Shown here: piece after piece, positions 1-64,000 of the stretch | Position numbering within the stretch: the first letter of the stretch is position 1 | Layout: every line of letters starts with the position of its first letter | Origin: Candidatus Rokuibacteriota bacterium | GTDB taxonomy: Bacteria; Methylomirabilota; Methylomirabilia; Rokubacteriales; CSP1-6 | NCBI GenBank assembly: GCA_003220225.1 | Contig: QHRU01000036.1 | Location: 124,001 to 188,000 of the forward strand | Reading direction: 5' to 3' | Length of the DNA: 64,000 nucleotides | Translations under genes and position numbers: made by a program | Notes under the pieces: model-generated | The model's database searches: none | The model's input: the letters and a program-made list of their open reading frames with translations, nothing else | Told to the model about the DNA's origin: nothing

Positions 1-102
1 CAGCGCTCGCTCGCCGACGACGGGCTCGACATGGCCCCCCATCGCGTCGGCGGCACGATCCGCCTGAGCTATCCCGTGGCCGTGCTCGCCGCGCGCCGCT
101 GA
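1..102 (+). CDS. C-terminal fragment of an unidentified protein (possibly a methyltransferase)
   Basis: Frame 1 is open from the window edge to a TGA at 100-102 and gives the last 33 residues of a protein whose body lies outside the window. The tail ends in a hydrophobic strand followed by AARR, which resembles the last beta strand of class I SAM-dependent methyltransferases. That resemblance is weak and the family is a guess. The next gene starts 1 nt after the stop, so this fragment is probably the end of the gene that leads the plus-strand operon running to 6625. Confidence 0.45.
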   Translation, partial: QRSLADDGLDMAPHRVGGTIRLSYPVAVLAARR

Positions 103-103
103 C

Positions 104-412
104 GTGCAGTTCGCCATCGCCGTCGCCTGCGCGGCGGTGGTCGTCGCGCTCGCGATGCGCGGCGTGCCGCGCCGGGTCGGCGCCGTGCGCGCGCTGGGCG
201 GCGTCGTCACCTTCTGCGGTGTCGGCTATCTCTGGGTGCTGGCGATGTGGATCGTCGTGCCGAGGCTGGAGCCCGTGTTCTCGGCGCTCCCCGGCGTCTA
301 CCTCAAGGCGATCCTCGCGCTGCTCCTCTCCTTCGCGCCGCCGACGCTGGCGGCCCTCGCGGTGGTGCGGCTCGTCGCCCGCGCCGCGCGCCGCGATAGA
401 ATGGCGGGGTGA
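104..412 (+). CDS. small three-helix membrane protein, unknown function
   Basis: A 102-residue protein with a GTG start. It has three hydrophobic segments at about residues 3-18, 30-53 and 69-91, separated by short Arg-rich loops, and a basic C-terminus, so it should be an inner-membrane protein. I do not recognise the family. It begins 1 nt after the preceding stop and its TGA overlaps the GTG of the next gene (GTGA at 409-412), which places it in a tightly coupled operon and supports its being a real gene. Confidence 0.6.
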   Translation: MQFAIAVACAAVVVALAMRGVPRRVGAVRALGGVVTFCGVGYLWVLAMWIVVPRLEPVFSALPGVYLKAILALLLSFAPPTLAALAVVRLVARAARRDRMAG

Positions 413-1311
413 GCGCGCCCGACCTCCGACTCGCCCCCATGGCCGGCGTGACCAACGCGCCGTTCCGGCTCGTCGCCCGCGAGTGCGGCGCCGGCCGGCT
501 CACCAGCGAGGAGATCGACGCCCGCGCGCTCGTGCGCGACAACGCGCGCACGGTGGCCCTCACCGCGTACCTGCCCGAGGAGCGGCCCCTCGCGATGCAA
601 TTGCTCGGCGAGGACCCCGACCTGCTCGCCGAGGCGGCGCGCCGGCTGGAGACCGCGGGGGCGGACGGGATCGACCTCAACATGGGCTGCCCGGTGGCGA
701 AGGTCGTCGCCAAGGGGCAGGGCGCGGCCCTGATGCGCGACCCGCTCCGGGCCGCCGTGATCTTCCGCACGCTGCGCAAGGCGGTCGCGGGAGCGTTCAC
801 CATCAAGATCCGCGGGGGCTGGGACGACCGCACCGTGAACGCGCCGGAGATCGCGCGGCTCGCCGAGAGCGAGGGCGTGGACGGCGTCACCGTGCACCCG
901 CGCACGCGCAGCCAGCAGTACACGGGGCGCGCGCCGTGGGACGTGATCGCGGACGTGGTCGACGCCGTGCGCATTCCGGTCGTCGGCAACGGCGACGTGA
1001 GCTCGGTGGACGACGCGCGCGCGATGGTCGCCGCCACCGGCTGCGCCTCGGTCATGATCGGACGCGGCGCCCTCGGCCGGCCGTGGATCTTCCGGGGCGT
1101 GGACGTGCCGCGGGACGCGCGCGCGACGATCATCCGGCGCCACTGCGCGCTGATCGAGGCGCACCTGCCCGAGCGCGCGGCGCTCGTCCAGCTCAAGAAG
1201 CATCTCGCGTGGTACTCCGACGGCCTGCCGTTCGCGGCGCGCTCGCGCCCGGCCATCTTCGCCGCGCGCACGCCCGCCGAGGTCGCCGACCTGTTCTGGC
1301 GGCTCTGGTGA
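409..1311 (+). CDS. dusB: tRNA-dihydrouridine synthase, DusB-like
   Basis: A flavoenzyme that reduces uridines in the tRNA D-loop using NAD(P)H. The 300-residue protein shows the FMN-barrel start APMAGVT (9-15), the catalytic cysteine in NMGCP (C94), the FMN-contacting lysine in TIKIR (K133), the HPRTR motif (163-167), NGD (194-196) and GRGALGRPW near 218. The C-terminal helical part (KHLAWY near 264) is of the DusB type and slightly shorter than the usual 320 residues. The GTG start overlaps the upstream stop. Family assignment is secure; the DusB subgroup is less so. Confidence 0.9.
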   Translation: MSAPDLRLAPMAGVTNAPFRLVARECGAGRLTSEEIDARALVRDNARTVALTAYLPEERPLAMQLLGEDPDLLAEAARRLETAGADGIDLNMGCPVAKVVAKGQGAALMRDPLRAAVIFRTLRKAVAGAFTIKIRGGWDDRTVNAPEIARLAESEGVDGVTVHPRTRSQQYTGRAPWDVIADVVDAVRIPVVGNGDVSSVDDARAMVAATGCASVMIGRGALGRPWIFRGVDVPRDARATIIRRHCALIEAHLPERAALVQLKKHLAWYSDGLPFAARSRPAIFAARTPAEVADLFWRLW

Positions 1312-1757
1312 CCGGTCAGCGCTGGTTCGGCGACTTCACGGTCGGCGACCGGTTCGAGAGCCCGTCGAAGACGCTCACCGACGCGCACTTCATGTTCTTC
1401 GCCGGCATGACCGGCGACGCGCATCCCATCCACTACGACGACGAGTACGCGAAGACGACGCGCTACGGCCGCCGGCTCGCTCACGGCCTCATGCTGACCT
1501 CGCTGACGGCCGTCGGCGCCTCGACCCTGGCGCCGGTCATCGAGGCGTCGATCGTGGCCTTCGTCGAGCAGACGACGCGCTTCAGGCATCCGGCCTTCGT
1601 CGGCGACACCCTCAAGCCGCGCCACGAGGTCACGGCGCTCGAGCGCAAGCGCTCGGCCGGTCTGCTCACGCTGCGGGTGACCCTCGAGAACCAGCGTGGC
1701 GAGACCGTACTGGAGGGCGAGCACCGCTACCTGATCGCGTACCGCCCGGGCGCGTGA
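1308..1757 (+). CDS. MaoC-like hotdog-fold acyl dehydratase
   Basis: A 149-residue single-hotdog protein. It carries the hydratase-2 signature with the Asp/His pair in GDAHPIH (D37, H42) and the following R..HG segment (HG at 59-60), as in (R)-specific enoyl-CoA hydratases. It probably hydrates an enoyl-thioester; the substrate cannot be read from the sequence. The GTG start overlaps the dus stop and its own stop overlaps the next GTG (1754-1757). A longer open frame extends upstream of 1308 but is only the dus gene read in another frame. Confidence 0.8.
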   Translation: MTGQRWFGDFTVGDRFESPSKTLTDAHFMFFAGMTGDAHPIHYDDEYAKTTRYGRRLAHGLMLTSLTAVGASTLAPVIEASIVAFVEQTTRFRHPAFVGDTLKPRHEVTALERKRSAGLLTLRVTLENQRGETVLEGEHRYLIAYRPGA

Positions 1758-3076
1758 GCCGCGCGGCCACTCTCGCCGTGGCGCTGCTGCTCGTCGCCTC
1801 GACGGCCGCCGCCGAGGAGTCGCTGCGCCTGGCCGACTTCGGCCTGAAGGGCCAGGCCGTCTTCAAGAACTTCTCGCACTTCTCCGCGGCCGCAACCGAC
1901 GATCAGACGTTCGTGGACCTCGCCCTGCTGCAGCTCGAGTGGAGCCGGCGGTTCGCCGAGTGGGGCGCGGCCAAGGCGGTCGTGGAGGCGCGCGACGACG
2001 ACTTCGGCTACGCGCGCGGGCTGCACTTCCAGATCCCCGAGACGCATCCGCGCCGCTCCTACCTGAGCGTGAAGGAGGCGACGCTGGCGGCGCGCCGGGG
2101 GCCGCTGGAGGTCACCGTCGGCAAGCAGATCTTCGCCTGGGGCACGGCCGACGCCTTCAATCCGACGGACCGGCTCAACCCCTACGACTATCTCGACGTG
2201 CTCGACAACGAGAAGCTCGGCGTGTGGTCGGCCTCCGCCCGCCTCAGCGTGCCGCGGGTCAGTCTCGTCGTCGTCGGCGTGCCGTACTTCACACCGAGCC
2301 GATTACCCCTGGCGCACAGCCGCTGGACGCCGGCGGTGCCGTCGACGTTCCTCGCCGTCGTGGACCACGCGGAGCGGCCCGAGCAGGACGCGAGCGCGAC
2401 GCAGTACGCCGCGCGCCTGAAGGGTACGGTGGCCGGCTGGGATCTCTCGGTCAGCTACTACGACGGCTTCGAGCACACGCCGGTGTTTCGCGGCTCGACG
2501 ATCGCGCTGGCGCCGGGCGTCACCCTGCCGCGGCTGACGCCCGTGTACACGCGCGAGAAGGTGCCGGGCGCCGACTTTTCCACGACCTTCGGGAAGTTCG
2601 AGGTTCACGGCGAGGCGGTGGCCCGGCTCGTGGAGTCCAACGGCCGCGACGACCGCTTCCAGGGGATCGCGGGACTCAACTACACGCTGGACGTCGGCCG
2701 CCCCTGGCTCGACCAGATGCTCTTCGTCGTCGAGTACGCGCGTGAGACCGTGCTGCGCCACCATCGGCACGCCGACATCCTGGACAGCGACCGCGTGCCG
2801 CTCGTCGGGGCGCGGCTGTCGAACAACGCCTTCCGCGAGGCGGTGGTCGGCCGTATCCAGGCCAAGCTCAGCGAGGACACCGTGCTCAAGCTCAGCGGCA
2901 TCGCCGACCTCGGCGGCTCGCCGAGCCACTACATCCAGTTCAAGGGCACCCACCGGATCACCGACGCGCTGCACGTCGAGGCCGGGCTGGACTTCCTGAC
3001 GGGAAAGCCCGACACTTTCTGGGGCCGCTGGGGGGACAACGATCGCTTCTTCGCCGTGCTCCGCTATCTGTTCTGA
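1754..3076 (+). CDS. outer-membrane beta-barrel protein (DUF1302-like)
   Basis: A 440-residue protein with a signal peptide of about 20 residues ending AAA before EESLR. The mature part has alternating aromatic/polar strands, a 'KQIFAWGTADAFNPTDRLNP' segment, and ends in FFAVLRYLF, the C-terminal Phe typical of outer-membrane barrels. The segment resembles DUF1302-type barrel proteins. DUF1302 or similar barrels, an outer-membrane lipoprotein-sorting protein and an MMPL exporter occur together in other bacteria, as here. The role may be a porin or the outer-membrane part of a lipid exporter; the cargo is unknown. It lies directly upstream of the sterol genes. Confidence 0.7.
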   Translation: MSRAATLAVALLLVASTAAAEESLRLADFGLKGQAVFKNFSHFSAAATDDQTFVDLALLQLEWSRRFAEWGAAKAVVEARDDDFGYARGLHFQIPETHPRRSYLSVKEATLAARRGPLEVTVGKQIFAWGTADAFNPTDRLNPYDYLDVLDNEKLGVWSASARLSVPRVSLVVVGVPYFTPSRLPLAHSRWTPAVPSTFLAVVDHAERPEQDASATQYAARLKGTVAGWDLSVSYYDGFEHTPVFRGSTIALAPGVTLPRLTPVYTREKVPGADFSTTFGKFEVHGEAVARLVESNGRDDRFQGIAGLNYTLDVGRPWLDQMLFVVEYARETVLRHHRHADILDSDRVPLVGARLSNNAFREAVVGRIQAKLSEDTVLKLSGIADLGGSPSHYIQFKGTHRITDALHVEAGLDFLTGKPDTFWGRWGDNDRFFAVLRYLF

Positions 3077-3086
3077 CGGAGGCCGC

Positions 3087-3875
3087 GTGACGTCGCCTGG
3101 CGCGGTCGTCGCCCTCCTCTCGATCGTGCTCCTCGCGGCCGGTGCGATCCCCGCCGCCGCGCAGTCCGGCCTGGAGATCATGAAGCGCCAGCGCGAGCTG
3201 CAGCACGTCCGCGACGAAGAAGAGCGGCAGGTGCTCCGGCTCGTCAGCAAGTCGGGCGCGACCAAGGAGCGCCGGGTCACGCGCTGGGTGCTCAGCGGTC
3301 CGAACGATCTCGACAAGATCCTCGTGCGCTTCCAGGCTCCCCGCGACGTCGAGAACACCGCGCTGCTCACCTGGGAGGCGGCGGACGGCAACGACGACCA
3401 GTGGCTGTACCTGCCCTCGGTGAAGAAGCCCAAGCGCATCGCGGCCAGCAGCAAGAAGAACCGCTTCATGGGCACCGACTTCGCCTACGAAGACCTCCGG
3501 TCCGAGCCGCTGGCCGTCCACACCTACACGCTGCTCGGCGCCGATGTCGTCGACGGCGCCGACTGCTTCGTCGTCGACGCGAAGCCGGCCACGGAGCGGC
3601 AGGCGGCCGACAGCGGTTACTCACACCGGAAGATCTGGATCCGCAAGGACCATTACGTCACCGTCAAGCGCGAGTTCTACGATCGGCAGGACCGCCTGGA
3701 GAAGGTCGAGACCAGCCGCAAGCTCGTGAACGTCGCGGGCACGATCTGGCGCTCCGACGAGCTGGAGATGCACGACGTCCAGAACGGCACGCGGACGCTG
3801 GTGACGATCGAGTCCCGCGCGATCAACCGGGGCCTCCGCGACGACTTCTTCAGCGAGGCCGAGCTGATCCGTTGA
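3087..3875 (+). CDS. periplasmic LolA-like outer-membrane lipoprotein-sorting protein
   Basis: A 262-residue protein with a signal peptide (about 1-25, AAAQ site) and a LolA-like beta fold that binds lipid or lipoprotein in the periplasm. Recognisable segments are 'WLYLPSVKKPKRIA', 'FMGTDFAYEDL' and 'KIWIRKDHYVTVKREFYD'. These match the outer-membrane lipoprotein-sorting family that sits beside MMPL exporters, not canonical LolA. ACGGAGG lies 4 nt before the GTG. Its stop overlaps the TTG of the following exporter (TTGA). It probably hands cargo from the exporter to the outer membrane. Confidence 0.8.
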   Translation: MTSPGAVVALLSIVLLAAGAIPAAAQSGLEIMKRQRELQHVRDEEERQVLRLVSKSGATKERRVTRWVLSGPNDLDKILVRFQAPRDVENTALLTWEAADGNDDQWLYLPSVKKPKRIAASSKKNRFMGTDFAYEDLRSEPLAVHTYTLLGADVVDGADCFVVDAKPATERQAADSGYSHRKIWIRKDHYVTVKREFYDRQDRLEKVETSRKLVNVAGTIWRSDELEMHDVQNGTRTLVTIESRAINRGLRDDFFSEAELIR

Positions 3876-6625
3876 GGCGGCCGCTCCTCTGGGTGGCGGA
3901 CCATCCGGTCGCCGCCGTCGTCCTGACCCTCCTCCTGACGCTGGCTCTCGGCGCGCAGCTGCCCCGACTCCGGATCGACGAGTCGGCCGAAGGCCTGATG
4001 GTCGAGCGGGACCCGGCGCGCGCGTTCTACGAGCAGGCCCGGCAGCGCTTCGGCAGCGACAACCTCACCGTGGTCCTCGTCAAGGCGGACGACGTCTTCA
4101 CGCCGGCCGCGCTCACCGCCGTGCGGCGGCTCAGCGACGGGCTCGAGCGGGTGGCCGGCGTGAGTCGCGTGGAAAGCCTCACCACGACGCGGAACATCAA
4201 GGGCGAGGGCGACGCCCTCACCACCGATCCGCTCGTCGGCGCCGTGATCCCGACCGCGCCCGCCGAGCTGGCGCGGCTGCGAGCCGACGCGCTGGGCAGC
4301 CGCGTGCTCGTCGGCAACCTCGTGGCCGCCGACGGCCGCGCCACCGCGCTGGTCGTCTACGCCGACGCCCGGCCGGGCGAGACCGCGTTCAACCGGCGCT
4401 TCACGACGGACGTGGACGCGCTCGTCGCGCGGGAGACGCGGCCGGGCCTCACCATCTACCAGGTCGGCGCGCCGATGACGAAGGCGACCTACGCGCAGTA
4501 TCTGAAGGCCGACCAGCGCACGATCATTCCGCTGTCCACGGTCGTGCTGATCGTCACGCTCTTCCTGGCCGTCCGTACGCTCCAGGGCGTCGTCATTCCG
4601 GTGGTGACCGCGGTGGTGAGCATCGTCTGGTCGCTCGGCCTCATGGCCGTGACCGGCATCCCGCTGACGATCCTCACCGCGATCATCCCCTCGCTGATGC
4701 TCGCCATCGGCTTCACCGAAGACGTCCACATGATCTCGGAGTACCACCATCGGCTCGAGCACGGTGACGACAAGCTGACCGCGCTGCGCACGATGCTCGG
4801 CGAATCGGCCATGCCGATCCTCGTGACGACCGCCACCACGGTGCTCGGCTTCGGCAGCCTGATCACCACCGACATCACGATGCTGATCCAGTTCGGCTAC
4901 GCGTCCGCCATGGCCCTCACCGCGAACTACGTGGTCACGATGCTGCTGCTGCCGCCCATGCTCCGCTGGTGGGCGGTGCCGCGACGCCTGCGGCGCGTCG
5001 CCCTCGTCGACGAGTCGCCGCCCGGCGGGATCCCGCGCCTCATGCAGCGGCTCGGCGAGTTCAACCTCCGCTGGCGCGTGCCGATCCTCGTCGCGTGGGG
5101 CGCGCTCACGCTCGCCTCGCTGGCGGGCTGGCTCACGCTGCGGGTCAACACCGATCTCATCTCGTTCTTCCCGGAGCGCTCGGCCATCCGCCAGCGCGTC
5201 GCCGATCTCTCGCGCTCGCTGGCGGGCGGCCTCGCCTTCTACGTCGTCGTCGACACCGGGCACGACGATGGCATCAAGAATCCCGCGGTGCTGCGGCGGA
5301 TCGCGGGGCTGCAGGATCACCTGGCGGCCACCGGCCGCGTGGACAAGACCGTCTCGGTCGCCGACTACGTCCGCAAGATGCACCGCGAGATGCACGGCGG
5401 TGACCCGGCTTTCGAGACGATCCCCGAGACGTCGGACCAGGTGGCGCAGTACCTCCTGATGCTGGAGGGGCGGGAGCTGGAGAAGTTCGTCGACTTCAAG
5501 GCGGCGGCCGCCAACATCGTGGTGCGCCACCATCTCACCGGCTCCGGCGACCTCTCGGCCCTGCTGCGCGACATCGAGCGCCACGTGGCGCGCGACTTCC
5601 CGCCGACGGTGATCGTGCGCGCCACCGGCGAGGAGGTCCTGTTCAACAACGCCTCGGACTACATGGCCGTCAACGAGCTGACGAGCTTCTCCTCCACCTT
5701 CGTCATCATCGGCGTGATCCACGCCCTGCTCTTCATGTCGCTCAAGGCCGGGATCCTGTCGCTCATCCCGAACGTGGTGCCGATCCTGATGCTCTACGGC
5801 TTCATGGGACTGGTGGGCATCCCGCTGAACACCAGCACGGCCATGATCGCCACCGTCGCGATCGGCATCGCCGTGGACGACACCGTGCACCACATGGTGA
5901 CGTACAGCCGTCAGCTCAACGAGCTCCACGACCAGCGCCGCGCGATGTTCGAGACCCTGCGGATCGAGGGACGGCCGATCATCTACGTCTCGATCGCGCT
6001 GGCCGCCGGCTTCCTCACGCTGGTGGCGTCGAACTTCGTGGCCACCGTGTACTTCGGCGTGCTGGCGGCGTTCGTCATGCTGGTGGCGATGCTCGCGGAG
6101 CTGACGCTGACGCCGATCCTCATGGTGTCGATCCCCCTGCTGACGGTGTGGGACATGGTCAGGCTCCGCATGAGCGGCGACGTGCGGCGCGCGCCGCTCT
6201 TCGCGGGCCTCTCCCGGTGGGAGGCGCGCAAGGTCGTCCTGCTCGGCGGCCTGCACGAGTACGAGGCCGGCGCGCCCGTGATCGTCAAGGGCGAGATCGG
6301 CACCGAAATGTACATGGTGGTGACCGGCCGCATCCGCGTCTTCGACCCGCTCCCCGACGGCCGCGAGCGGACGCTCACCGCGCTCGGCCCGGGCGGCGTC
6401 ATCGGCGAGATCGGCGTGCTGACGCAGCAGGTGCGCAGCGCCTCCGTGGTCGCGGAGGCGCGCTCGGAGCTGCTGCGCCTCGACCTCGCGGCCCTGGAGC
6501 GGGTCCGCAAGTGGTCGCCCTACACCTCCGCCAAGCTGTTCCGGAACATCGCGCGCATGCTCGGCGAGCGCCTGCGCGAGGCGACCCAGCCCGGCGTCGA
6601 GAGCGCGCTCTCCCCGCGGGTCTGA
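3872..6625 (+). CDS. MMPL/RND-superfamily lipid exporter with C-terminal cyclic-nucleotide-binding domain
   Basis: A 917-residue inner-membrane transporter of the COG1033/MMPL branch of RND proteins, the group that includes hopanoid (HpnN) and other lipid exporters. It has an N-terminal helix, a periplasmic loop with 'DESAEGLMVERDP', a five-helix block with GFTEDVHMISEY, then a second loop and block with 'IGIAVDDTVHHMVTYSRQL'. Residues about 777-903 form a cNMP-binding domain ('VIVKGEIGTEMYMVVTGRIRVFD', here split by its own loop). That fusion suggests gating by a cyclic nucleotide. The TTG at 3872 overlaps the upstream stop; the longer upstream frame is a shadow. It is the last gene before the sterol operon. 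Confidence 0.88.
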   Translation: MRRPLLWVADHPVAAVVLTLLLTLALGAQLPRLRIDESAEGLMVERDPARAFYEQARQRFGSDNLTVVLVKADDVFTPAALTAVRRLSDGLERVAGVSRVESLTTTRNIKGEGDALTTDPLVGAVIPTAPAELARLRADALGSRVLVGNLVAADGRATALVVYADARPGETAFNRRFTTDVDALVARETRPGLTIYQVGAPMTKATYAQYLKADQRTIIPLSTVVLIVTLFLAVRTLQGVVIPVVTAVVSIVWSLGLMAVTGIPLTILTAIIPSLMLAIGFTEDVHMISEYHHRLEHGDDKLTALRTMLGESAMPILVTTATTVLGFGSLITTDITMLIQFGYASAMALTANYVVTMLLLPPMLRWWAVPRRLRRVALVDESPPGGIPRLMQRLGEFNLRWRVPILVAWGALTLASLAGWLTLRVNTDLISFFPERSAIRQRVADLSRSLAGGLAFYVVVDTGHDDGIKNPAVLRRIAGLQDHLAATGRVDKTVSVADYVRKMHREMHGGDPAFETIPETSDQVAQYLLMLEGRELEKFVDFKAAAANIVVRHHLTGSGDLSALLRDIERHVARDFPPTVIVRATGEEVLFNNASDYMAVNELTSFSSTFVIIGVIHALLFMSLKAGILSLIPNVVPILMLYGFMGLVGIPLNTSTAMIATVAIGIAVDDTVHHMVTYSRQLNELHDQRRAMFETLRIEGRPIIYVSIALAAGFLTLVASNFVATVYFGVLAAFVMLVAMLAELTLTPILMVSIPLLTVWDMVRLRMSGDVRRAPLFAGLSRWEARKVVLLGGLHEYEAGAPVIVKGEIGTEMYMVVTGRIRVFDPLPDGRERTLTALGPGGVIGEIGVLTQQVRSASVVAEARSELLRLDLAALERVRKWSPYTSAKLFRNIARMLGERLREATQPGVESALSPRV

Positions 6626-6684
6626 TCAGCGGGCGGGCGCCAGGTCCACCATGGCGCCGCATGATCGCACAGCTCACGGCGCCC

Positions 6685-6714
6685 TTGACCGCGCCTCGGG
6701 CTCCCGTGTAGAAC
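6685..6714 (+). promoter_or_regulatory. candidate sigma70-type promoter for the sterol operon
   Basis: TTGACC (6685-6690), an 18-nt spacer and TAGAAC (6709-6714). The -10 ends only 7 nt before the GTG at 6722 and there is no Shine-Dalgarno between them, so the transcript would start at or next to the start codon. The 96-nt gap before this gene contrasts with the overlaps upstream, which supports a new transcription unit beginning here. Confidence 0.5.
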
Positions 6715-6721
6715 GTCCCAT

Positions 6722-7297
6722 GTGTCCTGGCGGCCGCGCACCGCCCCGTTGTTCGAGCCGCACGTGCTCCACGCCGTCGCCCGGAGCGCCCTGGGCCTGT
6801 CGCACGAGAAGATGGTCCGCCACGTCAGCGAGGAGCTCGCGCGCCTCTACCCCGGCCACATCGAGACGCGGCCCAACTGGATGCTGAGCCTGGCCGGCGG
6901 CGTGATGGGGATCATGACGGTCCTGCACGGCTCGCTCTCGGAGTACGTGCTGATCTTCGGCTCGCCGGTGGGCAGCGAGGGCTTCTCCGGCCGGTACCGC
7001 ATCGAGATCCACGACTTCATGCTCGCCGGCGAGATGTGGACCTATACGGAGTCCGAGTTCGCCGAGCGCCGCGTCTACCGCGCGGGCGACGCCGCGTTCC
7101 TGGCGCGTCGCGAGGCCAAGGGCGTGAGGATCTTCGAGGACGCGTGGATGCTCGAGTACGGCCGCGGGCCCGTTCCCACCGTCCTCCCGTTCGGTCTGAG
7201 CGGCGCCCTCGCGTCCTTCGAGCTGCGGACGATCGCGCGAACCATCGGCGTCTACGGCCGGCTCGTCGTACGCGAGCTGCTCCGGGGCAAGATCTGA
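6722..7297 (+). CDS. ERG2/sigma-1-receptor family protein, predicted sterol delta8-delta7 isomerase
   Basis: A 191-residue protein matching the ERG2/SIGMAR1 cupin fold almost end to end. Segments include LAGGVMGIM (58-65), 'LHGSLSEYVLIFG' (68-80), GSEGFSGRY (84-92), WMLEYGRGPVP (142-152) and LPFG (155-158). D98 (in EIHD) and E145 (in LEYGRG) occupy the positions of sigma-1 receptor D126 and E172, the acidic pair proposed to act on the carbocation. ERG2 moves the sterol double bond from C8 to C7. Unlike the eukaryotic proteins it lacks an N-terminal membrane helix, but the C-terminal amphipathic helices remain. The next gene is a C14 reductase, which strongly supports a sterol role. Confidence 0.88.
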   Translation: MSWRPRTAPLFEPHVLHAVARSALGLSHEKMVRHVSEELARLYPGHIETRPNWMLSLAGGVMGIMTVLHGSLSEYVLIFGSPVGSEGFSGRYRIEIHDFMLAGEMWTYTESEFAERRVYRAGDAAFLARREAKGVRIFEDAWMLEYGRGPVPTVLPFGLSGALASFELRTIARTIGVYGRLVVRELLRGKI

Positions 7298-7299
7298 GC

Positions 7300-8511
7300 G
7301 TGTCGCGACGCACGCTCGGCCCCCTGGGACTGATGCTCGTCCTGCCGCCGCTCACGTACTACTTCTGGCTCTGCCTGCGCGATCACGACGGCGCGCTCGT
7401 CGCGCCGTCCCTCGGCGAGCTGATCCACAACGTGCCGGCGCCGACGCCGCGCGCGCTTGCGCTCTATGGCGCGTGGCTCGCGTCGCAGATCGTGCTCCAG
7501 CTGTGGGCGCCCGGGCGCGTGCAGGCGGGCGTCCCGCTCGCCGACGGCTCGCGCCTGCCGTATCGACTGAACGGCTGGGTGTCCTTCTGGGTGTCGCTCG
7601 CGGCGGCGCTCGTCGCCGGCGCCGCCGGCGTGATCCCGGCCGGCGTGGCGTTCGACGAGTTCGGGCCGCTCCTCACGACCGCTAACCTGATAGCCGGGGC
7701 ACTGGCGCTGGGCCTCTACGCGCAGGGGCGCCGCGCCGGGTCGACGACGCGCGATCCGATCCACGACTACTTCATGGGCACGACGCTGAACCCGCGCCTC
7801 CGCGGCTTCGACCTCAAGTATTTCTGCGAGAGCCGCCCCGGCTTGATCCTCTGGGTCCTCTTCGATCTGTCGCTCGCGGCCGCGCAGTACGAGCGGCACG
7901 GCACGGTGACGACGGCGATGCTGCTCGTCAACGCGTTCCAGTTCCTCTACGTCGCCGACTATTTCTTCCACGAGGAGGCGATCCTCACCACCTGGGACAT
8001 CAAGCACGAGAAATTCGGCTGGATGCTCGCGTGGGGCGACCTCGTCTGGGTGCCGTTCACGTACACCATCCAGGCCTACTACCTCGTGGACCACACGCAC
8101 GCGCTGTCGCCGGCGGCGACGGCGGGCATGGTCGCCCTGAACATGGCGGGCTACGCCATCTTCCGCGCCTCGAACATCCAGAAGCATCGGTTCCGCCGCG
8201 ATCCGACGCGGCCGGTGTGGGGACGGCCGCCGGAGTACATCCGCACCGCCGTCGGCTCGTTGCTGCTGACCTCCGGCTGGTGGGGCATCGCGCGCCACCT
8301 GAACTACCTCGGCGACCTCGCGATGGCCCTCGCCTGGTGTCTGCCCACGGGGTTGGAGCACCCCTTGCCGTACTTCTACTTCGCCTACATGATCGTCCTG
8401 CTCGTCCACCGCGAGCGCCGCGACCACGACGTCTGCCGGGCGAAATACGGCGCGGACTGGGACGCGTATTGCCGGAAGGTCCGGTGGCGGATCGTGCCGG
8501 GGGTGTACTGA
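7300..8511 (+). CDS. sterol C14 reductase, ERG24/ERG4 family
   Basis: A 403-residue polytopic membrane enzyme of the ERG4/ERG24 family, which reduces sterol double bonds with NADPH. Signatures in order are 'LPYRLNG' (87-92), HDYFMGTTLNPR (155-166), 'SGWWGIARHLNYLGD' (325-339), and the tail with HRERRDHD (370-377), KYGADW (382-387) and IVPGVY (398-403). Delta14, delta7 and delta24(28) reductases share these motifs. Linkage to CYP51, which creates the delta14 bond, makes C14 reductase the best call. The GTG start lies 2 nt after the isomerase stop, so the two are co-transcribed. Confidence 0.9.
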   Translation: MSRRTLGPLGLMLVLPPLTYYFWLCLRDHDGALVAPSLGELIHNVPAPTPRALALYGAWLASQIVLQLWAPGRVQAGVPLADGSRLPYRLNGWVSFWVSLAAALVAGAAGVIPAGVAFDEFGPLLTTANLIAGALALGLYAQGRRAGSTTRDPIHDYFMGTTLNPRLRGFDLKYFCESRPGLILWVLFDLSLAAAQYERHGTVTTAMLLVNAFQFLYVADYFFHEEAILTTWDIKHEKFGWMLAWGDLVWVPFTYTIQAYYLVDHTHALSPAATAGMVALNMAGYAIFRASNIQKHRFRRDPTRPVWGRPPEYIRTAVGSLLLTSGWWGIARHLNYLGDLAMALAWCLPTGLEHPLPYFYFAYMIVLLVHRERRDHDVCRAKYGADWDAYCRKVRWRIVPGVY

Positions 8512-8512
8512 C

Positions 8513-9847
8513 GTGAGCGACGCGCGCGCGTTCGACGTCGTCATCGCCGGCGGCGGCATGGCCGGCGCCGCGGTCGCGGCGGGCCTCGACGGCCTCGGGC
8601 TCTCCACGCTCGTGGTCGAGCCCGGCCTCGACGGCAGCAAGCGGCTCGCCGGCGAGCTGATCCATCCCCCGGGTACCACCGATCTGGCCGAGCTCGGGCT
8701 GCTCGGCGCGCTCGAGGCCGTCGGGGGCGCGCCGGTGCGCGGCTTCGCCGTGCTCGCCGACGGGCAGGCGCACCTGCTGCCGTACGCCCCGGTGGTCGGG
8801 ATGCGGCCGGCGGGCTTCGCGATGGAGCACGGCGCCATCGCCACCACCCTGCGCGGCACGATCGCACGGCGGCCGCACGTCGCCGTGTGGCACGGCGCGC
8901 GCGTCGTCGCGCTCGACGCGAGCGCCCCCGACCACGTCGGCGTCACCGTCGCGAACGACGCGGGCGCCGTCCAGCTCCGCGCGCGGCTGCTGGTGGGCGC
9001 CGACGGCGCGGCGTCCAGCGTGCGCCGGCTGGCCGGCATCGGCGCGCGGCGCCGGCGGATCTCGACGATGCTGGGGTTCGTCGTGCCGTGCGGCCGGCTG
9101 CCTCACCCGGGCTTCGGCTGCGTGCTCCTCGGCGGCCCCGCGCCGGCGCTCGCCTACCAGATCGCCACCGATGCGGTGCGCGTCATGTTCGACCTGCCCG
9201 ACGACACAGAAGGCAGCGACGTCTCCGCGCGCGGCCGCGCCTACCTCACGGCGCTGCCCGAGCCGCTGCGTACCGACGTGCGTGAGGCCATGGACGCGCA
9301 GCGCGGCCTCGTCTCCGCGAGCCACTCGGTCGAGCCCGACGCCGTCGCGCGTGGCCGCGTGGCCCTCGTCGGCGACGCCGCCGGCTGCTGCCATCCACTG
9401 ACCGCCACCGGTCTCAGCGTCTCGACCCGCGACGCCATCCGCCTGCGCGACGCCCTGCGCGCCGAGCCCGACGTGCCGTCGGCGGTGCGGCGCTACGCGG
9501 CGCACCGGGCGGGGCCACAGCGCACCCGCGTGGCGCTCGCGCAGGCGCTCTACGCGGTGTTCGTCGCGCGAACGCCGGAGACGCGCGTGCTGCGAACGGC
9601 GCTGCTGCGCTACTGGAAGCGCAGCCCGCGTGGCCGCGCCGTGTCGATGGCGCTGCTGTCCACGCAGGAAGGGCGCATGTCGATCATGGTGCGCGAGTAC
9701 GCGCACGTCGTGCGCCACGCGCTGCCCACGCTGCTGCGGCGTGGCGCCGAGCGCCGGCCGCTGGCCGCGCGCACGCGCGTGGCCCTCGGGCTGTCGGTCT
9801 CGACCCTGCGCCACGCCGGCGGCGCGCTGCGCGGCCTGCTGTCGTGA
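8513..9847 (+). CDS. squalene-monooxygenase-like FAD-dependent epoxidase
   Basis: A 444-residue flavoprotein predicted to convert squalene to 2,3-oxidosqualene. It has the FAD Rossmann motif GGGMAG (13-18), RLAGELIHPPG (44-54, the squalene epoxidase R..GE..QPGG-type segment), GADGAASSVRR near 162, and 'GDAAGCCHPLTATGLSVS' near 285-302, matching GDA..M.HPLTG.GM in squalene epoxidases. A C-terminal stretch with moderate hydrophobicity could attach it to the membrane. It could also be another group A flavin monooxygenase, but sterol neighbours and an oxidosqualene cyclase in the same locus favour squalene. It starts 1 nt after the reductase gene. Confidence 0.8.
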   Translation: MSDARAFDVVIAGGGMAGAAVAAGLDGLGLSTLVVEPGLDGSKRLAGELIHPPGTTDLAELGLLGALEAVGGAPVRGFAVLADGQAHLLPYAPVVGMRPAGFAMEHGAIATTLRGTIARRPHVAVWHGARVVALDASAPDHVGVTVANDAGAVQLRARLLVGADGAASSVRRLAGIGARRRRISTMLGFVVPCGRLPHPGFGCVLLGGPAPALAYQIATDAVRVMFDLPDDTEGSDVSARGRAYLTALPEPLRTDVREAMDAQRGLVSASHSVEPDAVARGRVALVGDAAGCCHPLTATGLSVSTRDAIRLRDALRAEPDVPSAVRRYAAHRAGPQRTRVALAQALYAVFVARTPETRVLRTALLRYWKRSPRGRAVSMALLSTQEGRMSIMVREYAHVVRHALPTLLRRGAERRPLAARTRVALGLSVSTLRHAGGALRGLLS

Positions 9848-10947
9848 GGCGCGCGGCCGTCGCGATCGTCGGGGCGGGGCCCGCCGGGACGGCGGCCGCG
9901 CTGCGCCTGGGCCAGCTCGGCGTTCGCGACGTCGTGCTCGTGGACCGCGCCGACTTCCCGCGCGACAAGACGTGCGGCAGCGGCGTGTCTCCCCGCGGCA
10001 TCCGCACGCTGCGCGAGCTCGGCGCGTGGGACGCGATCGAGCCTCACGCCTACCGCGTCACCGGGCTGCGGCTGGTGACCCCGGGTGACCGCGAGGTCGT
10101 CGTGTCGGGCGGCGAGGCGGCCGCCGCCGTCGTCTGCCTGCGACGCACGCTCGACCACGCGCTGCTCGAGCGCGCCCGCGCGCTGGGCGTCGACTTCCGG
10201 CCCGGCGTCACCGTGCAGGCGCTCCGCACCGAGGGCGAGCGCGTCGCCGGTGTCGTCGGCCGCGACGGCCGCGAGATCGCCGCTCGCTTCACGCTCGTCG
10301 CCGACGGCGCCCATTCGCGCCTCGCGGTCGACACGCGGCCGCCGCGCACGCTGCAGGCGATCATGGGCTGGTGGGAGGGCGCGCCGTTCCGCGGCCACCA
10401 CGTCGAGATGGTCTTCGACCGTCTCGTGACGCCGGGCTACGGCTGGCTCTTTCCCGAGAGCGCCACGCGCGTCAACATCGGCATCTGCTACGAGGATCCC
10501 GCGCACGCCAGGAACGGGCGCCACGTCTTCGAGGCGTTTCTCGACAAGCACTACGCGCGGCGGCTGCGCGGAGCGACGCAGGTGGGCGGCTTCAAGGGGC
10601 ATCCCATCGCGTACACGTTCCGCATCGGACGACTCTCCGCGCCCGGCCGGCTCGTCGTCGGCGAGGCGGGACGCATGGTGCACCCGGCGACGGCCGAGGG
10701 CATCTCCCAGGGCATGCGCTCGGGCATCTTCGCGGCGGAGGCGGTGGCGGCGGCCCTCGGCGGCCTCGACGAGCGCGCGGCGCGCGCCGGCTACGAGGCG
10801 CGCTGTCGTCGGGCGTTCGGCGCGTCGTTCGCGGCGGCGCGGCTGTGGCGCGCCGCCGTGAGCTCGTCGGCGCTCGATCGCGTCGTCGCCGCCGTCCAGC
10901 GCCCGGCCGTGAAGACCGCGCTCGCGCGCCTCATGGCGGCGATGTGA
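9844..10947 (+). CDS. geranylgeranyl-reductase family flavoprotein, candidate sterol side-chain or isoprenoid reductase
   Basis: A 367-residue FAD protein of the geranylgeranyl reductase family, which saturates isoprenoid double bonds. It shows GAGPAG (10-15), 'FPRDKTCGSGVSPRG' near 38-52 and GEAGRMVHPATAEGI near 272-286. The GTG overlaps the squalene epoxidase stop (9844-9847). No C24 reductase (DHCR24/ERG4) is seen elsewhere in the locus, so a role in reducing the sterol side-chain double bond is an attractive inference. A quinone or lipid-tail substrate is equally possible. Its 3' end overlaps the convergent cyclase gene by 17 nt. Confidence 0.78.
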   Translation: MRRAAVAIVGAGPAGTAAALRLGQLGVRDVVLVDRADFPRDKTCGSGVSPRGIRTLRELGAWDAIEPHAYRVTGLRLVTPGDREVVVSGGEAAAAVVCLRRTLDHALLERARALGVDFRPGVTVQALRTEGERVAGVVGRDGREIAARFTLVADGAHSRLAVDTRPPRTLQAIMGWWEGAPFRGHHVEMVFDRLVTPGYGWLFPESATRVNIGICYEDPAHARNGRHVFEAFLDKHYARRLRGATQVGGFKGHPIAYTFRIGRLSAPGRLVVGEAGRMVHPATAEGISQGMRSGIFAAEAVAAALGGLDERAARAGYEARCRRAFGASFAAARLWRAAVSSSALDRVVAAVQRPAVKTALARLMAAM

Positions 10948-12847
10948 CGCCGCCGCTCGCCGCGACGTAGCGCGCCAGCGCCCACGCCGGGAAGTACGCC
11001 GGATAGAGCCGGTAGTGGAGCATGGCCGAGCCGAAGAAGACCCCGTTGACCGCGCCGGCCGGCCAGCCGCCGTCGGCACGCTGGCGCGCGATCAGCCAGT
11101 CGACGCCGCGGCGGACAGCCTGCGCGTGCGGCCGGACGACTCCGAGCAGGGCGAGCAGCGCCCACGCCGTCATCACCGGCTGGCTCTCGGGGTGCTCGAC
11201 GTAGCGCTCGTCGCGCGCGCCCGAGTGATGCTCGCCCCAGCCTCCGTCCGCGCGCTGGCGCACCATCAGCCACGCCGCCGCGCGGACGAGCGCGGGATCG
11301 CCGGCGCCGACGCCGGCCGCGCGCAGACCTTCGACGAAGTGGAAGATCCCGTAGGTGAAGTTCACGCCCCAGAACCCCGGCACCGAGCCGTCGGGACGCT
11401 GCGTCGACCTCAGGAAGCGCACGCCCCGGTCGATCGCGCGGTCCAGGCGCACCGACGCGAGCTCGGGCCGCGCGGCGCGCAGCCGCGACAGCGCGCCGAG
11501 GGCGGAGGCGGTGCACTCCACGTACGAGCGCTCGGTCATGCACCGCCCGAACATCTCCGAGGGATTCAGCCGCTCGAGCCAGGCGCCGCCGCGGCGGCGC
11601 TCGTAGGTGGCGAAGCCGCCGTCGGCGTTCTGGCGCGCGAGGATGAAGTCGCGGGCGAGGCCCAGCGGCGCGGGATCGGCCCGGGCGACCTCGAGCAGCG
11701 CGCTCACCGCCTCGGCCGTGCAATCGCTCACCGGCCAGCGATGCGCGCCGTCGGAGAAACACCAGCCGCCGCGGATCGGATCGCGCCCTTGCTCACGGCC
11801 GCCCGGCAGCTCGACGGTCAGCTGGGCGCCGCGCAAGAACGCGGCCCCGCGCGCCACGCCCGCGTGCGCGGGCGCTGACGCCGACGGCGCCGCGGCCAGC
11901 GCGCGCAGCGCGAACGCCGTGTCCCAGGCCGTCGAGCGCGCGCCCGCGTAGCGGATGCCCTGCTCGGCGTCCTCCCAGCGCCAGTCCTCGAGCCCGGCGA
12001 GGCTCGCGTCGAGATCGGGATGCGCGCGCGACCAGAGGACGAGGCAGTTCAGGAGCCCGTTCACCGGCGACAGGGCGTGGTGCCGGGTGACCCGCTGCTC
12101 GTAGACGACCCGCTCGAAGCAACGATCGAGCGCCCGCCGTCGGAGCGGCGCGGGGACGGCGCGCTCGAAGACGCGCAGCGCGCGCCACGCGGCGCGCAGC
12201 GCCGGCGTCGGGTGGACGTAGAGATCCGAGGGCGCGACGTCGTCGCGATGGGCGGCGAAGTCCAGCGTCGCCCACGGCGTGCCGTAGAGCTCGTCGCGCA
12301 GCTCGTCGGCGAGCGGCCCGAGAGGCGCGCGCACGCGCCCGCCGTAGAGGCAGGCCATCGCCAGATAGATGTAGCGCGTGTGACAGTAGTAGCGCCAGGG
12401 ATGAAAGGGCAGCGCGCGCGGCAGCAGAACGAGCTCGGGCGGACACGGATTGACGCCGCGCCAGTCGTAGAGATCCAGCAGCGCGAGCCAGAACTTGCCC
12501 CACGTCGGGATCGCGAGCACGCCGGGCGGAGTCCCGAGCCAGCCCCGTGCCTCCTTCGCGATCGACTCGTCGCGCCCCACGCCCAGCAGGCGCAGGGCGA
12601 CGTACACCAGCGCCGTCACGAACACGTAGCCGCCGGATTCCGGGTGCAGCCCCCAGGCGCCGTCCGCCGACCGCGAGGCGTGGAAGTAGCGCACGAGGCC
12701 GGCGCGCGTCGCCGCGTCCACCGGCCGGCCGACGGCGTGGCGCACGATCGCGTACTGGGCGGTGATCATGGGACACCAGACCATCTCGCCTTCCCAGCCG
12801 CCGCGCCGCGACTGCAGGCTCAGCAGATGCTCGAGGGCGCGCTCACA
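10931..12847 (-). CDS. osc: 2,3-oxidosqualene cyclase (sterol-forming triterpene cyclase)
   Basis: An (alpha/alpha) barrel cyclase with several QW motifs (QNADGGFATYE, QRADGGWGEHH, QRADGGWPAG) and the catalytic VSDCTAE motif at 11711-11731. DCTAE is diagnostic of oxidosqualene cyclases, whereas squalene-hopene cyclases carry DxDDTA. The product is probably lanosterol or cycloartenol. Homology-like sequence begins near 'CERALEHLLSLQ', but that frame has no ATG, GTG or TTG between a GTG at 12985 and an ATG at 12784. The GTG lies 143 nt inside the Rieske gene, and the ATG would cut off the N-terminus. The start given is therefore approximate (about 638 residues). It overlaps the end of the upstream Rieske gene, as in a coupled operon. 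Confidence 0.9.
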   Translation of the reverse strand, partial: CERALEHLLSLQSRRGGWEGEMVWCPMITAQYAIVRHAVGRPVDAATRAGLVRYFHASRSADGAWGLHPESGGYVFVTALVYVALRLLGVGRDESIAKEARGWLGTPPGVLAIPTWGKFWLALLDLYDWRGVNPCPPELVLLPRALPFHPWRYYCHTRYIYLAMACLYGGRVRAPLGPLADELRDELYGTPWATLDFAAHRDDVAPSDLYVHPTPALRAAWRALRVFERAVPAPLRRRALDRCFERVVYEQRVTRHHALSPVNGLLNCLVLWSRAHPDLDASLAGLEDWRWEDAEQGIRYAGARSTAWDTAFALRALAAAPSASAPAHAGVARGAAFLRGAQLTVELPGGREQGRDPIRGGWCFSDGAHRWPVSDCTAEAVSALLEVARADPAPLGLARDFILARQNADGGFATYERRRGGAWLERLNPSEMFGRCMTERSYVECTASALGALSRLRAARPELASVRLDRAIDRGVRFLRSTQRPDGSVPGFWGVNFTYGIFHFVEGLRAAGVGAGDPALVRAAAWLMVRQRADGGWGEHHSGARDERYVEHPESQPVMTAWALLALLGVVRPHAQAVRRGVDWLIARQRADGGWPAGAVNGVFFGSAMLHYRLYPAYFPAWALARYVAASGGVTSPP

Positions 12848-13913
12848 CGCCGCCGGCGCGCTCGAGATGCTCCTCCCACTTGCGGACGGTGAGCTGCTGG
12901 AAGAGGGCGACGGCGGGATTGAGGTCGGGCACGGGCAGCGCGTGATGCGTCTCGTACGCCTGCTGCTCGGCCTCCACCGCCGCACCGTCCTGCCGGAGCA
13001 GGGGCGCGACGAGCAGCCGGTTGGCGACGCGGAGCAGCGGCGTCATGAGCGCGCGCGGGATGCGCACGCGCGTGAGCGGCACACGCAGCGACTCGAAGTA
13101 GAACAGAAAGAAGGTCCGCGTGGTGCGCTCGTCGATCGGCAGGAAGAAGCACCAGTGCTTGATCTTGCCGCCGGTGTCCGACCACTGGTAGGGATACTCG
13201 TAGCAGAGGTCCATGGCGTCGGTGTTGACGCGGCGGCGATCGACGAACAGGCCCGAGATCTTCCCGCGCCCGACCTTCGTCTGATAGCCGACGTACACGC
13301 GGTCCCCGATCGCCTCGCAGCGGGTGAGCCGCGCGTCGGAGAACGGCCGGTACTTGCGGTGCAGCCAGGCGTGGCTGAAGTCGCTCACGTTGTCCACGAT
13401 GAGCGAGTGGTGCGCGCGCCACGTGAAGTCGAGCGGCACGCAGGCCCACCGGTCGCGCCCCTCGAGCTCCGGGATGTCCGGGATCCGGCGCTCGGTGGCG
13501 CGCGCCGGATCGCCGGGAAAGATCCACACCAGGCCGTAGCGGACCCGGGCCGGATAGGCGCGCAGGCCGACGGCCGGCATCGGGTGGCCGAAGCGGTCGT
13601 GCGGGACGTCGGCGAGCCGTCCCGACTCGTCGTACGACCAGCCGTGATACATGCAGGTGAGCCGGCAGCCCTCGACGCTGCCCAGCGTGAGCGGCAGGTG
13701 GCGGTGCGCGCAGCGGTTCTCGAGCGCGCGCACGCCACCGTCGTCGCCGCGGAACAGCGCGATGGACTGGTTCCAGAACTTCACCTCGACGGCGCGGCCG
13801 CGCGGCAGGGCGCGCGCGTGCTCGACCGCGTACCAGTAGTCGGGATGGAGGCCCGCCACGCGCGCCTTCTGCCGCCGGTTCCGCGCGTCGGCGAAGGTCG
13901 GCGGCGCGCTCAC
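12843..13913 (-). CDS. Rieske [2Fe-2S] oxygenase, SdmA-like sterol C4-demethylase candidate
   Basis: A 356-residue oxygenase. The Rieske cluster ligands are C68-x-H70 and C87-x2-H90 (CAHRH ... CMYHGWSY). The mononuclear iron site is read in 'DNVSDFSHAWLHRKY', with N175, D178, H181 and H185. In Methylococcus capsulatus the Rieske protein SdmA oxidises the C4 methyl of sterols with its partner SdmB. This gene sits between cyp51 and the cyclase and two genes from an SdmB-like dehydrogenase, so the same role is inferred. The GTG at 13913 overlaps the cyp51 stop (GTGA). Other Rieske oxygenases acting on steroid rings cannot be excluded. Confidence 0.87.
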   Translation of the reverse strand: MSAPPTFADARNRRQKARVAGLHPDYWYAVEHARALPRGRAVEVKFWNQSIALFRGDDGGVRALENRCAHRHLPLTLGSVEGCRLTCMYHGWSYDESGRLADVPHDRFGHPMPAVGLRAYPARVRYGLVWIFPGDPARATERRIPDIPELEGRDRWACVPLDFTWRAHHSLIVDNVSDFSHAWLHRKYRPFSDARLTRCEAIGDRVYVGYQTKVGRGKISGLFVDRRRVNTDAMDLCYEYPYQWSDTGGKIKHWCFFLPIDERTTRTFFLFYFESLRVPLTRVRIPRALMTPLLRVANRLLVAPLLRQDGAAVEAEQQAYETHHALPVPDLNPAVALFQQLTVRKWEEHLERAGGV

Positions 13914-15304
13914 GGCGGGGTCCCCACGAGCGCCGGCGCGGCGAACGTGACGCCGGCGCGCCGCCGTCGATAGCGGACGAGACACGGACGCCGCGGGCCG
14001 ACGACGAACGTGGCGTAATCCGGGCGGTGGCCGGTGCGCGCGAGCGACAGCTCGAAACGGCGCAGGATCACCGACCAGATCACCTTGATCTGCTGCTGGG
14101 CGAAGGTCGCGCCGATACAGCGATGGTGGCCGCCGCCGAAGCCGATCAGGCCGTGCTTCGTGCGCCGGTCTTCCTGGCGCGGAGGTCCGAAGCGGTCGGG
14201 GTCGTAGCGGTCGGGATTCGCGAACACCTGCGGCAGCCGGTGCGCGGCCGCCGGCGAGACCATGGCCAGCCCGCCGGCCGGCAGCACCCAGCCGTCGTAC
14301 TCGAAGTCGCGCACGATGCGCCGCATGAGCATCACGAGCGGCGGATGCATGCGCTCGGCCTCCTTGACGCAGCGCTCGAGCGCCGCGAGGCGCCGCAGCG
14401 CCTCCAGGGTGATCTCGCCGTCGCCGACCTCGCTCGCCAGCTCGTCGAGCACCGCGGGCAGCCAGCGCTCGTGCTCGAGGAGCAGGATGCCGGTCCACGC
14501 GCCCATCACCGTGCTCGTGTGCTGGCCGGCGAAGATCGTCGAGATCAGCAGCCCGACGATCTCGTCGTCGCTCAGCGCGCGCCCGTCGGCGTAGCGGGCG
14601 GCCATGAGTACGTGGAGGAAATCCTCTCCGTCGCGGCCACCGGCGCGCCGCTCCGCGATGATGCGCGTGATCAGCTCCGCCATGCGCGCCCGCGCGCGGT
14701 CCCGGCGGCGGAAGGCGGGCAGCGGCAGGTAGGGGTTCACCATGGCCACCAGGTTGATGCCGCGCTCGAGGTCGTGGAACAGATGGGCGAGGTCGCGCGA
14801 GAGACGCGCGCGGAACTCGGCGCCCACCAGGCATCGGCTCGCGATGAACACGGTCAGCTCGTTGAGGGCCGCGAGGAGGTCCACCTCTCCCTCGTCGCCC
14901 CACGCGGCGACGTAGGCCTCCGCCTCCTCCTGCATGACGCGCGCGTAGGCGCGCAGCCGATCGTCGCGCAGCGCGGGAAAGAGCAATCCCATCTGCTCGT
15001 CCATCACCTCCGGGCTCGCGTCGTACACGACGCCTTTGCCGAAGATCGGCACCGTGAACCGGTAGACCTCGCGCGCGCTCAGCCGGTCCTCGGTCGCGCC
15101 GAAGACCGCGGCCTGCGCGCGCGGGCCGATGAACGCGGTGACGCGCGTGCCGGGCAGACGCAGCGAGAACACTTCGCCGAAGCGCGCGTGGCCGCCGAGC
15201 AGCAGACCGACGGGATCGCGGCGCAGGTCGAGGGCGTGACCGAGCAGCGGCAGACCGCCCGGCAGCATCGGCGGCGTCCGGTCCCGCCGGGTCGCGGTCG
15301 TCAT
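13910..15304 (-). CDS. cyp51: CYP51 sterol 14alpha-demethylase (cytochrome P450)
   Basis: A 464-residue P450. The CYP51-specific substrate-recognition segment 'YRFTVPIFGKGVVYDA' is at 81-96, the I-helix oxygen motif 'FAGQHTST' at 258-265, ExxR at E315-R318, and the heme loop 'FGGGHHRCIG' at 389-398 with C396 as ligand. CYP51 removes the C14 methyl in three oxidations and leaves a delta14 double bond, which the reductase at 7300-8511 would reduce. No N-terminal membrane anchor is obvious, as in other bacterial CYP51 proteins. The ATG overlaps the upstream stop by 4 nt (ATGA at 15301-15304). No ferredoxin gene is adjacent. Confidence 0.93.
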   Translation of the reverse strand: MTTATRRDRTPPMLPGGLPLLGHALDLRRDPVGLLLGGHARFGEVFSLRLPGTRVTAFIGPRAQAAVFGATEDRLSAREVYRFTVPIFGKGVVYDASPEVMDEQMGLLFPALRDDRLRAYARVMQEEAEAYVAAWGDEGEVDLLAALNELTVFIASRCLVGAEFRARLSRDLAHLFHDLERGINLVAMVNPYLPLPAFRRRDRARARMAELITRIIAERRAGGRDGEDFLHVLMAARYADGRALSDDEIVGLLISTIFAGQHTSTVMGAWTGILLLEHERWLPAVLDELASEVGDGEITLEALRRLAALERCVKEAERMHPPLVMLMRRIVRDFEYDGWVLPAGGLAMVSPAAAHRLPQVFANPDRYDPDRFGPPRQEDRRTKHGLIGFGGGHHRCIGATFAQQQIKVIWSVILRRFELSLARTGHRPDYATFVVGPRRPCLVRYRRRRAGVTFAAPALVGTPP

Positions 15305-16299
15305 CGGCGCGTCGGCGCCTGGCCGCGGCGGACGAAGTCCTCGTACGCCTCGCGGACGGCGTCCTCGACCGACGTCGGCCGGTAGCCGAGCTCGCTCCGC
15401 GCCTTCGTGACGTCGGCGCGGCGCTCGGAGCGCAGCAGGCGCACCGCGCCCGGCGTGAAGCGAGGCTCCGCGCGCGGGGCGACGCGGCGCGCGACCGCGT
15501 CGACGACCTCGGTCAGCGCCAGCATCAGCCCCGACGGCAGGCGCAGCCGAGGACGCGGGCGCCCCGTGACGCGCTCGAAGATCGCCATCAGCTCGTCCAC
15601 GGTGTGAAACGCCGTCGAGAAGATGTACTTCTGACCGGCGCGGCCCTTGTCCATCGCGAGCCGATGGCCCTCGACGATGTCGCGCGCGGCCACGAACTCG
15701 AAGCCGCCCGGGATGTAGGCGCGCAGACGGCCGCGCGCAAAGTCGAGCAGCACCCGGCCCATCCGCGACGGCTTGAAGTCGTTGGGGCCGACGATGGCGC
15801 ACGAGGTCGCGATGACGACGTCGAGGCCGTCGGCCGCCGCCTTGAGGCACTCGTGCTCGGCCGCGACCTTGCTGCGCGCGTAGGGCAGCAGCCGCTCGAA
15901 CGGATCGACCGGCATGCTCTCGTCGCACGGGCGGCCCGGGACCCAGCCGACGGCGCTGACGGATCCGGTCACGACGATCCGGTCGACGCCCACGTCGAGC
16001 GCGGCGCGCAGGAGGTGGCGGGTACCGAGCACGTTGCAGTCGTGGATCTCGCGCGGCTGCCCCGCGCCGCTCGACACCTTCGCCGCGCAGTGATACACGC
16101 GGCGACAGCCGCGCACCGCCTCGCGCGTCGCGCGCGCGTCGCGCAGATCGCCCCAGGCCCGCTCGACGTCGAGGCCGTCGAGCGCCCGGTTGTCGCTGTC
16201 GCCACGGACCAGCACGCGGACCGCCTGGCCCTCGTCGAGCAGGCGGCGGACGAGGTTCGCGCCGAGATGTCCGCTGCCGCCGGTAACGAGGACCGTCAT
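15301..16299 (-). CDS. NAD(P)-dependent 3beta-hydroxysteroid dehydrogenase/isomerase family protein, SdmB-like
   Basis: A 332-residue extended short-chain dehydrogenase with the Rossmann motif GGSGHLG (7-13), a serine in TGSVSAVG (111-118) and the catalytic YARSK (Y140, K144). It is a 3beta-HSD/epimerase-type protein. In sterol C4 demethylation such an enzyme oxidises the 3-hydroxyl with loss of the C4 carboxyl group (SdmB in Methylococcus, ERG26/NSDHL in eukaryotes). First gene of the minus-strand sterol operon, with 4-nt coupling to cyp51. The role is inferred from context; sequence alone would also allow a sugar epimerase. Confidence 0.85.
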   Translation of the reverse strand: MTVLVTGGSGHLGANLVRRLLDEGQAVRVLVRGDSDNRALDGLDVERAWGDLRDARATREAVRGCRRVYHCAAKVSSGAGQPREIHDCNVLGTRHLLRAALDVGVDRIVVTGSVSAVGWVPGRPCDESMPVDPFERLLPYARSKVAAEHECLKAAADGLDVVIATSCAIVGPNDFKPSRMGRVLLDFARGRLRAYIPGGFEFVAARDIVEGHRLAMDKGRAGQKYIFSTAFHTVDELMAIFERVTGRPRPRLRLPSGLMLALTEVVDAVARRVAPRAEPRFTPGAVRLLRSERRADVTKARSELGYRPTSVEDAVREAYEDFVRRGQAPTRR

Positions 16300-16309
16300 A
16301 GGCCCGTCA

Positions 16310-16338
16310 AGAATGCCTCGGTCGCGCCTCCGCTTCAA
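16310..16338 (-). promoter_or_regulatory. candidate promoter of the minus-strand sterol operon
   Basis: Read on the minus strand: TTGAAG (16338-16333), 17-nt spacer, CATTCT (16315-16310), then 10 nt to the ATG at 16299. No ribosome-binding site lies between them. It shares the 85-nt divergent intergenic space with the promoter of the TPR-like gene. Confidence 0.4.
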
Positions 16339-16347
16339 CAGGCACCA

Positions 16348-16376
16348 TTGACGCTCCACCGCCCGTCCCGTAGAGT
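16348..16376 (+). promoter_or_regulatory. candidate promoter of the TPR-like secreted protein gene
   Basis: TTGACG (16348-16353), 17-nt spacer, TAGAGT (16371-16376), then 8 nt to the ATG at 16385. The hexamers and spacing match a sigma70 promoter well. The short distance implies a leaderless or nearly leaderless mRNA. Confidence 0.55.
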
Positions 16377-16384
16377 GCGACGCC

Positions 16385-17155
16385 ATGCGCGCGGTGGCCA
16401 CGCTGGTGCCGCTGCTCTTCGTCGCGGCGCTCGCGAGGCCGGCGACGGCCCAGCCACCGCTCGAGGCCGCGCGCGGGCTGCTCGCCGCCTGGCACGACGA
16501 TCCCGCACGCATCGACCGCGCGCGCGTCTTGCTCGAGGCGGAGGCGGCGGCCGATCCCAGCGCGGACACGCTGGTCGAGCTCTCGCGCGCGTGGTTCCTC
16601 ACCGGCGACTTCCGCGCGCGCTCGGAGCCCGATCGGCTGGCCGCCTACGAGCAGGGCGGCCGCGCCGCGCGGCGCGCGATCGCCGCCGCACCCCGCAACG
16701 AGCGCGCCCACCTGCTGCTCGCGTTCAACAGTGGCCGCTCGGCGCAGATCACGGGCGTGATGCGCGCGCTCGGAATGCTTGGAACGATCCGGGAGGAGTC
16801 GGTGACGGTGCTGCGGCTCAATCCGTCGAGCGTGGACGGCCTCATCCTCGCCGCCGGCATGGCCGCCGAGTTGCCCGCGTTCATGGGCGGCGATCGCGCG
16901 AAAGCGGAGACCCTCTTCACCCGCGCGCTCGACCTCGATCCGCACCAGACGGGCGGCCGGCTCGAGCTCGCTCGGCTCTACCTCGGCCTGCGCCGGTGGA
17001 CCGATGCGGCGCGAGAGCTCCAGGCCGTCATGGACGAGACCACTCCGACCGATCGGCCACGCTGGGCGATGAGCGATCTGCCGCGTGCCCGGGCGATGCT
17101 CTTCGAGCTGCGCGAGCGGGGCCGCGTGCCCGGGATCGCTCCGCAGTCGCCGTAA
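16385..17155 (+). CDS. secreted TPR-like helical-repeat protein
   Basis: A 256-residue protein with a signal peptide (about 1-23, ATAQ site). The mature part is all helix with TPR-like pairs, for example LLLAFN near 119, 'AETLFTRALDLDPHQTGGRLELARLYLGLRRW' (split here: AETLFTRALDLDPHQ / GRLELARLYLGLRRW) and 'AARELQAVMDE'. The composition resembles periplasmic TatT-type TPR proteins. It is divergent from, and shares its regulatory region with, the sterol demethylation operon. In Methylococcus capsulatus a TPR-fold periplasmic protein (BstC) is one of the sterol transport proteins; similarity here is by fold class and location only. Confidence 0.7.
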   Translation: MRAVATLVPLLFVAALARPATAQPPLEAARGLLAAWHDDPARIDRARVLLEAEAAADPSADTLVELSRAWFLTGDFRARSEPDRLAAYEQGGRAARRAIAAAPRNERAHLLLAFNSGRSAQITGVMRALGMLGTIREESVTVLRLNPSSVDGLILAAGMAAELPAFMGGDRAKAETLFTRALDLDPHQTGGRLELARLYLGLRRWTDAARELQAVMDETTPTDRPRWAMSDLPRARAMLFELRERGRVPGIAPQSP

Positions 17156-17176
17156 CGGCCTCACACGCGTCCCGTC

Positions 17177-17196
17177 GCGCGGCCGACCGGCCGCGC
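17177..17196. terminator. bidirectional hairpin between convergent genes
   Basis: A perfect 8-bp stem, GCGCGGCC (17177-17184) and GGCCGCGC (17189-17196), around a GACC loop. It fills the 42-nt gap between the TPR gene and the convergent aldo/keto reductase. No T-run follows, so it could act as a GC-only terminator or mRNA end. Confidence 0.45.
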
Positions 17197-17197
17197 C

Positions 17198-18091
17198 TCA
17201 GGTCTGCCCCGTCCAGCCGCGCTTCGCGCGCTCGCGCCACCGCGTGCGGATCGCCTCGAACTCCGCGGCCGGCAGCGGACCGGCCGCCAGGCGCTCGGCG
17301 TTCTGCCGCCAGCGCGCGGGCTTCGTGGTCCCGACGATGGCGGTGTGAACGCCGGGCACGCTCAGCGTGAACCGCAGCGCGACGGCGACGGCCTCGTCCA
17401 TCGGCCGGCCGAGGAAGTCGTAGTCGAGCGCGCGCAGACGCTCCCAGTAGTCGACGTAATACGAGCCGGGCCGGCGGCTGGACGCCCAGACGGCGTTCGC
17501 CACCGGCCGCTTGGCGATGACGCCCAGCTGCCGCTGGCGCGCGGCGGGCAGGACGGCCTCGATGGCCTCCTGGTCGGCGACGCTCACCGAGATCTGGAGG
17601 GTGTCGAAGCGGCCGCTCTCGACGGCGTGGCGCGCGGCGGCGCCGTCGCCGCTGTAGCCGATGTAGCGCGTGAGGCCGCGCTGCTTCGCCGCCTCCAGCG
17701 CGGCGATGGCGTCGCCCTTCCTCAGCACGCCCTCGGAGCACGAGTGCAGCTGCACGAGGTCGAGCGCGTCGGTGCGCAGCCGCTCGAGGCTGCGCTCGAT
17801 GGACTTGAGGATGGCCGGCGGCCGCCAGTCGTCGCGGCCCCAGCCGCCGGCGTGGCCGACCTTGGTGAACAGATGGAACTCGCGGCGCCGGCCGCTCACC
17901 GCGCGCCCGATGAGCGTCTCGCTGTCGGCGTAGCACTCGGCGGTGTCGATCACGTTCAGGCCGGCGTCGAGCGCGGCGTTGAGCAGCCGGGTCGCGGTGC
18001 TCTGGCTCACGCCCTCGTAGCCGATCTCGCTGCCGCCGAAGCCGAGCGCCGTGACCTCCATGTCGGTGCGTCCGAGCCGCCGCCGCTCCAT
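17198..18091 (-). CDS. aldo/keto reductase
   Basis: A 297-residue (beta/alpha)8 NAD(P)H-dependent reductase. The catalytic tetrad is visible: D49 and Y54 in VIDTAECY, K77 in FTKVGH and H116 in VQLHS. The family reduces aldehydes and ketones; the substrate is unknown. The ATG overlaps the last base of the upstream ion-channel stop (TGATG). A 3-ketosteroid substrate would fit the neighbourhood but nothing in the sequence shows it. Confidence 0.88.
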   Translation of the reverse strand: MERRRLGRTDMEVTALGFGGSEIGYEGVSQSTATRLLNAALDAGLNVIDTAECYADSETLIGRAVSGRRREFHLFTKVGHAGGWGRDDWRPPAILKSIERSLERLRTDALDLVQLHSCSEGVLRKGDAIAALEAAKQRGLTRYIGYSGDGAAARHAVESGRFDTLQISVSVADQEAIEAVLPAARQRQLGVIAKRPVANAVWASSRRPGSYYVDYWERLRALDYDFLGRPMDEAVAVALRFTLSVPGVHTAIVGTTKPARWRQNAERLAAGPLPAAEFEAIRTRWRERAKRGWTGQT

Positions 18092-19176
18092 CAGTCGTCC
18101 CGCCACGCGCTGGCACGCCAGTTGTGCTGGCCGTGGCCGGCGGCGCGCCACGCGGGCAGCGGCATCACCAGGTGGTCCGCGAGCGCGATCACGTACGGCT
18201 CGTACATCTTCCGCAGCTCGGCGAGCTTGTCCGCCGCGGCATCGGAGTCGTCGAGCACGACGGCGCCGGCGGCCAGCGCCACGCGCAGCCGCCGCAGCTC
18301 CGTGCGCGGCAGGCGGTCGCGCGCCGCCGGCTGCGGCCGGCGCCGCAGGACCTGCGCGAGGTCCACCACCGCGTGGCGCGCCATGGCGAACGTGAGTTCC
18401 GCCTGCCGCGCGCAGGCGCCCTGCACGCCGACCATCACCAGGGCGCTCGTGTCGAGGATGGTCGTGAGCGCGGCGAGCCAGGACTGGTTGTCGTGCTGCG
18501 AGCGGAAGTACGACAGCACCGGATAGGACAGGTGCGACTCCATCGTCTCCGCCGACCAGCGCTCCCAGTCGTCGAGCAGCTCGGCCAGCTCTTCGAGGTC
18601 GTCGCCGGCATGGCTCCGCAACAGCGCCTCGGCGCTCGGCGGCGAGCCCGCGCGCGCGTCGAGCAGCGTGATCTCGATCTCGCGGCGCGAGAACGCCTGG
18701 TAGAGCACGGGGACGTAGCCGATCACCAGCGCGAGGAACCCGAAGCCGAGGCCGGCTTCGGCGACCATGACGGCGCGGCCGACGCGCGAGGTCGGCGCGA
18801 TGTCGCCGAGGCCGAGGGTGAAGAACGTCTCGCCGCTCAGGTAGAGGTACTCGAACAAGGTGCCGCCGTCGGGCGCGGTGAGCCGGGTGCCGAGGCCCCA
18901 CTGCACCAGCGCGAAGGCGACGATGAGGCTCAGGGCCCACGCCGCGAGCAGCAGCAGCACGGACATCGGGCCGTAGAACGACAGGTAGGTCTCACGCCGT
19001 CCGCCCGCGGCCAGGCGGCGGGCGAGCGCCGACCATGTGGACCAGGTGACCCGATAGAAGAGGCGGGTGGGCCGCAGCCGCCGGGTCACGCGGCGCGGCA
19101 GCACGATGGCCTCGAACGCGTCCCAGACGATGACCGCGATCCACAGCGCGCCCGCGACGCCGATCAGCCAGCGCAT
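18091..19176 (-). CDS. two-TM ion channel protein with cytosolic C-terminal domain
   Basis: A 361-residue protein with hydrophobic helices at about 4-26, 70-92 and 134-160. Between the second and third is a pore loop with the filter-like TLGLGD (120-125) where potassium channels have TVGYGD. About 200 soluble, mostly helical residues follow, including a run of helices around 200-330 with no recognised domain. It was assigned from ATG 19176 because upstream residues in the frame are low-complexity antisense of the next gene. The Tyr-to-Leu change in the filter makes ion selectivity uncertain. Confidence 0.75.
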   Translation of the reverse strand: MRWLIGVAGALWIAVIVWDAFEAIVLPRRVTRRLRPTRLFYRVTWSTWSALARRLAAGGRRETYLSFYGPMSVLLLLAAWALSLIVAFALVQWGLGTRLTAPDGGTLFEYLYLSGETFFTLGLGDIAPTSRVGRAVMVAEAGLGFGFLALVIGYVPVLYQAFSRREIEITLLDARAGSPPSAEALLRSHAGDDLEELAELLDDWERWSAETMESHLSYPVLSYFRSQHDNQSWLAALTTILDTSALVMVGVQGACARQAELTFAMARHAVVDLAQVLRRRPQPAARDRLPRTELRRLRVALAAGAVVLDDSDAAADKLAELRKMYEPYVIALADHLVMPLPAWRAAGHGQHNWRASAWRDD

Positions 19177-19210
19177 GACGTTGGGACGCAGGAACGGCCG
19201 GCGGCGGCGC

Positions 19211-20311
19211 TCAGTCGGAGCGCCCGCGGGCGGCGACGTCCCACACCTGCTCCACCCGGGGTCCGCGCACGCACCAGACGCGGTCGTAGAGGTTGAACGT
19301 CGGGTCGCAGTGGGGCGGGAAGAATTCGATGCGGTCACCCAGCCGGGGCGCGCGCGCCGGATCGGTGATCGTCAGCCGCCCGTGCTCGTCGCCCGCGAAG
19401 CCGTAGGTGACGCCGGGACACTCGACGGCCTCGGGCGGGAAGGGCTTGTCGGTGGAGAAGGCCTTCAGCCCGCCGTCCACCATCGCGCGATCGGCCGTCG
19501 GCACGCTCACCACCGTGGTGGCCACCGTCAGCGCCATCTCGAACTCCGTCAGCGCGTCGTCGGCGCGGCCGCCGATGCGGCGGTAGTCGAGGTCCATCAC
19601 GCAGTAGGAGCCGCTCTGCAGCTCGGTGAGCCCGGCCAGCTCGACGTCGATGTCGTGCGTGCCCGTCGAGCCGCCGGCGACGATCTCCACCGGCAGCCCC
19701 TCGGCTTCGAAGCGAGCGCGCGTCTGCATCAGCGGCGCCATCGCCGCGCGCGAGGCCTCGCGGCGCTGCTCCCAGCCCGTCACGTGCGCGCAGTGACCCG
19801 CGTAGCCCTGCAGCCCGCGCAGCCTCAGCGCCCCACGGTGGACCACGGCGCGGGCGAGGGCGAGGGCGGCCTCTCCCGGCTGCACGCCGGTGCGCCGGTT
19901 GCCGACGTCGACGTCGATCATCACGTTGAGGGTCACGCGGTCCTCGACGGCCGCGCGCGCGAGCGCGTCCACGTTCTCGGCGTTGTCGACGACGACCATC
20001 GTGTCCGGCGCCTCGGCCACCAGGCGCGTGAGCCGCCGGATCGCGCTCGGCGTCACCACCTCCGTGGTGATCAGGAGGCCATGGATGCCGAAGCGCGTCA
20101 TCACCTCGGCCTCGCCGAGCTTCGCGCACGCGACGCCGAGGGCGCCGGCGGCGATCTGCCTGCGCGCGATCTCGGGACAGCGATGGGTCTTGGCGTGCGG
20201 GCGCAGCTGCTTGCCGGCGGCGCGCACGTGCTTGGCCATGCGCTCCAGGTTCCGCTCGAAGCGATCCATGTCGAGCAGCAGCGCGGGCGTCGGGATCTCG
20301 TCACGCGTCAT
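19211..20311 (-). CDS. D-threonine aldolase/D-serine dehydratase-like PLP enzyme (alanine racemase fold)
   Basis: A 366-residue fold-type III PLP enzyme. The PLP lysine is K41 in RPHAKTH. There are 'AGGSTGT' phosphate-binding residues in the middle and a C-terminal PPHCDPTFNLYD segment with the His/Cys metal site typical of DSD1 and D-threonine aldolase. Such enzymes cleave or dehydrate D-hydroxy amino acids. It lies divergent to a class V aminotransferase with a 63-nt gap. Confidence 0.85.
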   Translation of the reverse strand: MTRDEIPTPALLLDMDRFERNLERMAKHVRAAGKQLRPHAKTHRCPEIARRQIAAGALGVACAKLGEAEVMTRFGIHGLLITTEVVTPSAIRRLTRLVAEAPDTMVVVDNAENVDALARAAVEDRVTLNVMIDVDVGNRRTGVQPGEAALALARAVVHRGALRLRGLQGYAGHCAHVTGWEQRREASRAAMAPLMQTRARFEAEGLPVEIVAGGSTGTHDIDVELAGLTELQSGSYCVMDLDYRRIGGRADDALTEFEMALTVATTVVSVPTADRAMVDGGLKAFSTDKPFPPEAVECPGVTYGFAGDEHGRLTITDPARAPRLGDRIEFFPPHCDPTFNLYDRVWCVRGPRVEQVWDVAARGRSD

Positions 20312-20335
20312 CGGGATTCGGAGCCTAGCACGGAT

Positions 20336-20364
20336 TTGACGGGGCCGAGCCCCTTCACTAGACT
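20336..20364 (+). promoter_or_regulatory. candidate promoter of the aminotransferase gene
   Basis: TTGACG (20336-20341), 17-nt spacer, TAGACT (20359-20364), then 10 nt to the ATG at 20375. There is no Shine-Dalgarno sequence before the start. Confidence 0.55.
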
Positions 20365-20374
20365 TCGCAGCACC

Positions 20375-21535
20375 ATGCCCGGACGGCCGTTCCTCCAGAT
20401 CCCGGGGCCGACGCTCGTCCCCGAGCGCGTGATGCGCGCGATGGCCCAGGCCGTCATCGACCACCGCGGCCCGACCTTCGGCGCGCTCGTCCACGACTGC
20501 CTCGCGGGGCTGAAGGACGTGTTCCAGACGACGCGCGGGCAGATCGTGCTCTATCCCGGCTCGGGAACCGGGGCCTGGGAGGCGGCCCTCGTCAACACGC
20601 TGTCGCCCGGCGACCGCGCGCTCGCGTGCGTCAACGGCCACTTCTCCACCGGCTTCGCGAAGACGGCCGCCGCCTATGGCATCGAGGTCGAGCGGCTCGA
20701 GGTCGCGTACGGCGAGGGCGTGCCCGCCGACCGCGTGGCCGCGCGCCTGGCCGCCGACACCGCGCACGAGTTGCGCGCCGTGCTCGTGGTGCACAACGAG
20801 ACCTCCACCGGCGTGACGTCCGGCGTCGCGGCCGTGCGCGCGGCCCTCGACGGGAGCGGGCACCCCGCGCTGCTGCTCGTGGACACCGTTTCGTCGCTCG
20901 CCTCGATCGATTTCAAGTTCGATGCGTGGGGCGTGGACGTCGCGCTGACCGGCCCCCAGAAGGGCCTCATGCTGCCGCCGGGCATGGCCATCCTCGCCGT
21001 GAGCGAGCGCGCGCTGACCGCGTCCGAGAAGGCGAAGTGTCCGCGCGCGTTCTGGGACTGGCAGCCGGTGCTCGAGCGCAACCGCCGCGGCGAGTTCCCC
21101 TACACGCCGGCGACGGTGCTCCTCTTCGGCCTGCGCGAAGCGCTCGCGATGCTCCACGAGGAGGGGCTGGCCAACGTCTTCGCGCGCCACGCGCGGCTGG
21201 CCGAGGCGTGCCGGCGCGCGGTGCAGGCACTCGGCCTCGCCATCCTCTGCCGGAAGCCGGAAGAGTACTCCAACACGCTGACCGCCGTCGTCATGCCGCA
21301 CGGCTTCGACTCGGACGCCTTCATCCGGCACGCGGCGCAGAGGCTCGACATGTCGCTCGGCGTGGGACTCGGCGCGGTGAAGGGCACGGTCTTCCGGATC
21401 GGCCACCTCGGCAGTCTCAACGAGCTGGAGCTGCTGGGCGGGCTGGCTGGCGTCGAGCTGATGCTGAAGGACTTCGGCGTGCCGATCCGCCTCGGCGCCG
21501 GCGTCACCGCCGCCGAGGAATTCCTGCTCGCCTAG
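20375..21535 (+). CDS. class V aminotransferase (serine/alanine-glyoxylate aminotransferase type)
   Basis: A 386-residue PLP enzyme with the N-terminal IPGPTLVPERV (9-19), SGTGAWEAAL (63-72), VDTVSSLASI (169-178) and the PLP lysine in TGPQKGLMLPPG (K196). The architecture matches alanine- or serine-glyoxylate aminotransferases, which interconvert glyoxylate and glycine. Paired divergently with a D-amino-acid-type PLP enzyme. Its stop overlaps the convergent small secreted gene by 4 nt. Confidence 0.88.
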   Translation: MPGRPFLQIPGPTLVPERVMRAMAQAVIDHRGPTFGALVHDCLAGLKDVFQTTRGQIVLYPGSGTGAWEAALVNTLSPGDRALACVNGHFSTGFAKTAAAYGIEVERLEVAYGEGVPADRVAARLAADTAHELRAVLVVHNETSTGVTSGVAAVRAALDGSGHPALLLVDTVSSLASIDFKFDAWGVDVALTGPQKGLMLPPGMAILAVSERALTASEKAKCPRAFWDWQPVLERNRRGEFPYTPATVLLFGLREALAMLHEEGLANVFARHARLAEACRRAVQALGLAILCRKPEEYSNTLTAVVMPHGFDSDAFIRHAAQRLDMSLGVGLGAVKGTVFRIGHLGSLNELELLGGLAGVELMLKDFGVPIRLGAGVTAAEEFLLA

Positions 21536-21852
21536 CGGCGCAGCACGTTGTTCAGGCTGCGCGACTGGATCCCGCCCTTGAGGTCCGTGTCCGTCTGCGG
21601 CGACCGCGGGGCCGGACGGGTGAGATCGCGGACGATCGCCTGCTGGCGCGCCGGCTGCTGGATCTCCGCGGCCGCGCGGTTGAGGTCCTGCTGCACCTGG
21701 TCGGTCGGCGTGAGCGGGCGGACGATCACGCGGCGGTGACGCATCTCCTGCTGCAGCTGCGTGTCGCGCCCGGGGCCGGCGGCCTGCGCGAGCGCGACCA
21801 CGGGAACGAGCGCCCCGACCAGGGCGATCACCGCCGCGATATTCCGTCTCAT
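21532..21852 (-). CDS. small secreted protein, unknown function
   Basis: A 106-residue protein with a signal peptide (MRRNIAAVIALVGALVPVV, site near ALAQ) and a polar, Gln/Arg-rich mature part with helix-forming 'QQDLNRAAAEIQQPARQQ'. GGGAG lies 7 nt before the ATG at 21852, which favours it over an upstream in-frame start at 21876. The family is not recognised; it is probably periplasmic. Confidence 0.6.
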   Translation of the reverse strand: MRRNIAAVIALVGALVPVVALAQAAGPGRDTQLQQEMRHRRVIVRPLTPTDQVQQDLNRAAAEIQQPARQQAIVRDLTRPAPRSPQTDTDLKGGIQSRSLNNVLRR

Positions 21853-21946
21853 CGGCCGACTCCCTTGGCTTTCCAACCTACACCCATATGACGCGCGGAC
21901 GTCGACTCTGGATGCAGGAGTTGCAGACGCTGTGCCGCCGACTCCA

Positions 21947-22423
21947 TCAGCGCCCCAGACTGACGTCGTCCGGCAGCTCGTCGACGTCGTCGGGACCCCG
22001 CGGAAAGAAGCGCGCGAGGCTGGTCCCCACCTCCGAGACGGCGCCGATGACGGCGCCGCGGACGGCGCCCGCGCGAAGCCGCTCGACCATCCGGTCGCGC
22101 ACGCCAGTCCAGTAGTCGTCGCCCACGCGGGCGTGGATGCCCTCGTCGCCGACGATCGCGAGCTTGCGGTCCTCGATCGCGAGATAGACGAGGACGCCGG
22201 CGCGATGGGCGGTGCGGTGCATGGCGAGGGCCGCGAAGACCTGGCGCGCGCGCTCCATGGGGTCGGTGGTGCGCCGGCGCAGGCCGTGCCCCACCCGGCG
22301 CTCGACGTGCACGCGGATCTCGGCCGAGGTCCCCCGCTCGGCGTCGCGCACCGCCGCCGCGATGGCGTCGAGGTCGGCCTCCGTGAACACCCGCCGCGCC
22401 CAGCCCGGATGGCGTCCGAGCAT
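21947..22423 (-). CDS. TPM-domain protein (second copy)
   Basis: A 158-residue protein with a TPM domain: FTEADLDAIAAAVRDAE (13-29) leads into the GTSAEIRVHVE strand, followed by 'GVLVYLAIEDRKLAIVGDEGIH'. TPM domains occur in membrane-associated proteins next to LemA and are linked to photosystem or envelope maintenance; the biochemical role is unsettled. It lacks a signal peptide. Its ATG overlaps the last base of the preceding TPM gene. Confidence 0.8.
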   Translation of the reverse strand: MLGRHPGWARRVFTEADLDAIAAAVRDAERGTSAEIRVHVERRVGHGLRRRTTDPMERARQVFAALAMHRTAHRAGVLVYLAIEDRKLAIVGDEGIHARVGDDYWTGVRDRMVERLRAGAVRGAVIGAVSEVGTSLARFFPRGPDDVDELPDDVSLGR

Positions 22424-23154
22424 CACCAGTCTCCGCTCGCGCCGCCGCCGCCGAAGCTGCCGCCGCCGCCCGAGAACCCTCCGCCGCCCCCGCCGCCGCT
22501 CCACGAGCCGCCACCACCACCGCCGCCCCAGACGATCGGCGGCTGCGAGCTCCAGCCGCGGCGGTCGACGGTGTAGCCGCGCCCCTGGGCGTTCCGGATC
22601 GCCGCCAGCACCGCCACGGCGAAGACGCCGAAGATCAGGCCCAGGAGCGCGATCGCCGCGGGGCTGAGCCCCGGCGGGGCACGGCGAGCGGCGGACTTCG
22701 GCGGCGGCCCGCCGCCGATCCGCGCGAACACCGCGTCCACCGCGGCGTCGAGGCCGGCGGCGTAGCGCTGCTCGCGGAAGCGCGGCGCGATCGCGTCGCG
22801 GATGATCGCGGCCGACACGATGTCGGTGATCACCGGCTCGAGGCCGTAGCCGACCTCGATCCGCAGCTTGCGCTCCTTCAAGAAGACGACGAGCACGACG
22901 CCGTTGTCGACGCCCTTGCGGCCGACCTTCCATTGTTCGGCGAGGCGGATGGAGACGTCTTCCAGGCTCTCGCCCTCGAGCGAGGGGAAGATCGCGATGA
23001 CCATCTGCGCGCCGGTGGCGCGCTCGCGCTCGGCCAGCTTGCTCTCGAGCCGCTGGCGGTCGGCGGCGGACAGGACGCCGGCCTGGTCGTTGACGCGCGC
23101 GGTGGGCGCCGGGGGAAGGGTGAGGGCGAGGGCGAGGACGACGCCGAGGAGCAG
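22423..23154 (-). CDS. YgcG-type TPM-domain membrane protein
   Basis: Predicted 243-residue envelope protein. A hydrophobic leader (LLLGVVLALALTLPPAPTA) precedes the TPM domain (VNDQAGVLSAADRQRLE, 'GVDNGVVLVVFLKERKLRIE', 'GYGLEPVITD'). A transmembrane helix (about 165-187) and a long Gly/Ser-rich tail ending GASGDW follow, the classic YgcG layout. The first ATG in the frame (23004) would delete the leader and half the domain. Upstream of it the frame opens only after an in-frame TGA, and CTG at 23154 is the only plausible initiator, 1 nt after the lemA stop. Confidence 0.82.
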   Translation of the reverse strand: MLLGVVLALALTLPPAPTARVNDQAGVLSAADRQRLESKLAERERATGAQMVIAIFPSLEGESLEDVSIRLAEQWKVGRKGVDNGVVLVVFLKERKLRIEVGYGLEPVITDIVSAAIIRDAIAPRFREQRYAAGLDAAVDAVFARIGGGPPPKSAARRAPPGLSPAAIALLGLIFGVFAVAVLAAIRNAQGRGYTVDRRGWSSQPPIVWGGGGGGGSWSGGGGGGGFSGGGGSFGGGGASGDW

Positions 23155-23155
23155 C

Positions 23156-23752
23156 CTAGAACTTCACTTTGGGCGCCGTCTCGGCGCCGGGCGCCGCCTC
23201 GAAGAACGGCTTGGGCCGGTAACCGCGCATCGAGGCCACGAGACTTCCCGGGATGAACTGCACGCGGCCGTTGTACTGCTTGACGGCCTCGTTGAAGTTT
23301 CGCCGCGCGACGGCGATCCGGTTCTCCGTCCCCTCGAGCTCGGTCATCAGACCCTGGAAGACCCGGTCGGATTTCAGCTCCGGGTAGCGCTCGACAGTGA
23401 CGAGCAGCCGGCTGAGCGCGCCGGACAGCTGGCCCTGCGCGGCCGCGAACTTTTGCATCGCCTGGGGATCGTTGAGCGCTTCGGGCGTCAGCTTGAGGCT
23501 GCCGGCGGCGTTGGCGCGGGCCTGCGTGACCTCGGTCAGCACCGTGCGCTCCTGCTTGGCGAAGCCCCGCACGGTCTCTTCGACGTTCGGGATGAGGTCG
23601 AGGCGGCGCTGGTACTGGGTCTGCACCTGCGCCCAGCTCGCGTTCACGTTCTGATCGAGCCGGACGAGGTCGTTGGCGACCGAGACGTACCATGCGACGA
23701 GGGCGATGACGAGGACGGCCACCACCGCGAGGACGACCAGGACCGCACGCAT
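23156..23752 (-). CDS. lemA: LemA family protein
   Basis: A 198-residue protein with one N-terminal membrane helix (about 3-24) followed by the helical LemA domain: LVRLDQNVNASWAQVQTQYQ (29-48), RRLDLIPNVEETV (49-61) and 'RRNFNEAVKQYN'. LemA proteins are inner-membrane proteins with an outward helical bundle, commonly encoded with TPM proteins as here. A TATAAT box ends 9 nt before the ATG. Confidence 0.92.
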   Translation of the reverse strand: MRAVLVVLAVVAVLVIALVAWYVSVANDLVRLDQNVNASWAQVQTQYQRRLDLIPNVEETVRGFAKQERTVLTEVTQARANAAGSLKLTPEALNDPQAMQKFAAAQGQLSGALSRLLVTVERYPELKSDRVFQGLMTELEGTENRIAVARRNFNEAVKQYNGRVQFIPGSLVASMRGYRPKPFFEAAPGAETAPKVKF

Positions 23753-23761
23753 CCTGGCCGG

Positions 23762-23769
23762 ATTATACT
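23762..23769. promoter_or_regulatory. overlapping divergent -10 elements
   Basis: ATTATACT serves both strands. On the minus strand it reads TATAAT (23767-23762), 9 nt before the lemA ATG. On the plus strand it reads TATACT (23764-23769), 7 nt before the GTG at 23777. The two genes are 24 nt apart, so their RNA polymerases would compete for the same site and both transcripts would be nearly leaderless. Confidence 0.5.
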
Positions 23770-23776
23770 CGACGCC

Positions 23777-24595
23777 GTGTCCGAGACCCTGCCCGTCTAT
23801 CGGGTGACCGCGAAGAACACGTCGACCGGCGAGAACAAGATCCACGACGACGCCACCGCGCGGCGCCACGGCTTCCGCGGCGCCCTCGTCCCCGGCGTGA
23901 CCGTGTACGCCTACATGACGCAGCCGCTGGCCATCGCGTTCGGCCCGGCCTGGCTGAGGCGCGGCACCGCCAGCGTCCGCTTCGTGAAGCCCGTCCTCGA
24001 CGGCGAGGAGGTCGTCGTGAGCGGTGTCGTCACCGCGCGCGACGCGACGGGCGTGACGGCCACGCTGACCGCGTCCACCGCGGCCACGCCCGAGTGCGCG
24101 ACGCTGACGGCGACCATTCCGGCGGGCCTCCCGACGCCGGTGAACCTGGCCGGCTACCGCGAGGCGCTGCTGCCCGAGCCGCGGCCCGAGGCGACGCGCG
24201 CTCACTGGGCCTCGCTCGCCACGCTCGGCACGCCGCGCGCGCACTACGACGTCGCCGCCGCCGAGGCGTACGTCGCCAAGGTGAGCGAGCCGCTGCCGCT
24301 CTACCGCGGCGCCGGCGGCTGGGTGCACCCCGGCTTCCTGCTCGAGCAGGGCAACCGCGCGGTGGATCGCAACGTGACGATGGGCCCGTGGATCCACGCC
24401 GGCACCACCGTGCGCCACCTCGGCGGCGCGCGCGTCGGCGAGCGGCTGACCACGCGCGGCAAGGTGCGCTCGCTCTTCGAGAAGAAGAGCCGCGAGTTCG
24501 TGGAGCTGGACCTCGTGATCACCGCCGGCGAGCCCGCGCGGCTCGTCGCCCACCTCCTGCACACCGCGATCTATCGTCTGCCGCCGCCCGAGTGA
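23777..24595 (+). CDS. MaoC-type double-hotdog acyl-CoA hydratase-like protein
   Basis: A 272-residue protein with two hotdog halves. The first contains HDDATARRHGFRGALVPG (23-40), a variant of the A..HGF..pi.hG motif. The second contains GGWVHPGFLLEQGNRAV and 'VGERLTTRGKV'. It resembles MaoC-like hydratases of acyl-CoA degradation clusters and is followed by two acyl-CoA dehydrogenase genes. The usual D-x4-H hydratase pair is not obvious, so catalysis is less certain than the fold. Confidence 0.75.
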   Translation: MSETLPVYRVTAKNTSTGENKIHDDATARRHGFRGALVPGVTVYAYMTQPLAIAFGPAWLRRGTASVRFVKPVLDGEEVVVSGVVTARDATGVTATLTASTAATPECATLTATIPAGLPTPVNLAGYREALLPEPRPEATRAHWASLATLGTPRAHYDVAAAEAYVAKVSEPLPLYRGAGGWVHPGFLLEQGNRAVDRNVTMGPWIHAGTTVRHLGGARVGERLTTRGKVRSLFEKKSREFVELDLVITAGEPARLVAHLLHTAIYRLPPPE

Positions 24596-24624
24596 TTGCC
24601 TCGCCGGAAGGCGCGTGCTAGAAA
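24596..24624 (+). promoter_or_regulatory. candidate promoter of the acyl-CoA dehydrogenase operon
   Basis: TTGCCT (24596-24601), 17-nt spacer, TAGAAA (24619-24624), then a short leader with GGAGG at 24639-24643 before the ATG at 24650. This one has a conventional leader with a ribosome-binding site. Confidence 0.5.
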
Positions 24625-24649
24625 CGTCCATTCCGACTGGAGGCCCGTG

Positions 24650-25864
24650 ATGGATCTGAATCTCTCGCCCGAGGATCGCGCGTTCCGCGACCAGGCCCGC
24701 GCGTGGTTTCAGCGCAATGTGCCGCGCGCCGAGCTCAAGACGCTCGAGGAGCGCCGGGCCTGGCACCGCACGATGTACGACGCCGGCTACGTCGGCATGG
24801 GTTGGCCCACGGAGTACGGCGGCCGCGGCGCGACGCCGATGCAGCAGGCCATCGCCGCCGACGAGATGGCGCGCGCCAACGCGCCGGCGCCGATCAACGG
24901 CCTCGGCGTCGGGTTCATCGGGCCGACCATCATCATCCACGGCACGCCCGAGCAGAAGCAGCGTTATCTGAGAAAGATCCTCACCGCCGAGGAGATGTGG
25001 TGCCAGCTGTACTCCGAGCCGAACTCGGGCTCGGACCTCGCCAGCCTGCGCACGCGCGCCGAGGACAGGGGCGATCACTTCCTCGTCAACGGTCAGAAGA
25101 TCTGGACGAGCGGCGGCCACATCGCGGACTGGGGCATCCTGCTCGCGCGCAGCGATCCCGGCGTGGCCAAGCACAAGGGGATCTCGTGCTTCCTGTTCGA
25201 CATGCGCCAGCCCGGCGTGGAGGTGCGCCCGCTCAAGCAGATCACGGGCAGCTCGGAGTTCAACGAGGTCTTCATGACCAACGCGCGCGCCGAGAAGCGC
25301 GACCTCATCGGCCGCCTCGGTCAGGGCTGGGAGATCGCGCAGACGACGCTCGGCTTCGAGCGCGGCGGCAACTCGATGGCGCGCGTGACGCGCTATGCCT
25401 CCGCCTTCGACCGTCTCGTGGACGCCGCGAAGAAGATCGAGCGCGGCGGCAAGCCGCTGCTCGAGGATCCGGTGGTGCGCGCCAAGCTGGGGAACGTCTA
25501 CGCGGAGATGGAAGTACAGAGGTACGCCGCCCTCCGGGTGCTGTCCGCGCTCCAGAAGGGCGCGTCTCCCGGCGCGGCGTCGTCGATCACCAAGCTCTCC
25601 TACAGCGAGTTCGAGAAGCGCTACTACGAGCTCTGCCTCGAGATCCTCGGCCCCTACGGCCAGGTGACGGACGGCGGGCTCGAAGAGACCACGCTCGACG
25701 TCGACTCGTCGTCCGGCGTGCGCTCGAGCTGGGCGTACGCGTTCTTGTGGGCGCGCGCGGGCACGATTTATTCGGGCTCGTCGGAGATCCAGAAGAACGT
25801 CATCGGCGAGCGCGTGCTCGGTCTCCCCAAGGAGATCCGCGCCGACCGCGTGGCGAAGGCCTAG
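24650..25864 (+). CDS. acyl-CoA dehydrogenase, large-type subunit
   Basis: A 404-residue flavoprotein oxidising acyl-CoA to enoyl-CoA. FAD/substrate segments seen are WCQLYSEPNSGSDLASL (118-134), QKIWTSGGH (149-157) and the C-terminal 'GTIYSGSSEIQKNVIGERVLGLPKE', split here as GTIYSGSSEIQ and KNVIGERVLG. GGAGG is 6 nt before the ATG. It is followed at once by a smaller, divergent acyl-CoA dehydrogenase, a pattern known from heteromeric enzymes such as the FadE28/FadE29 type in steroid side-chain degradation. The substrate is unknown. Confidence 0.88.
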   Translation: MDLNLSPEDRAFRDQARAWFQRNVPRAELKTLEERRAWHRTMYDAGYVGMGWPTEYGGRGATPMQQAIAADEMARANAPAPINGLGVGFIGPTIIIHGTPEQKQRYLRKILTAEEMWCQLYSEPNSGSDLASLRTRAEDRGDHFLVNGQKIWTSGGHIADWGILLARSDPGVAKHKGISCFLFDMRQPGVEVRPLKQITGSSEFNEVFMTNARAEKRDLIGRLGQGWEIAQTTLGFERGGNSMARVTRYASAFDRLVDAAKKIERGGKPLLEDPVVRAKLGNVYAEMEVQRYAALRVLSALQKGASPGAASSITKLSYSEFEKRYYELCLEILGPYGQVTDGGLEETTLDVDSSSGVRSSWAYAFLWARAGTIYSGSSEIQKNVIGERVLGLPKEIRADRVAKA

Positions 25865-25873
25865 GAGGGCGCC

Positions 25874-26977
25874 GTGGACTTTTCCTTCAGCTCCGACCAG
25901 CAGCTCCTGAAGAACTCCGCGCGCGCCTTCCTCGACGAGCACGTGAAACCGGCGCAGGTGCGTCTGCTCTGGGACGACCCGCGCGGCGAGAGCGAGGCGC
26001 TGTGGAAGGAGATGGCGCAGCTCGGCTGGCTCGGCCTGGCCCTGCCCGAGGACGCCGGCGGCAGCGCCCTCGGCCTCGTGGAGACGGCCATCCTCCAGGA
26101 AGAGCTCGGGCGCGCCGCGTGCCCGTCGCCGTATCTGTCGACCGTGCTGGCGGCCATGGCCATCGACCGCTTCGGCAGCCCCGCCCAGAAGAGCCGCTGG
26201 CTGCCCGCCGTCGCCGGCGGCGGCGCGCGGGCGACGGTGGCGCTGATGGAGCGGGCGCTCGATTGGAGCCCGCAGTCGATCGAGACGCGCGCCGAGGAGC
26301 GCGGCGGAAAGGTCGCGCTGAGCGGCGTCAAGCAGTTCGTGCCGTGGGCGCACGTCGCCGACGTCATCCTGGTGCCCGCGCTCAGCGGCTCGACGCCGGC
26401 GGTGTACGTGGTGGAGGCCTCGGCGCCGGGCGTGTCGGTCACGCCGCTGACCACCCTGGACCCGGGCACGCGGGTCGCGCAGGTGACGCTCGACGGCGCG
26501 GCCGTCGCCGCCGAGGCGAAGCTGCCGGCGGACGCCCTGGCGTTCCTGCTCCAGCGCGGCGCCGTCGGCGCCGCCGCCGAGATGCTGGGCGCCGCGCGCC
26601 GGTGCCTGGACATGGCCGTGGAGTACGCGAAGGTGCGCGAGCAGTTCGGCCAGCCGATCGGCTCCTTCCAGGCGATCCGCCACAAGTGCGCCGAGATGCT
26701 GCTGGAGGTCGAGAACTCGCACGCGGCGACCTACTACGCGGCGTGGGCGCTCGCCAGCGGCGCCGAGGACGGCGCGCTCGCGGCCTCGGTGGCGAAGTCG
26801 TACGTCAGCGACGCCTCGCGCAAGGTCTGCGGCGACGCCATCCAGGTGCACGGCGGCATCGGCTTCACCTGGGAATACGACCTGCACCTCTACTTCAAGC
26901 GCGCGAAGGCGCTGGAGCCGCTCTACGGCGACGCCGAGCACCACCGCGAGCTGATCGTTCGCCGCGTGGCCTCCTGA
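25874..26977 (+). CDS. acyl-CoA dehydrogenase, small-type subunit
   Basis: A 367-residue acyl-CoA dehydrogenase with 'LGWLGLALPEDAGGSALG' (48-65), a central beta domain much reduced in usual motifs (VALMERALDWSP in place of ..ltEp..GSD), REQFGQPIGSFQAI (255-268) and QVHGGIGFTWEYDLHLYFKR (321-340). AGGAGG lies upstream of the GTG. The weak central motif suggests it may be the partner subunit in a heteromer with the preceding enzyme. Confidence 0.87.
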   Translation: MDFSFSSDQQLLKNSARAFLDEHVKPAQVRLLWDDPRGESEALWKEMAQLGWLGLALPEDAGGSALGLVETAILQEELGRAACPSPYLSTVLAAMAIDRFGSPAQKSRWLPAVAGGGARATVALMERALDWSPQSIETRAEERGGKVALSGVKQFVPWAHVADVILVPALSGSTPAVYVVEASAPGVSVTPLTTLDPGTRVAQVTLDGAAVAAEAKLPADALAFLLQRGAVGAAAEMLGAARRCLDMAVEYAKVREQFGQPIGSFQAIRHKCAEMLLEVENSHAATYYAAWALASGAEDGALAASVAKSYVSDASRKVCGDAIQVHGGIGFTWEYDLHLYFKRAKALEPLYGDAEHHRELIVRRVAS

Positions 26978-26984
26978 GGCGCCG

Positions 26985-28133
26985 GTGGCGGATCTCCGGA
27001 CTCCGCTGGAGGGCGTCCGCGTCGTCGACCTGACGAGCTACATCGCCGGCTCCTACGCGGCGACGATGCTCGCCGATCTCGGCGCCGACGTCGTGAAGGT
27101 CGAGTCGCTCGAGGGCGACTCGTTCCGCGAGCTGCCGGGCTTCTTCGCCTGGAACCGCGGCAAGCGGTCCATCGCCCTCAACCTCAAGGCGCCCGAGGGG
27201 CGCGCCGTCGTCGAGCGGCTCGCGCGCGACGGCGACGTCGTCATGGAGAACATGCGCCCGGGCGTGGCGGACCGGCTCGGTGTCGGCGAAGCGGCGCTGC
27301 GCGCGCTGAATCCGCGCCTCATCTACTGCTCCACCACGGCCTTCGGCTCCACCGGCCCGTTCGTCGACCGCCCGGGGTTCGATCCGGTGCTGCAGGGCAT
27401 GGCCGGGATCATGGCGCTCCAGGGCTTCGGCGGCCCTCCGCAATACATCCGCGTCGCGCTGGTCGACTATTACGCGGCGGCGCTCACCGCGCAGGCGGTG
27501 CTCGCGGCGCTGTTCGTCCGCGAGCGCACCGGCGTCGGCCAGAAGGTCGAGACGTCGCTGCTGCACGCGGTGACCGCCTTGCAAGCGGGAAACTTCGTCG
27601 ACTACCCGGGCAAGCAATCGGTCTTCCGCGACAACCCGACGTACCGGCTCTACCAGGCGGGCGACGGCGAGTGGCTCTTCCTCGCGTGCGGCAACCAGTC
27701 GTTCTGGGTCAAGCTCTGCCAGGCGCTGGGGCTCGAGGCGCTGGCGCACGATCCGCGCTTCGCGTCCTGGATGCTGCGCCTCGACAATCGCGAGGTGCTG
27801 CTGCCGATCCTCGAGGCTCGCTTCAGGTCGCGGCCACGCGACGCCTGGCTGGAGGAGTTGCGCACGCACGACATCCCGGCCGGCCCCGTGCACACGATCG
27901 ACGAGTTCCGGCGCCATCCGCTCACGCGGCACCACGGGATGGCGCGCGAGTACGACCACCCGGAGGTCGGCCGCCTGACGCTGCCGGGCTCGCCGCTGCT
28001 CTTTTCCCGGACGCCGACGCGGGACGTCGGCCCGCCGCCCACCCTCGGGCAACATACCGACGAAATCCTGCGCGCGGCAGGCTACGACGAGGCCGAGCTC
28101 ACGGACCTCCGCGCCAGAAAAGTGATCCGGTGA
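26985..28133 (+). CDS. class III CoA-transferase (CaiB/BaiF family)
   Basis: A 382-residue CoA-transferase. Seen are LADLGADVVKVE (29-40), NRGKRSIALNLK (57-68), ENMRPGVADRLG (88-99) and GFDPVLQGMAG (131-141), with D133 in the position of the catalytic aspartate that forms the anhydride intermediate. It would activate or exchange CoA on a carboxylic acid feeding the adjacent dehydrogenases. Starts with GTG 7 nt after the dehydrogenase stop. Confidence 0.9.
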   Translation: MADLRTPLEGVRVVDLTSYIAGSYAATMLADLGADVVKVESLEGDSFRELPGFFAWNRGKRSIALNLKAPEGRAVVERLARDGDVVMENMRPGVADRLGVGEAALRALNPRLIYCSTTAFGSTGPFVDRPGFDPVLQGMAGIMALQGFGGPPQYIRVALVDYYAAALTAQAVLAALFVRERTGVGQKVETSLLHAVTALQAGNFVDYPGKQSVFRDNPTYRLYQAGDGEWLFLACGNQSFWVKLCQALGLEALAHDPRFASWMLRLDNREVLLPILEARFRSRPRDAWLEELRTHDIPAGPVHTIDEFRRHPLTRHHGMAREYDHPEVGRLTLPGSPLLFSRTPTRDVGPPPTLGQHTDEILRAAGYDEAELTDLRARKVIR

Positions 28134-28134
28134 G

Positions 28135-28282
28135 CGCGGTGTCGGGGGTGGGCCGTGCCCTGCGAGACCCGTGTCTTCTGGGTATTGCGTCGGGCCCGGC
28201 TGGTCATCGTGGCCCCATGACAGGCGCAGCGCAGTGTCGATGTGCGTGGTCGAGCAGAGCGCGGCCCGCTCCCGACACCGCG
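28135..28282 (-). repeat. inverted-repeat bounded structured element, copy A
   Basis: Arms 28135-28158 and 28259-28282 pair over 24 bp, with three G-T (G-U in RNA) pairs and no mismatch, enclosing 100 nt. Read on the minus strand, the core shares long blocks with the element at 32413-32567, for example CTCGACCACGCA, TGCGCCTGTCA and ACACGGGTCTCGC. The outer arms of the two copies differ in sequence but keep pairing. It lies between the CoA-transferase and enoyl-CoA hydratase genes, antisense to both. It may be a structured RNA, or a MITE- or REP-like DNA element. Confidence 0.65.
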
Positions 28283-28299
28283 ACGCAAGGGATCATCCC

Positions 28300-29088
28300 A
28301 TGAGCACGAAGTACGAAGCGATCATGTACCACGTCGCCGACGCCATCGCGACGGTGACGCTGAATCGGCCCGAGGTGCACAACGCGATGAACGACGTCAT
28401 GCGGCGCGAGCTCACGCGCTGCTTCGACGGGCTCGTCGCCGACGACGACGTCAAGGTCGTCGTCGTCACCGGCGCCGGCGAGAAGGCGTTCTCGGCGGGC
28501 GCCGACATCCGCGAGTTCGTCGCGCCGCTCGTGCCCGCGCAGTTCCGCGAGCACCGCCGCCGCGTGGACTTTCGCCAGGCCATGGACCGCTGCCCGCAGC
28601 CCATCCTGGCCGCCGTCAACGGCTTCGCCTTCGGCGGCGGTCTCGAGCTGGCGCTGGCCTGCGACATCCGCGTGGCCGCCGCCAGCGCGCAGATGGGGCT
28701 CACCGAGATCAACCTCGCCATCATCCCCGGCGGCGGCGGCACGCAGCGGCTGCCGCGACTGGTGGGACGCGGCAAGGCGCTCGAGATGATCCTGACGGGC
28801 GCTCGCATCCCGGCCGACGAGGCGCTCCGCATCGGGCTCGTCGAGCGCGTGGTGCCGGCGGGCGAAGCACTGAAGGCGACGCTCGAGCTGGCGCGCGCGA
28901 TGGCGGCGAAGGCGCCGGTGGCTCTGCGCTACGCCAAGGAGGCGGTGGTGAAGGGCCTCGAGCTGCCGCTCGCCGACGGCCTGCGCCTCGAGGGCGATCT
29001 ATCCACGCTGCTGCGCACCACCGAAGATCGCGTGGAAGGCGCCAAGGCGTTCCTGGAGAAGCGCGCGCCGCGCTGGACGGGGAAATAA
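28300..29088 (+). CDS. enoyl-CoA hydratase/isomerase
   Basis: A 262-residue crotonase-fold enzyme with the oxyanion-hole segment AFSAGADI (63-70), FGGGLELALACDIRVA (111-126) and LTEINLAIIPGGGGTQRL (134-151). Both catalytic glutamates are present (E116 and E136), so hydratase activity is likely. It hydrates trans-2-enoyl-CoA. The ATG at 28300 has only a weak upstream AAGGG. The preceding structured element separates it from the CoA-transferase gene. Confidence 0.92.
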   Translation: MSTKYEAIMYHVADAIATVTLNRPEVHNAMNDVMRRELTRCFDGLVADDDVKVVVVTGAGEKAFSAGADIREFVAPLVPAQFREHRRRVDFRQAMDRCPQPILAAVNGFAFGGGLELALACDIRVAAASAQMGLTEINLAIIPGGGGTQRLPRLVGRGKALEMILTGARIPADEALRIGLVERVVPAGEALKATLELARAMAAKAPVALRYAKEAVVKGLELPLADGLRLEGDLSTLLRTTEDRVEGAKAFLEKRAPRWTGK

Positions 29089-29091
29089 CCT

Positions 29092-30087
29092 CTGCCGTTT
29101 TCGTACTACGCGCGGCTGTCGCGCGCGCAGCAGGCCGTCTACCGCAAGAGCGACGCGATCACGGAGCTCCGGCTGCCCCAGGCCGAGCGGTTCGCCGCCG
29201 CTGTGGACGCGGTGGAATCGGCGCTGCTCGCCGAGGACCGCGCGGCCACCCAGGCCGCCAGCGAGCGGGTGATCGGCGGTCTGATGACGGTGCTCGGCGC
29301 GCCGCCGGTCAGGGTCGAGGTGCTGGCGGCGCGGCCGCACGCGCGCTGGGGCGAGCTGCACGGGCTCTACACGGCCGAGCGCGGGCGGCGTCCGAAGATC
29401 CAGCTCTGGATGCGCACGGCCAAGCAGAAGCGCGTGGTGGCGTTCCGGACGTATCTGCGCACGCTGCTGCACGAGGTCGGCCACCACCTCGACTACACGG
29501 TGCTGCGGCTGGAGGAGTCATATCATACGGAGGGCTTCTACAAGCGCGAGTCGAGCCTCTTTCACCAGCTGGTCACCGATCTGAGGAGGAGCGCGATGCC
29601 GACCATGGAGGAGTACGCCAAGCAGCCGCGCGAGCAGCGCCTGAAGCGCCTCGAGCGCACCGCCGACGAGCTGGCGGGCGCGATCCGCGGCCAGAGCGAC
29701 GCCGCGCTCGCGCGGCGGCCCGACGCCAAGAACTGGGCGCCCAAGGAAGTCGTCTGCCACCTCCGCGACACGGAGGAGCTGTTCAAGGCGCGGTTCGACA
29801 CGATCCTCGCCACGGACAATCCGCCGATCGCCCCGCCCGATCCCGACCGCTGGGCGGAGGAGCGGCAGTACCTGCGCAACGACGCGGGCGAGGCGGCGGG
29901 CGCCTTCCGCCGGCGCCGCGAGGAGACGCTCGCCTTCATGAAGAAGCTCGCCTCCGCGGACTGGGAGCGCGGCGGCACGCATCCCGTGCGCGGCAAGGTC
30001 ACCCTGGACGCGTTCCTCACGCTGATGGCGTGGCACGACGACAACCACCTCGATCAGCTCAGGCGCGCCCTCGAGGGCAAGGCGTAG
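29092..30087 (+). CDS. putative zinc metallopeptidase fused to DinB-like domain
   Basis: Predicted 331-residue protein. The first part (1-165) opens with PFSYYARLSRAQQAVYR and has a zinc-peptidase HEVGH (127-131), with H145 or E147 as possible third ligand. From about 171 a DinB-like four-helix domain follows (KEVVCHLRDTEELF ... WHDDNHLDQL). The first usual start in the frame is GTG 29203, which would remove the N-terminal block. The frame opens only after the TAA at 29086-29088, leaving CTG 29092 as the likely start. An internal ATG at 29596 is preceded by a strong GAGGAGGA, so the DinB part may also be made alone. Confidence 0.7.
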   Translation: MPFSYYARLSRAQQAVYRKSDAITELRLPQAERFAAAVDAVESALLAEDRAATQAASERVIGGLMTVLGAPPVRVEVLAARPHARWGELHGLYTAERGRRPKIQLWMRTAKQKRVVAFRTYLRTLLHEVGHHLDYTVLRLEESYHTEGFYKRESSLFHQLVTDLRRSAMPTMEEYAKQPREQRLKRLERTADELAGAIRGQSDAALARRPDAKNWAPKEVVCHLRDTEELFKARFDTILATDNPPIAPPDPDRWAEERQYLRNDAGEAAGAFRRRREETLAFMKKLASADWERGGTHPVRGKVTLDAFLTLMAWHDDNHLDQLRRALEGKA

Positions 30088-30097
30088 CGCCGCGCCA

Positions 30098-30412
30098 TCA
30101 CCGCGGGCGGCGCGCAATCGTGGGCACCGGATTGTCGGACGTCTCGAGCTGCGCTCGGATCGTGTACTCGGTGCCCGGCGTGATCCCGCGGTCCGCCCTG
30201 AAGACGAGGCGATAGTCGGCGATATCCCCCGCCCGGTGCTCGGCCTCGCTCGGCCGCACGGTCAGGATGGTGTTGCGTCCAACACGCCGGCGATCGTGCC
30301 GCACTTGACGGCCGAACCCGTCGACGAGGTCGACCTTCCAGGGCTGGAGCGTCTCGTCGAACACGACGTGATAGACGGCCGAGGGTTTCGGCGTCCTCGG
30401 TGACCGCAACAT
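30098..30412 (-). CDS. hypothetical protein, 104 residues
   Basis: A basic 104-residue frame starting at the ATG at 30412 (an in-frame ATG also exists at 30427). It opens with SAVYHVVFDETLQPWKVDL, faintly like the start of DUF2188 proteins, and continues with 'DIADYRLVFRADRGITPG'. No signal peptide or membrane segment. The gap between the flanking genes would otherwise be empty, and the codon pattern looks coding, but it may be a decayed gene. Confidence 0.38.
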   Translation of the reverse strand: MLRSPRTPKPSAVYHVVFDETLQPWKVDLVDGFGRQVRHDRRRVGRNTILTVRPSEAEHRAGDIADYRLVFRADRGITPGTEYTIRAQLETSDNPVPTIARRPR

Positions 30413-30436
30413 GGTCGAGCAGTGCATCCGGATCGC

Positions 30437-31369
30437 CTATGCCGCGTGTGGCGCGATCTCCTGCATGAAGCGATCAAGGAGGGGCCGGGGGTCCTTCGGA
30501 AGGAACATCGTCGGAATCCACACCATGCTGACGCCGGCGGCGGCGAGCCGGCCCAGCTTGTCGCGGATCTCGCCGACGGAGCCGACGAGCGCGGTGTCCT
30601 GGGCGAGCGCCTCGGCCATGCCGAAGCGCTTCGTGAGCGCGGTCCGCAGGCGGTCGGCCTCGGCGCGGTCGTCGCTGATCAGCAGCGCCATGTTGGCCGA
30701 GCGGGCGACGGATTTCGGGTCGCGCCCGGCGGCGCGGCAGTGAGCGTCGAGGATGGCGCCCTTGCGCGCGAGCGTCTCGGGCCCGCCCCAGACGTTCCAG
30801 TGATCGGCGTGACGCGCGGCGATCTTGAGCGTGACCTTCTCGCCGCCGCCGCCGATCATCAGCTCGGGGTACGGACGCTGCACGGGCTTCGGCGCGAGCG
30901 GCGCGTCGCTGAGCTGGTAGTAGCGCCCCTTGAGGGTGACCTTGTCCTGCGTCCACAGCGCCTTGAGCACCTGGCAGGCCTCGTCGAGGCGCGCGAGGCG
31001 CTCGGCCACCGTGTAGAAGGGAAGGCCGTACGCCTCGTGCTCGTTCTGCTGCCACGCGGCGCCGACGCCGCAGATGAGGCGGCCGCCCGAGATGATGTCC
31101 ACCTGCGCGGCCATCTTCGCGAGCACCGCGGGGTGCCGGTAGGTGTTGCCTGACACGATCGTGCCCAGACGCATCGTCGGGACGGCGGCCGCGAGCCCCG
31201 CGAGCGTCGTCCAGCACTCCATCGTGTCGCCGACGCGGTCCGGCGTGTTCGGCATGAAGTGGTCGGTGACGCACGCGGCGGCCCAGCCGCTCGCGGCAGC
31301 GTGACGCCAGAGGCCGAGGACGGCGTCCCACGTGGTGTTGCCCATTCCGGTGAAGATCCCGAAGCGCAT
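30437..31369 (-). CDS. LLM-class flavin-dependent oxidoreductase (F420/FMN)
   Basis: A 310-residue luciferase-like TIM-barrel enzyme with MRFGIFTGMGNTTWD at the start, ACVTDHFMP (32-40), 'RLGTIVSGNTYRHPAVLAK' (67-85), SGGRLICGVGAAW (94-106) and PELMIGGGGEK. The SGGR..G.GAGW-type segment binds the flavin phosphate. Most proteins of this subgroup use F420 or FMN; the substrate is unknown. The start lies 6 nt after the upstream lipoprotein stop. Confidence 0.9.
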   Translation of the reverse strand: MRFGIFTGMGNTTWDAVLGLWRHAAASGWAAACVTDHFMPNTPDRVGDTMECWTTLAGLAAAVPTMRLGTIVSGNTYRHPAVLAKMAAQVDIISGGRLICGVGAAWQQNEHEAYGLPFYTVAERLARLDEACQVLKALWTQDKVTLKGRYYQLSDAPLAPKPVQRPYPELMIGGGGEKVTLKIAARHADHWNVWGGPETLARKGAILDAHCRAAGRDPKSVARSANMALLISDDRAEADRLRTALTKRFGMAEALAQDTALVGSVGEIRDKLGRLAAAGVSMVWIPTMFLPKDPRPLLDRFMQEIAPHAA

Positions 31370-31375
31370 GTCAGC

Positions 31376-31642
31376 TCACCGTCGTTGACGCCAGTCCTGG
31401 GGAGGGGCCGGGGGCGAGTCGGCCGCGCGATCGCCCTTCGAGGGTTTCATGTCCACCCAGCCGCGGCCGCGCAGGCACTCTTCGTCGAGCTCACCGCTCT
31501 TCGTCTTCGAGCAGGCGGCGTAGTCGCGCCGGAACTCGGCGGTGGTGTACGGCTCGCCCACTTTCATCCACTGCTTCTCGGTAGCGCAGCCGGCGACGGC
31601 GGCCGCGACCACGAGCAGGGCGACCGGGAGCCTGGTTCGCAT
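31376..31642 (-). CDS. small lipoprotein, unknown function
   Basis: An 88-residue protein with a lipoprotein signal peptide and lipobox VAGC (16-19), so C19 would be lipidated. The mature part has two further cysteines (C44, C56) that could form a disulfide, and a Pro-rich end. 'GEPYTTAEFRRDYAACS' resembles short outer-membrane lipoproteins of unknown role. First gene of a two-gene unit with the LLM oxidoreductase. Confidence 0.72.
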   Translation of the reverse strand: MRTRLPVALLVVAAAVAGCATEKQWMKVGEPYTTAEFRRDYAACSKTKSGELDEECLRGRGWVDMKPSKGDRAADSPPAPPQDWRQRR

Positions 31643-31650
31643 TGCGCCGC

Positions 31651-31656
31651 ATTGTA
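31651..31656 (-). promoter_or_regulatory. -10 element of the lipoprotein gene
   Basis: On the minus strand TACAAT ends 8 nt before the ATG at 31642, without a Shine-Dalgarno sequence. No clear -35 is seen at 16-18 nt spacing. Confidence 0.4.
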
Positions 31657-31686
31657 CCGGGTGTACGCTCTAAATGGTAACCGCCC

Positions 31687-32391
31687 ATGCCAGACCGTTG
31701 GGGCGACGGCGTCTGGACCGCTCTCCTCGAGACCCGGGAACGGCTCGCGGCCATCCTGCCCGGGCTCTTCGTGCTGGTCGTTCTCCTCGGGCTCGGCGTG
31801 CTCCTGGGCGTGATCACCAAGGTCGTGCTCGAGCGCGGCGCGCGCGCGTTCGGCTTCGACCGCGTGATGGAGCGCTGGGGCGTGGCCGCGTCACTGCGGC
31901 GCTCCGGCGTCCAGCGCGCGCCGTCGGGCGTGCTCGGCCTCCTCGCCTTCTGGGCGATCTTCCTCTTCTTCGCCAGCGCCGGCGTTGACGCCGTCGCGCT
32001 GCCCGGCGCTCACAGCGCGACCGCCCTGTTGCTCGCGTTCCTGCCGCCGCTCTTCGCGGCCCTGCTCATCCTCGTCGCCGGCTGGCTGCTCGCCAACTTC
32101 CTCGGCCAGACGATCCTCATCGCGGCCGTCAACGCGCGGCTGCCGGAGGCGCGACTGCTCGCGCGCGTCGCACACTGGGCCGTCATCCTCTTCGCCGTGG
32201 CCACCGCGCTCACGCACCTCGGGATCGGCAAGGAGATGGTGCTGGTCGCGTTCGGGATCACGTTCGGCGGGCTGGTCCTGGCGCTCGCGCTGGCCTTCGG
32301 CCTCGGCGGCCGTCACATCGCGGCCGACCTGCTCAGGCGTCGCCTGCGGCGCGAGTCGCCGCCGCCTCAAGAACGCCTCACTCACCTGTAG
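31687..32391 (+). CDS. multi-helix membrane protein of the MscS-like 'TM helix' type
   Basis: A 234-residue protein with membrane helices at about 23-45, 80-97, 110-133, 154-175 and 185-203. The helices carry Gly-rich patterns, such as LLILVAGWLLANFLG and 'LVALALAFGLGGRHIAADLL'-like endings, typical of the conserved TM-helix repeat family related to MscS channels. The soluble MscS beta domain is absent, so channel function is uncertain. Divergent from the lipoprotein gene with a 44-nt gap. Confidence 0.72.
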   Translation: MPDRWGDGVWTALLETRERLAAILPGLFVLVVLLGLGVLLGVITKVVLERGARAFGFDRVMERWGVAASLRRSGVQRAPSGVLGLLAFWAIFLFFASAGVDAVALPGAHSATALLLAFLPPLFAALLILVAGWLLANFLGQTILIAAVNARLPEARLLARVAHWAVILFAVATALTHLGIGKEMVLVAFGITFGGLVLALALAFGLGGRHIAADLLRRRLRRESPPPQERLTHL

Positions 32392-32412
32392 ACGCCGTCG
32401 GCGTCCGCGTGC

Positions 32413-32567
32413 AATCGCGGAGGCGCGGGGCGGGGCGGGCCGCGCTCGACCACGCAAATCGACGAAGCGGTGCGCCTGTCAGCGGGCACCGAAGATGTCC
32501 GCGGATCCGACGCAGTACCCGAAACACGGGTCTCGCGTGGCCCGCCCCGCCCCGCGCCTCCGCGATT
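32413..32567 (+). repeat. inverted-repeat bounded structured element, copy B
   Basis: Arms 32413-32445 and 32535-32567 pair over 33 bp with a single G-T pair and no mismatch, enclosing 89 nt. The enclosed sequence is homologous to copy A (28135-28282, opposite strand), sharing CGACCACGCA, GTGCGCCTGTCA-like, CCGACGCA(G/A)TACCC and ACACGGGTCTC blocks in the same order. The element sits between the convergent ends of the membrane protein and the C39-like peptidase genes. No coding sequence is supported in it. Confidence 0.68.
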
Positions 32568-32585
32568 ACGCCCGCCTCCTTCCGG

Positions 32586-33572
32586 CTAGAGACGGGCGAG
32601 GTCGAAGAGGACGTAGCCGATGCCGCCGCGAGCCAGCCACGCGTTTCCGAGTTCGTCCGCGCGGTAGCGGCGTGGGACGGATGCGGCGGTCGGCGCGGCC
32701 GGGTCGTTGACGAGGACGGTGTCGCCTTCCAGGCCGACGAGGACGAGCAGGTGGCCGGACGTGGCGGCGACGGCGGCGCCGCCGAGCTCGCCGGCCGCGT
32801 AGCGCACGGAGGCGATGATCGGAATTCCGCGCTCGAGACACCAGCGCGCCGCGCGCCAGTCGGGGAAGCGCAGCAGATAGCCGGCCACGCCGCGCGCGCC
32901 GGCGGCGCGGACGGCGGCGGGCCAGACGCCGTAGATGTCGAGCGCGGGATGGAACATCTCGGCGGCGAGCGCGGCCGGCGCCGCGGCGCGGCCCCAGTAA
33001 CCGAGCACCATCGCGACGCTCGTCGGCGAGCAGAGGCGCGCGCCGAGCGTCGCGTCGGCTTCCATCTGACTGAGCGCGGGCACCTCGAGCCGCGCGGCGG
33101 CGCCCTCGGCGAGACGGAGATCGGGCGCCGCGGCGTCGGCCGTCGAGAGGGCGACGATCCAGCGCGCGCTCGCGGCCGCCCGCACGCGCACGCGCAGCCG
33201 TACGGCATCCACCGCGGGCGCGGCTCGGAACACATCCACGTCACACGTGAGCGGCGGCGTGGCCGACGGCAGCGGCGCGAACTCCGCGGCGCCGATCGTC
33301 GCGCTGGCGGCCCACGCCGACCACTCGCCGTCGGCGAGTGCCGAAACCTCGAAACGGAACGCGAGCGGCGCGTCCGTGAGCGGCGCGAACGACGGGAGCA
33401 GGTGCGCGGCCGGCCGCCGCGGCGTCCACGTCGGCAGCATCAGCAGCGTGTCGGCGCCATCGCGCGCGGCGATCGGCGCCGGATCGACGCCGCGCAGGCA
33501 GGCCGGCGGGACCGCGCCTTCGAGCGCCCGCGCCTCGACTCCGGCCGCGGCCAGGAACAGGTCGGTCGTCAC
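32586..33572 (-). CDS. C39-like cysteine peptidase
   Basis: A 328-residue protein. The N-terminal half is beta-rich and unrecognised. The C-terminal half is a papain-fold C39_2 domain with an oxyanion Gln (near 169, in VPALSQ), the catalytic Cys in LCSPTSVAMVLGYWG (near 181), His in SGHLLVLVGL (near 274) and Asp in VNDPAAP (near 290). No signal peptide is seen. Two GTG codons are adjacent; GGAGG is 4 nt before the second (33572), so that one was chosen. C39-like enzymes process peptides; the target is unknown. Confidence 0.82.
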   Translation of the reverse strand: MTTDLFLAAAGVEARALEGAVPPACLRGVDPAPIAARDGADTLLMLPTWTPRRPAAHLLPSFAPLTDAPLAFRFEVSALADGEWSAWAASATIGAAEFAPLPSATPPLTCDVDVFRAAPAVDAVRLRVRVRAAASARWIVALSTADAAAPDLRLAEGAAARLEVPALSQMEADATLGARLCSPTSVAMVLGYWGRAAAPAALAAEMFHPALDIYGVWPAAVRAAGARGVAGYLLRFPDWRAARWCLERGIPIIASVRYAAGELGGAAVAATSGHLLVLVGLEGDTVLVNDPAAPTAASVPRRYRADELGNAWLARGGIGYVLFDLARL

Positions 33573-33718
33573 CACGCCTCCGAAGTGGGCAAGGAAGTTC
33601 CCTCTCGCCTCGTCAAGATGCCAGTCAAGCGCGCGCCGACTCGGACGCGGTCCCCGGGCACAGCGCTTGCAACTTCACCGCGGCGTTTTCGGGCGAATCC
33701 CTACGGGAGGGGACCTGA

Positions 33719-33907
33719 ATGACCTTCGGAAAATGTGTTTGGGACGGCTGCACCCGCCACGCCGAGAAGGAGTCCACCGGCGCCTGCCGGACGCACCATC
33801 TCCAGCTGCGCGACGCGCGCTGCACCGGGTGCCAGGGGCCGCTGCGCGATCGACTGGAGCTCGATCGCAAGCGCTGCGCGCGCTGCGCCGCCGTGCGCGC
33901 GGCCTGA
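33719..33907 (+). CDS. small Cys/His-rich zinc-ribbon-like protein
   Basis: A 62-residue protein with an ATG preceded by GGGAGGGG 6 nt upstream. It has eight metal-ligand-type residues in two clusters: C6, C11, C23, H26, H27, then C35, C38, and a CARC pair near 53-56. Such spacing suggests one or two zinc sites. The strong ribosome-binding site and biased composition support a real small protein; function is unknown. Confidence 0.55.
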   Translation: MTFGKCVWDGCTRHAEKESTGACRTHHLQLRDARCTGCQGPLRDRLELDRKRCARCAAVRAA

Positions 33908-34482
33908 ACCCCAACGCATCAGTCGAGTTCCAGGCTTCCTGCACGCGGTTGCGCCGCCGCGGCCGAGTCCCGCATGGAATTTCGTGGATCTACGCGTGGC
34001 ATCGGCGTTGCCCCCGGAGACGAGTATGGCGACCGAGCCCGCGCCGTCCGAGAAAACGCCCGCAGGGCAGGCCGTTCCACACCTTCACCGTGCTACGCGG
34101 CATGGCCGTCGCGCTCGTGATCGAGACGCACGACTGGTATTCGGGACTGCTGCAAGCCGCGCTGGCGCGCGTTCGCATCGAGGGTCAGAAGTCGGCGGGA
34201 GTTGCGGGGGCCGCGGGCGGTCGATGCCGCCCGCGGTACTCCCCTTGTTTCTAGCGCGGCCCTCGAGCCGCGCGCTCCGGCGTGCGCCGGGGCCTTGTGA
34301 CTGCCAAGGATGTTGGCGCCGCACGTGGCCGCTAGCAGGCTGCGCGCAGCGCGCTCAACAGGTCCGGTGGCGCATTCTCCATCCACACCTCCTGGATTGG
34401 AGTTGCCCTCGACGGTGGTGGGGACGATGTCCCCGTCACCGTACGTCCGGTGTACACTCCTTCGCCGTCGTCGTCAAGCGGG
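33908..34482. other. gene-poor intergenic stretch, possible decayed sequence
   Basis: 575 nt without a convincing gene. A frame ending at the TAG 34252-34254 contains from ATG 34102 a 50-residue peptide (MAVALVIETHDWYSGLLQAA...), with protein-like composition but no ribosome-binding site. It may be a fragment. There are two hairpins, at 34211-34236 and at 34420-34434 (GGGGAC-GAT-GTCCCC with one extra pair). Base composition is less GC-rich than the neighbours, with more A/T runs, consistent with relaxed or foreign sequence. Confidence 0.45.
34211..34236. terminator. strong GC hairpin
   Basis: A perfect 10-bp stem, CCGCGGGCGG (34211-34220) and CCGCCCGCGG (34227-34236), around TCGATG, followed on the plus strand by TACTCCCCTTGTTTC. 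It has the look of a terminator without a full T-run, or a regulatory hairpin, in otherwise non-coding sequence. Confidence 0.4.
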
Positions 34483-35403
34483 TCAACGGCCGCCGCGCAG
34501 CCGCGGATCGAGCACATCACGCAGCGCGTCGCCGAGCATGTTGAAGCCGAAGACGGCGAGCGAGATCGCCACGCCGGGCCACACCGCCATCCACGGCGCG
34601 CGCAGCATGTAGGTGCGGCCCGAGCCCGAGAGCATCGCGCCCCACGACGGGTAGGGCGGTGGCACGCCGAAGCCCAGGAACGAGAGCGCGGACTCGGCGA
34701 GGATCACGGCCCCGAGGCCGATGGTGGCCAGGATGATGATGGTCGCGAGCACGTTCGGCAGCAGGTGACGCACGATGATCCGCGCGTGGCCGCAGCCGAT
34801 GGCGCGCGCCGCCTCCACGAACTGGCTCTGCATCACGCCGAGGGTGGCGCCGCGGATCACCCGCGAGTTGGTGGCGGCCGCGATGATGGCCACGGAGATG
34901 ATCAGGTTCAGCCGCCCGGGGCCGAGCACGGCCATCACCGACAGGATGATGACGAGGTACGGGAACGAGAGCCACGCGTCCACCACGCGCTGGACGGCGA
35001 GGTCCCAGACGCCGCCGAAATACGCGCTCGACACGCCGATGGCGGTGGCGACGACGATGGCGAGGGCGATGGTGGCGAAGCCGACGGTGACGGACACGCG
35101 CGCGCCGTACACGACGCGGCTCCACATGTCGCGGCTGAGGTTGTCGGTGCCCAGCCAGTGGGCGGCGCTCGGCGGCTTCATGCGGGCGCCGCGGATCGTC
35201 TCGTCGAAGCGGTAGGGCGCGATCTGCTCGGCGAACACCGCCATCACGAGCATGGCCACGACGATCACGCCGCCGATCGCGCCGAGCGGCTTGCGGCGCG
35301 CGAAGCGCGCCGCGGCCAGCGCCCAGCGCACGGCGGCGGGCCGGGGGCGCGCGCCCGCCGGCGTGGGCGCGGCGCCGTTGAGCTCGAGGGTGGCCGAGGT
35401 CAT
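34483..35403 (-). CDS. ABC transporter permease, DppC/OppC type
   Basis: A 306-residue inner-membrane permease with an N-terminal extension, a first helix at about 40-62 and WLGTDNLSRDMWSRVVYGAR (84-103), the DppC hallmark. The EAA loop 'EAARAIGCGHARIIVRHLLPN' (split: EAARAIGCGHA / RIIVRHLLPN) contacts the ATPase, and 'LSFLGFGVPPPYPSWG' follows. Imports peptides, opines or similar solutes with the adjacent DppB-type subunit and binding protein. The start was placed at the ATG 35403; a longer frame upstream is antisense shadow of the DppB gene. Confidence 0.92.
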   Translation of the reverse strand: MTSATLELNGAAPTPAGARPRPAAVRWALAAARFARRKPLGAIGGVIVVAMLVMAVFAEQIAPYRFDETIRGARMKPPSAAHWLGTDNLSRDMWSRVVYGARVSVTVGFATIALAIVVATAIGVSSAYFGGVWDLAVQRVVDAWLSFPYLVIILSVMAVLGPGRLNLIISVAIIAAATNSRVIRGATLGVMQSQFVEAARAIGCGHARIIVRHLLPNVLATIIILATIGLGAVILAESALSFLGFGVPPPYPSWGAMLSGSGRTYMLRAPWMAVWPGVAISLAVFGFNMLGDALRDVLDPRLRGGR

Positions 35404-35408
35404 CGCGC

Positions 35409-36353
35409 TCAATAGCGGATCCGCGGATCGAGCACGGCGTAGAGGGCGTCCACGGCGAGGTTGACGAGGACCACGGTGGACACGACCAGCAGGTTCACGC
35501 CCTGGATCACCGGGTAGTCGCGCTGGTTGATCGCGTCGAAGAGGAATCGGCTCACCCCCGGCAGCCCGAAGATCGTCTCGATGACCACGGTGCCGCCGAG
35601 GATCTGCGGCAGCTGCGTGCCCAGCAGCGTGATCACCGGGATGACCGCGTTGCGCAGCCCGTGCTTGATCACCACCGCGCGCTCGGCGAGGCCCTTCGCC
35701 CACGCCGTGCGCACGTAGTCCTGGCGGAGGACCTCGAGCAGCATGCCACGCGTGAGGCGCATGAGCGCGGCGGCGGAGGCGACGCCGAGGATCACCGCGG
35801 GCAGCAGGATCTGCACGACGTGCCCGAGGGGGTCCGCGCGGAACTCGACGAAGCCCGTCACCGGGCGCCAGCCCCACCAGATGGCGGGCAGCACGATCAG
35901 CAGCGTGGCCAGCCAGAAGCCCGGCACCGACAGTCCGAGGATGGCGAGGCTGCGCACGACGTAGTCGGAGAGGCTGTCCTGGCGCGCCGCCGCCAGCACG
36001 CCGACGGGCACGGCGATGAGCAGCGCGATCAGCGTCGCGTAGAGCGCCAGCTCCGCCGTCACCGGCAGGCGCTGCCCCAGCTCCTGCACCACCGGGCGCC
36101 GCGTCCACAGCGACTCGCCGAGGTCGCCGCGCGCCGCGCGCCCGATCCACTCGACGTACTGCACGTGGAAGGGCCGGTCGAGCCCCAGCTTCGCGCGCAG
36201 CTCGTCGATGTCCTTCGCGTAGGAGGTCTCGGCGAGCATCAGCTGCACGGCATCGCCCGGGATCAGCCGGGGCAGGGTGAAGACGATGGCGGTGGCGATC
36301 AGCAGCGAGGGAACGGCGACCAGGAGGCGCCGGACCAGGTACCGCCGCAACAC
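35409..36353 (-). CDS. ABC transporter permease, DppB/OppB type
   Basis: A 314-residue permease with MLRRYLVRRLLVAVPSLL at the N-terminus, the DppB loop 'LGLDRPFHVQYVEWIG', 'RGDLGESLWTRRPV', and the EAA loop DYVRTAWAKGL followed by HGLRNAVIPVIT. Six helices are visible. Located between the binding-protein and DppC genes (spacings of 19 and 5 nt), it forms the membrane channel with DppC. No ATP-binding subunit is encoded in this operon. Confidence 0.93.
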   Translation of the reverse strand: MLRRYLVRRLLVAVPSLLIATAIVFTLPRLIPGDAVQLMLAETSYAKDIDELRAKLGLDRPFHVQYVEWIGRAARGDLGESLWTRRPVVQELGQRLPVTAELALYATLIALLIAVPVGVLAAARQDSLSDYVVRSLAILGLSVPGFWLATLLIVLPAIWWGWRPVTGFVEFRADPLGHVVQILLPAVILGVASAAALMRLTRGMLLEVLRQDYVRTAWAKGLAERAVVIKHGLRNAVIPVITLLGTQLPQILGGTVVIETIFGLPGVSRFLFDAINQRDYPVIQGVNLLVVSTVVLVNLAVDALYAVLDPRIRY

Positions 36354-36372
36354 GGCGCCGCCTCCCGTCGCC

Positions 36373-38019
36373 TCAGCGTTCGAGCCAGGCGGCCATCAAT
36401 CGGCCGCCGTAGTCGTAGCCGAAGCTCGGCGCGTAGTTCTTCAGCGCACCCTCCCAGACGCCGATGTAGACGCCCGAGGGCATCTGGACGTAGTACTGCT
36501 GCCTGGCCAGATGCCGCTGGATGTCGAAGATGATCTCCCGGCGCTTGGCGACATCCGCGGTGCGCCGCTGGCGCACGAGCATATCGGCCACCACCGGATC
36601 GTTGATGTGGCTCTGGTTCTTGAGCTCGTCGGGGTAGTACTGGCCGAACAGGAAGTTGTCGGGCTCGAGGAAACCCGTCTGCGGGCCGTAGGTCATGGAG
36701 TCGAACTTGCCGTAGAAGCACGTGGAGATGTACGCCCCGTACTCCTTGGTGTCGAGCTTCGCGTCGATGCCCACGTCCTTGAGATATTTCTGGACGAGCT
36801 GCATGGAGTCCACGAGGATCGTCGAGCCGTAGGTGGTGAAGCACATGGTGGCGGGGAACCCGTTGGGGTAGCCGGCCGCGGCCAGCAGCCGCTTGGCTTC
36901 AGTCGGGTCGTACCGGTAGTAGCGGGCGCCGTCGCCGAGCTTGTCGATCGGGATCGACCACTCCCGCAGCGCGGCGGGCACCGGCGGGTTGAGGACGCCC
37001 ACGCCCTCGAAGACGGCCTCGATGATCGCCTTCCGGTCGATGGCCAGCGACATCGCCTGGCGCACGCGGACGTCGTCGAACGGCTTGCCATCGGTGCGCA
37101 TCGAGAGGTGGCTCATCACGGCGGAGGGGTACTCGACCGTCTTGAGGTTGGGCCGCTTCTGCTTGAGCGTGTCCTTGATCTGCACCCAGTCGGTGCGGTT
37201 GATCGTGCCGGGGAATTCCCAGCCGAGGTCGTACTTGCCCGCGAGGAACGCGGAGATGCGGGAGGCGTTGTCCTCGTCCACGGTCATCTCGACCCGGTCG
37301 ATGTAGGGGAGGCCGGCGAGGACGTAGCCCGGGTTGCGCACGAAGCTGAGTCCCACGTTCGGCCGATAGGCGTCGAGCATCCAGGGTCCGGTCCCGACGA
37401 CGGCCTCGTGCTTCTTGAGGTCGCCGTGCTTCTCCACGACCTCCCGGGCGACGATGGCGACGGCCAGCGGGTTGGCCAGCATGTCGAGGAACCAGACGAA
37501 CGGCTCCTTGAGCGTGAACTTGACCGTGTACTTGTCGGTCGCCTCGACCTTCGCCACCGACTTCAGCATGTAGGCGTTGGCGTTGCCCTTCACGGTGAGG
37601 AAGTGGTTCACGCTGTACACGACGTCGTCCGCGGTCAGCTCGCGCCCGTTCACCGGAGGCTTGTGGTGCCAGCGCACGCCCTTGCGGAGCTTGAACACGT
37701 ACGTCGTCTCGCTGGGCTGGCTCCACGACTCGGCGAGGTCGCCCTCGATCACGAAGGTGCCGGGAACGACGCTGGGCCCCGCCTTGTGCTTGAGCAGCCG
37801 GCTGTGGGTGAAGCTCAGCGCGATGTGCGTCTTGTAGGAGATCGTCTGGAACGGATCGAAGTGCGGCGGGTCCCACGTGCGGAGCGACAGCGTGCCGCCG
37901 CGGCGAGCCCCGGCGTCCGGAGGCTTCGGCGTCTGGGCGCGCGCGACGGAGGGGCGGAGCGTCGAGGCGGCGAGCGCGCCGCCGCTCAGCGCCAGGAGAT
38001 CGCGTCGGCTCAGAGGCAT
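36373..38019 (-). CDS. ABC transporter substrate-binding protein, family 5 (peptide/opine type)
   Basis: A 548-residue periplasmic protein with a Tat-like signal (SRRDLLALSGGALA at 4-17, cleavage near ARAQ). Family 5 features are 'GDLAESWSQPSETTYVFKLR' (92-111), GVRWHHKPPVNGRELTADDV, 'VGTGPWMLDAY', RQAMSLAIDRKAII and EAKRLLAAAGYP. It delivers an unidentified solute to the two permeases downstream. The ATG lies inside the end of the aminotransferase gene (10-nt overlap), so transport and metabolism are translationally coupled. Confidence 0.92.
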   Translation of the reverse strand: MPLSRRDLLALSGGALAASTLRPSVARAQTPKPPDAGARRGGTLSLRTWDPPHFDPFQTISYKTHIALSFTHSRLLKHKAGPSVVPGTFVIEGDLAESWSQPSETTYVFKLRKGVRWHHKPPVNGRELTADDVVYSVNHFLTVKGNANAYMLKSVAKVEATDKYTVKFTLKEPFVWFLDMLANPLAVAIVAREVVEKHGDLKKHEAVVGTGPWMLDAYRPNVGLSFVRNPGYVLAGLPYIDRVEMTVDEDNASRISAFLAGKYDLGWEFPGTINRTDWVQIKDTLKQKRPNLKTVEYPSAVMSHLSMRTDGKPFDDVRVRQAMSLAIDRKAIIEAVFEGVGVLNPPVPAALREWSIPIDKLGDGARYYRYDPTEAKRLLAAAGYPNGFPATMCFTTYGSTILVDSMQLVQKYLKDVGIDAKLDTKEYGAYISTCFYGKFDSMTYGPQTGFLEPDNFLFGQYYPDELKNQSHINDPVVADMLVRQRRTADVAKRREIIFDIQRHLARQQYYVQMPSGVYIGVWEGALKNYAPSFGYDYGGRLMAAWLER

Positions 38020-39284
38020 GACAGCACCTCGTCGAAGATGCCGAGCGTCTCCTCGACGTCGGCCTCCGAGTGCGCGAGGGAGACGTAGATCTTGTTCACG
38101 GCCTTCACCGCGCCGCGCCGCAGCAGCTCCTGGTTGAAGCGCGTGATCTTCGCGCGGTCGGCGGTGAGGGTGGCGCGGTAGTCGACCACGGGGCGGTCGG
38201 TGAAGAAGAGATCGAAGACGGGCGGCTCGCCGCTCACCTGCGCGGCGACGCCGTGCTTGGTCACGGCGGCCTGCAGGCCGGCCTTCAGCCGCGCGCCCGT
38301 CTTGAAGAGGCGCTCGTAGGTGCCGGGCTTGCGCAGCTCGGCCAGCGTGGCGAGGCCGGCGGCGGCCGCGATGGCGTTGCCGTTGAAGGTGCCGGCCTGC
38401 CAGACGTAGTCCGGCGTGCCCTCCAGCGCCGCGTCGAAATGGCGCATGATCGCCGCCGGCCCGGCGATGCACGCGAGCGGGAAGCCGCCGGCCACGACCT
38501 TGCCGAAGGCCGCGAGGTCGGGAACGACCTTGTAGAACTCCTGGGCGCCGCCGTAGGCGAAGCGGAAGCCGGTGACGATCTCGTCGAACACGAGCGGCAC
38601 GCCGTGGCGGTGCGTCGCGCGGCGTAGGCCCTCGAGGAAGCCGGGCGCGGGCGGGATCGTGCGCTGGTAGGGCTCGACGATGACGGCGGCGAGCTCGTCG
38701 TGATGCGCGTCGATGAGCGCCTCGGTGGTGGCGAGGTCGTTGTACGGCGCGACCAGCACCTCGCCGTCGATGGCGTGCGGGATGCCGGCGGAGTCGGCCA
38801 TCGGCGCAGGGAACGCCTTGGGCGAGCGCGGCACCACGCTCATCAGCACGTAGTCGTGCGTGCCGTGGAAGCCGCCCTCGAACTTCATGACCTTGTCGCG
38901 CTTGCGGTAGGCACGCGCCACGCGGAGCGCGAAGAACGTCGCCTCGCTGCCGCTGGAGGTGTAGCGCACCTGCTCGGCGCACGGCACGGCGGCCACGATC
39001 TCCTCGGCGAGCCGAATGGCCGGCTCGTTGACCACGAAGTACGAGGTGCCGCGCTCCATCTGCCGCTGCACCGCCTCCACCACGGCCGGGTGGGCGTGGC
39101 CGAGCAGCATGGGCCCGGAGCCGAGCAGATAGTCGAGGTAGCGGCGGCCGCTCATGTCCCAGAGATAGGCGCCGCGGCCCTCGCGCACGACGAACTCGAG
39201 CCCGGGGCCCGAACGGTGACTGCCGAGCACGCCGCCGGGCAGCACGCGCGCGGCGCGCTGCAGGAGATCGGTCTGATCACTCAT
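38010..39284 (-). CDS. class III aminotransferase, glutamate-1-semialdehyde aminomutase type
   Basis: A 424-residue PLP enzyme with YTSSGSEATFFALRVARAY (108-126), FEGGFHGTHDY (135-145), LVFDEIVTGFRF (231-242, D234 holds the PLP nitrogen) and AFGKVVAGGFPL (K262, the PLP lysine). It resembles HemL in fold. It is probably a catabolic transaminase or aminomutase, since it sits in an operon with a transporter, an alcohol dehydrogenase and a CitE-like lyase and no heme genes. Its stop overlaps the binding-protein ATG. Confidence 0.87.
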   Translation of the reverse strand: MSDQTDLLQRAARVLPGGVLGSHRSGPGLEFVVREGRGAYLWDMSGRRYLDYLLGSGPMLLGHAHPAVVEAVQRQMERGTSYFVVNEPAIRLAEEIVAAVPCAEQVRYTSSGSEATFFALRVARAYRKRDKVMKFEGGFHGTHDYVLMSVVPRSPKAFPAPMADSAGIPHAIDGEVLVAPYNDLATTEALIDAHHDELAAVIVEPYQRTIPPAPGFLEGLRRATHRHGVPLVFDEIVTGFRFAYGGAQEFYKVVPDLAAFGKVVAGGFPLACIAGPAAIMRHFDAALEGTPDYVWQAGTFNGNAIAAAAGLATLAELRKPGTYERLFKTGARLKAGLQAAVTKHGVAAQVSGEPPVFDLFFTDRPVVDYRATLTADRAKITRFNQELLRRGAVKAVNKIYVSLAHSEADVEETLGIFDEVLSCL

Positions 39285-39314
39285 GGCAAGACCCTGCCTC
39301 GTTCCGAAGGTGCG

Positions 39315-40310
39315 TCATGATACCAGAACCGCCGAGCCCGCAAAGGCGCCGCGCTTGAGCGCGCCGAGCGCGCGGTTGGCCTCGGCGAGCGGGAACGTCG
39401 TCGTCGTCAGGCGGACGGGGATCCGCGCCGCCTCCGCCAGCAGGGCCTCGCCGTCGGCGCGCGTGTTGGCGGTGACCGAGCGCACCTGGCGCTCGTAGAA
39501 GAGGTCGCGCGCGTAGTCGAGCGGCGGGGTGGGCGTCATGGCGATGCCGGCGAGCGCCAGTGTGCCGCCGCGCGCGAGCCGCCGCAACGCCAGCGGTACC
39601 AGCTCGCCGGCCGGCGCGAACACGATGGCGGAGTCGAGCGGCTCCGGCGGCGCGTCGCCCACGTCGCCCGCCCAGGCGGCGCCCAGCGTCCGCGCCAGCT
39701 CACGATGCGACGCCGCGCGCGTCAACACGTGCACGCGGGCGCCGCGCGCGCGGGCGACCTGGAGCGTGACGTGCGCGGAGGAGCCGAACCCCCAGAGGCC
39801 GAGCCGCCCGCCGCGCGGCACCGCGGCGCGCTGGAGAGCGCGAAAGCCGATGATGCCGGCGCACAGCAGCGGCGCCGCGTCGACGTCGGAGAACGCCGCC
39901 GGAATCGCGTAGGCGAAGGCGGCGGGCACCACCGCGTACTCGGCGAAGCCGCCGTCGGCGTGCCAGCCGGTGAACTCCGCGCGCTCGCACAGGTTCTCGC
40001 GGCCGGTCGCACAGTACTCGCAGTGCCCGCACGTCCGCCGCAGCCACGCGATGCCCACGCGGTCGCCGGCGCGCACGCGCGCGTCCGGCGGCGCCGACTC
40101 CACCACGCCGACCGCCTGATGGCCGGGAACCAGGCGATCGCGCACCGGCGGCAGGTCGCCCTCGACCACGTGGAGGTCGGTACGGCAGACCCCGCACGCG
40201 CGCACGCGCACGAGGAGCTCGTCGCCCGCCGGCGTCGGGATCGGGACGTCTTCGGCCAGGAGCGGCGCACGTTCGATGGGCGCCTGGCCCTGCAGCACCA
40301 TGGCGCGCAT
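39315..40310 (-). CDS. zinc-dependent alcohol dehydrogenase (MDR family)
   Basis: A 331-residue medium-chain dehydrogenase. Catalytic zinc ligands are C42 (in CGVCRTDLH) and H64 (in PGHQ). Structural zinc ligands are C94, C97, C100 and C108 (CGHCEYC ... LC). A Rossmann GFGSSAHV segment follows, with a Ser replacing the usual third Gly. It is of the AdhP/COG1064 group that oxidises alcohols with NAD+. The ATG at 40310 follows the CitE-like gene by 5 nt. It probably handles an alcohol/aldehyde intermediate of this operon's pathway. Confidence 0.88.
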   Translation of the reverse strand: MRAMVLQGQAPIERAPLLAEDVPIPTPAGDELLVRVRACGVCRTDLHVVEGDLPPVRDRLVPGHQAVGVVESAPPDARVRAGDRVGIAWLRRTCGHCEYCATGRENLCERAEFTGWHADGGFAEYAVVPAAFAYAIPAAFSDVDAAPLLCAGIIGFRALQRAAVPRGGRLGLWGFGSSAHVTLQVARARGARVHVLTRAASHRELARTLGAAWAGDVGDAPPEPLDSAIVFAPAGELVPLALRRLARGGTLALAGIAMTPTPPLDYARDLFYERQVRSVTANTRADGEALLAEAARIPVRLTTTTFPLAEANRALGALKRGAFAGSAVLVS

Positions 40311-40315
40311 CGCGC

Positions 40316-41188
40316 TCAGCCGCCCGCGCGCTCGATCAGCTTCTTCGCGCGGGTCAGGTGTGGGGCGTCCACCATCTGCCCCATGAAGCGGAACGCGTAG
40401 GCCCCGCGTGCCGCGTGCTCGGCGAAGGCGGCCACCAGCTCGCGCGCTTCGGCCACGGCCTCCTTCGAGGGCGTGAACACCTCGTTGATGACTGCGATCT
40501 GGCTCGGGTGGATGGAGATCTTGCCGGAAAATCCCATGGCCACGCCGTCCTCGCACTCGCGGCGCAGGCCGTCGAGGTCGGCGATGTCCGTGTAGACGGT
40601 GTCGAGCGCGTCGACGCCGGCGGCCGAGGCGGCGATCGCGCACATCGTGCGCGCGTAGCGCGGGATGTCGAGGTACTTCCCGTGCTCGTCGCGCACGCGC
40701 GGCAGCCCCATGGCCGCCCCCAGGTCCTCGATGCCCCACGAGATCGTCACGACGCGCGGGCTCGCCACGGAGACCTCGCGGATGTTCAGCAGGCCCTCCG
40801 GCGTCTCGGTCGCGATGAGCACCAGCCGCGTGCGGCCGTGGGGGATCCCGTGGCGGTGCTCGAGGCCGTCGAGGACCTGCGCGATCTCCCGCACGTCCCC
40901 CGCGTGGCGGGGCTTCGGCACCACGTAGCCCGTCGGCCGCCCCGCGATCGTCTCTGCGAGATCGTCGCGGCCCAGTCCGGTGGCGATGGGGTTCATCCGC
41001 ACCCAGCGCTCACGGCCGCCGAAGTCGCGCCCGAGCCACTCGCGCACGATCGACCGCGTGGCCGCCTTGCGCTCGGGCGGCACCGCGTCCTCGAGGTCGA
41101 GAATGAGGCCGTCGGCGGGCAGCGTGAGCGCCTTCTCGAGCATCCGCGCCTGGCCGCCGGGAACGAAGTGGAGCGAGCGGCGCGCCAT
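40316..41188 (-). CDS. HpcH/HpaI aldolase, CitE-like malyl-CoA/beta-methylmalyl-CoA lyase type
   Basis: A 290-residue TIM-barrel lyase with 'LILDLEDAVPPERKAATR' (28-45), WVRMNP, 'VVPKPRHAGDV', LIATETPEGLLN and GFSGKISIHPSQI near 222-234. The conserved acidic and arginine residues for Mg and CoA-thioester binding are present. It cleaves a 3-hydroxyacyl-CoA such as malyl- or citramalyl-CoA. The ATG at 41188 has GGAGG 6 nt upstream; an in-frame start 18 nt earlier is therefore less likely. Paired with the MaoC gene upstream, as in mesaconate/itaconate-type routes. Confidence 0.88.
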   Translation of the reverse strand: MARRSLHFVPGGQARMLEKALTLPADGLILDLEDAVPPERKAATRSIVREWLGRDFGGRERWVRMNPIATGLGRDDLAETIAGRPTGYVVPKPRHAGDVREIAQVLDGLEHRHGIPHGRTRLVLIATETPEGLLNIREVSVASPRVVTISWGIEDLGAAMGLPRVRDEHGKYLDIPRYARTMCAIAASAAGVDALDTVYTDIADLDGLRRECEDGVAMGFSGKISIHPSQIAVINEVFTPSKEAVAEARELVAAFAEHAARGAYAFRFMGQMVDAPHLTRAKKLIERAGG

Positions 41189-41236
41189 CAGGGACCTCCG
41201 AACCATTTCACCGCTCGCCTCGCCGGAGGCACCGGC

Positions 41237-41695
41237 TCAGCTCGCGCTGCCACGTTTACGCATCATTGCGTTGCGGCGGGCGCGCATCACCAGCTCGCCG
41301 TGCTGGTTCTTCGCGCGGTGCTCGAAGGTGACGATGCCCCACTGCGGCCGCGACTTCGACTCGCGCTTGTCCACGATCTCGGTCTCCGCGTAAATCGTGT
41401 CGCCGTGGAACACCGGTTTCGGGAACTCCACCTTGTCGAACCCGAGGTTGCCGACGGTGGTGCCGAGCGTGGTCTCGCCGACGGAGAGCCCGACGGCGAT
41501 GCCGAGGGTGAGCAGGCTGTTGACGAGCGGCTTGCCGAACTCCGCCTTGCCCGCCGCGTGGAAGTCGAGATGCAGCGGCTGCGGGTTCATCGTCATGCAG
41601 GTGAAGAAGACGTTGTCGGCCTCGGTGATGGTGCGACCGGGCTGATGCGTCAGCACGGTGCCGACCTGGAGCTCCTCGAAAAACTTCCCCGCCAT
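41237..41695 (-). CDS. MaoC-like hydratase (mesaconyl-CoA hydratase type)
   Basis: A 152-residue hotdog protein with '[15 protein letters not shown]', [19 protein letters not shown] (24-42) and '[17 protein letters not shown]'. The Asn/His positions of its motif differ from classical D..H R-hydratases but match the MaoC proteins encoded beside CitE-like lyases. A hydration step before lyase cleavage is inferred. GGAGGAG precedes the ATG by 6 nt. First gene of the seven-gene minus-strand operon. Confidence 0.85.
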
Positions 41696-41740
41696 GCGCG
41701 CCTCCTCCGCGGTGGGCGGATGGTAACATTCCAGGCGGCG

Positions 41741-42343
41741 ATGAGCGACGCCACGCCCCCGCCCGCGCAGCCGAGCACGGCCACGTGCGCCCGCTGTGAG
41801 AAGACGCTGACCGAGGGCGATCGCGTGCTCGCGGCCGACCGCGCCTTCTGCCGCTCCTGCTACGAGGTCCTCAAGTTCGAGCTGCAGCAGGCGGTCGCGC
41901 GGATGTCGCAGGACATCAACTATCCGCTGGCGACGCTCGGGGCCGTGCTGGGCGGCGCCGTCGGCGCCCTCGCGTGGTGGGGCTTCACCGTGCTGACGGA
42001 GATCGGCTTCGGGCTCGTGGCCGTGGTCATCGGGTTCCTCGCGGGGCACGGCGCCGTCCGCTTCGCGGGCGGCAAGCGCAGCGCGGGCTTGCAGGCGATC
42101 GCGGTCACGGCCGGCGCGCTCTCGTTCCTCGTCGCCGCCTACCTCGTCAACATGACGTTCATCAACCAGGCGCTCCAGCAGCGCGGCGAGACCTGGCGCA
42201 TCCCGTTCCCGCCCCACAGCGTGGACATGTTCTACCGCGTCCTCGCCGTGAACTTCGGGCTCATGAAGCTCGTGTTCCTCGCCATCGTGGTGTACGAGGC
42301 GTGGGTGATCCCGCGGCCGCCCAAGCTCGACCTGGCCGCGTGA
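41741..42343 (+). CDS. membrane protein with N-terminal zinc ribbon, unknown function
   Basis: A 200-residue protein. A four-cysteine site (C16, C19, C37, C40) in a LIM/zinc-ribbon-like arrangement is followed by four hydrophobic segments at about 62-80, 83-104, 116-141 and 165-190. Many such proteins are annotated only as membrane proteins with zinc ribbons. A TAACAT box lies 11 nt before the ATG. Its stop overlaps the GTG of a site-2 protease gene, which suggests a functional pair. Confidence 0.7.
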
Positions 42344-43167
42344 CGGACGACCCCGAGCGCCGCGCGCGCGAGGTCGACAACCTCCGCGCCGTCTACCAGA
42401 GCCTGCAGCCCGGCGCCCGGCCGTCCGAGCCCCGCTCGCGCGTGGGCCGCGGCGTCGCCGCCGGCGCCGTGGGCGGCGGCCTCCTCTTCGTCCTCGGCAA
42501 GGCCAAGCTCCTCGGCCTGTTGGCGGGCGTCTTCAAATTCAAGACGCTCGCGACGATGCTGCTGTCGATCGGCGCCTACGCGATCGAGTGGGGCTGGGCC
42601 TTCGCCGCCGGCTTCGTGCTGCTGATCTTCGTCCACGAGATGGGCCACGCGGTGGCGCTGCGGCGCGAGGGCATTCCCGCCGGCGCGCCGGTGTTCATCC
42701 CGTTCGTCGGCGCGTTCGTCGCGATGCAGGGTCAGCCGCGCGACGCGGGCGTGGAGGCGCGGGTGGCGATGGCGGGCCCCGTCACGGGCTCGCTGGCCGC
42801 GTGGCTCGTGCTCGGCGCCGGCCTGGCGTGGCCGCAGCCCCTGCTGGTCGCGCTCGGCCACGCCGCCGTGCTGCTGAACCTCTTCAACCTGGTGCCGGTG
42901 CCGCCGCTGGACGGCGGCCGCATCGCCGGCGCCTTCACGCGCACCTCCTGGGTGATCGGGTACGCGGTGGGCGCCGTCGCGCTCCTGCTCACCCGCTCGC
43001 CGCTCCTGCTGATCGTGTTGATCGTCGGGCTCTTCACGCTCGTGCGGCGCTGGCGCGACCCCGTACCGGGTTACGACGCGCTGCCGCCGCGGCAGCGCGC
43101 GACGATCGCGCTCGCCTACGTCGCGCTCGTCGTCGCGCTGCTCGTCACGCTGCCGCTGCACGATTGA
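42340..43167 (+). CDS. site-2 protease family (M50) intramembrane metalloprotease
   Basis: A 275-residue protein. The zinc motif HEMGH (99-103) lies in a membrane helix and the third ligand D191 is in [12 protein letters not shown]. Helices flank both motifs. The N-terminal 40 residues are soluble and Arg-rich. M50 enzymes cleave transmembrane substrates, often anti-sigma factors. There is no PDZ domain and none is encoded nearby. Starts with GTG overlapping the upstream stop (GTGA). Confidence 0.88.
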
Positions 43168-43170
43168 ACT

Positions 43171-43195
43171 TGGGGGGCCCCGACCTGGCCCCCCA
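43171..43195. repeat. palindromic element shared with the 58.9-kb tandem repeat
   Basis: A perfect 9-bp stem, TGGGGGGCC (43171-43179) and GGCCCCCCA (43187-43195), around a CCGACCT loop. It differs by one base from the palindrome at 58900-58922. It starts 4 nt after the M50 stop and ends 6 nt before the EamA ATG, so it could end transcription of one gene or fold over the ribosome-binding region of the next. Confidence 0.55.
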
Positions 43196-43201
43196 TGGTA
43201 T

Positions 43202-44101
43202 ATGATCCGCGCCCGACCCCTCATGTCCGGCCTCATCGTCCCGCCCGCCGTCCCCGTCCTCGCGCTGGCGAGCGCGCTCATGTCCGCCGCCTCGACCGTG
43301 CTCATCTCTCGCGGCCTGCGGCGCTACGGACCGTACACGGGGGCCTGGATCAACCTCGCCGTCGGCACCGCGTGCGTCTGGATCGCCGTACTCCTCGCGG
43401 GCGGCGTCGGACGTCCGACGCTGGCGGGCGTGGCGTACTTCGCGCTCGCCGGCCTCATCGGCACCGTCGGCGGCCGGCTCCTTCGGTTCATGAGCATCGA
43501 GACGGTCGGCGCCTCGATCAGCGCCGCCCTCATCAACCTGAACCCCCTCGTGTCGTCGGGCCTGGCCATCCTGCTCCTCGGCGAGCGCGTCACGCTGCCC
43601 GTGGCGTTCGGCACGCTCGTCATCGTCGCCGGGACGACGCTGCTCTCCGTCGGCGGTCGCCGCGCCGGCGTGCGCCCGATCCATCTCGTCCTGCCGTTGA
43701 CGTCGGCGACGTGCTTCGGCGTGGTGGCCGTGCTGCGCAAGATCGGGCTGAGCGGCATGGCGCCGATCCCGGGCTTCGCCGTCAACGTCACCGCGGCCCT
43801 CGTCGCGTACACCGCGTTCCTCGTCGCCTCGCGCCAGAGCGCGCTCATGGTCTGCCGCGGCCGCAGCCTCGTCTACTTCGCGGCCGCGGGGGTGGCGGAG
43901 AACGTCGGGGTCTGCCTCGTGGTGCTGGCGCTCAGCGTCGGCACCGTGAGCGTGGTGGCGCCGCTCGCGAGCGTGTCGCCGATCTTCGTCCTCGTGCTGT
44001 CCTTCTTCTTCCTGCGCGGCATCGAGATGCTGAACCGGCGGATCGTCGTGGGCACCCTGCTGATCGTGAGCGGCGTCTACCTGCTCACCGCGCTGCGCTG
44101 A
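43202..44101 (+). CDS. EamA/DMT-family transporter
   Basis: A 299-residue protein with ten hydrophobic helices in two EamA repeats (about 15-145 and 160-298). Each ends in the pattern of a last helix following 'LLLGERVT' (120s) or 'FFLRGIEMLNRR'. Members export metabolites or amino acids. The ATG at 43202 directly follows the palindromic element; an internal ATG at 43223 is an alternative start. Confidence 0.85.
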   Translation: MIRARPLMSGLIVPPAVPVLALASALMSAASTVLISRGLRRYGPYTGAWINLAVGTACVWIAVLLAGGVGRPTLAGVAYFALAGLIGTVGGRLLRFMSIETVGASISAALINLNPLVSSGLAILLLGERVTLPVAFGTLVIVAGTTLLSVGGRRAGVRPIHLVLPLTSATCFGVVAVLRKIGLSGMAPIPGFAVNVTAALVAYTAFLVASRQSALMVCRGRSLVYFAAAGVAENVGVCLVVLALSVGTVSVVAPLASVSPIFVLVLSFFFLRGIEMLNRRIVVGTLLIVSGVYLLTALR

Positions 44102-44106
44102 GCGCG

Positions 44107-44742
44107 CTACGGATGGACGGTGGCGGAGAACGGGCCGCCGATCGGCTCGGCGCACCGCGCGCGGCCCGCCGTATAGGCGACGGCGCCGGTGACGAGCGTG
44201 AAGACGAAGCTGCCACCGAGGCGCTCGAACGCGTACACCCGGTGCTGCGTCGGCGGATCGACGAACCCCCTCGGCGCGCATCGCCACCAGCGCGACGACA
44301 CCGAGCGCGGGATGTCGGCGATGCGCTTCGAGTCGTAGAGGTCCTCGAGCCGCCACGCTCGCACGAGCCGCCCCGATGGATCGTAGATCGCGACGACGGC
44401 GCCGTAGCCGGCGTTGTGCCAGTTGTCGAACGTGATCAGGTGGCCCGTGTTGCTGACGAGCGCCTCGACGGGCGCCACCGGGTTCGCGAGGGCAACATCG
44501 GCGACGAGCCGGTACGAGCGATCGCGCTGCCGGACGTCGAACTCGCCGCGCGCGGGCCCTCCGTTCGGGGCGCCGGCGAAGCCGACGGTCTCGCCGACCG
44601 ACGTGCCGGGCACCAGGCGCACGAAGCGCCCGCCGTCCTCGGAGAACACGCTGACGGTCCGCGGTCCCGGCCAGTCGTCGGCGAACACCGCCGTGGCGCC
44701 GAGCGCGAGCGTGACGACGAGGGCGGCCGGCCGGTGGCGCAC
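44107..44742 (-). CDS. secreted hypothetical protein
   Basis: A 211-residue protein with a signal peptide (about 1-21, VFADD site) and a beta-rich mature part: 'TGHLITFDNWHNAGYG', VVAIYDPSGRLVRAWRLEDL and 'RSVSSRWWRCAP'. The fragments recall beta-propeller-like or DUF-type secreted proteins but I do not recognise a family. The GTG start lies 5 nt after the upstream stop. Confidence 0.65.
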   Translation of the reverse strand: MRHRPAALVVTLALGATAVFADDWPGPRTVSVFSEDGGRFVRLVPGTSVGETVGFAGAPNGGPARGEFDVRQRDRSYRLVADVALANPVAPVEALVSNTGHLITFDNWHNAGYGAVVAIYDPSGRLVRAWRLEDLYDSKRIADIPRSVSSRWWRCAPRGFVDPPTQHRVYAFERLGGSFVFTLVTGAVAYTAGRARCAEPIGGPFSATVHP

Positions 44743-44747
44743 CGGTG

Positions 44748-45413
44748 TCAGCGACCCGGCTCGATGAGCCGGTCGACGACGTCCTTCGCCGTGGTCAGAT
44801 CGACGCCGGCCTCGCGCTCGTAGTGCCGGATGGCGGCGATCTTCTGCCCCTGCTTGACGAGGTCGAGGACCTGTTGCTCGAGCGCGGGCGGCATGCCGGT
44901 GATGAGCGTCTGCACCCGCTGGGCCTGCGCGGCGGCGACCCGCGGCGCGGCGGCGCGAGCCGCGTCGATCTGCGCCCGTGTTCCGGGCTTCGGGCAGAAC
45001 GCGGTGACGTACCATCGCCCTGCGTCGCGTACGGTCTGCACGATCAGCGTCGTGCTCGCGTTCGGCCGTGCCTCGTAGGTGATGTGGAGCAGGTGGCTCG
45101 GCCGCACAGGGTAACCGACCCGGTCGGAGAACATCGGCGGCCCGGCGGGCGCCTCCTCCATTCGCCACGTGAACGTCGGCGGTACGGGCCCCTTGGCGCC
45201 CAGCCGCGGATCGAAGAACGACATCGCCGCCTCGTACTCGCTCGGGCAGACCAGCGACGTCGGATGCAAGAGCGCCGCCGCGCGCGCGGTCTCCGGCGTG
45301 TTGATCGCGTCGACCACGCGCTTCACGAATCCGGCCTCCGCGGCGTCGTGGGTGGACGCGGCCGCGACGCGCGAAGCGAGAAGCACCAGCACGAGCGCGA
45401 CGAATCTGCTCAT
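44748..45413 (-). CDS. secreted hypothetical protein with L7/L12-like C-terminal helices
   Basis: A 221-residue protein with a signal peptide (about 1-19). The middle is unrecognised. The last 35 residues, with LDLVKQGQKIAAIRHYERE and AGVDLTTAKDVVDRL, look like the ribosomal L7/L12 C-terminal helix-turn pattern (KI.AIK..RE.TGLGL.EAK..V), a module also found in unrelated bacterial proteins. Encoded with the secreted protein downstream, 5 nt away. Confidence 0.65.
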   Translation of the reverse strand: MSRFVALVLVLLASRVAAASTHDAAEAGFVKRVVDAINTPETARAAALLHPTSLVCPSEYEAAMSFFDPRLGAKGPVPPTFTWRMEEAPAGPPMFSDRVGYPVRPSHLLHITYEARPNASTTLIVQTVRDAGRWYVTAFCPKPGTRAQIDAARAAAPRVAAAQAQRVQTLITGMPPALEQQVLDLVKQGQKIAAIRHYEREAGVDLTTAKDVVDRLIEPGR

Positions 45414-45514
45414 ACGAGCAGCCTAGCATTTCCGGCGCGGCGCGCGGCGACACGGCGACGGCACGCGCGCGAGCGCCCACACCGCGAGCTCCACGAGACT
45501 CGGCGCCGGCCCCG

Positions 45515-46009
45515 TCACCCGCGCAGGGTCGCGCGGATCTGGGCGAGGTGATTCAGGTCGTGCTCGGCCCAGTGCTCGAGCATCTGCCGCACGCGGATGC
45601 GGCCGTACTCGGGATGGCGCCCGGCGGCGGCGCGCTGGGCGGGCGACAGCCGCCGGACCTGCTCGAGGTTCGCCGCGCGCAGCGCCGTGTACGCGGCGAG
45701 CAGCGTCCGCGCGTCGGCGCGATGGTGGCGCAGACCGTCCGTCCACTTCTCCTGGTCCCAGGCGACGATCGCTCCGCCCGGCTCGGCGGCGAGCTTGCGG
45801 ATACGGAAGGCCAGCGTGACCTCGGCGTCGAGCAGATGGCCGAGGACCTGGATGGCCGACCATTCGTCAGGACCAGGGCGGCGCGTCAGGCGCAGCCGCG
45901 AGGCCCGGCCCAGCGCGCGGCGGATGGCGCGCGGCGCCGCCGCCAGCGCGGTCAGCGTGTTGCGACGACCGAGGCGATGGTGCAACGTGCGGCACATCGG
46001 GCAGGCCAT
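45515..46009 (-). CDS. DinB family protein
   Basis: A 164-residue four-helix-bundle protein. DinB-type features are 'EWSAIQVLGHLLDAEVTLAFRI' (split: EWSAIQVLGHLLDA / EVTLAFRI), with the first His, and HWAEHDLNHLAQI with the His pair that would bind a divalent metal. An N-terminal CPMC motif is unusual and could bind metal too. GGAGGA lies 8 nt before the ATG. DinB proteins include thiol-dependent transferases; the role here is unknown. Confidence 0.8.
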   Translation of the reverse strand: MACPMCRTLHHRLGRRNTLTALAAAPRAIRRALGRASRLRLTRRPGPDEWSAIQVLGHLLDAEVTLAFRIRKLAAEPGGAIVAWDQEKWTDGLRHHRADARTLLAAYTALRAANLEQVRRLSPAQRAAAGRHPEYGRIRVRQMLEHWAEHDLNHLAQIRATLRG

Positions 46010-46037
46010 CTCGGGGTCCTCCTCCTCGTTGATGACA

Positions 46038-46043
46038 TACAAT
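46038..46043 (+). promoter_or_regulatory. -10 element of lhgO
   Basis: TACAAT ends 8 nt before the GTG at 46052, with no Shine-Dalgarno in between. The -35 region is not clear. Confidence 0.45.
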
Positions 46044-46051
46044 ATTGTCCT

Positions 46052-47263
46052 GTGACGTACGACATCGCGATCATCGGCGGCGGGATCGTGGGACTGGCGA
46101 CGGCCCGCGCGATCCTCGACCGCGCGCCCCGCGCGTGCCTCGTCGTGCTCGAGAAAGAGATCGACATCGCGCACCACCAGACCGGTCACAACAGCGGGGT
46201 CATCCACTCCGGCATCTACTACAAGCCCGGCTCCTACAAGGCGCGACTCTGCGTCGAGGGCGCACGCCTGATGAAGGCGTACTGCGAGAAGAACGAGATC
46301 GAGGTCGAGACGTGTGGCAAGGTGATCGTCGCCACCTCGCGGGAGGAGCTGCCGCGGCTCACGGCGCTCTACGAGCGCGGCGTCGCCAACGGCGTGCCCG
46401 GCGTGGCCATGATCGACGCCGGACGGCTCAAGGAGATCGAGCCGCACGCGAGCGCGGTGGCGGGAATCCACTCGCCGCAGACCGCGATCGTGGACTACCG
46501 CCGCGTCGCCGAGACGCTCGCCCGCGAGCTGGTGGCGTCCGGCGTGACCATCGAGCGCAACTTCCGCGTGACGTCGATCGCGCGGCTGCGCGGCACGCTG
46601 CGCCTGGCCACCGACGACGACCACGCCGTCACCGCCGCGCACCTCGTGAACTGCGCGGGGCTGCAGTCCGACGTGGTCGCGCGCCTGGCCGAGGCCCCGA
46701 TCGACGTGCAGATCGTGCCCTTCCGCGGCGAGTACTACATGCTGCGCCCGGAGCGGCAGTATCTGGTCAACGGCCTGATCTACCCGGTGCCTGACCCGGA
46801 ATTCCCGTTCCTCGGCGTGCACTTCACGCGGACGGTCCACGGCGACGTCGAGGCCGGCCCCAACGCCGTGCTCGCATTCGCGCGCGAGGGCTACACGTGG
46901 CGCCGCGTGAAACCGGGCGAGCTGCTCGACACGCTCCGCTTCCCCGGCTTCCGCGCCATGGCGAAGAAATACTGGAAGACCGGCGCCTACGAGATCTACC
47001 GCTCGCTCTCCAAGCGCGCGTTCGTGAAAGCGCTCCAGCGCCTCGTGCCCGCGCTGCGTCCCGAGGACATCCGCCCCGGCGGCGCCGGCGTACGGGCGCA
47101 GGCGGTGACGGCGGAGGGCACGCTCGTGGATGATTTCCGGATCGTGCAGACCGCCGACGCCGTCCACGTCCTCAACGCGCCCTCGCCGGCGGCGACCGCG
47201 TCGCTCGCGATCGGCCGTCACATCGCGACGATCGCGGCTCAGACGTTCGGGCTCTCCGCCTGA
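46052..47263 (+). CDS. lhgO: L-2-hydroxyglutarate oxidase/dehydrogenase
   Basis: A 403-residue FAD protein of the DAO family with IIGGGIVGLATARA (7-20), HHQTGHNSGVIHSGIYY (44-60, the LhgO signature), LVNCAGLQSDVVARL and FPFLGVHFTR. It oxidises L-2-hydroxyglutarate to 2-oxoglutarate and passes electrons to quinones. Length and motifs match LhgO throughout. It stands alone, divergent from a DinB gene. Confidence 0.92.
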   Translation: MTYDIAIIGGGIVGLATARAILDRAPRACLVVLEKEIDIAHHQTGHNSGVIHSGIYYKPGSYKARLCVEGARLMKAYCEKNEIEVETCGKVIVATSREELPRLTALYERGVANGVPGVAMIDAGRLKEIEPHASAVAGIHSPQTAIVDYRRVAETLARELVASGVTIERNFRVTSIARLRGTLRLATDDDHAVTAAHLVNCAGLQSDVVARLAEAPIDVQIVPFRGEYYMLRPERQYLVNGLIYPVPDPEFPFLGVHFTRTVHGDVEAGPNAVLAFAREGYTWRRVKPGELLDTLRFPGFRAMAKKYWKTGAYEIYRSLSKRAFVKALQRLVPALRPEDIRPGGAGVRAQAVTAEGTLVDDFRIVQTADAVHVLNAPSPAATASLAIGRHIATIAAQTFGLSA

Positions 47264-47303
47264 GCCGCGACAAAAGGTCCGTCCAAGGCGAAAAACGCCT
47301 CTA

Positions 47304-47333
47304 TTGACAGGGGTTTGGCCGATCAGGTAGAGT
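47304..47333 (+). promoter_or_regulatory. promoter of the DGQHR gene
   Basis: TTGACA (47304-47309), an 18-nt spacer and TAGAGT (47328-47333), then 9 nt to the ATG at 47343. The -35 is a perfect consensus. There is no room for a conventional leader. Confidence 0.6.
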
Positions 47334-47342
47334 GGCGCGGCC

Positions 47343-48485
47343 ATGATCACCGTGCCCGCGCGTCGCGTCAAACAATTCGGAGTCGAGTTCTACCAGGCCG
47401 GCCTCTCCGCGAAGGACATCGATCGCCTCGTGAAGTTCGAGGTGCTCGGCTATTCGGGCGTCGAGGCGAACGAGGAGGCGAAGGCCAAGGCGCGCAAGAG
47501 CGCCGCGGCGCGCTCCCGCGTCAACTGGGACATGCTCGAGAAGCGCATCAGCGAGAGCGAGAACGCCTACCAGCGGCCGATCATCCGCCGCAAGATCGAC
47601 GAGCTGGCCGCGTACTATCGCGAGTGCAAGGACGCGGCGACGCTGCCCGCGATTCCCGGCGCCGTCATCATCACCTCGGAGAAGCGTTTCACGTTCACGC
47701 CGATCGCCGGGCACCACGATCTCGGGCTGCTGCAGATCCCCGAGGAGCACGGCGTGCTGCGCGTGCTCGACGGCCAGCACCGGCTCCTCGCGTTGCACTC
47801 GCTCAGCCAGACGGGCGACGCGATGGGCATCGAGGTGCCCGCGGTGCTCTTCGACTCGCTCGACGCGCGGCAGATCGTCGAGCTGTTCGTCACCATCAAC
47901 GCCAAGCACACGCGGCTGAACCCGTCGCACATCATCAGCCTGGCCGGGCGCAAGCTCTACCCGGACCCGAACCAGGCGCTCGCGCACGACATCATCCGGT
48001 CGCTCAACGAGGACGACACCTCGCCGCTGCACGGCGAGATCAAGATGCTGGGCACCGGCCGCGGGCGCGTGAGCCAGGCGCCGCTGGCGGAGGAGATCGT
48101 GGACCTGCTCGAGACGGTGGAGAAGCTGGGCGGCGGCGCGCGCATCCAGGAGCTGCGCCAGCACGCCAAGCGCTTCTTCCTCAACTACATCAAGGCGCTG
48201 TCCACGACCTTCCCTTCCGCGTGGGCCGGCCGCAAGTACTCGATCAAGACGGGCGCCGCGTTGCGCGCGTTCATCCGCGCCGCCCCCGACGTGATGGCGC
48301 GCGCCAAGGAGCTCAAGCGCGAGCCCTTCGACCTCACCGGCATCCGCGAGGCCATCAAGCCGTGGGGCGAGCGGCTGCGCGACCGGCGGTTCGAGACCGA
48401 GGGCGAGTGGAAGCTGAAGCTCGCGGGCGGCACGCGCGGCACGGTGGAAGTCCTCACGCGCGAGCTGCGGGACGCCCTGCGCTAG
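47343..48485 (+). CDS. DGQHR-domain protein (DndB/DptB-like)
   Basis: A 380-residue protein with the DGQHR box (143-147 in VLDGQHRLLAL) and the second signature FVTINAKHTRLN (182-193). This domain is found in DndB, the repressor of DNA phosphorothioation operons, and in several phage-defence or mobile-element settings. No dndC, dndD or dndE is in the window, so it is an orphan. It is monocistronic with its own strong promoter. Function in this setting is unknown; autoregulation or DNA nucleotide-related binding is possible. Confidence 0.85.
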   Translation: MITVPARRVKQFGVEFYQAGLSAKDIDRLVKFEVLGYSGVEANEEAKAKARKSAAARSRVNWDMLEKRISESENAYQRPIIRRKIDELAAYYRECKDAATLPAIPGAVIITSEKRFTFTPIAGHHDLGLLQIPEEHGVLRVLDGQHRLLALHSLSQTGDAMGIEVPAVLFDSLDARQIVELFVTINAKHTRLNPSHIISLAGRKLYPDPNQALAHDIIRSLNEDDTSPLHGEIKMLGTGRGRVSQAPLAEEIVDLLETVEKLGGGARIQELRQHAKRFFLNYIKALSTTFPSAWAGRKYSIKTGAALRAFIRAAPDVMARAKELKREPFDLTGIREAIKPWGERLRDRRFETEGEWKLKLAGGTRGTVEVLTRELRDALR

Positions 48486-48504
48486 GCGCGCGGCGCCGCG
48501 CTCG

Positions 48505-48987
48505 TCATTCGGTCCAGCCGAAGTTCACCTCGAGGATCTCGAAGGTCTTCTTGCTGCCGGGCAGCTGCGCGGTGACGCTGTCGCCCACGCGCTTGCCGAT
48601 CAGCGTGCGCGCGAGCGGCGAGTGGATCGAGATGCGGCCCTTCGCGGGGTCGGCCTCGTCGGAGCCGACGATCCAGTAGCGGACCTCCTTGCCCGCCTCG
48701 TCCTCGAGCCGCACGGTGGAGGCGAAGGTCACGCGGTCGCCGCCCTTCGGCGCCTCGATGACCTCGGCGCCGTTCACCTTGCCCTCCAGCTCGTTGATGC
48801 GCCCCTCGACGAACGACTGCTTCTCGCGCGCGGCGTGGTACTCGGCGTTCTCCGAGAGGTCGCCGTGCGCGCGCGCCTCGGCGATCGCCTTGATGATCGT
48901 CGGGCGCTCGACGCGCTTGAGGCGGTCGAGCTCGTCCCGCAGGCGCTCGAAGCCCGTCCGCGTCATCGGCGTGCGCTGCATCGACAT
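48505..48987 (-). CDS. greA: transcription elongation factor GreA
   Basis: A 160-residue protein with the N-terminal coiled coil ([18 protein letters not shown] ... [16 protein letters not shown]). The acidic tip residues that reach the RNA polymerase active site are D43 and E46 in [10 protein letters not shown]. The C-terminal FKBP-like domain ends '[15 protein letters not shown]'. GreA rescues backtracked RNA polymerase by stimulating RNA cleavage. Usual length, standard features. Confidence 0.96.
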
Positions 48988-49007
48988 GGCGTCACCTTAG
49001 CACGGCG

Positions 49008-50897
49008 TCAGGAGCGCTTCGGCGCCGCCAGGACCTCCACCTTCGCGGCGGCGCGCGCGTGGCTGACCCACGCCTCCCACGCCTGGCTCTGCTTCTGCGT
49101 GAGGACCTCGCGCGAGAGCCGGTCGCGCTCGGCTGCGAGGTCGGCCATGTTCGGCGCGATGCGCTCGAGCACCTTCAGCACGTAGTAGCCCTGGGGCGAC
49201 TTCACGGGCCCGGCCACGGTCCCCGCCGGCGACTGCAGCGCAGCGAGCTGGACGTCGCCCGGCAGCCGCTCCGCCGGCTTCGTCCGCGAAAAGCGCGCCG
49301 TCTCGCCCGTCTGCGCGCCCGCGGTCCTGGCGGCGGCCGCCAGATCCTTCGTGCCGGTCTCCGCGACCACCTTGTGCGCGCGCTCGAGCGCGATCGCCTC
49401 GGCCTTCTGCCGCTTCGCCGCGCCCGCCACCCTGTCGCGGATCTCGGTGAGCGGCGGCACCCCGGCCGGGATCGCCTCGGTCGACTTCAGCACCACCCAA
49501 CCCGCCGCCGTCTTCACGGGCGACGAGACGCCGCCGATGGCCAGGGCGAACGCCGCCTCCTCCAGTGGATCGGTTCCGCCGAGCATCGGGAGGCGCTCCA
49601 TCCTGGACATCGTCGTCTCGATCGGCGTCAGCCCGAGCCGCCTGGCCTCGGCCACGAAGTCCGTCGCGGCCTGCAGCGGCGGCCGAACCTCGTCGGCCTT
49701 CGCGCGCGCGGCCTTGTCCGCGGCCTCGGCTGCGAGCCGATCGCGGATCTGGGCGGCCACCTCCTTCAGCGGCTTCTTCCCGGCGGCGCGGCTCTCGAAC
49801 ACCTTGATCGCGTGAAAGCCGAACGGGCTGCGCACGGGCTCGGGCGAGATCTCGCCGCGGCGCAGCGTGAAGGCGACGGCCTCGAAGGCCGGCACCATCT
49901 CGCCCTTGGAGATCCAGCCGAGGTCGCCGCCCTTGGACTTGCTGCCCGGGTCCTCGGAGATCTCGGCGGCGAGCCTCGCGAAGTCCTCGCCGGCTTTCGC
50001 GCGGCGGATCACGTCGACGACCTTCGTGCGCGCGTTGTCCTCGGCCTCGCTGCCGCCCGTCTGCGGCACGGGCACCAGCACGTGGGCGGCGTGCACCTGC
50101 TGCGGCGTCTCGAACTCCTTCGCATGGTCCGTGTAGTACTTCTCGACCTCCGCGTCCGGGAGCTGGGGGCGGAAGTCCTTCGGCGCCAGCGTCACGTACT
50201 GCACGCGGCGGCGCTCGGGCAGCTGGAACTCCGCCGGGTGCGCCTTGAGGTACTCGGCCACCTCCTCGTCGGAGACCGTGGCGGCGGCGACGAGCGGCGC
50301 CGTCTCCACCAGCGCCCAGGCCGCGCGCACCTCCTCGCGGCGCAGCGCGAACGCGCGCTCCAGCTCCGCGTCGGAGACCTTGATCCCCGCCTTGACGGTG
50401 GTCTCCACCTTCATGCGCGTGAGCTCGCGGCGCACGTCGTTCTCGAAGGCGGACGCGCTCATGCCACGGCGGCGCAGGAAGTCCTGGTAGCGCGCCAGCG
50501 AAAAGCGGCCGTTCTCGGCGAAGGCCGGCACGGCCTGGATCTGCGCGTTCAGCTCCTCGTCGCTCACCTCCAGGCCCTCGGCGCGCGCGCGCTGCACGAC
50601 GACCGCCTCCTGCACGAGGTCGTTCACCGCCTGCTGCGGCAGCCCGAGCTGCTCGGCGAGCGTCGGCGAGAACCGATCGCGGTACACGCGCGAGTAGGCG
50701 TCGAGATAGGCCTGGTAGCGCCGCTGGTAGCGCTCGACCGGGATCGCCTCGCCGTTGACTGTCGCCACCACGTCGCCGCGGTTCCTCGCCCCGCCGGACA
50801 TCGAGCCGACGTACACCGACGTCAGCACGAAGGCGGCGATGACGACGAGCAGGCCGACCTGGAGGACCCTGCGATAGCGACGCATGACCGTGATCAT
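49008..50897 (-). CDS. PpiD-like membrane-anchored peptidyl-prolyl isomerase/chaperone
   Basis: A 629-residue protein with one N-terminal helix (about 12-31) and a SurA-type chaperone region (NGEAIPVERYQRRY, helices to 230). A parvulin domain follows at about 265-365 (HAAHVLVPV ... ISEDPGSKSKGGDLGWISKG ... SPFGFHAIKV). A second, degenerate parvulin-like part covers 450-600. PpiD helps proteins leaving the Sec translocon fold in the periplasm. The ATG at 50897 has GAGGAG 5 nt upstream; an ATG 12 nt downstream is an alternative start. Confidence 0.88.
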   Translation of the reverse strand: MITVMRRYRRVLQVGLLVVIAAFVLTSVYVGSMSGGARNRGDVVATVNGEAIPVERYQRRYQAYLDAYSRVYRDRFSPTLAEQLGLPQQAVNDLVQEAVVVQRARAEGLEVSDEELNAQIQAVPAFAENGRFSLARYQDFLRRRGMSASAFENDVRRELTRMKVETTVKAGIKVSDAELERAFALRREEVRAAWALVETAPLVAAATVSDEEVAEYLKAHPAEFQLPERRRVQYVTLAPKDFRPQLPDAEVEKYYTDHAKEFETPQQVHAAHVLVPVPQTGGSEAEDNARTKVVDVIRRAKAGEDFARLAAEISEDPGSKSKGGDLGWISKGEMVPAFEAVAFTLRRGEISPEPVRSPFGFHAIKVFESRAAGKKPLKEVAAQIRDRLAAEAADKAARAKADEVRPPLQAATDFVAEARRLGLTPIETTMSRMERLPMLGGTDPLEEAAFALAIGGVSSPVKTAAGWVVLKSTEAIPAGVPPLTEIRDRVAGAAKRQKAEAIALERAHKVVAETGTKDLAAAARTAGAQTGETARFSRTKPAERLPGDVQLAALQSPAGTVAGPVKSPQGYYVLKVLERIAPNMADLAAERDRLSREVLTQKQSQAWEAWVSHARAAAKVEVLAAPKRS

Positions 50898-50921
50898 CGG
50901 AGCTCCTCGACGCTCGGCGGG

Positions 50922-51758
50922 CTACTCGTCGCGGTCGGATGCGGCGAGGCGGGGCGCGGGAGCGCCCTCCTCGGGCACCACGCGGCGCGCCACCGTGATG
51001 AATCCCGTGTGGGCCACCATGCGGTGAAACGGCCGCACGGACGTGCCCTCGATGTTCCAGGGGCGGTAAAGGGTCTCGAACGTCTCGACGAGCGCCCACT
51101 CGCGCTCGCGATTGAGCGCCTCGGCGATCTGGTGCGACTGGATGATCGTCGGCACGTAGGAGAGGAAGATCCCGCCGGGGCGCAGCACGCGCGCCACCGC
51201 CTGCGTGAGCCGCCACGGCTCGGGCAGGTCGAGCACCACGCGGTCCACGGGCTCCTCGTCGCCGACGCCTTCCTCGACGGGACCGAGACGCATGGTGAGG
51301 TTCGTCACCTCGCCGCAGCGCATGTGGATGTTGGCGAGCGCGCGACGCGCGAACTCCTCGCGCTGCTCGAAGGTGATCACGCGGCCCTCGGGCCCGACCG
51401 CGCGCAGCAGCGCCAGCGTGAGCGCGCCCGAGCCCGTGCCCGCCTCGAGCACGCGGCAGCCCGGGTGCACGTCGGCCCAGAAGAGGATCATCGCGAGGTC
51501 CTTGGGGTAGATCACCTGCGCGCCGCGCGGCATGTCGAGCACGAATTCCGCCAGCGTCGGACGCAGCGCGAGGTAGCGCAGGCCCATCGAGGAGCGTACC
51601 CACGAGCCCTCGGGCTGGCCGATGATCGCGTCGTGCGAGATCCAGCCGCGGTCGGAGTGAAACGTCTCCGACTTCCTCATGAACAGCAGGTGGCGCTTGC
51701 CGCGCTGATCGATGAGCAGCACCTGCTCACCGTCCTGGAGCGGAAGGGGCTCTTTCAC
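50922..51758 (-). CDS. trmI: tRNA (adenine-58-N1)-methyltransferase
   Basis: A 278-residue SAM-dependent enzyme. The N-terminal OB-like part (GEQVLLIDQRGKRHLLFM) precedes the Rossmann part with VLEAGTGSGALTLALLRAVG (motif I), 'VITFEQREEFARRALANI' and the TrmI-specific VVLDLPEPWRL (motif IV), then 'FLSYVPTIIQ'. It methylates A58 in the T-loop of tRNA. The GTG at 51758 overlaps the MFS gene stop (GTGA on the minus strand); the longer upstream frame is a shadow. Confidence 0.93.
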   Translation of the reverse strand: MKEPLPLQDGEQVLLIDQRGKRHLLFMRKSETFHSDRGWISHDAIIGQPEGSWVRSSMGLRYLALRPTLAEFVLDMPRGAQVIYPKDLAMILFWADVHPGCRVLEAGTGSGALTLALLRAVGPEGRVITFEQREEFARRALANIHMRCGEVTNLTMRLGPVEEGVGDEEPVDRVVLDLPEPWRLTQAVARVLRPGGIFLSYVPTIIQSHQIAEALNREREWALVETFETLYRPWNIEGTSVRPFHRMVAHTGFITVARRVVPEEGAPAPRLAASDRDE

Positions 51759-52972
51759 CGATCTCGGGGCGCGGGCAGGAAGTGCGCGGCGACGAAGCTG
51801 GCCAGCGGGATCAGGGCGCTGACGGTGAGCGCGGCGGGCAGCCCGTGACGGTCGGCCACCCAGCCGAGCGCGGCCACGCCGAGGCCGCCCGTGCCGAAGG
51901 CGAAACCCACGATGAGCCCGGAGGCCATGCCCGTGTGGCGCGGCAGATAGGCCTGCGCGAGGACGACGGACAACGAGAAGCTCGCCGTGAGGACGGCGCC
52001 GAACACCGCGAGCATCACGATCGCCAGCGTGCCGCGCGTCGCGAGGAAGAGGAGGCCGAAGGGCACGGCCGCGAGCAGGCCCCACTTCATCAACGCGCGC
52101 GGGCCCCAGCGATCGGCGAGCGGAGATACCAGCACCGTGCCGAGGGCGCCGGCCCCGAGGAAGACGAAGAGCAGCGTGCCCACGATGCGCGGGTCCCCCT
52201 CGAGATAGTCCACGTAGTAGAAGGGCATGAACGTCGTGAACCCGAGGCTCGCGGACGCGCGGATCATGACGACGAGGATGAGCAGGGCCATGGCCGCGGG
52301 CATGTTCTCGCCGCGTCCCGTCGCCTTCGTGGCCCGCGCCGCCGTCGTGGCAGTCGTGAACGACGGCAGCGCCGCGAGCAGCACGGCGCCAACGAGCAGC
52401 GGGGGCAGGGCCAGCGCCAGCGTGCCCTGGAGGGCCCACGTGGTCACGAGGAACGTGGCGACCAGCGGGCCGAGCGCGATGCCCACGTTGCCCCCGAGCG
52501 AGAAGTACGACAGCGCCGTGGCCTTGCGGTCGCCCGCGACGCCCGTCGCGGTGCGATAGCCCTCGGGGTGCCAGGCGGCGACCCCGAGCCCCATCACGAC
52601 GACGAGCAGCACGAGACTCGTGTAACCGGGCGCGAGCCCGGTGAGCGCCATGCCCGCGCCGGCCACGACGACCGACGTCGGCAGGATCCAGCGCCGCATC
52701 GTCTGGTCGGCGAGGTAGCCGAAGAGCGGCTGGAGGAGCGACGCGGTGAGGTTCGTGGCCAGCACGATCGTCGCCACCTCGGCGTACGAGAGCCCGTGCG
52801 CGCTCTTGAGAAACGGCAGCACCGCGGGCAACGAGCCCTGCGTGAGATCGACGGCGAAGTGGCCGAGAGCGAGGAGCCCGATCAGTTTCGCGTGCGGCCG
52901 GACGCGCTCGACAATGGTCGGGAACGGAACCGCGGCCGCTGTCGCAAGGGCCGCGGGCTTCGAATCAGCCAT
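51755..52972 (-). CDS. MFS transporter, fosmidomycin-resistance-like
   Basis: A 405-residue 12-helix MFS protein. Loop 2-3 carries GYLADQTMRRWILP (a variant of motif A), and 'GLGVAAWHPEGYRTA' near 125-140 is the motif characteristic of the Fsr (fosmidomycin resistance) group. It probably exports a small drug or metabolite. The ATG at 52972 was chosen over an upstream GTG at 52990. Divergent from a VOC-protein gene by 46 nt. Confidence 0.87.
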   Translation of the reverse strand: MADSKPAALATAAAVPFPTIVERVRPHAKLIGLLALGHFAVDLTQGSLPAVLPFLKSAHGLSYAEVATIVLATNLTASLLQPLFGYLADQTMRRWILPTSVVVAGAGMALTGLAPGYTSLVLLVVVMGLGVAAWHPEGYRTATGVAGDRKATALSYFSLGGNVGIALGPLVATFLVTTWALQGTLALALPPLLVGAVLLAALPSFTTATTAARATKATGRGENMPAAMALLILVVMIRASASLGFTTFMPFYYVDYLEGDPRIVGTLLFVFLGAGALGTVLVSPLADRWGPRALMKWGLLAAVPFGLLFLATRGTLAIVMLAVFGAVLTASFSLSVVLAQAYLPRHTGMASGLIVGFAFGTGGLGVAALGWVADRHGLPAALTVSALIPLASFVAAHFLPAPRDR

Positions 52973-53018
52973 GACCCACCAATGGTACACTAACGCCGCG
53001 ACGGAGACATCACGCCCG

Positions 53019-53426
53019 ATGAAAATCCGCGCCCTCGGTCACGTCTCACTCTTCGTTCGCGATCTCGACGCGACGCGACGCTTCTATCGCGACCTGCTCG
53101 GCCTCGCGGAAACCGGCACCGGCAAGGACGGCCGCATCGTCTTCTTCTCCGCGGGCGCGCGCCATCACGATCTGTCGTGCGAGCTCGCGCGCGCTCCGGG
53201 TCCGGGACCGCAGCCCAAGGGCGTGCCCGGGCTCTACCACGTCGCCTTCGAGGTGGGCGAGACGTCCGACGACCTCTCCGCCGCGCGGCGCGACGTGGTG
53301 GCCCGCGGGCTCGAGCCATTCGGCGAGTACGCGAACGGCTTCTGTGTTCGAGATCCCGACGGCCACGAGGTCGAGCTCTACGTCGAGCCCGTGCGCACCC
53401 GGAGCGCGGTCAGCGAGAGACGGTGA
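53019..53426 (+). CDS. VOC-family metalloprotein (glyoxalase/dioxygenase fold)
   Basis: A 135-residue protein made of two beta-alpha-beta3 units. Metal-ligand positions are H8 (GHVSLFVRD), H74 (LYHVAFEV) and E119 (HEVELYVEP), the H-H-E pattern of extradiol dioxygenases and glyoxalases. RDPDGHEVELY (111-121) is the usual VOC ending. The substrate is unknown. The ATG at 53019 follows ACGGAGAC at a distance; TACACT at 52986-52991 could be its -10. Its 3' end overlaps the convergent oxidoreductase gene by 17 nt. Confidence 0.85.
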   Translation: MKIRALGHVSLFVRDLDATRRFYRDLLGLAETGTGKDGRIVFFSAGARHHDLSCELARAPGPGPQPKGVPGLYHVAFEVGETSDDLSAARRDVVARGLEPFGEYANGFCVRDPDGHEVELYVEPVRTRSAVSERR

Positions 53427-54591
53427 GGCCCTCGCCGCCGTAGTGGTCGACGTCCACCCACGGCGGGTCCTCGACGAACCGCGAGGCGCGGAACGGATGG
53501 AGGTCGGCCGTCGACGGCGCGCCGGCGGTGATCCACTCGGCGAGGCAGCGGCCGATGGCGGGCGCCGTCTTGAACGACGTCCCGGAGTCGCCGAGCATCG
53601 CCCAGAGCCCCTCGGCGGCGGGCAGCCGATCGATGATCGGCCGCCCGTCGGGGCTCATCATGATCATCCCCGCCCAGCCGCCGCGCATCGGCGCGTCGGC
53701 GAATTGCGGCAGGCGCGCGGTGAGCGCCTCGCGACATCTCGCGACGTAGGCCGCGTCGACGCCCTCGTCGAATTTCTCGGGATCCGCGTGGGCGGCGCCC
53801 AGCTCGACGCCGATGAGCGTGGCGGCGGCGCCCTCGGGACGGAACCACGACATGCGCGTGGCGTCGATGACCGCGGGATGGCGCTGCGCGAAGCCCGCGG
53901 GCCAGCGGAAGATCGCGACCTGGATGCGGAAGGGCGACAGCCCGTAGTCGAGACCGAGCGGCGCCAGCAGCGACGGCGCCCATGCGCCGGCCGCGATCAC
54001 GACCGCGCGCGTGGCCACGCGGCCCGCCGTCGTCTCGACGCCCGTCACCCGCCCGCCCTCGACGACGACGCGCACGGCCTCGCAGCGGGTCTGGATCGTC
54101 GCGCCGCCGCGCCGCGCGGCCTCCGCGAACGCGTACGTAGTCGCGTTGGGATCGGCGAAGCCGGAACCGGGCTCCCAGGCGGCGGCGCCGACGCCGGCGA
54201 GGTCGACCCCGGGCAGCAGGCGGCGCACGTCGTCCAGCGAGGCCTCGCGCGTGTCGATGCCGAGCGCCTGCTGGCGCGCGACGTTGCGCCGGAGCGCGTC
54301 CCGGTACTCGGGTCCGACGAGCTGCACGAAGCCGACGGGCTCGAAGCCGCACTCGCCGCCGACGATCGCGCCGAAGTCGCGGAAGACCTTCAGGGATTCC
54401 AGCGCCAGGCGGGACTCCACGTCGTTCGTGTAGTGCATGCGGACGAGGGCGCCGGACTTCCCGGTGGCGCCGGCGGCCAGGTGGCGGCGCTCGAGCAGGA
54501 GGACGTCGCGCACGCCGAGCGTGGTGAGATGGAACGCGGTGCTGGCGCCGTTCACGCCTCCGCCGATGACGACGACGTCGGCCGTGCGCAT
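53410..54591 (-). CDS. FAD-dependent amine/sarcosine oxidase-like oxidoreductase (DadA family)
   Basis: A 393-residue DAO-family flavoprotein with VVIGGGVNGASTAFHL (7-22), LLERRHLAAGATGKSGALVR (32-51, the glycine-oxidase/sarcosine-oxidase region with the flavin-contacting Ser) and MSPDGRPIIDRLP. It oxidises a secondary or D-amino acid. It is divergent from a family 5 ABC binding protein gene by 85 nt, so it may degrade the imported solute. The ATG start at 54591 is preceded by TACAAT 10 nt away. Confidence 0.87.
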   Translation of the reverse strand: MRTADVVVIGGGVNGASTAFHLTTLGVRDVLLLERRHLAAGATGKSGALVRMHYTNDVESRLALESLKVFRDFGAIVGGECGFEPVGFVQLVGPEYRDALRRNVARQQALGIDTREASLDDVRRLLPGVDLAGVGAAAWEPGSGFADPNATTYAFAEAARRGGATIQTRCEAVRVVVEGGRVTGVETTAGRVATRAVVIAAGAWAPSLLAPLGLDYGLSPFRIQVAIFRWPAGFAQRHPAVIDATRMSWFRPEGAAATLIGVELGAAHADPEKFDEGVDAAYVARCREALTARLPQFADAPMRGGWAGMIMMSPDGRPIIDRLPAAEGLWAMLGDSGTSFKTAPAIGRCLAEWITAGAPSTADLHPFRASRFVEDPPWVDVDHYGGEGLTVSR

Positions 54592-54601
54592 GGTGGCGCG
54601 G

Positions 54602-54607
54602 ATTGTA
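54602..54607 (-). promoter_or_regulatory. -10 element of the DadA-like gene
   Basis: TACAAT on the minus strand ends 10 nt before the ATG at 54591. TTGACA at 54622-54627 on the plus strand is a candidate -35 of the divergent ABC operon, although its -10 is poor. Confidence 0.4.
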
Positions 54608-54676
54608 GCACCCGCGCGCCCTTGACAGCCGGACCCGAGTGCCCGCAAATAGCAGCACTCTCCCGGGAGGTGCCTC

Positions 54677-56224
54677 ATGAGCGGTCTCACCCGTCGCGAG
54701 CTGTTGAAGGCGGCCGGCGTCGCCGGCGCCGCCGCCGCGCTGCCCTCGGCGCTGGCCGGACCCGCCGGCGCGCAGGGCACGCAGAAGCGTGAGCTCGTCG
54801 TCGCCCAGGGCGGCGACATCTCGAAGTTCGATCCTCACTTCAGCACGTCGGCCAACGACATCCGGATCTCCTTCAACCTGTTCGACAACCTGATCGCGCG
54901 CCATCCGGACGGCAAGCTCCAGCCGTCGCTGGCCACGGACTGGAAGCTCACCAATCCCACCACGTGGACGTTCAAGCTGCGCCACGGCGTCAAGTGGCAC
55001 AACGGCGATCCGTTCTCGTCGGCCGACGTCAAGTACAGCTTCGAGCGCACGTGGGACCCGAAGCAGAACACGCGCGTGAGCACGGTGTTCACCACCGTCG
55101 ACAAGGTCGAAGCGCCCGACGCGAGCACCGTCGTGTTCACCACCAAGAAGCCCGACCCGCTGCTGGCGGCGCGCGTGGCGTTCTACGGCGGCCAGATCGT
55201 GCCGAAGAAGTATCTCGAGGCGGTCGGCAACGACACCTTCAACGCCAAGCCGGTCGGGACCGGGCCCGTGCGATTCGTGTCGTGGACGAAGGACGACAAG
55301 ATCGTGCTCGAGGCCAACCCCGACTACTTCGGCGGCAGGCCGGACTTCGACCGCTTCGTCATGCGGGCCGTCCCGGAGATGGCGCCCCGCGTGGCCGGCC
55401 TGCTCAAGGGCGAGACGGACATCATCACGCAGCTGCCGCCCGACCAGGGCGAGCGCGTGAACGGCAACCCGTCCACGCGCGTGGCCGGCGCGCTCTACGC
55501 CGGCCTCTACGTGCTGGCCGTCAACAGCAAGGTGCCGCCCCTCGACAACCCGCTCGTCAAGCAGGCGCTCTCGCTGGCGGTGGATCGCGACCTCATCGTC
55601 AAGGAACTGTGGCGCGGGCGTGGCATCGCGCCGAGCGGCCCCATCGCCAAAGGCGACAACCACTTCGACACGTCGCTGCCGGCGCTCAAGTACGACCCCA
55701 AGGAGGCGCGCGAGCGGCTCAAGAAGTCCGGCTACAAGGGCGAGGACATCGTCATCGAGACGACGGCGGCCTACATGGCCAACGACAAGCCGATGGCGGA
55801 GGCGATCGTCGCGATGTGGCGCGACATCGGCGTCAACGGTAAGGTCGAGGTGGTCGAGTACTCGGTGCGCGCGCAGAAGAATCGCGACAAGTCGTTCAAG
55901 GGCCTGTGGTGGTCCGATCCGACCTCCACGCTCAGCGATCCCGACGGGATGTTCTGGCGGCTCCTCTCGCCGGGCGGACCGCAAGATTACTGGCGCCACG
56001 CGCGGTTCGACGAGCTGGGCGAGGCGGCGCGCTTCTCCGTCGACGAGAAGTTCCGCGGCCAGGCGTACAAGGAGATGACCCGGATCTTCCTCGAGCACCT
56101 GCCGTGGATTCCCGTCATCCAGCCGTACGAGGACTACGGGCTGCAAAAGCACCTCGAGTGGACGCCGAACCCCAACCAGCAGTTCGAGATCCGCCGCTTC
56201 GCGTTCAAGTTCCGCCGCGCCTAG
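54677..56224 (+). CDS. ABC transporter substrate-binding protein, family 5
   Basis: A 515-residue periplasmic binding protein with a Tat-type signal (TRRELLKAAGVAGAAAALPS, cleavage near AGAQG). Features are 'DNLIARHPDGKLQPSLATDW', LRHGVKWHNGDPFSSADV, GTGPVRFVSW and KQALSLAVDRDLI. GGGAGG is 8 nt before the ATG. It starts a three-gene importer operon. The solute is unidentified. A stable hairpin follows the gene, which could keep the binding protein in excess over the permeases. Confidence 0.93.
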   Translation: MSGLTRRELLKAAGVAGAAAALPSALAGPAGAQGTQKRELVVAQGGDISKFDPHFSTSANDIRISFNLFDNLIARHPDGKLQPSLATDWKLTNPTTWTFKLRHGVKWHNGDPFSSADVKYSFERTWDPKQNTRVSTVFTTVDKVEAPDASTVVFTTKKPDPLLAARVAFYGGQIVPKKYLEAVGNDTFNAKPVGTGPVRFVSWTKDDKIVLEANPDYFGGRPDFDRFVMRAVPEMAPRVAGLLKGETDIITQLPPDQGERVNGNPSTRVAGALYAGLYVLAVNSKVPPLDNPLVKQALSLAVDRDLIVKELWRGRGIAPSGPIAKGDNHFDTSLPALKYDPKEARERLKKSGYKGEDIVIETTAAYMANDKPMAEAIVAMWRDIGVNGKVEVVEYSVRAQKNRDKSFKGLWWSDPTSTLSDPDGMFWRLLSPGGPQDYWRHARFDELGEAARFSVDEKFRGQAYKEMTRIFLEHLPWIPVIQPYEDYGLQKHLEWTPNPNQQFEIRRFAFKFRRA

Positions 56225-56229
56225 GCGCC

Positions 56230-56260
56230 GGCCGGCCGGGGCCTCGGGCTCCGGCCGGCC
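56230..56260 (+). promoter_or_regulatory. intercistronic stem-loop after the binding-protein gene
   Basis: Stem arms 56230-56243 and 56247-56260 pair over 14 bp with one G-T pair and a TCG loop; the outer part is GGCCGGCCGG/CCGGCCGGCC. It fills most of the 42-nt gap before the permease ATG at 56267. Such a hairpin typically attenuates or protects the upstream cistron, raising binding-protein output relative to permeases. Confidence 0.6.
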
Positions 56261-56266
56261 TCATCC

Positions 56267-57193
56267 ATGCGTGCCCTCGTCACCTTCCTCGCCGCGCGTC
56301 TCGCCCGGGCCCTCGTCGCCGTCTGGCTCGTCTCCACCGTCGTCTTCGTGGTCATGCGGCTGTCCGGCGACCCCGTGCCGCTGCTGCTGCCGCCGGACGC
56401 GCCGCGCAGCGAGTTCGCGCGGGTGGCCAGGGAGCTGGGCACCGACCGGCCGCTGCCCGTGCAGTACGCGGTGTTCCTCGGCCACGTCGCGCAGGGTGAC
56501 TTCGGCCGCTCGATCCACTTTCGCGAGCCTGCGATGCGGGTCGCGCTGGAGTACCTGCCGGCGACGGCGCAGCTCGGGCTCACGGCATTCGTGTTCGCGG
56601 TGCTCGTTGCCGTCCCCGCCGGCGTGGTCTCCGCCGTCCGACGCAACACCGTCGTGGACCAAGTGGCGATGGGCGTGGCGCTCGTCGGCCAGTCGGCGCC
56701 GACGTTCTTCCTCGGCATCCTGTTCATCCTGACGCTGTCGCTCAGGGCGGGCCTCTTGCCGACGTCGGGACGCGGCGACTGGACCCACATCGTGCTGCCC
56801 GCACTCACGCTCGGCGCCTTCGCCATGGCCTCGATCGCCCGCCTCACGCGCTCCGCGCTGCTCGAAGTGCTCCGGCAGGACTACGTCCGCACGGCGCGCG
56901 CCAAGGGGCTACGCGAGTGGCGCGTCGTCGCCAAGCATGCGTTCCGCAACGCCGCCATCCCCGTGCTCACGATCACGGGCCTGCAGTTCGGCCAGCTGTT
57001 CAGCAACACCCTGGTGACGGAGACGGTGTTCGCGTGGCCGGGCATGGGCCGGCTCGCCATCCAGTCGATCTACAACCGCGACTACCCGGTCGTGCAGTGC
57101 GTGGTGTTCCTGTCCGCCGTGCTCTTCGTCGCCCTCAACTTCCTCATCGAGCTGGTGTATGGCTTCCTCGATCCCCGTATCCGTCCCCGCTGA
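56267..57193 (+). CDS. ABC transporter permease, DppB/OppB type
   Basis: A 308-residue permease with six helices, GTDRPLPVQYAVFLGHVAQG (near 62-81), GDFGRSIHFREP, and the EAA loop DYVRTARAKGLREWRVVAKHA (cut here to DYVRTARAKGL / REWRVVAKH) followed by FRNAAIPVLT. It is the first membrane subunit of this operon and overlaps the next permease by 35 nt. Confidence 0.93.
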   Translation: MRALVTFLAARLARALVAVWLVSTVVFVVMRLSGDPVPLLLPPDAPRSEFARVARELGTDRPLPVQYAVFLGHVAQGDFGRSIHFREPAMRVALEYLPATAQLGLTAFVFAVLVAVPAGVVSAVRRNTVVDQVAMGVALVGQSAPTFFLGILFILTLSLRAGLLPTSGRGDWTHIVLPALTLGAFAMASIARLTRSALLEVLRQDYVRTARAKGLREWRVVAKHAFRNAAIPVLTITGLQFGQLFSNTLVTETVFAWPGMGRLAIQSIYNRDYPVVQCVVFLSAVLFVALNFLIELVYGFLDPRIRPR

Positions 57194-58064
57194 CGCCGCG
57201 GGCCTGGAGGCCGCGCGCGGCGGGCGCGTGGCGCGGCGCACGCGGCAGCTGGTCGCGGCCGGCGCGGCGTTCGTCGCGCTGCTGACGATCATGGCCGTGG
57301 CGGCGCCGTGGCTGGCGCCGCACGACCCCGTGCGTCAGTCGCTGCGCGCGCGACTGACCGCCCCCACGCTCGAGGCGGCCGACGGACGCGCGCATCCGCT
57401 CGGCACCGACCACCTCGGGCGTGACGTGCTGTCGCGCACGATCTGGGGCGCGCGCGTGTCGCTGCTCGTCGGCTTCGCGGCCGTCATGGTGGGGGGCCTC
57501 GTGGGCGCGGGGCTCGGCATCCTCGCGGGCTACCGCGGGGGCTGGACGGACACCATCATCATGACGATGGCCGACGCGCAGCTGGCCTTCCCCTTCATCC
57601 TGCTCGCCATCGGCATCATCGCCGTGCTGGGCCCGAGCTTTCCCACGCTCGTGGTCGTGATCGGGCTCTCGGGCTGGGTGGACTACGCGCGCGTGCTGCG
57701 CTCGCAGGTGCTCGTGCTGCGCTCGCGCGAGTTCGTGGACGCCATCCTCGCGCTCGGCGGCGCCGTGCCACGCATCGTGGCGCGCCACATCCTGCCCAAC
57801 GTGCTCTCCACGCTGGTGGTGATCGCCACGCTCCAGCTCGCCCGCGCCATCGTGCTGGAGGCGACGCTGTCGTTCCTCGGCCTCGGCATCCAGCCGCCGA
57901 CGCCGTCGTGGGGCGGCATGATCCAGGAGGGCCGCGAGTACCTCGACTCCGCCTGGTGGATCTCGATCTTCCCCGGCTGCCTGCTGCTGCTCACCTCGCT
58001 CGTGGTGAGCCGCAGCGGTGACTGGCTCCGCGACCTGCTGGACCCCACTCTGCGAAGCGAGTAG
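57159..58064 (+). CDS. ABC transporter permease, DppC/OppC type
   Basis: A 301-residue permease with HPLGTDHLGRDVLSRTIWGAR (short form HPLGTDHLGRDVLSR), 'YRGGWTDTIIMTMADAQLAF', the EAA-type loop 'VDAILALGGAVPRIVARHILPN' (split: VDAILALGGAVPRI / VARHILPN) and LSFLGLGIQPPTPSWG. The ATG at 57159 lies inside the DppB gene (35-nt overlap); no shorter start leaves the first helix intact with better spacing. No ATPase subunits follow, as in the 34-38 kb importer. Confidence 0.93.
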   Translation: MASSIPVSVPADAAGLEAARGGRVARRTRQLVAAGAAFVALLTIMAVAAPWLAPHDPVRQSLRARLTAPTLEAADGRAHPLGTDHLGRDVLSRTIWGARVSLLVGFAAVMVGGLVGAGLGILAGYRGGWTDTIIMTMADAQLAFPFILLAIGIIAVLGPSFPTLVVVIGLSGWVDYARVLRSQVLVLRSREFVDAILALGGAVPRIVARHILPNVLSTLVVIATLQLARAIVLEATLSFLGLGIQPPTPSWGGMIQEGREYLDSAWWISIFPGCLLLLTSLVVSRSGDWLRDLLDPTLRSE

Positions 58065-58076
58065 GCTGGAGCGGCG

Positions 58077-58874
58077 ATGCGGATCCTCGTGGTCGACGAC
58101 TCGTCGCCGCACCGGCGGATGCTCACGGCGATCTTCGGCCACGCCGGGCACCAGGTGCTCACCGCCGCCGACGGCGAGGCGGCGCTGGCGCTCCTCGAGC
58201 GCGAGTCGGTGAATGCCGTCGTCTCCGACGTGCGCATGCCGAAGCTCGACGGCTTCCAGCTCTGCCGCGCAATCCGCCGCGACGCGCGCTGGGCGCGGCT
58301 GCCTTTCATCTTCTACAGCAGCGTGTTCATCGGCGGCCCCGCGCGCGACCTCGGCCGCGACGTCGGCGCCACCGCCTACCTCGACGCCAAGGACATCACG
58401 CCCCAGCAGATGGCCGTCGAGCTGGAGCGCCTGGTCGAGCGCCACGTGCGCGCGGAATACGACGAGACGCTCGGGCGGCTGCTCGACGACGTGGACTTCG
58501 CGCGCCGCTATCACCAGGTGGTGCTCGACTCGCTGCAGGGCGCCGGCCGCGAGGAGATGCGCGACCTGGTGACCGAGAGCAAGCGCGCGCTCGACACCGT
58601 CCTGTCGCGGCTGGACCACGAGCGCCAGGCGCTGGCCGAGCGCACCGACCGGAAGGTGGAGGCGGCGCAGCTGGCGCTCCTGAAGGAGCTGGGCGAGTTC
58701 CTCGGCGACCGCATCAACAACCCTCTGGCCGTCATCATGGCCAGCGCGCAGCTGCTCGAGATGCGCGCGCCGAGCAGCGCGACCAGCGAAGCGGCCGAGC
58801 GGATCACGACCGCCGTGAGCAAGATCAACGCGGTCGTCCGTGAGATCGCCTCGAAGAGCGGCGAGATGGCGTGA
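58077..58874 (+). CDS. response regulator with C-terminal histidine-less DHp-like domain
   Basis: A 265-residue protein. Receiver domain 1-118: acidic pair D7-D8, phosphoacceptor D51 (VVSDVRMPKLDG), S81/S82 and K105. A helical linker (120-190) leads to a HisKA-like helix whose core is GDRINNPLAVIMASAQLLEM (210-229). Sensor kinases read ..HEINNPL.. here; the phospho-accepting His is Asp (D211) and the Glu is Arg (R212). No ATPase domain follows. It could dimerise with, titrate or regulate a partner kinase. Encoded 12 nt after the importer operon. Confidence 0.85.
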   Translation: MRILVVDDSSPHRRMLTAIFGHAGHQVLTAADGEAALALLERESVNAVVSDVRMPKLDGFQLCRAIRRDARWARLPFIFYSSVFIGGPARDLGRDVGATAYLDAKDITPQQMAVELERLVERHVRAEYDETLGRLLDDVDFARRYHQVVLDSLQGAGREEMRDLVTESKRALDTVLSRLDHERQALAERTDRKVEAAQLALLKELGEFLGDRINNPLAVIMASAQLLEMRAPSSATSEAAERITTAVSKINAVVREIASKSGEMA

Positions 58875-58897
58875 GTTAGACGAGCTCACCCATTCAC

Positions 58898-59100
58898 GTG
58901 GGGGGCCCCGACATGGCCCCCCACACCCCCCAACGCTCGGAACCGCCCCGGCCAAGCCGTGGCGCTCCGCGATCCGGCGCGAGCGGCCCCGACATGGCCC
59001 CCCACACCCCCCAACGCTCGGAACCGCCCCGGCCAAGCCGTGGCGCTCCGCGATCCGGCGCGAGCGGCCCCGACATGGCCCCCCCACGCTCGGGGCGCCC
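58898..59100. repeat. 81-bp tandem repeat with embedded palindrome
   Basis: Two identical 81-bp units (58904-58984 and 58985-59065) and a truncated third (from 59066, identical for about 19 nt, then lacking the ACACCCCCCA part). The first unit begins inside a perfect 10-bp-stem palindrome: arms GTGGGGGGCC at 58898-58907 and GGCCCCCCAC at 58915-58924. Because 81 is divisible by 3, frames remain open through the repeat, but they have no start context and the repeat lies between convergent genes, so coding is unlikely. Confidence 0.75.
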
Positions 59101-59120
59101 CGGGGAACCCGGGGCGCCCC
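59092..59120. terminator. strong bidirectional terminator-like hairpin
   Basis: A perfect 13-bp stem: GGGGCGCCCCGGG (59092-59104), loop GAA, CCCGGGGCGCCCC (59108-59120), followed by TCGATT. It lies between the response-regulator gene and the convergent acyl-CoA dehydrogenase, whose stop is at 59125-59127. Confidence 0.6.
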
Positions 59121-59124
59121 TCGA

Positions 59125-60300
59125 TTAAGCCGCCCCGAACGCGTCTAGTCCGGTCACGTCGCGGCCGACGATCAGCGTGTGGATGTCGTGGGTGCCCTCG
59201 TACGTGTTCACCGTCTCGAGGTTCAGCATGTGACGGATGACCGGGTGCTCGTCCACGATGCCGGCCGCGCCCAGGATGTCGCGGGCCATGCGGGCGCCGT
59301 CGAGGGCGGCCTGCACGTTGTTCATCTTCGCCAGTGACACCTGCTGCGGCCGCACCGTGCCGGCGTCTTTCAGGCGTCCCAGCTGGAGCACCAGCAGCTG
59401 CGCCTTGGTGATCTCGTTCAGCATCCAGACAAGCTTCTGCTGCACGAGCTGGAAGGAGCCGATCGGCTTGCCGAACTGCACGCGCTGCTGCGCGTACTGG
59501 AGCGCCCAGTCGTAGCACGCCATGAGCGCGCCCACCGCGCCCCACGCGATGCCGTACCGCGCCTGGTTCAGGCAGCCGAGCGGTCCGCGCAGCCCCTGCA
59601 CGTTGGGCAGCAGGTTGTCGAGCGGGATGCGGCAGTCCTGGAACGCCAGCTCCGACGTGATCGAGGCGCGCATCGAGAACTTGCCGTGGATGTCGAGGGT
59701 CGAGAAGCCCGGCGTGCCCTTCTCGACGAGGAAGCCCCGGATCTCGCCGTCCTCGGTCTTGGCCCACACCACGGCCACGTCGGCGATGGAGCCGTTGGTG
59801 ATCCAGAGCTTGGTGCCGTTGAGGACGTAGGCGTCGCCCTTCTTCACCGCGCGTGTCTTCATCCCGCCGGGGTCGGAGCCGTGGTCGGGCTCCGTGAGCC
59901 CGAAGCAGCCGACCGTCTCGCCGGTGGCGAGGACGGGCAGCCACCGGTCCTTCTGGGCGTCGCTGCCGTAGGCGTAGATCGGGTACATGACGAGGCCGCT
60001 CTGCACCGAGGCGCACGAGCGCAGCCCCGAGTCGCCGCGCTCGAGCTCCTGCATGATGAGCCCGTAGGCGACGCTGCTGAGCCCGGCGCACCCGTAGCCC
60101 TTGAGGGTGGCGCCGAAGACGCCCAGCTCGCCGAGCTTGGGGATCAGCGCGATCGGAAACGTGCCGGCGCGATGATGCTCGGGGACGATCGGGATGAACT
60201 CCGCCTCGACCCAGTCGCGCACGGCGTCGCGGATCATCCGCTCGTCCTCGGACAGGAGCGTTTCGATGCCGTAGTAGTCCACGCCCCGGAACTTCTCCAT
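59125..60300 (-). CDS. gcdH: glutaryl-CoA dehydrogenase-like acyl-CoA dehydrogenase
   Basis: A 391-residue flavoprotein with LRSCASVQSGLVMYPI (92-107, the GCDH R..S.. substrate-carboxylate region), GCFGLTEPDHGSDPGGM (131-147), LWITNGSIADV, RVQFGKPIGSFQ and TYEGTHDIHTLIVGR near 366-380, with E368 as catalytic base. It dehydrogenates and decarboxylates glutaryl-CoA to crotonyl-CoA in lysine/tryptophan or aromatic catabolism. GAGGA lies 5 nt before the ATG. Confidence 0.9.
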   Translation of the reverse strand: MEKFRGVDYYGIETLLSEDERMIRDAVRDWVEAEFIPIVPEHHRAGTFPIALIPKLGELGVFGATLKGYGCAGLSSVAYGLIMQELERGDSGLRSCASVQSGLVMYPIYAYGSDAQKDRWLPVLATGETVGCFGLTEPDHGSDPGGMKTRAVKKGDAYVLNGTKLWITNGSIADVAVVWAKTEDGEIRGFLVEKGTPGFSTLDIHGKFSMRASITSELAFQDCRIPLDNLLPNVQGLRGPLGCLNQARYGIAWGAVGALMACYDWALQYAQQRVQFGKPIGSFQLVQQKLVWMLNEITKAQLLVLQLGRLKDAGTVRPQQVSLAKMNNVQAALDGARMARDILGAAGIVDEHPVIRHMLNLETVNTYEGTHDIHTLIVGRDVTGLDAFGAA

Positions 60301-60327
60301 GGTCGTCCTCTTTACAGCCGCACGGGG

Positions 60328-60987
60328 CTAGAGCCGCACGGGATTGAAGTCCGTGTCGTAATCGTACGCGTCCACGCCCTCGCGCGCCTTCAGCCAGGCG
60401 ACGGCGGCGTAGGTGAGCGGCGTGGCCGCCGCCTCGTAGAGGACCTTGAACACCCACTGCCCGCCGACGAGCTGCACCAGCACGCCCGCCGGGACCGCGC
60501 CCGCGAAGGCCAGGGTGACGAACACGCCGCTGTCCAGGGCCTGGCCGACCACCGTCGAGCCGATGGTGCGCAGCCACAGCCAGCGGCCGCGCGTCGCGAG
60601 CTTCAGCTTGGCGAGCACGAACGAGTTGGCGAACTCGCCGACGAGGTACGCGACGAAGGAGGCGGCCACGATGCGCGGCGTGTGGCCGAGGATCTCGGCG
60701 TAGGCGGCGTCGCCCTTCCAGAACGGCGCCGGCGGCAGCTGCCCGCCGAGCCAGATCGCCGCCACCATCAGCGCGTTGCACGCGAAGCCCAGCCAGATCA
60801 CGCGCCGGGCGGCGCCGTAACCCCACACCTCGGTGAGGACGTCACCGATGACGTAGGAGATCGGGAAGATGACGATGCCGGCCGTGAGCACGACGCCGCC
60901 CACGACGATCAGCTTCGCCGCGATCGTGTTCGCGGTGAGCAGGCACGTCACGAAGAGCGCCGCGCACGAGAGGAATCGCCAGCTCAT
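60328..60987 (-). CDS. yhhQ: queuosine precursor transporter (YhhQ/QPTR family)
   Basis: A 219-residue protein with six hydrophobic helices and the family's '[18 protein letters not shown]' (41-58), [16 protein letters not shown] (114-129) and '[16 protein letters not shown]' (143-158) segments with conserved acidic and Gln residues in helices. It imports 7-cyano- or 7-aminomethyl-7-deazaguanine. Divergent from queC by only 25 nt, which confirms the queuosine link. Confidence 0.9.
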
Positions 60988-60999
60988 GGCCGTCGATAA

Positions 61000-61005
61000 T
61001 ACACT
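61000..61005 (+). promoter_or_regulatory. -10 element of queC
   Basis: TACACT ends 7 nt before the ATG at 61013, inside the 25-nt space shared with yhhQ. GATAAT at 60995-61000 is an alternative hexamer. There is no room for a preQ1 riboswitch in front of either gene. Confidence 0.4.
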
Positions 61006-61012
61006 GGCGTTG

Positions 61013-61702
61013 ATGACGCGGGCGGTGGTCCTCCTCAGCGGCGGCGTGGATTCGACGACCACGCTGGCGGTGGCGCGTCACAGCGGCTTCGAGACGTACG
61101 CGCTCACGTTCGGCTACGGCCAGCGCCACGCCGTCGAGGTTGAGGCGGCGCGGCGCGTGGCGCGGGCGCTGGGCGCCGCGCGCCACGAGGTCGTCGCGAT
61201 CGACCTGCGCGCCTTCGGCGGCTCCGCGCTCACCGCGGACATCGCGGTGCCCAAGGACCGCTCGCAGGCCGAGATCGGCCGGGGCATCCCGGTGACCTAC
61301 GTGCCGGCGCGTAACACGATCTTCCTGTCCTACGCGCTCGCGTGGGCCGAGGTGCTCGGCGCGCAGGACATCTTCATCGGCGTCAACGCCCTCGACTACT
61401 CCGGCTATCCCGATTGCCGCCCCGAATACGTCGGCGCCTTCGAGCGGATGGCGAACCTCGCGACGAAAGCCGGCGTGGAGGGAGGTCAGAAGCTGAAGAT
61501 CCACACGCCGCTCATCCATCTGACCAAGGCCGAGATCATCGCCCAGGGCGCGGCGCTCGGCGTGGACTTCGCGTTGACGCTGTCCTGCTACGACCCGACG
61601 CCCGACGGCGCCGCCTGTGGCCGGTGTGACGCGTGCCTGCTTCGGCGCAAGGGCTTTGCCGAGGCCGGCCTGGCCGATCCCACGCGCTACCGCGCCGGCT
61701 GA
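61013..61702 (+). CDS. queC: 7-cyano-7-deazaguanine synthase QueC
   Basis: A 229-residue PP-loop ATPase with SGGVDS (9-14), [12 protein letters not shown] (38-49), [17 protein letters not shown] and the zinc site C192, C202, C205, C208 (SCYDP ... CGRCDAC). It converts 7-carboxy-7-deazaguanine to preQ0 using ATP and ammonia for queuosine. The ATG at 61013 was chosen; a TTG lies 3 nt upstream. No queD, queE or queF is in the window. Confidence 0.95.
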
Positions 61703-61703
61703 C

Positions 61704-62222
61704 TCACTCGCCCGCGAACTTCTGACTGTTCCCCATGGCCGGCCACACGTACGCCTGCACGTTGGCCAGCGCCTGGCGGATGTGGTTCCGGTCGTGGTAG
61801 ACCCATTCCTGGAGCAGGTCGCGGACCCGCAAGAAGCCGACCTTGGGGTGCTGGCCCCCACGGTCGAGATCGGGCTCGCGCAGACCGCTCACGAGCGTGA
61901 CGCTGTCGTGCCTCAGCCCGGCGAGTTCATCGAGCAGCGCGGCCATCGGCCGCGCGCAGTCGCGCCGCGCGCGGGCGACCGCGTTCTGATCCCAGCTCTG
62001 GAGGGCCGGGCGGTCGGCGCCCAGGATGATGCGGATCCGCCCCGCGAAGCCGCGGCGCTCGGTCTCGACGAGGTGGCCGACGACCTCCTTGGCGCACCAC
62101 TCGCCCGCCGCGGGATGCCAGGCGGTGACACGCTCGGGCAGCGCGCCGAGCTCGGCGCGCAGCGTCGCCATGGCGGCCTCGAGGAGGGCCGCGACCTCGG
62201 ACGGCGTCAGCGGTGAATCCAT
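61704..62222 (-). CDS. DinB family protein
   Basis: A 172-residue four-helix protein with EWCAKEVVGHLVETERRGF (41-59, first metal His) and VYHDRNHIRQALANVQAY (near 140-157, the His pair). It is the third DinB-type protein in the window, with the metal-site histidines intact. The ATG at 62222 follows GGGAG at 6 nt. Its stop lies 1 nt from the convergent queC stop. Confidence 0.85.
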   Translation of the reverse strand: MDSPLTPSEVAALLEAAMATLRAELGALPERVTAWHPAAGEWCAKEVVGHLVETERRGFAGRIRIILGADRPALQSWDQNAVARARRDCARPMAALLDELAGLRHDSVTLVSGLREPDLDRGGQHPKVGFLRVRDLLQEWVYHDRNHIRQALANVQAYVWPAMGNSQKFAGE

Positions 62223-62239
62223 GGGTATCTCCCGCGGGA

Positions 62240-63664
62240 CTAGACGTTGGTGACGATCGAGGACGGCTCTTCGTTCAGCGCGCGCTTGAGCGCGGTGGCC
62301 AGCTCGGCGTCGTGCTCGTGGCTCATGGCGAAGATGCGGCACTGCGCGACCTTGCCCGGCAGGTACTTCAGCAGCTCGGTCAGCGGCTCCTGCGAGACGC
62401 GCTTGGTGAACGAGTCGTAGACGTAGATCTGCCGGTCGCCCATGGCGAGCGGGTTCAGCGGGCGCGGGTCCTGCTGCGCCATGTCGATGCGGAAGTCGAA
62501 GTCGCGCAGCGCCGGCGGCAGAAACGCCTTCACGCGCCGGACGACCTCGTTGGACTCGAGGAAGCTCTGGCCCTTGCGGACCTCGAACTGGTCCAGGACC
62601 TCCTCGCCCGCCATGCGCCACTTCAGCTTGCGGTCGAGGATGTGCCGCCACTCGGCGCCGAGGCGTCGCTTGTCCTTGGCATGCGCGTCGGACTCGGGCG
62701 TGTCGTGCCAGCGGCCCACCTCTTCGAGCAGCGTCCACTCCGTGAGGTGCAGGTACGGGTGCAGGGCCTGGCGCAGGTCGAACCCGAACGCGATCTGCAT
62801 CGTCTCGTTGAAGATCTCCTTGAGGTGCAGGTCGATGCCGCGCGTCGTCCGGTGGTAGTAGACGTTGGTGTACATGTAGAAGCGGGCGTTGAGGAACATG
62901 ATGAACGCCTGCAGCCCGCCGCGGTCGAGCGTGAGCCCCTTCTCGGAGAAGAACGAGTAATAGATGATGCGCTCGATGTCGATGGGGCCCACGGCCACGC
63001 CGCACATGTAGGCGTCGCGCAGCACGTAGTCCATGTTGTCGGCGGTGAAGACGCCGGAGAGCAGCGGCTTGAGGAACTTGAGCCACTTCGGGTGCTCGGG
63101 CAGCGGCTCCGTGTAGGCCTTCCCCATCAAGTAGCAGATCCACTCCGGGTCGATCGCCTCGTCGGCGTTGAAGGCGCCGCTCGGGCTCCTTCGCAGCGCG
63201 CGCAGCACGTCGCCGAGCTCCTCGCGGATGATGCGCTGGCCGACCAGCTCGTGGGTGAGGTGGTAGTCGACGAGGAAGTTGTCGTCGAAGAAGTGGCCGA
63301 ACGGGCCGTGGCCGATGTCGTGCAGCAGCCCGGCCATCCGCAGCAGCTCCTCGAGCAGCGGCGCCGAGGGCGCGTCGGCGCCGAAGACCGCGCGCAGCGA
63401 CGGGTAGAGCTGCTGGCCGAGACGTCCCGACAGGTGCATCGCGCCGAGCGAGTGCTGGAAGCGGCTGTGCTCGGCGGCGGGAAAGACCCAGCGCGCCGAC
63501 TGCAGCTGCGGGATCCGTCGCAGCCGCTGCGCCCACGGCGTGTCGATGACGTCCTGCTCGGTCGCCTCGCCCGGGATGCCGCCGGGCCGCGTATAGAGGA
63601 TGTACCGGTGGATCGGGTCCGCGATGAGCCCGCGGCCCTCGTAGGTGTCGGTGGCGCCCTTCAT
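62240..63664 (-). CDS. HD-domain phosphohydrolase, dNTPase/SAMHD1-like (YwfO type)
   Basis: A 474-residue HD-superfamily protein (COG1078). The metal site is read in EHSRFQHSLGAMHL (65-78, H71), LLHDIGHGPFGHFF (113-126, H115-D116, H119) and FTADNMDYVLRDAY with the distal Asp. The family hydrolyses nucleoside triphosphates such as dGTP, or acts in nucleotide-pool control. Ends in a C-terminal region of mixed helices typical of the group. Confidence 0.9.
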   Translation of the reverse strand: MKGATDTYEGRGLIADPIHRYILYTRPGGIPGEATEQDVIDTPWAQRLRRIPQLQSARWVFPAAEHSRFQHSLGAMHLSGRLGQQLYPSLRAVFGADAPSAPLLEELLRMAGLLHDIGHGPFGHFFDDNFLVDYHLTHELVGQRIIREELGDVLRALRRSPSGAFNADEAIDPEWICYLMGKAYTEPLPEHPKWLKFLKPLLSGVFTADNMDYVLRDAYMCGVAVGPIDIERIIYYSFFSEKGLTLDRGGLQAFIMFLNARFYMYTNVYYHRTTRGIDLHLKEIFNETMQIAFGFDLRQALHPYLHLTEWTLLEEVGRWHDTPESDAHAKDKRRLGAEWRHILDRKLKWRMAGEEVLDQFEVRKGQSFLESNEVVRRVKAFLPPALRDFDFRIDMAQQDPRPLNPLAMGDRQIYVYDSFTKRVSQEPLTELLKYLPGKVAQCRIFAMSHEHDAELATALKRALNEEPSSIVTNV

Positions 63665-63683
63665 GCCTTCGAGGGTACCGCGC

Positions 63684-64000
63684 TCAGCGCGAGGTCGTCC
63701 GATACAACGTATAGCGGTCCATCGACCGCACGGAGATCACGCGCTCGGCCGCGCCGCGGCGCACGGCCACCGCGATGGTGTCGCCGGCCTGCCGCCGCCA
63801 CAGCCGCTCGTAGAACTCCTCCTGCGTGGCCACGCGCACGCCGTCCACGCCGACGATGCGGTCGCCGCGCCGGAAGCCGGCCGTGCGCGCGGGCCCGGCG
63901 TCGTTGAAGCCGTCCACCACGACGCCGTCGGCCCCGGCGCTCGTGTGCAGGCCGAGCCAGGGCCGCGGCCGGCGGCTCGTCACGCGGCCGGCCGCGATCA
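63684..64000 (-). CDS. HtrA/DegP-type serine protease, C-terminal PDZ part (gene runs off the window)
   Basis: The visible 105 residues are the C-terminal PDZ domain: GRVTSRRPRPWLGLHTSAG, then GFNDAGPARTAGFRRGDRIVGV and 'VATQEEFYERLWRRQAGDTI'. The lead-in IAAGRV..R.WLGL matches the junction between the trypsin-like domain and the PDZ domain in HtrA proteins. The catalytic domain lies beyond 64000. A GTG at 63983 is not a credible start, because the frame stays open to the edge. Confidence 0.82.
   Translation of the reverse strand, partial: IAAGRVTSRRPRPWLGLHTSAGADGVVVDGFNDAGPARTAGFRRGDRIVGVDGVRVATQEEFYERLWRRQAGDTIAVAVRRGAAERVISVRSMDRYTLYRTTSR

Follow-up and report, generated by a model that had tools for sequence, protein, structure and literature searches.

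Gene content and layout of the locus

The window (the whole 64,000-nt stretch of DNA analysed) comes from an uncultivated soil-type Rokubacteriales (Methylomirabilota) MAG of 167 contigs, which agrees with an earlier note that placed a sterol locus in an uncultivated lineage. Eight sterol genes lie at 6722-16299 with all frames intact, and each of the eight enzyme families that had been assigned there passed its family tests (Pfam and TIGR profiles, PDB matches). Sequence inspection found the active-site motifs intact across the sterol enzymes, and a PDB search returned lanosterol synthase, CYP51, bacterial delta14-reductase, sigma-1 receptor and squalene monooxygenase as nearest solved relatives. 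The genes form two convergent operons, which overlap by 17 nt as described before, because the plus-strand operon ends at 10947 and the cyclase gene on the minus strand ends at 10931. Intergenic gaps in the plus-strand operon are 2, 1 and -4 nt, and third-position GC is 0.91-0.97 in all locus genes and one flanking gene. Upstream, the gene string goes on as far as 1754 and there includes what is probably a transport module.

The plus-strand operon begins with a 191-aa protein of the ERG2/sigma-1-receptor family (6722..7297; PF04622, ERG2_Sigma1R, 159.9 bits, cut-off 21), a putative sterol delta8-delta7 isomerase. Its best PDB match is the human sigma-1 receptor (106.6 bits), which has the same fold without isomerase activity; D126 and E172 are conserved (in EIHD and WMLEYGRG). 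The gene context suggests a sterol isomerase, the gene adjoining ERG24 in the window, in G061 and at loci L045 and L047. EBP-type isomerases were not found in this genome, and they exceed the cut-off in 3 of 54 genomes bearing an oxidosqualene cyclase (OSC), while ERG2 occurs in 10 of 50. The neighbouring ERG24-type delta14-sterol reductase (403 aa, 7300..8511; PF01222, ERG4_ERG24, 407 bits, cut-off 27) shares 57.5% identity with the solved bacterial delta14-sterol reductase 4quv and groups with it in a tree with other sterol reductases (SH-aLRT 94, within a 100 clade). It is followed by a squalene epoxidase (SQE; 444 aa, 8513..9847; PF08491, SE, 81.5 bits, cut-off 20.1), whose best PDB match is human squalene monooxygenase (SQLE; 97.7 bits, the next 45.8) and whose homologue adjoins the OSC in most other bacterial loci. 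The last gene (9844..10947, 367 aa) encodes a flavoprotein of the geranylgeranyl-reductase (GGR) family (TIGR02032, 163.0 bits, cut-off 158.8). It carries YGWLFP at 199 and a Cys in DKTCG, corresponding to the motifs given for Bsr (YxWxFP and an active-site Cys; PMC12004948). By this likeness it is a candidate C24 sterol reductase, which would add side-chain reduction, a step absent from the earlier note.

On the minus strand, an SdmB-like SDR dehydrogenase/decarboxylase (332 aa, 15301..16299) precedes CYP51 sterol 14-alpha demethylase (464 aa, 13910..15304). The latter has the heme motif FGGGHHRCIG, a p450 Pfam score of 196 bits and a best PDB match of 404.5 bits, with the first P450 of a different kind at 155.2; its 56 best PDB matches are all CYP51 save one labelled merely "Cytochrome P450". 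The CYP51, ERG24 and ERG2 calls all score well above their Pfam cut-offs. The third gene encodes an SdmA-like Rieske C4-methyl sterol oxygenase (356 aa, 12843..13913; motif CAH...CMYH; Rieske 78 and VanA_C 48 bits in Pfam), and it is the single SdmA gene in this genome. SdmA scores 373.6 with NF052579 and SdmB 343.1 with NF052578 (Epimerase 124 bits in Pfam), both below the equivalog cut-off of 600, and we therefore call them "SdmA-like" and "SdmB-like". These equivalog models are derived from Methylococcus and are still the best models for both window proteins. The SdmB-like protein scores 276.4 with HpnA, while its paralogue in the hopanoid cluster scores in reverse (HpnA 449.9, SdmB 238.6).

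The minus-strand operon ends with a 2,3-oxidosqualene cyclase, predicted to be of the lanosterol type (10931..12862; TIGR03463, 867.9 bits, cut-off 851; Pfam N and C domains 197 each, cut-off 26). The minus strand reads VSDCTAE at 11711-11731, where the earlier note had placed DCTAE; this motif stands in place of the SHC DxDD, and D455, C456 and C533 are kept. The natural 5' end of the gene has no ATG, GTG or TTG. The listed GTG start at 12985 adds about 40 residues, which fall within SdmA but are read in a different frame, and the same-genus MAG G044 has a stop within the corresponding extension; the first conserved residues lie near 12850. As a hopene cyclase the protein was rejected (TIGR01507 274.7, cut-off 431.1); a second cyclase of the genome is a true SHC, with a score of 765. 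A recent eukaryotic origin of the cyclase was also rejected, since it shares 38.7% identity with human LSS versus 59% with Methylococcus capsulatus OSC and falls inside a bacterial clade.

Squalene supply and missing ring steps

The earlier note had not seen a squalene synthase. It turned out that two genes of the squalene-synthase family (SQS_PSY; HpnC/HpnD-like) are present elsewhere in the genome, which rules out a missing squalene supply; the genome also encodes hopanoid synthesis. The reported lack of a C5 desaturase was borne out: neither a convincing C5 desaturase nor a delta7 reductase was found in the genome, so the prediction stops short of cholesterol itself. Only one protein of the genome belongs to PF04116; considered as an ERG3-type C5 desaturase, it has a thiolase as its neighbour and comes closest to OlsE (117.9 vs 475).

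Probable transport genes upstream

The least expected part of the locus, which is outside the coordinates of the earlier note, lies at 1754-6625 on the plus strand. It starts with a 440-aa outer-membrane beta-barrel protein (1754..3076), a proposed exit channel that belongs to no Pfam family and has a signal-peptide-like helix, about 18 strands and a C-terminal RYLF; its low-confidence model (pLDDT 56) matches AlgE/MOMP/Occ barrels. Next come a LolA_like protein of the periplasmic lipid-carrier type (262 aa, 3087..3875; PF17131, 188 bits) and an RND/MMPL transporter with a C-terminal cyclic-nucleotide-binding domain (913 aa, 3884..6625; MMPL 116.6, Patched 58.3, Sterol-sensing 45.4 with cut-off 22.3, cNMP 71.1 bits). 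As HpnN the transporter was rejected (109 vs 752).

With somewhat less than an even chance, these genes form a novel type of sterol exporter that spans the envelope and draws on families other than BstB/BstC; it would be co-inherited with sterol synthesis in Rokubacteriales, with parts recurring beside the sterol clusters of other phyla. Alternatively, the triple may be a general exporter of lipids or hydrophobes that stands beside the sterol genes by chance, to which we give an even chance: the MMPL and LolA_like families are broad, the full triple occurs without an OSC in G080 and the barrel does so in G090. Against a chance neighbourhood, the barrel is present in all four OSC-bearing family members versus 2 of 53 OSC-less ones (Fisher p 3.8e-5, uncorrected for shared ancestry), and the adjacency is seen both in the window and in G061. 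Besides, six sterol clusters of symbionts from other phyla have LolA_like homologues within 2.5 kb of the OSC, at distances of 0.3-2 kb, and the RND protein resembles sterol-sensing and Patched proteins.

Relatives and known bacterial sterol clusters

Within the phylum, the OSC occurs in only 4 of 95 genomes. The same-genus MAG G044 has the same gene order (82-88% identity), and its flanks match on either side, which speaks against contamination. The order SdmB-CYP51-SdmA-OSC is also found in G061 and G063, and in trees the Rokubacteriales OSC, SdmA and SdmB of three genera form one clade each. G061 and AR8 (Ca. Rokuibacteriota; G063, loci L036/L042) share 65-67% (OSC), 70-77% (SdmA) and 69-75% (SdmB) identity with the window proteins; in G061, ERG2, ERG24 and a second SdmA are on another contig.

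Such clusters are already known from other bacteria, including Calothrix (PMC10202945) and Sandaracinus (PMC12004948), for both of which enzymes have been tested, and sponge symbionts (PMC9531527), some with ERG2. The earlier note had held that most sterol-making bacteria cluster far fewer late-pathway genes, which was overstated: among 79 other named bacterial OSC loci, at least six of the eight window genes lie within 10 kb at 34, while all eight do so at none.

Sandaracinus amylolyticus (PMC12004948) resembles the window in that its genes lie mostly in a single cluster, which encodes an OSC of the lanosterol type, demethylation at C14, SdmAB acting at C4 and, as C24 reductase of the GGR family, a Bsr that has been tested in lysates. 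It belongs to Myxococcota and makes cholesterol, so further ring double-bond steps are encoded there. Calothrix sp. NIES-4105 (PMC10202945) likewise clusters oxidosqualene formation, OSC, C14 demethylation, C8 isomerisation and an SdmAB pair, which when tested took off both C4 methyls, but it is a cyanobacterium, its 21-kb cluster is about twice as long, and sterol analysis of the native strain was inconclusive. Clusters of sponge-symbiont MAGs (PMC9531527; many of L080-L121) contain SdmB-SdmA-ERG24-CYP51-SQE-OSC strings, with ERG2 in several. They differ from the window in lying on one strand, with a distant OSC clade and a different ERG24 clade; SMT is reported in many, and GGR was not found near them.

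In M. capsulatus (PMC10942540), the OSC has the same product-deciding residues, and BstABC likewise places inner-membrane RND, periplasmic and outer-membrane proteins beside sterol genes. Any likeness to BstABC would be in manner of working, as the window RND protein scores 44 bits with the BstA model NF045600 (cut-off 1400) and was rejected as BstA, and the window has LolA-like and beta-barrel proteins where M. capsulatus has PhnD-like BstB and TRAP-T-like BstC. Moreover, 8,14-Bsr replaces the C14 reductase and C8 isomerase in M. capsulatus (PMC13277303).

Proposed pathway and alternative readings

Taken together, this is very likely a functional bacterial-type locus for sterol biosynthesis and, probably, export in a Rokubacteriales bacterium. 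From its genes we infer the following steps and their order. Squalene probably comes from the two HpnC/HpnD-like proteins and would be epoxidised by the SQE-type flavoprotein, and the OSC would then cyclise oxidosqualene to lanosterol. CYP51 would take off the C14 methyl, after which the ERG24-type reductase would saturate the delta14 bond, and SdmA and SdmB would strip one methyl, or both, from C4. The ERG2-type isomerase may then shift the double bond from delta8 to delta7, and the GGR-family flavoprotein may saturate C24; the upstream barrel, LolA-like and RND proteins may bring the sterol to the outer membrane. Judged by these sequences, the pathway most likely ends in lathosterol (cholest-7-en-3beta-ol) or 4-methyl-cholest-7-enol, made alongside hopanoids. 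The earlier prediction of C4- and C14-demethylated sterols with an isomerised ring B double bond is upheld in that the steps are encoded; loss of the second C4 methyl is uncertain, given the single SdmA and the action of SdmAB elsewhere, which takes off one C4 methyl in Methylococcus but both in Calothrix (PMC10202945).

For the cyclase product, V453 and the other M. capsulatus-like residues suggest lanosterol. Position 449 (human LSS numbering) carries the H of plant cycloartenol synthase, and position 381 is A, not T, so that the product might instead be cycloartenol, parkeol or an arborane-like triterpenol, with the downstream enzymes acting on that skeleton. We consider this improbable, since V at 453 sets lanosterol synthases apart from cycloartenol synthases, which have I there, the whole A/H/V set at 381/449/453 is that of M. 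capsulatus OSC, and the gene keeps company with CYP51, ERG24 and SdmAB, a setting shared with organisms that use lanosterol. Among bacterial OSCs, products of a different kind are nonetheless known, one example being an arborane cyclase (Banta 2017, as cited in PMC9531527). A cluster that modifies or scavenges the sterols of soil fungi or protists, with no de novo synthesis, would fit the occurrence of a bacterial sterol reductase and of CYP51 relatives in sterol-degrading bacteria too (PMC13277303). This is very improbable here, as SQE and OSC share these operons with intact active sites and the genome supplies squalene-synthase-family genes. It is hardly credible that a mis-binned contig brought in the locus from another organism, for example a myxobacterium, co-assembled with the Rokubacterium: the fragmented MAG and the rarity of the OSC in the phylum would allow it, but the same-genus MAG holds the same genes and both flanks (70-90% identity), third-position GC is uniform, and trees place the OSC, SdmA and SdmB of three genera each in a single clade.

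Bacterial sterol synthesis bears on the origin of the eukaryotic pathway and on the reading of steranes in rocks, and finding the full gene set alongside hopanoid synthesis in a phylum of soils and sediments points to a probable new sterol producer. In the literature we found no lipid data for any Rokubacterium and no report on sterols in Rokubacteria or Methylomirabilota; most subscription papers lay outside this search, and an earlier report is possible. The transport genes offer a testable candidate for sterol movement to the outer membrane in bacteria. Another genus of the family has a version with a side-chain methyltransferase: besides the shared genes, AR8 (G063) has genes for this sterol C24-methyltransferase, for a KshA-type Rieske oxygenase and for one further copy each of SdmA and of an ERG24-like reductase.

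Architecture of the sterol locus and gene assignments

The eight sterol genes at 6722-16299 (the window being G000:C113:124001-188000 of a 6.03 Mb genome, 97% complete in 167 contigs) lie in two convergent operons, as the earlier note had described. The plus-strand operon runs ERG2-ERG24-SQE-GGR, its genes spaced by 2, 1 and -4 nt, while the minus-strand operon is SdmB-CYP51-SdmA-OSC, whose first two junctions overlap by 4 nt; they meet at 10931-10947 with an overlap of 17 nt. All eight reading frames are intact and all eight families pass the general cut-offs in profile scores, and we hold the gene and family assignments with very high confidence. SdmA and SdmB are under the strict equivalog cut-offs, yet the best-scoring model for each is SdmA and SdmB respectively, and an SdmB paralogue in the hopanoid cluster, an internal control for the SdmB call, shows the opposite ranking (HpnA 449.9, SdmB 238.6). 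Besides, from the stop codon of SdmA to where the conserved residues of oxidosqualene cyclase (OSC) begin, the sequence is conserved yet contains no ATG, GTG or TTG (12743-12990), likewise in the same-genus genome G044; going by the sequence, OSC seems to need CTG or another non-standard start codon, coupled to SdmA.

Enzymes and predicted product

OSC carries the motif VSDCTAE, and its product-deciding residues (A/H/V) are identical to those of the Methylococcus capsulatus cyclase, with which it shares 59% identity (38.7% with human LSS; 32.6% with the squalene-hopene cyclase, SHC, of its own genome). The top PDB matches of CYP51 are nearly all CYP51, ERG2 retains both acidic residues of the sigma-1 fold, and the nearest structure to the squalene epoxidase (SQE) is by far human squalene monooxygenase. 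ERG24 is 57.5% identical to a solved bacterial delta14-reductase and shares its clade, separate from the reductases of sponge-symbiont clusters. The flavoprotein GGR, a likely C24 reductase, shows the motifs published for Bsr, a bacterial enzyme that reduces sterols at C24 (PMC12004948). We predict that the locus very probably serves de novo sterol synthesis, with lanosterol strongly expected as first product, while two C4 removals have about an even chance; from known reactions, the end product would be lathosterol or its 4-methyl homologue.

Squalene synthase, which the earlier note had not seen, is probably encoded elsewhere in the genome: G000 has two SQS_PSY genes, one of which shares a contig with SHC (TIGR01507, 765 bits) and HpnA (G000:C96:106000-125422). 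With these genes present, hopanoids and sterols are probably made side by side. The sole PF04116 protein of the genome (395 aa; positions 3350-4537 of L125, a locus on G000:C150) adjoins a thiolase, and its closest model is the ornithine-lipid hydroxylase OlsE, scored under cut-off.

Comparison with other bacterial clusters

Among 79 named OSC loci (10-kb flanks, some shortened by contig ends), 40 have at most three of the eight genes and 34 have at least six. Seven is the highest count, reached by three loci (in Nonomuraea, a Bryobacterales MAG and a gammaproteobacterial MAG); the full set of eight occurs in none. The rarity claimed for such rich clustering is thus overstated: the window belongs with the most gene-rich members of a range already known and does not form a class apart. 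Of 50 OSC-bearing genomes, 10 have an ERG2-type isomerase; for the EBP type, 3 of 54 score over cut-off. Comparable clusters are already published for Calothrix and Sandaracinus, as are sponge-symbiont clusters with ERG2 (PMC9531527); in a partial literature search we found no report of a sterol cluster in Rokubacteria or Methylomirabilota.

Distribution and evolution

The genome belongs to Rokubacteriales, which PMC8780371 describes as an order of Methylomirabilota, uncultivated so far. We searched 95 genomes of the phylum, from one class, and it turned out that nearly all have a squalene-hopene-type cyclase and only four have OSC: G000, G044, G061 and G063. One G044 contig reads TPR-SdmB-CYP51-SdmA-OSC-GGR-SQE (identity to the window 77% for TPR, mostly 82-88% for the sterol genes) and a second DUS-MaoC-barrel (70-90%); LolA, RND, ERG2 and ERG24 are absent from these contigs, their expected place being exactly the gap between two contig ends. 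SdmB-CYP51-SdmA-OSC is common to G061 and G063, and third-position GC is 0.91-0.97 over the locus and one neighbour gene. These observations speak against contamination as the origin of the locus. OSC of G044 is split into two pieces; on its contig C164 (L039), frame shifts break each of OSC, CYP51 and SdmB, as also CYP51 of G063, and the G044 breaks may be assembly errors or decay.

Three Rokubacteriales OSCs group in one clade (SH-aLRT 99), with Methylococcaceae, Myxococcota and Actinomycetota close by and the symbiont clade at a distance, and the SdmA and SdmB trees agree with this grouping (support 96 and 99). OSC in four of 95 genomes fits transfer into the order and repeated loss alike. 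Between the window and G061, identity is 88% for ERG2 and 84% for ERG24 against 67% for OSC and 31% for SQE; this unevenness suggests that the pathway may have been assembled or exchanged piecewise, the alternative being that the genes differ in rate.

Candidate transport module

The genes at 1754-6625 lie on the same strand as ERG2 (plus), the last ending 96 nt upstream of it. Their products are a protein of 440 aa that belongs to no Pfam family and is modelled with low confidence as an outer-membrane barrel, a LolA_like protein (family match) and an RND pump that matches Patched, sterol-sensing and cyclic-nucleotide-binding models. All four OSC-bearing genomes have homologues of the barrel with at least 50% identity, as do 2 of 53 other family members (p 3.8e-5, shared ancestry ignored). 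The triple of G061 comes immediately after SQE and GGR. Symbiont clusters from other phyla (L084, L086, L097, L100, L107, L115) have a LolA_like gene 0.3 to 1.9 kb past OSC, although most of these genomes have just one to three strong copies. The triple could instead be independent of sterol synthesis, and family member G080 has it with no OSC. A role in sterol transport is a tentative proposal, put slightly short of even. Model scores ruled out the pump as BstA or HpnN; the triple resembles the sterol transporter BstABC of M. capsulatus in compartment logic at most and is not a member.

Additional sterol genes in relatives

G063 has further genes beside its OSC cluster: one for a sterol C24-methyltransferase (80.9 bits to Sterol_MT_C) and one for a KshA-type Rieske oxygenase (L036 8131-9159 and 9156-10184), as well as another SdmA and a pair of ERG24-like reductases; these genes point to a potential for side-chain-alkylated sterols in Rokubacteria. 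In G061, ERG2 and ERG24 lie beside a second SdmA (47% identical) on contig C28, separate from OSC (L126 2785-5632). The window's genome has no second SdmA; in G061 and G063, the two SdmA might share out the two C4 methyls.
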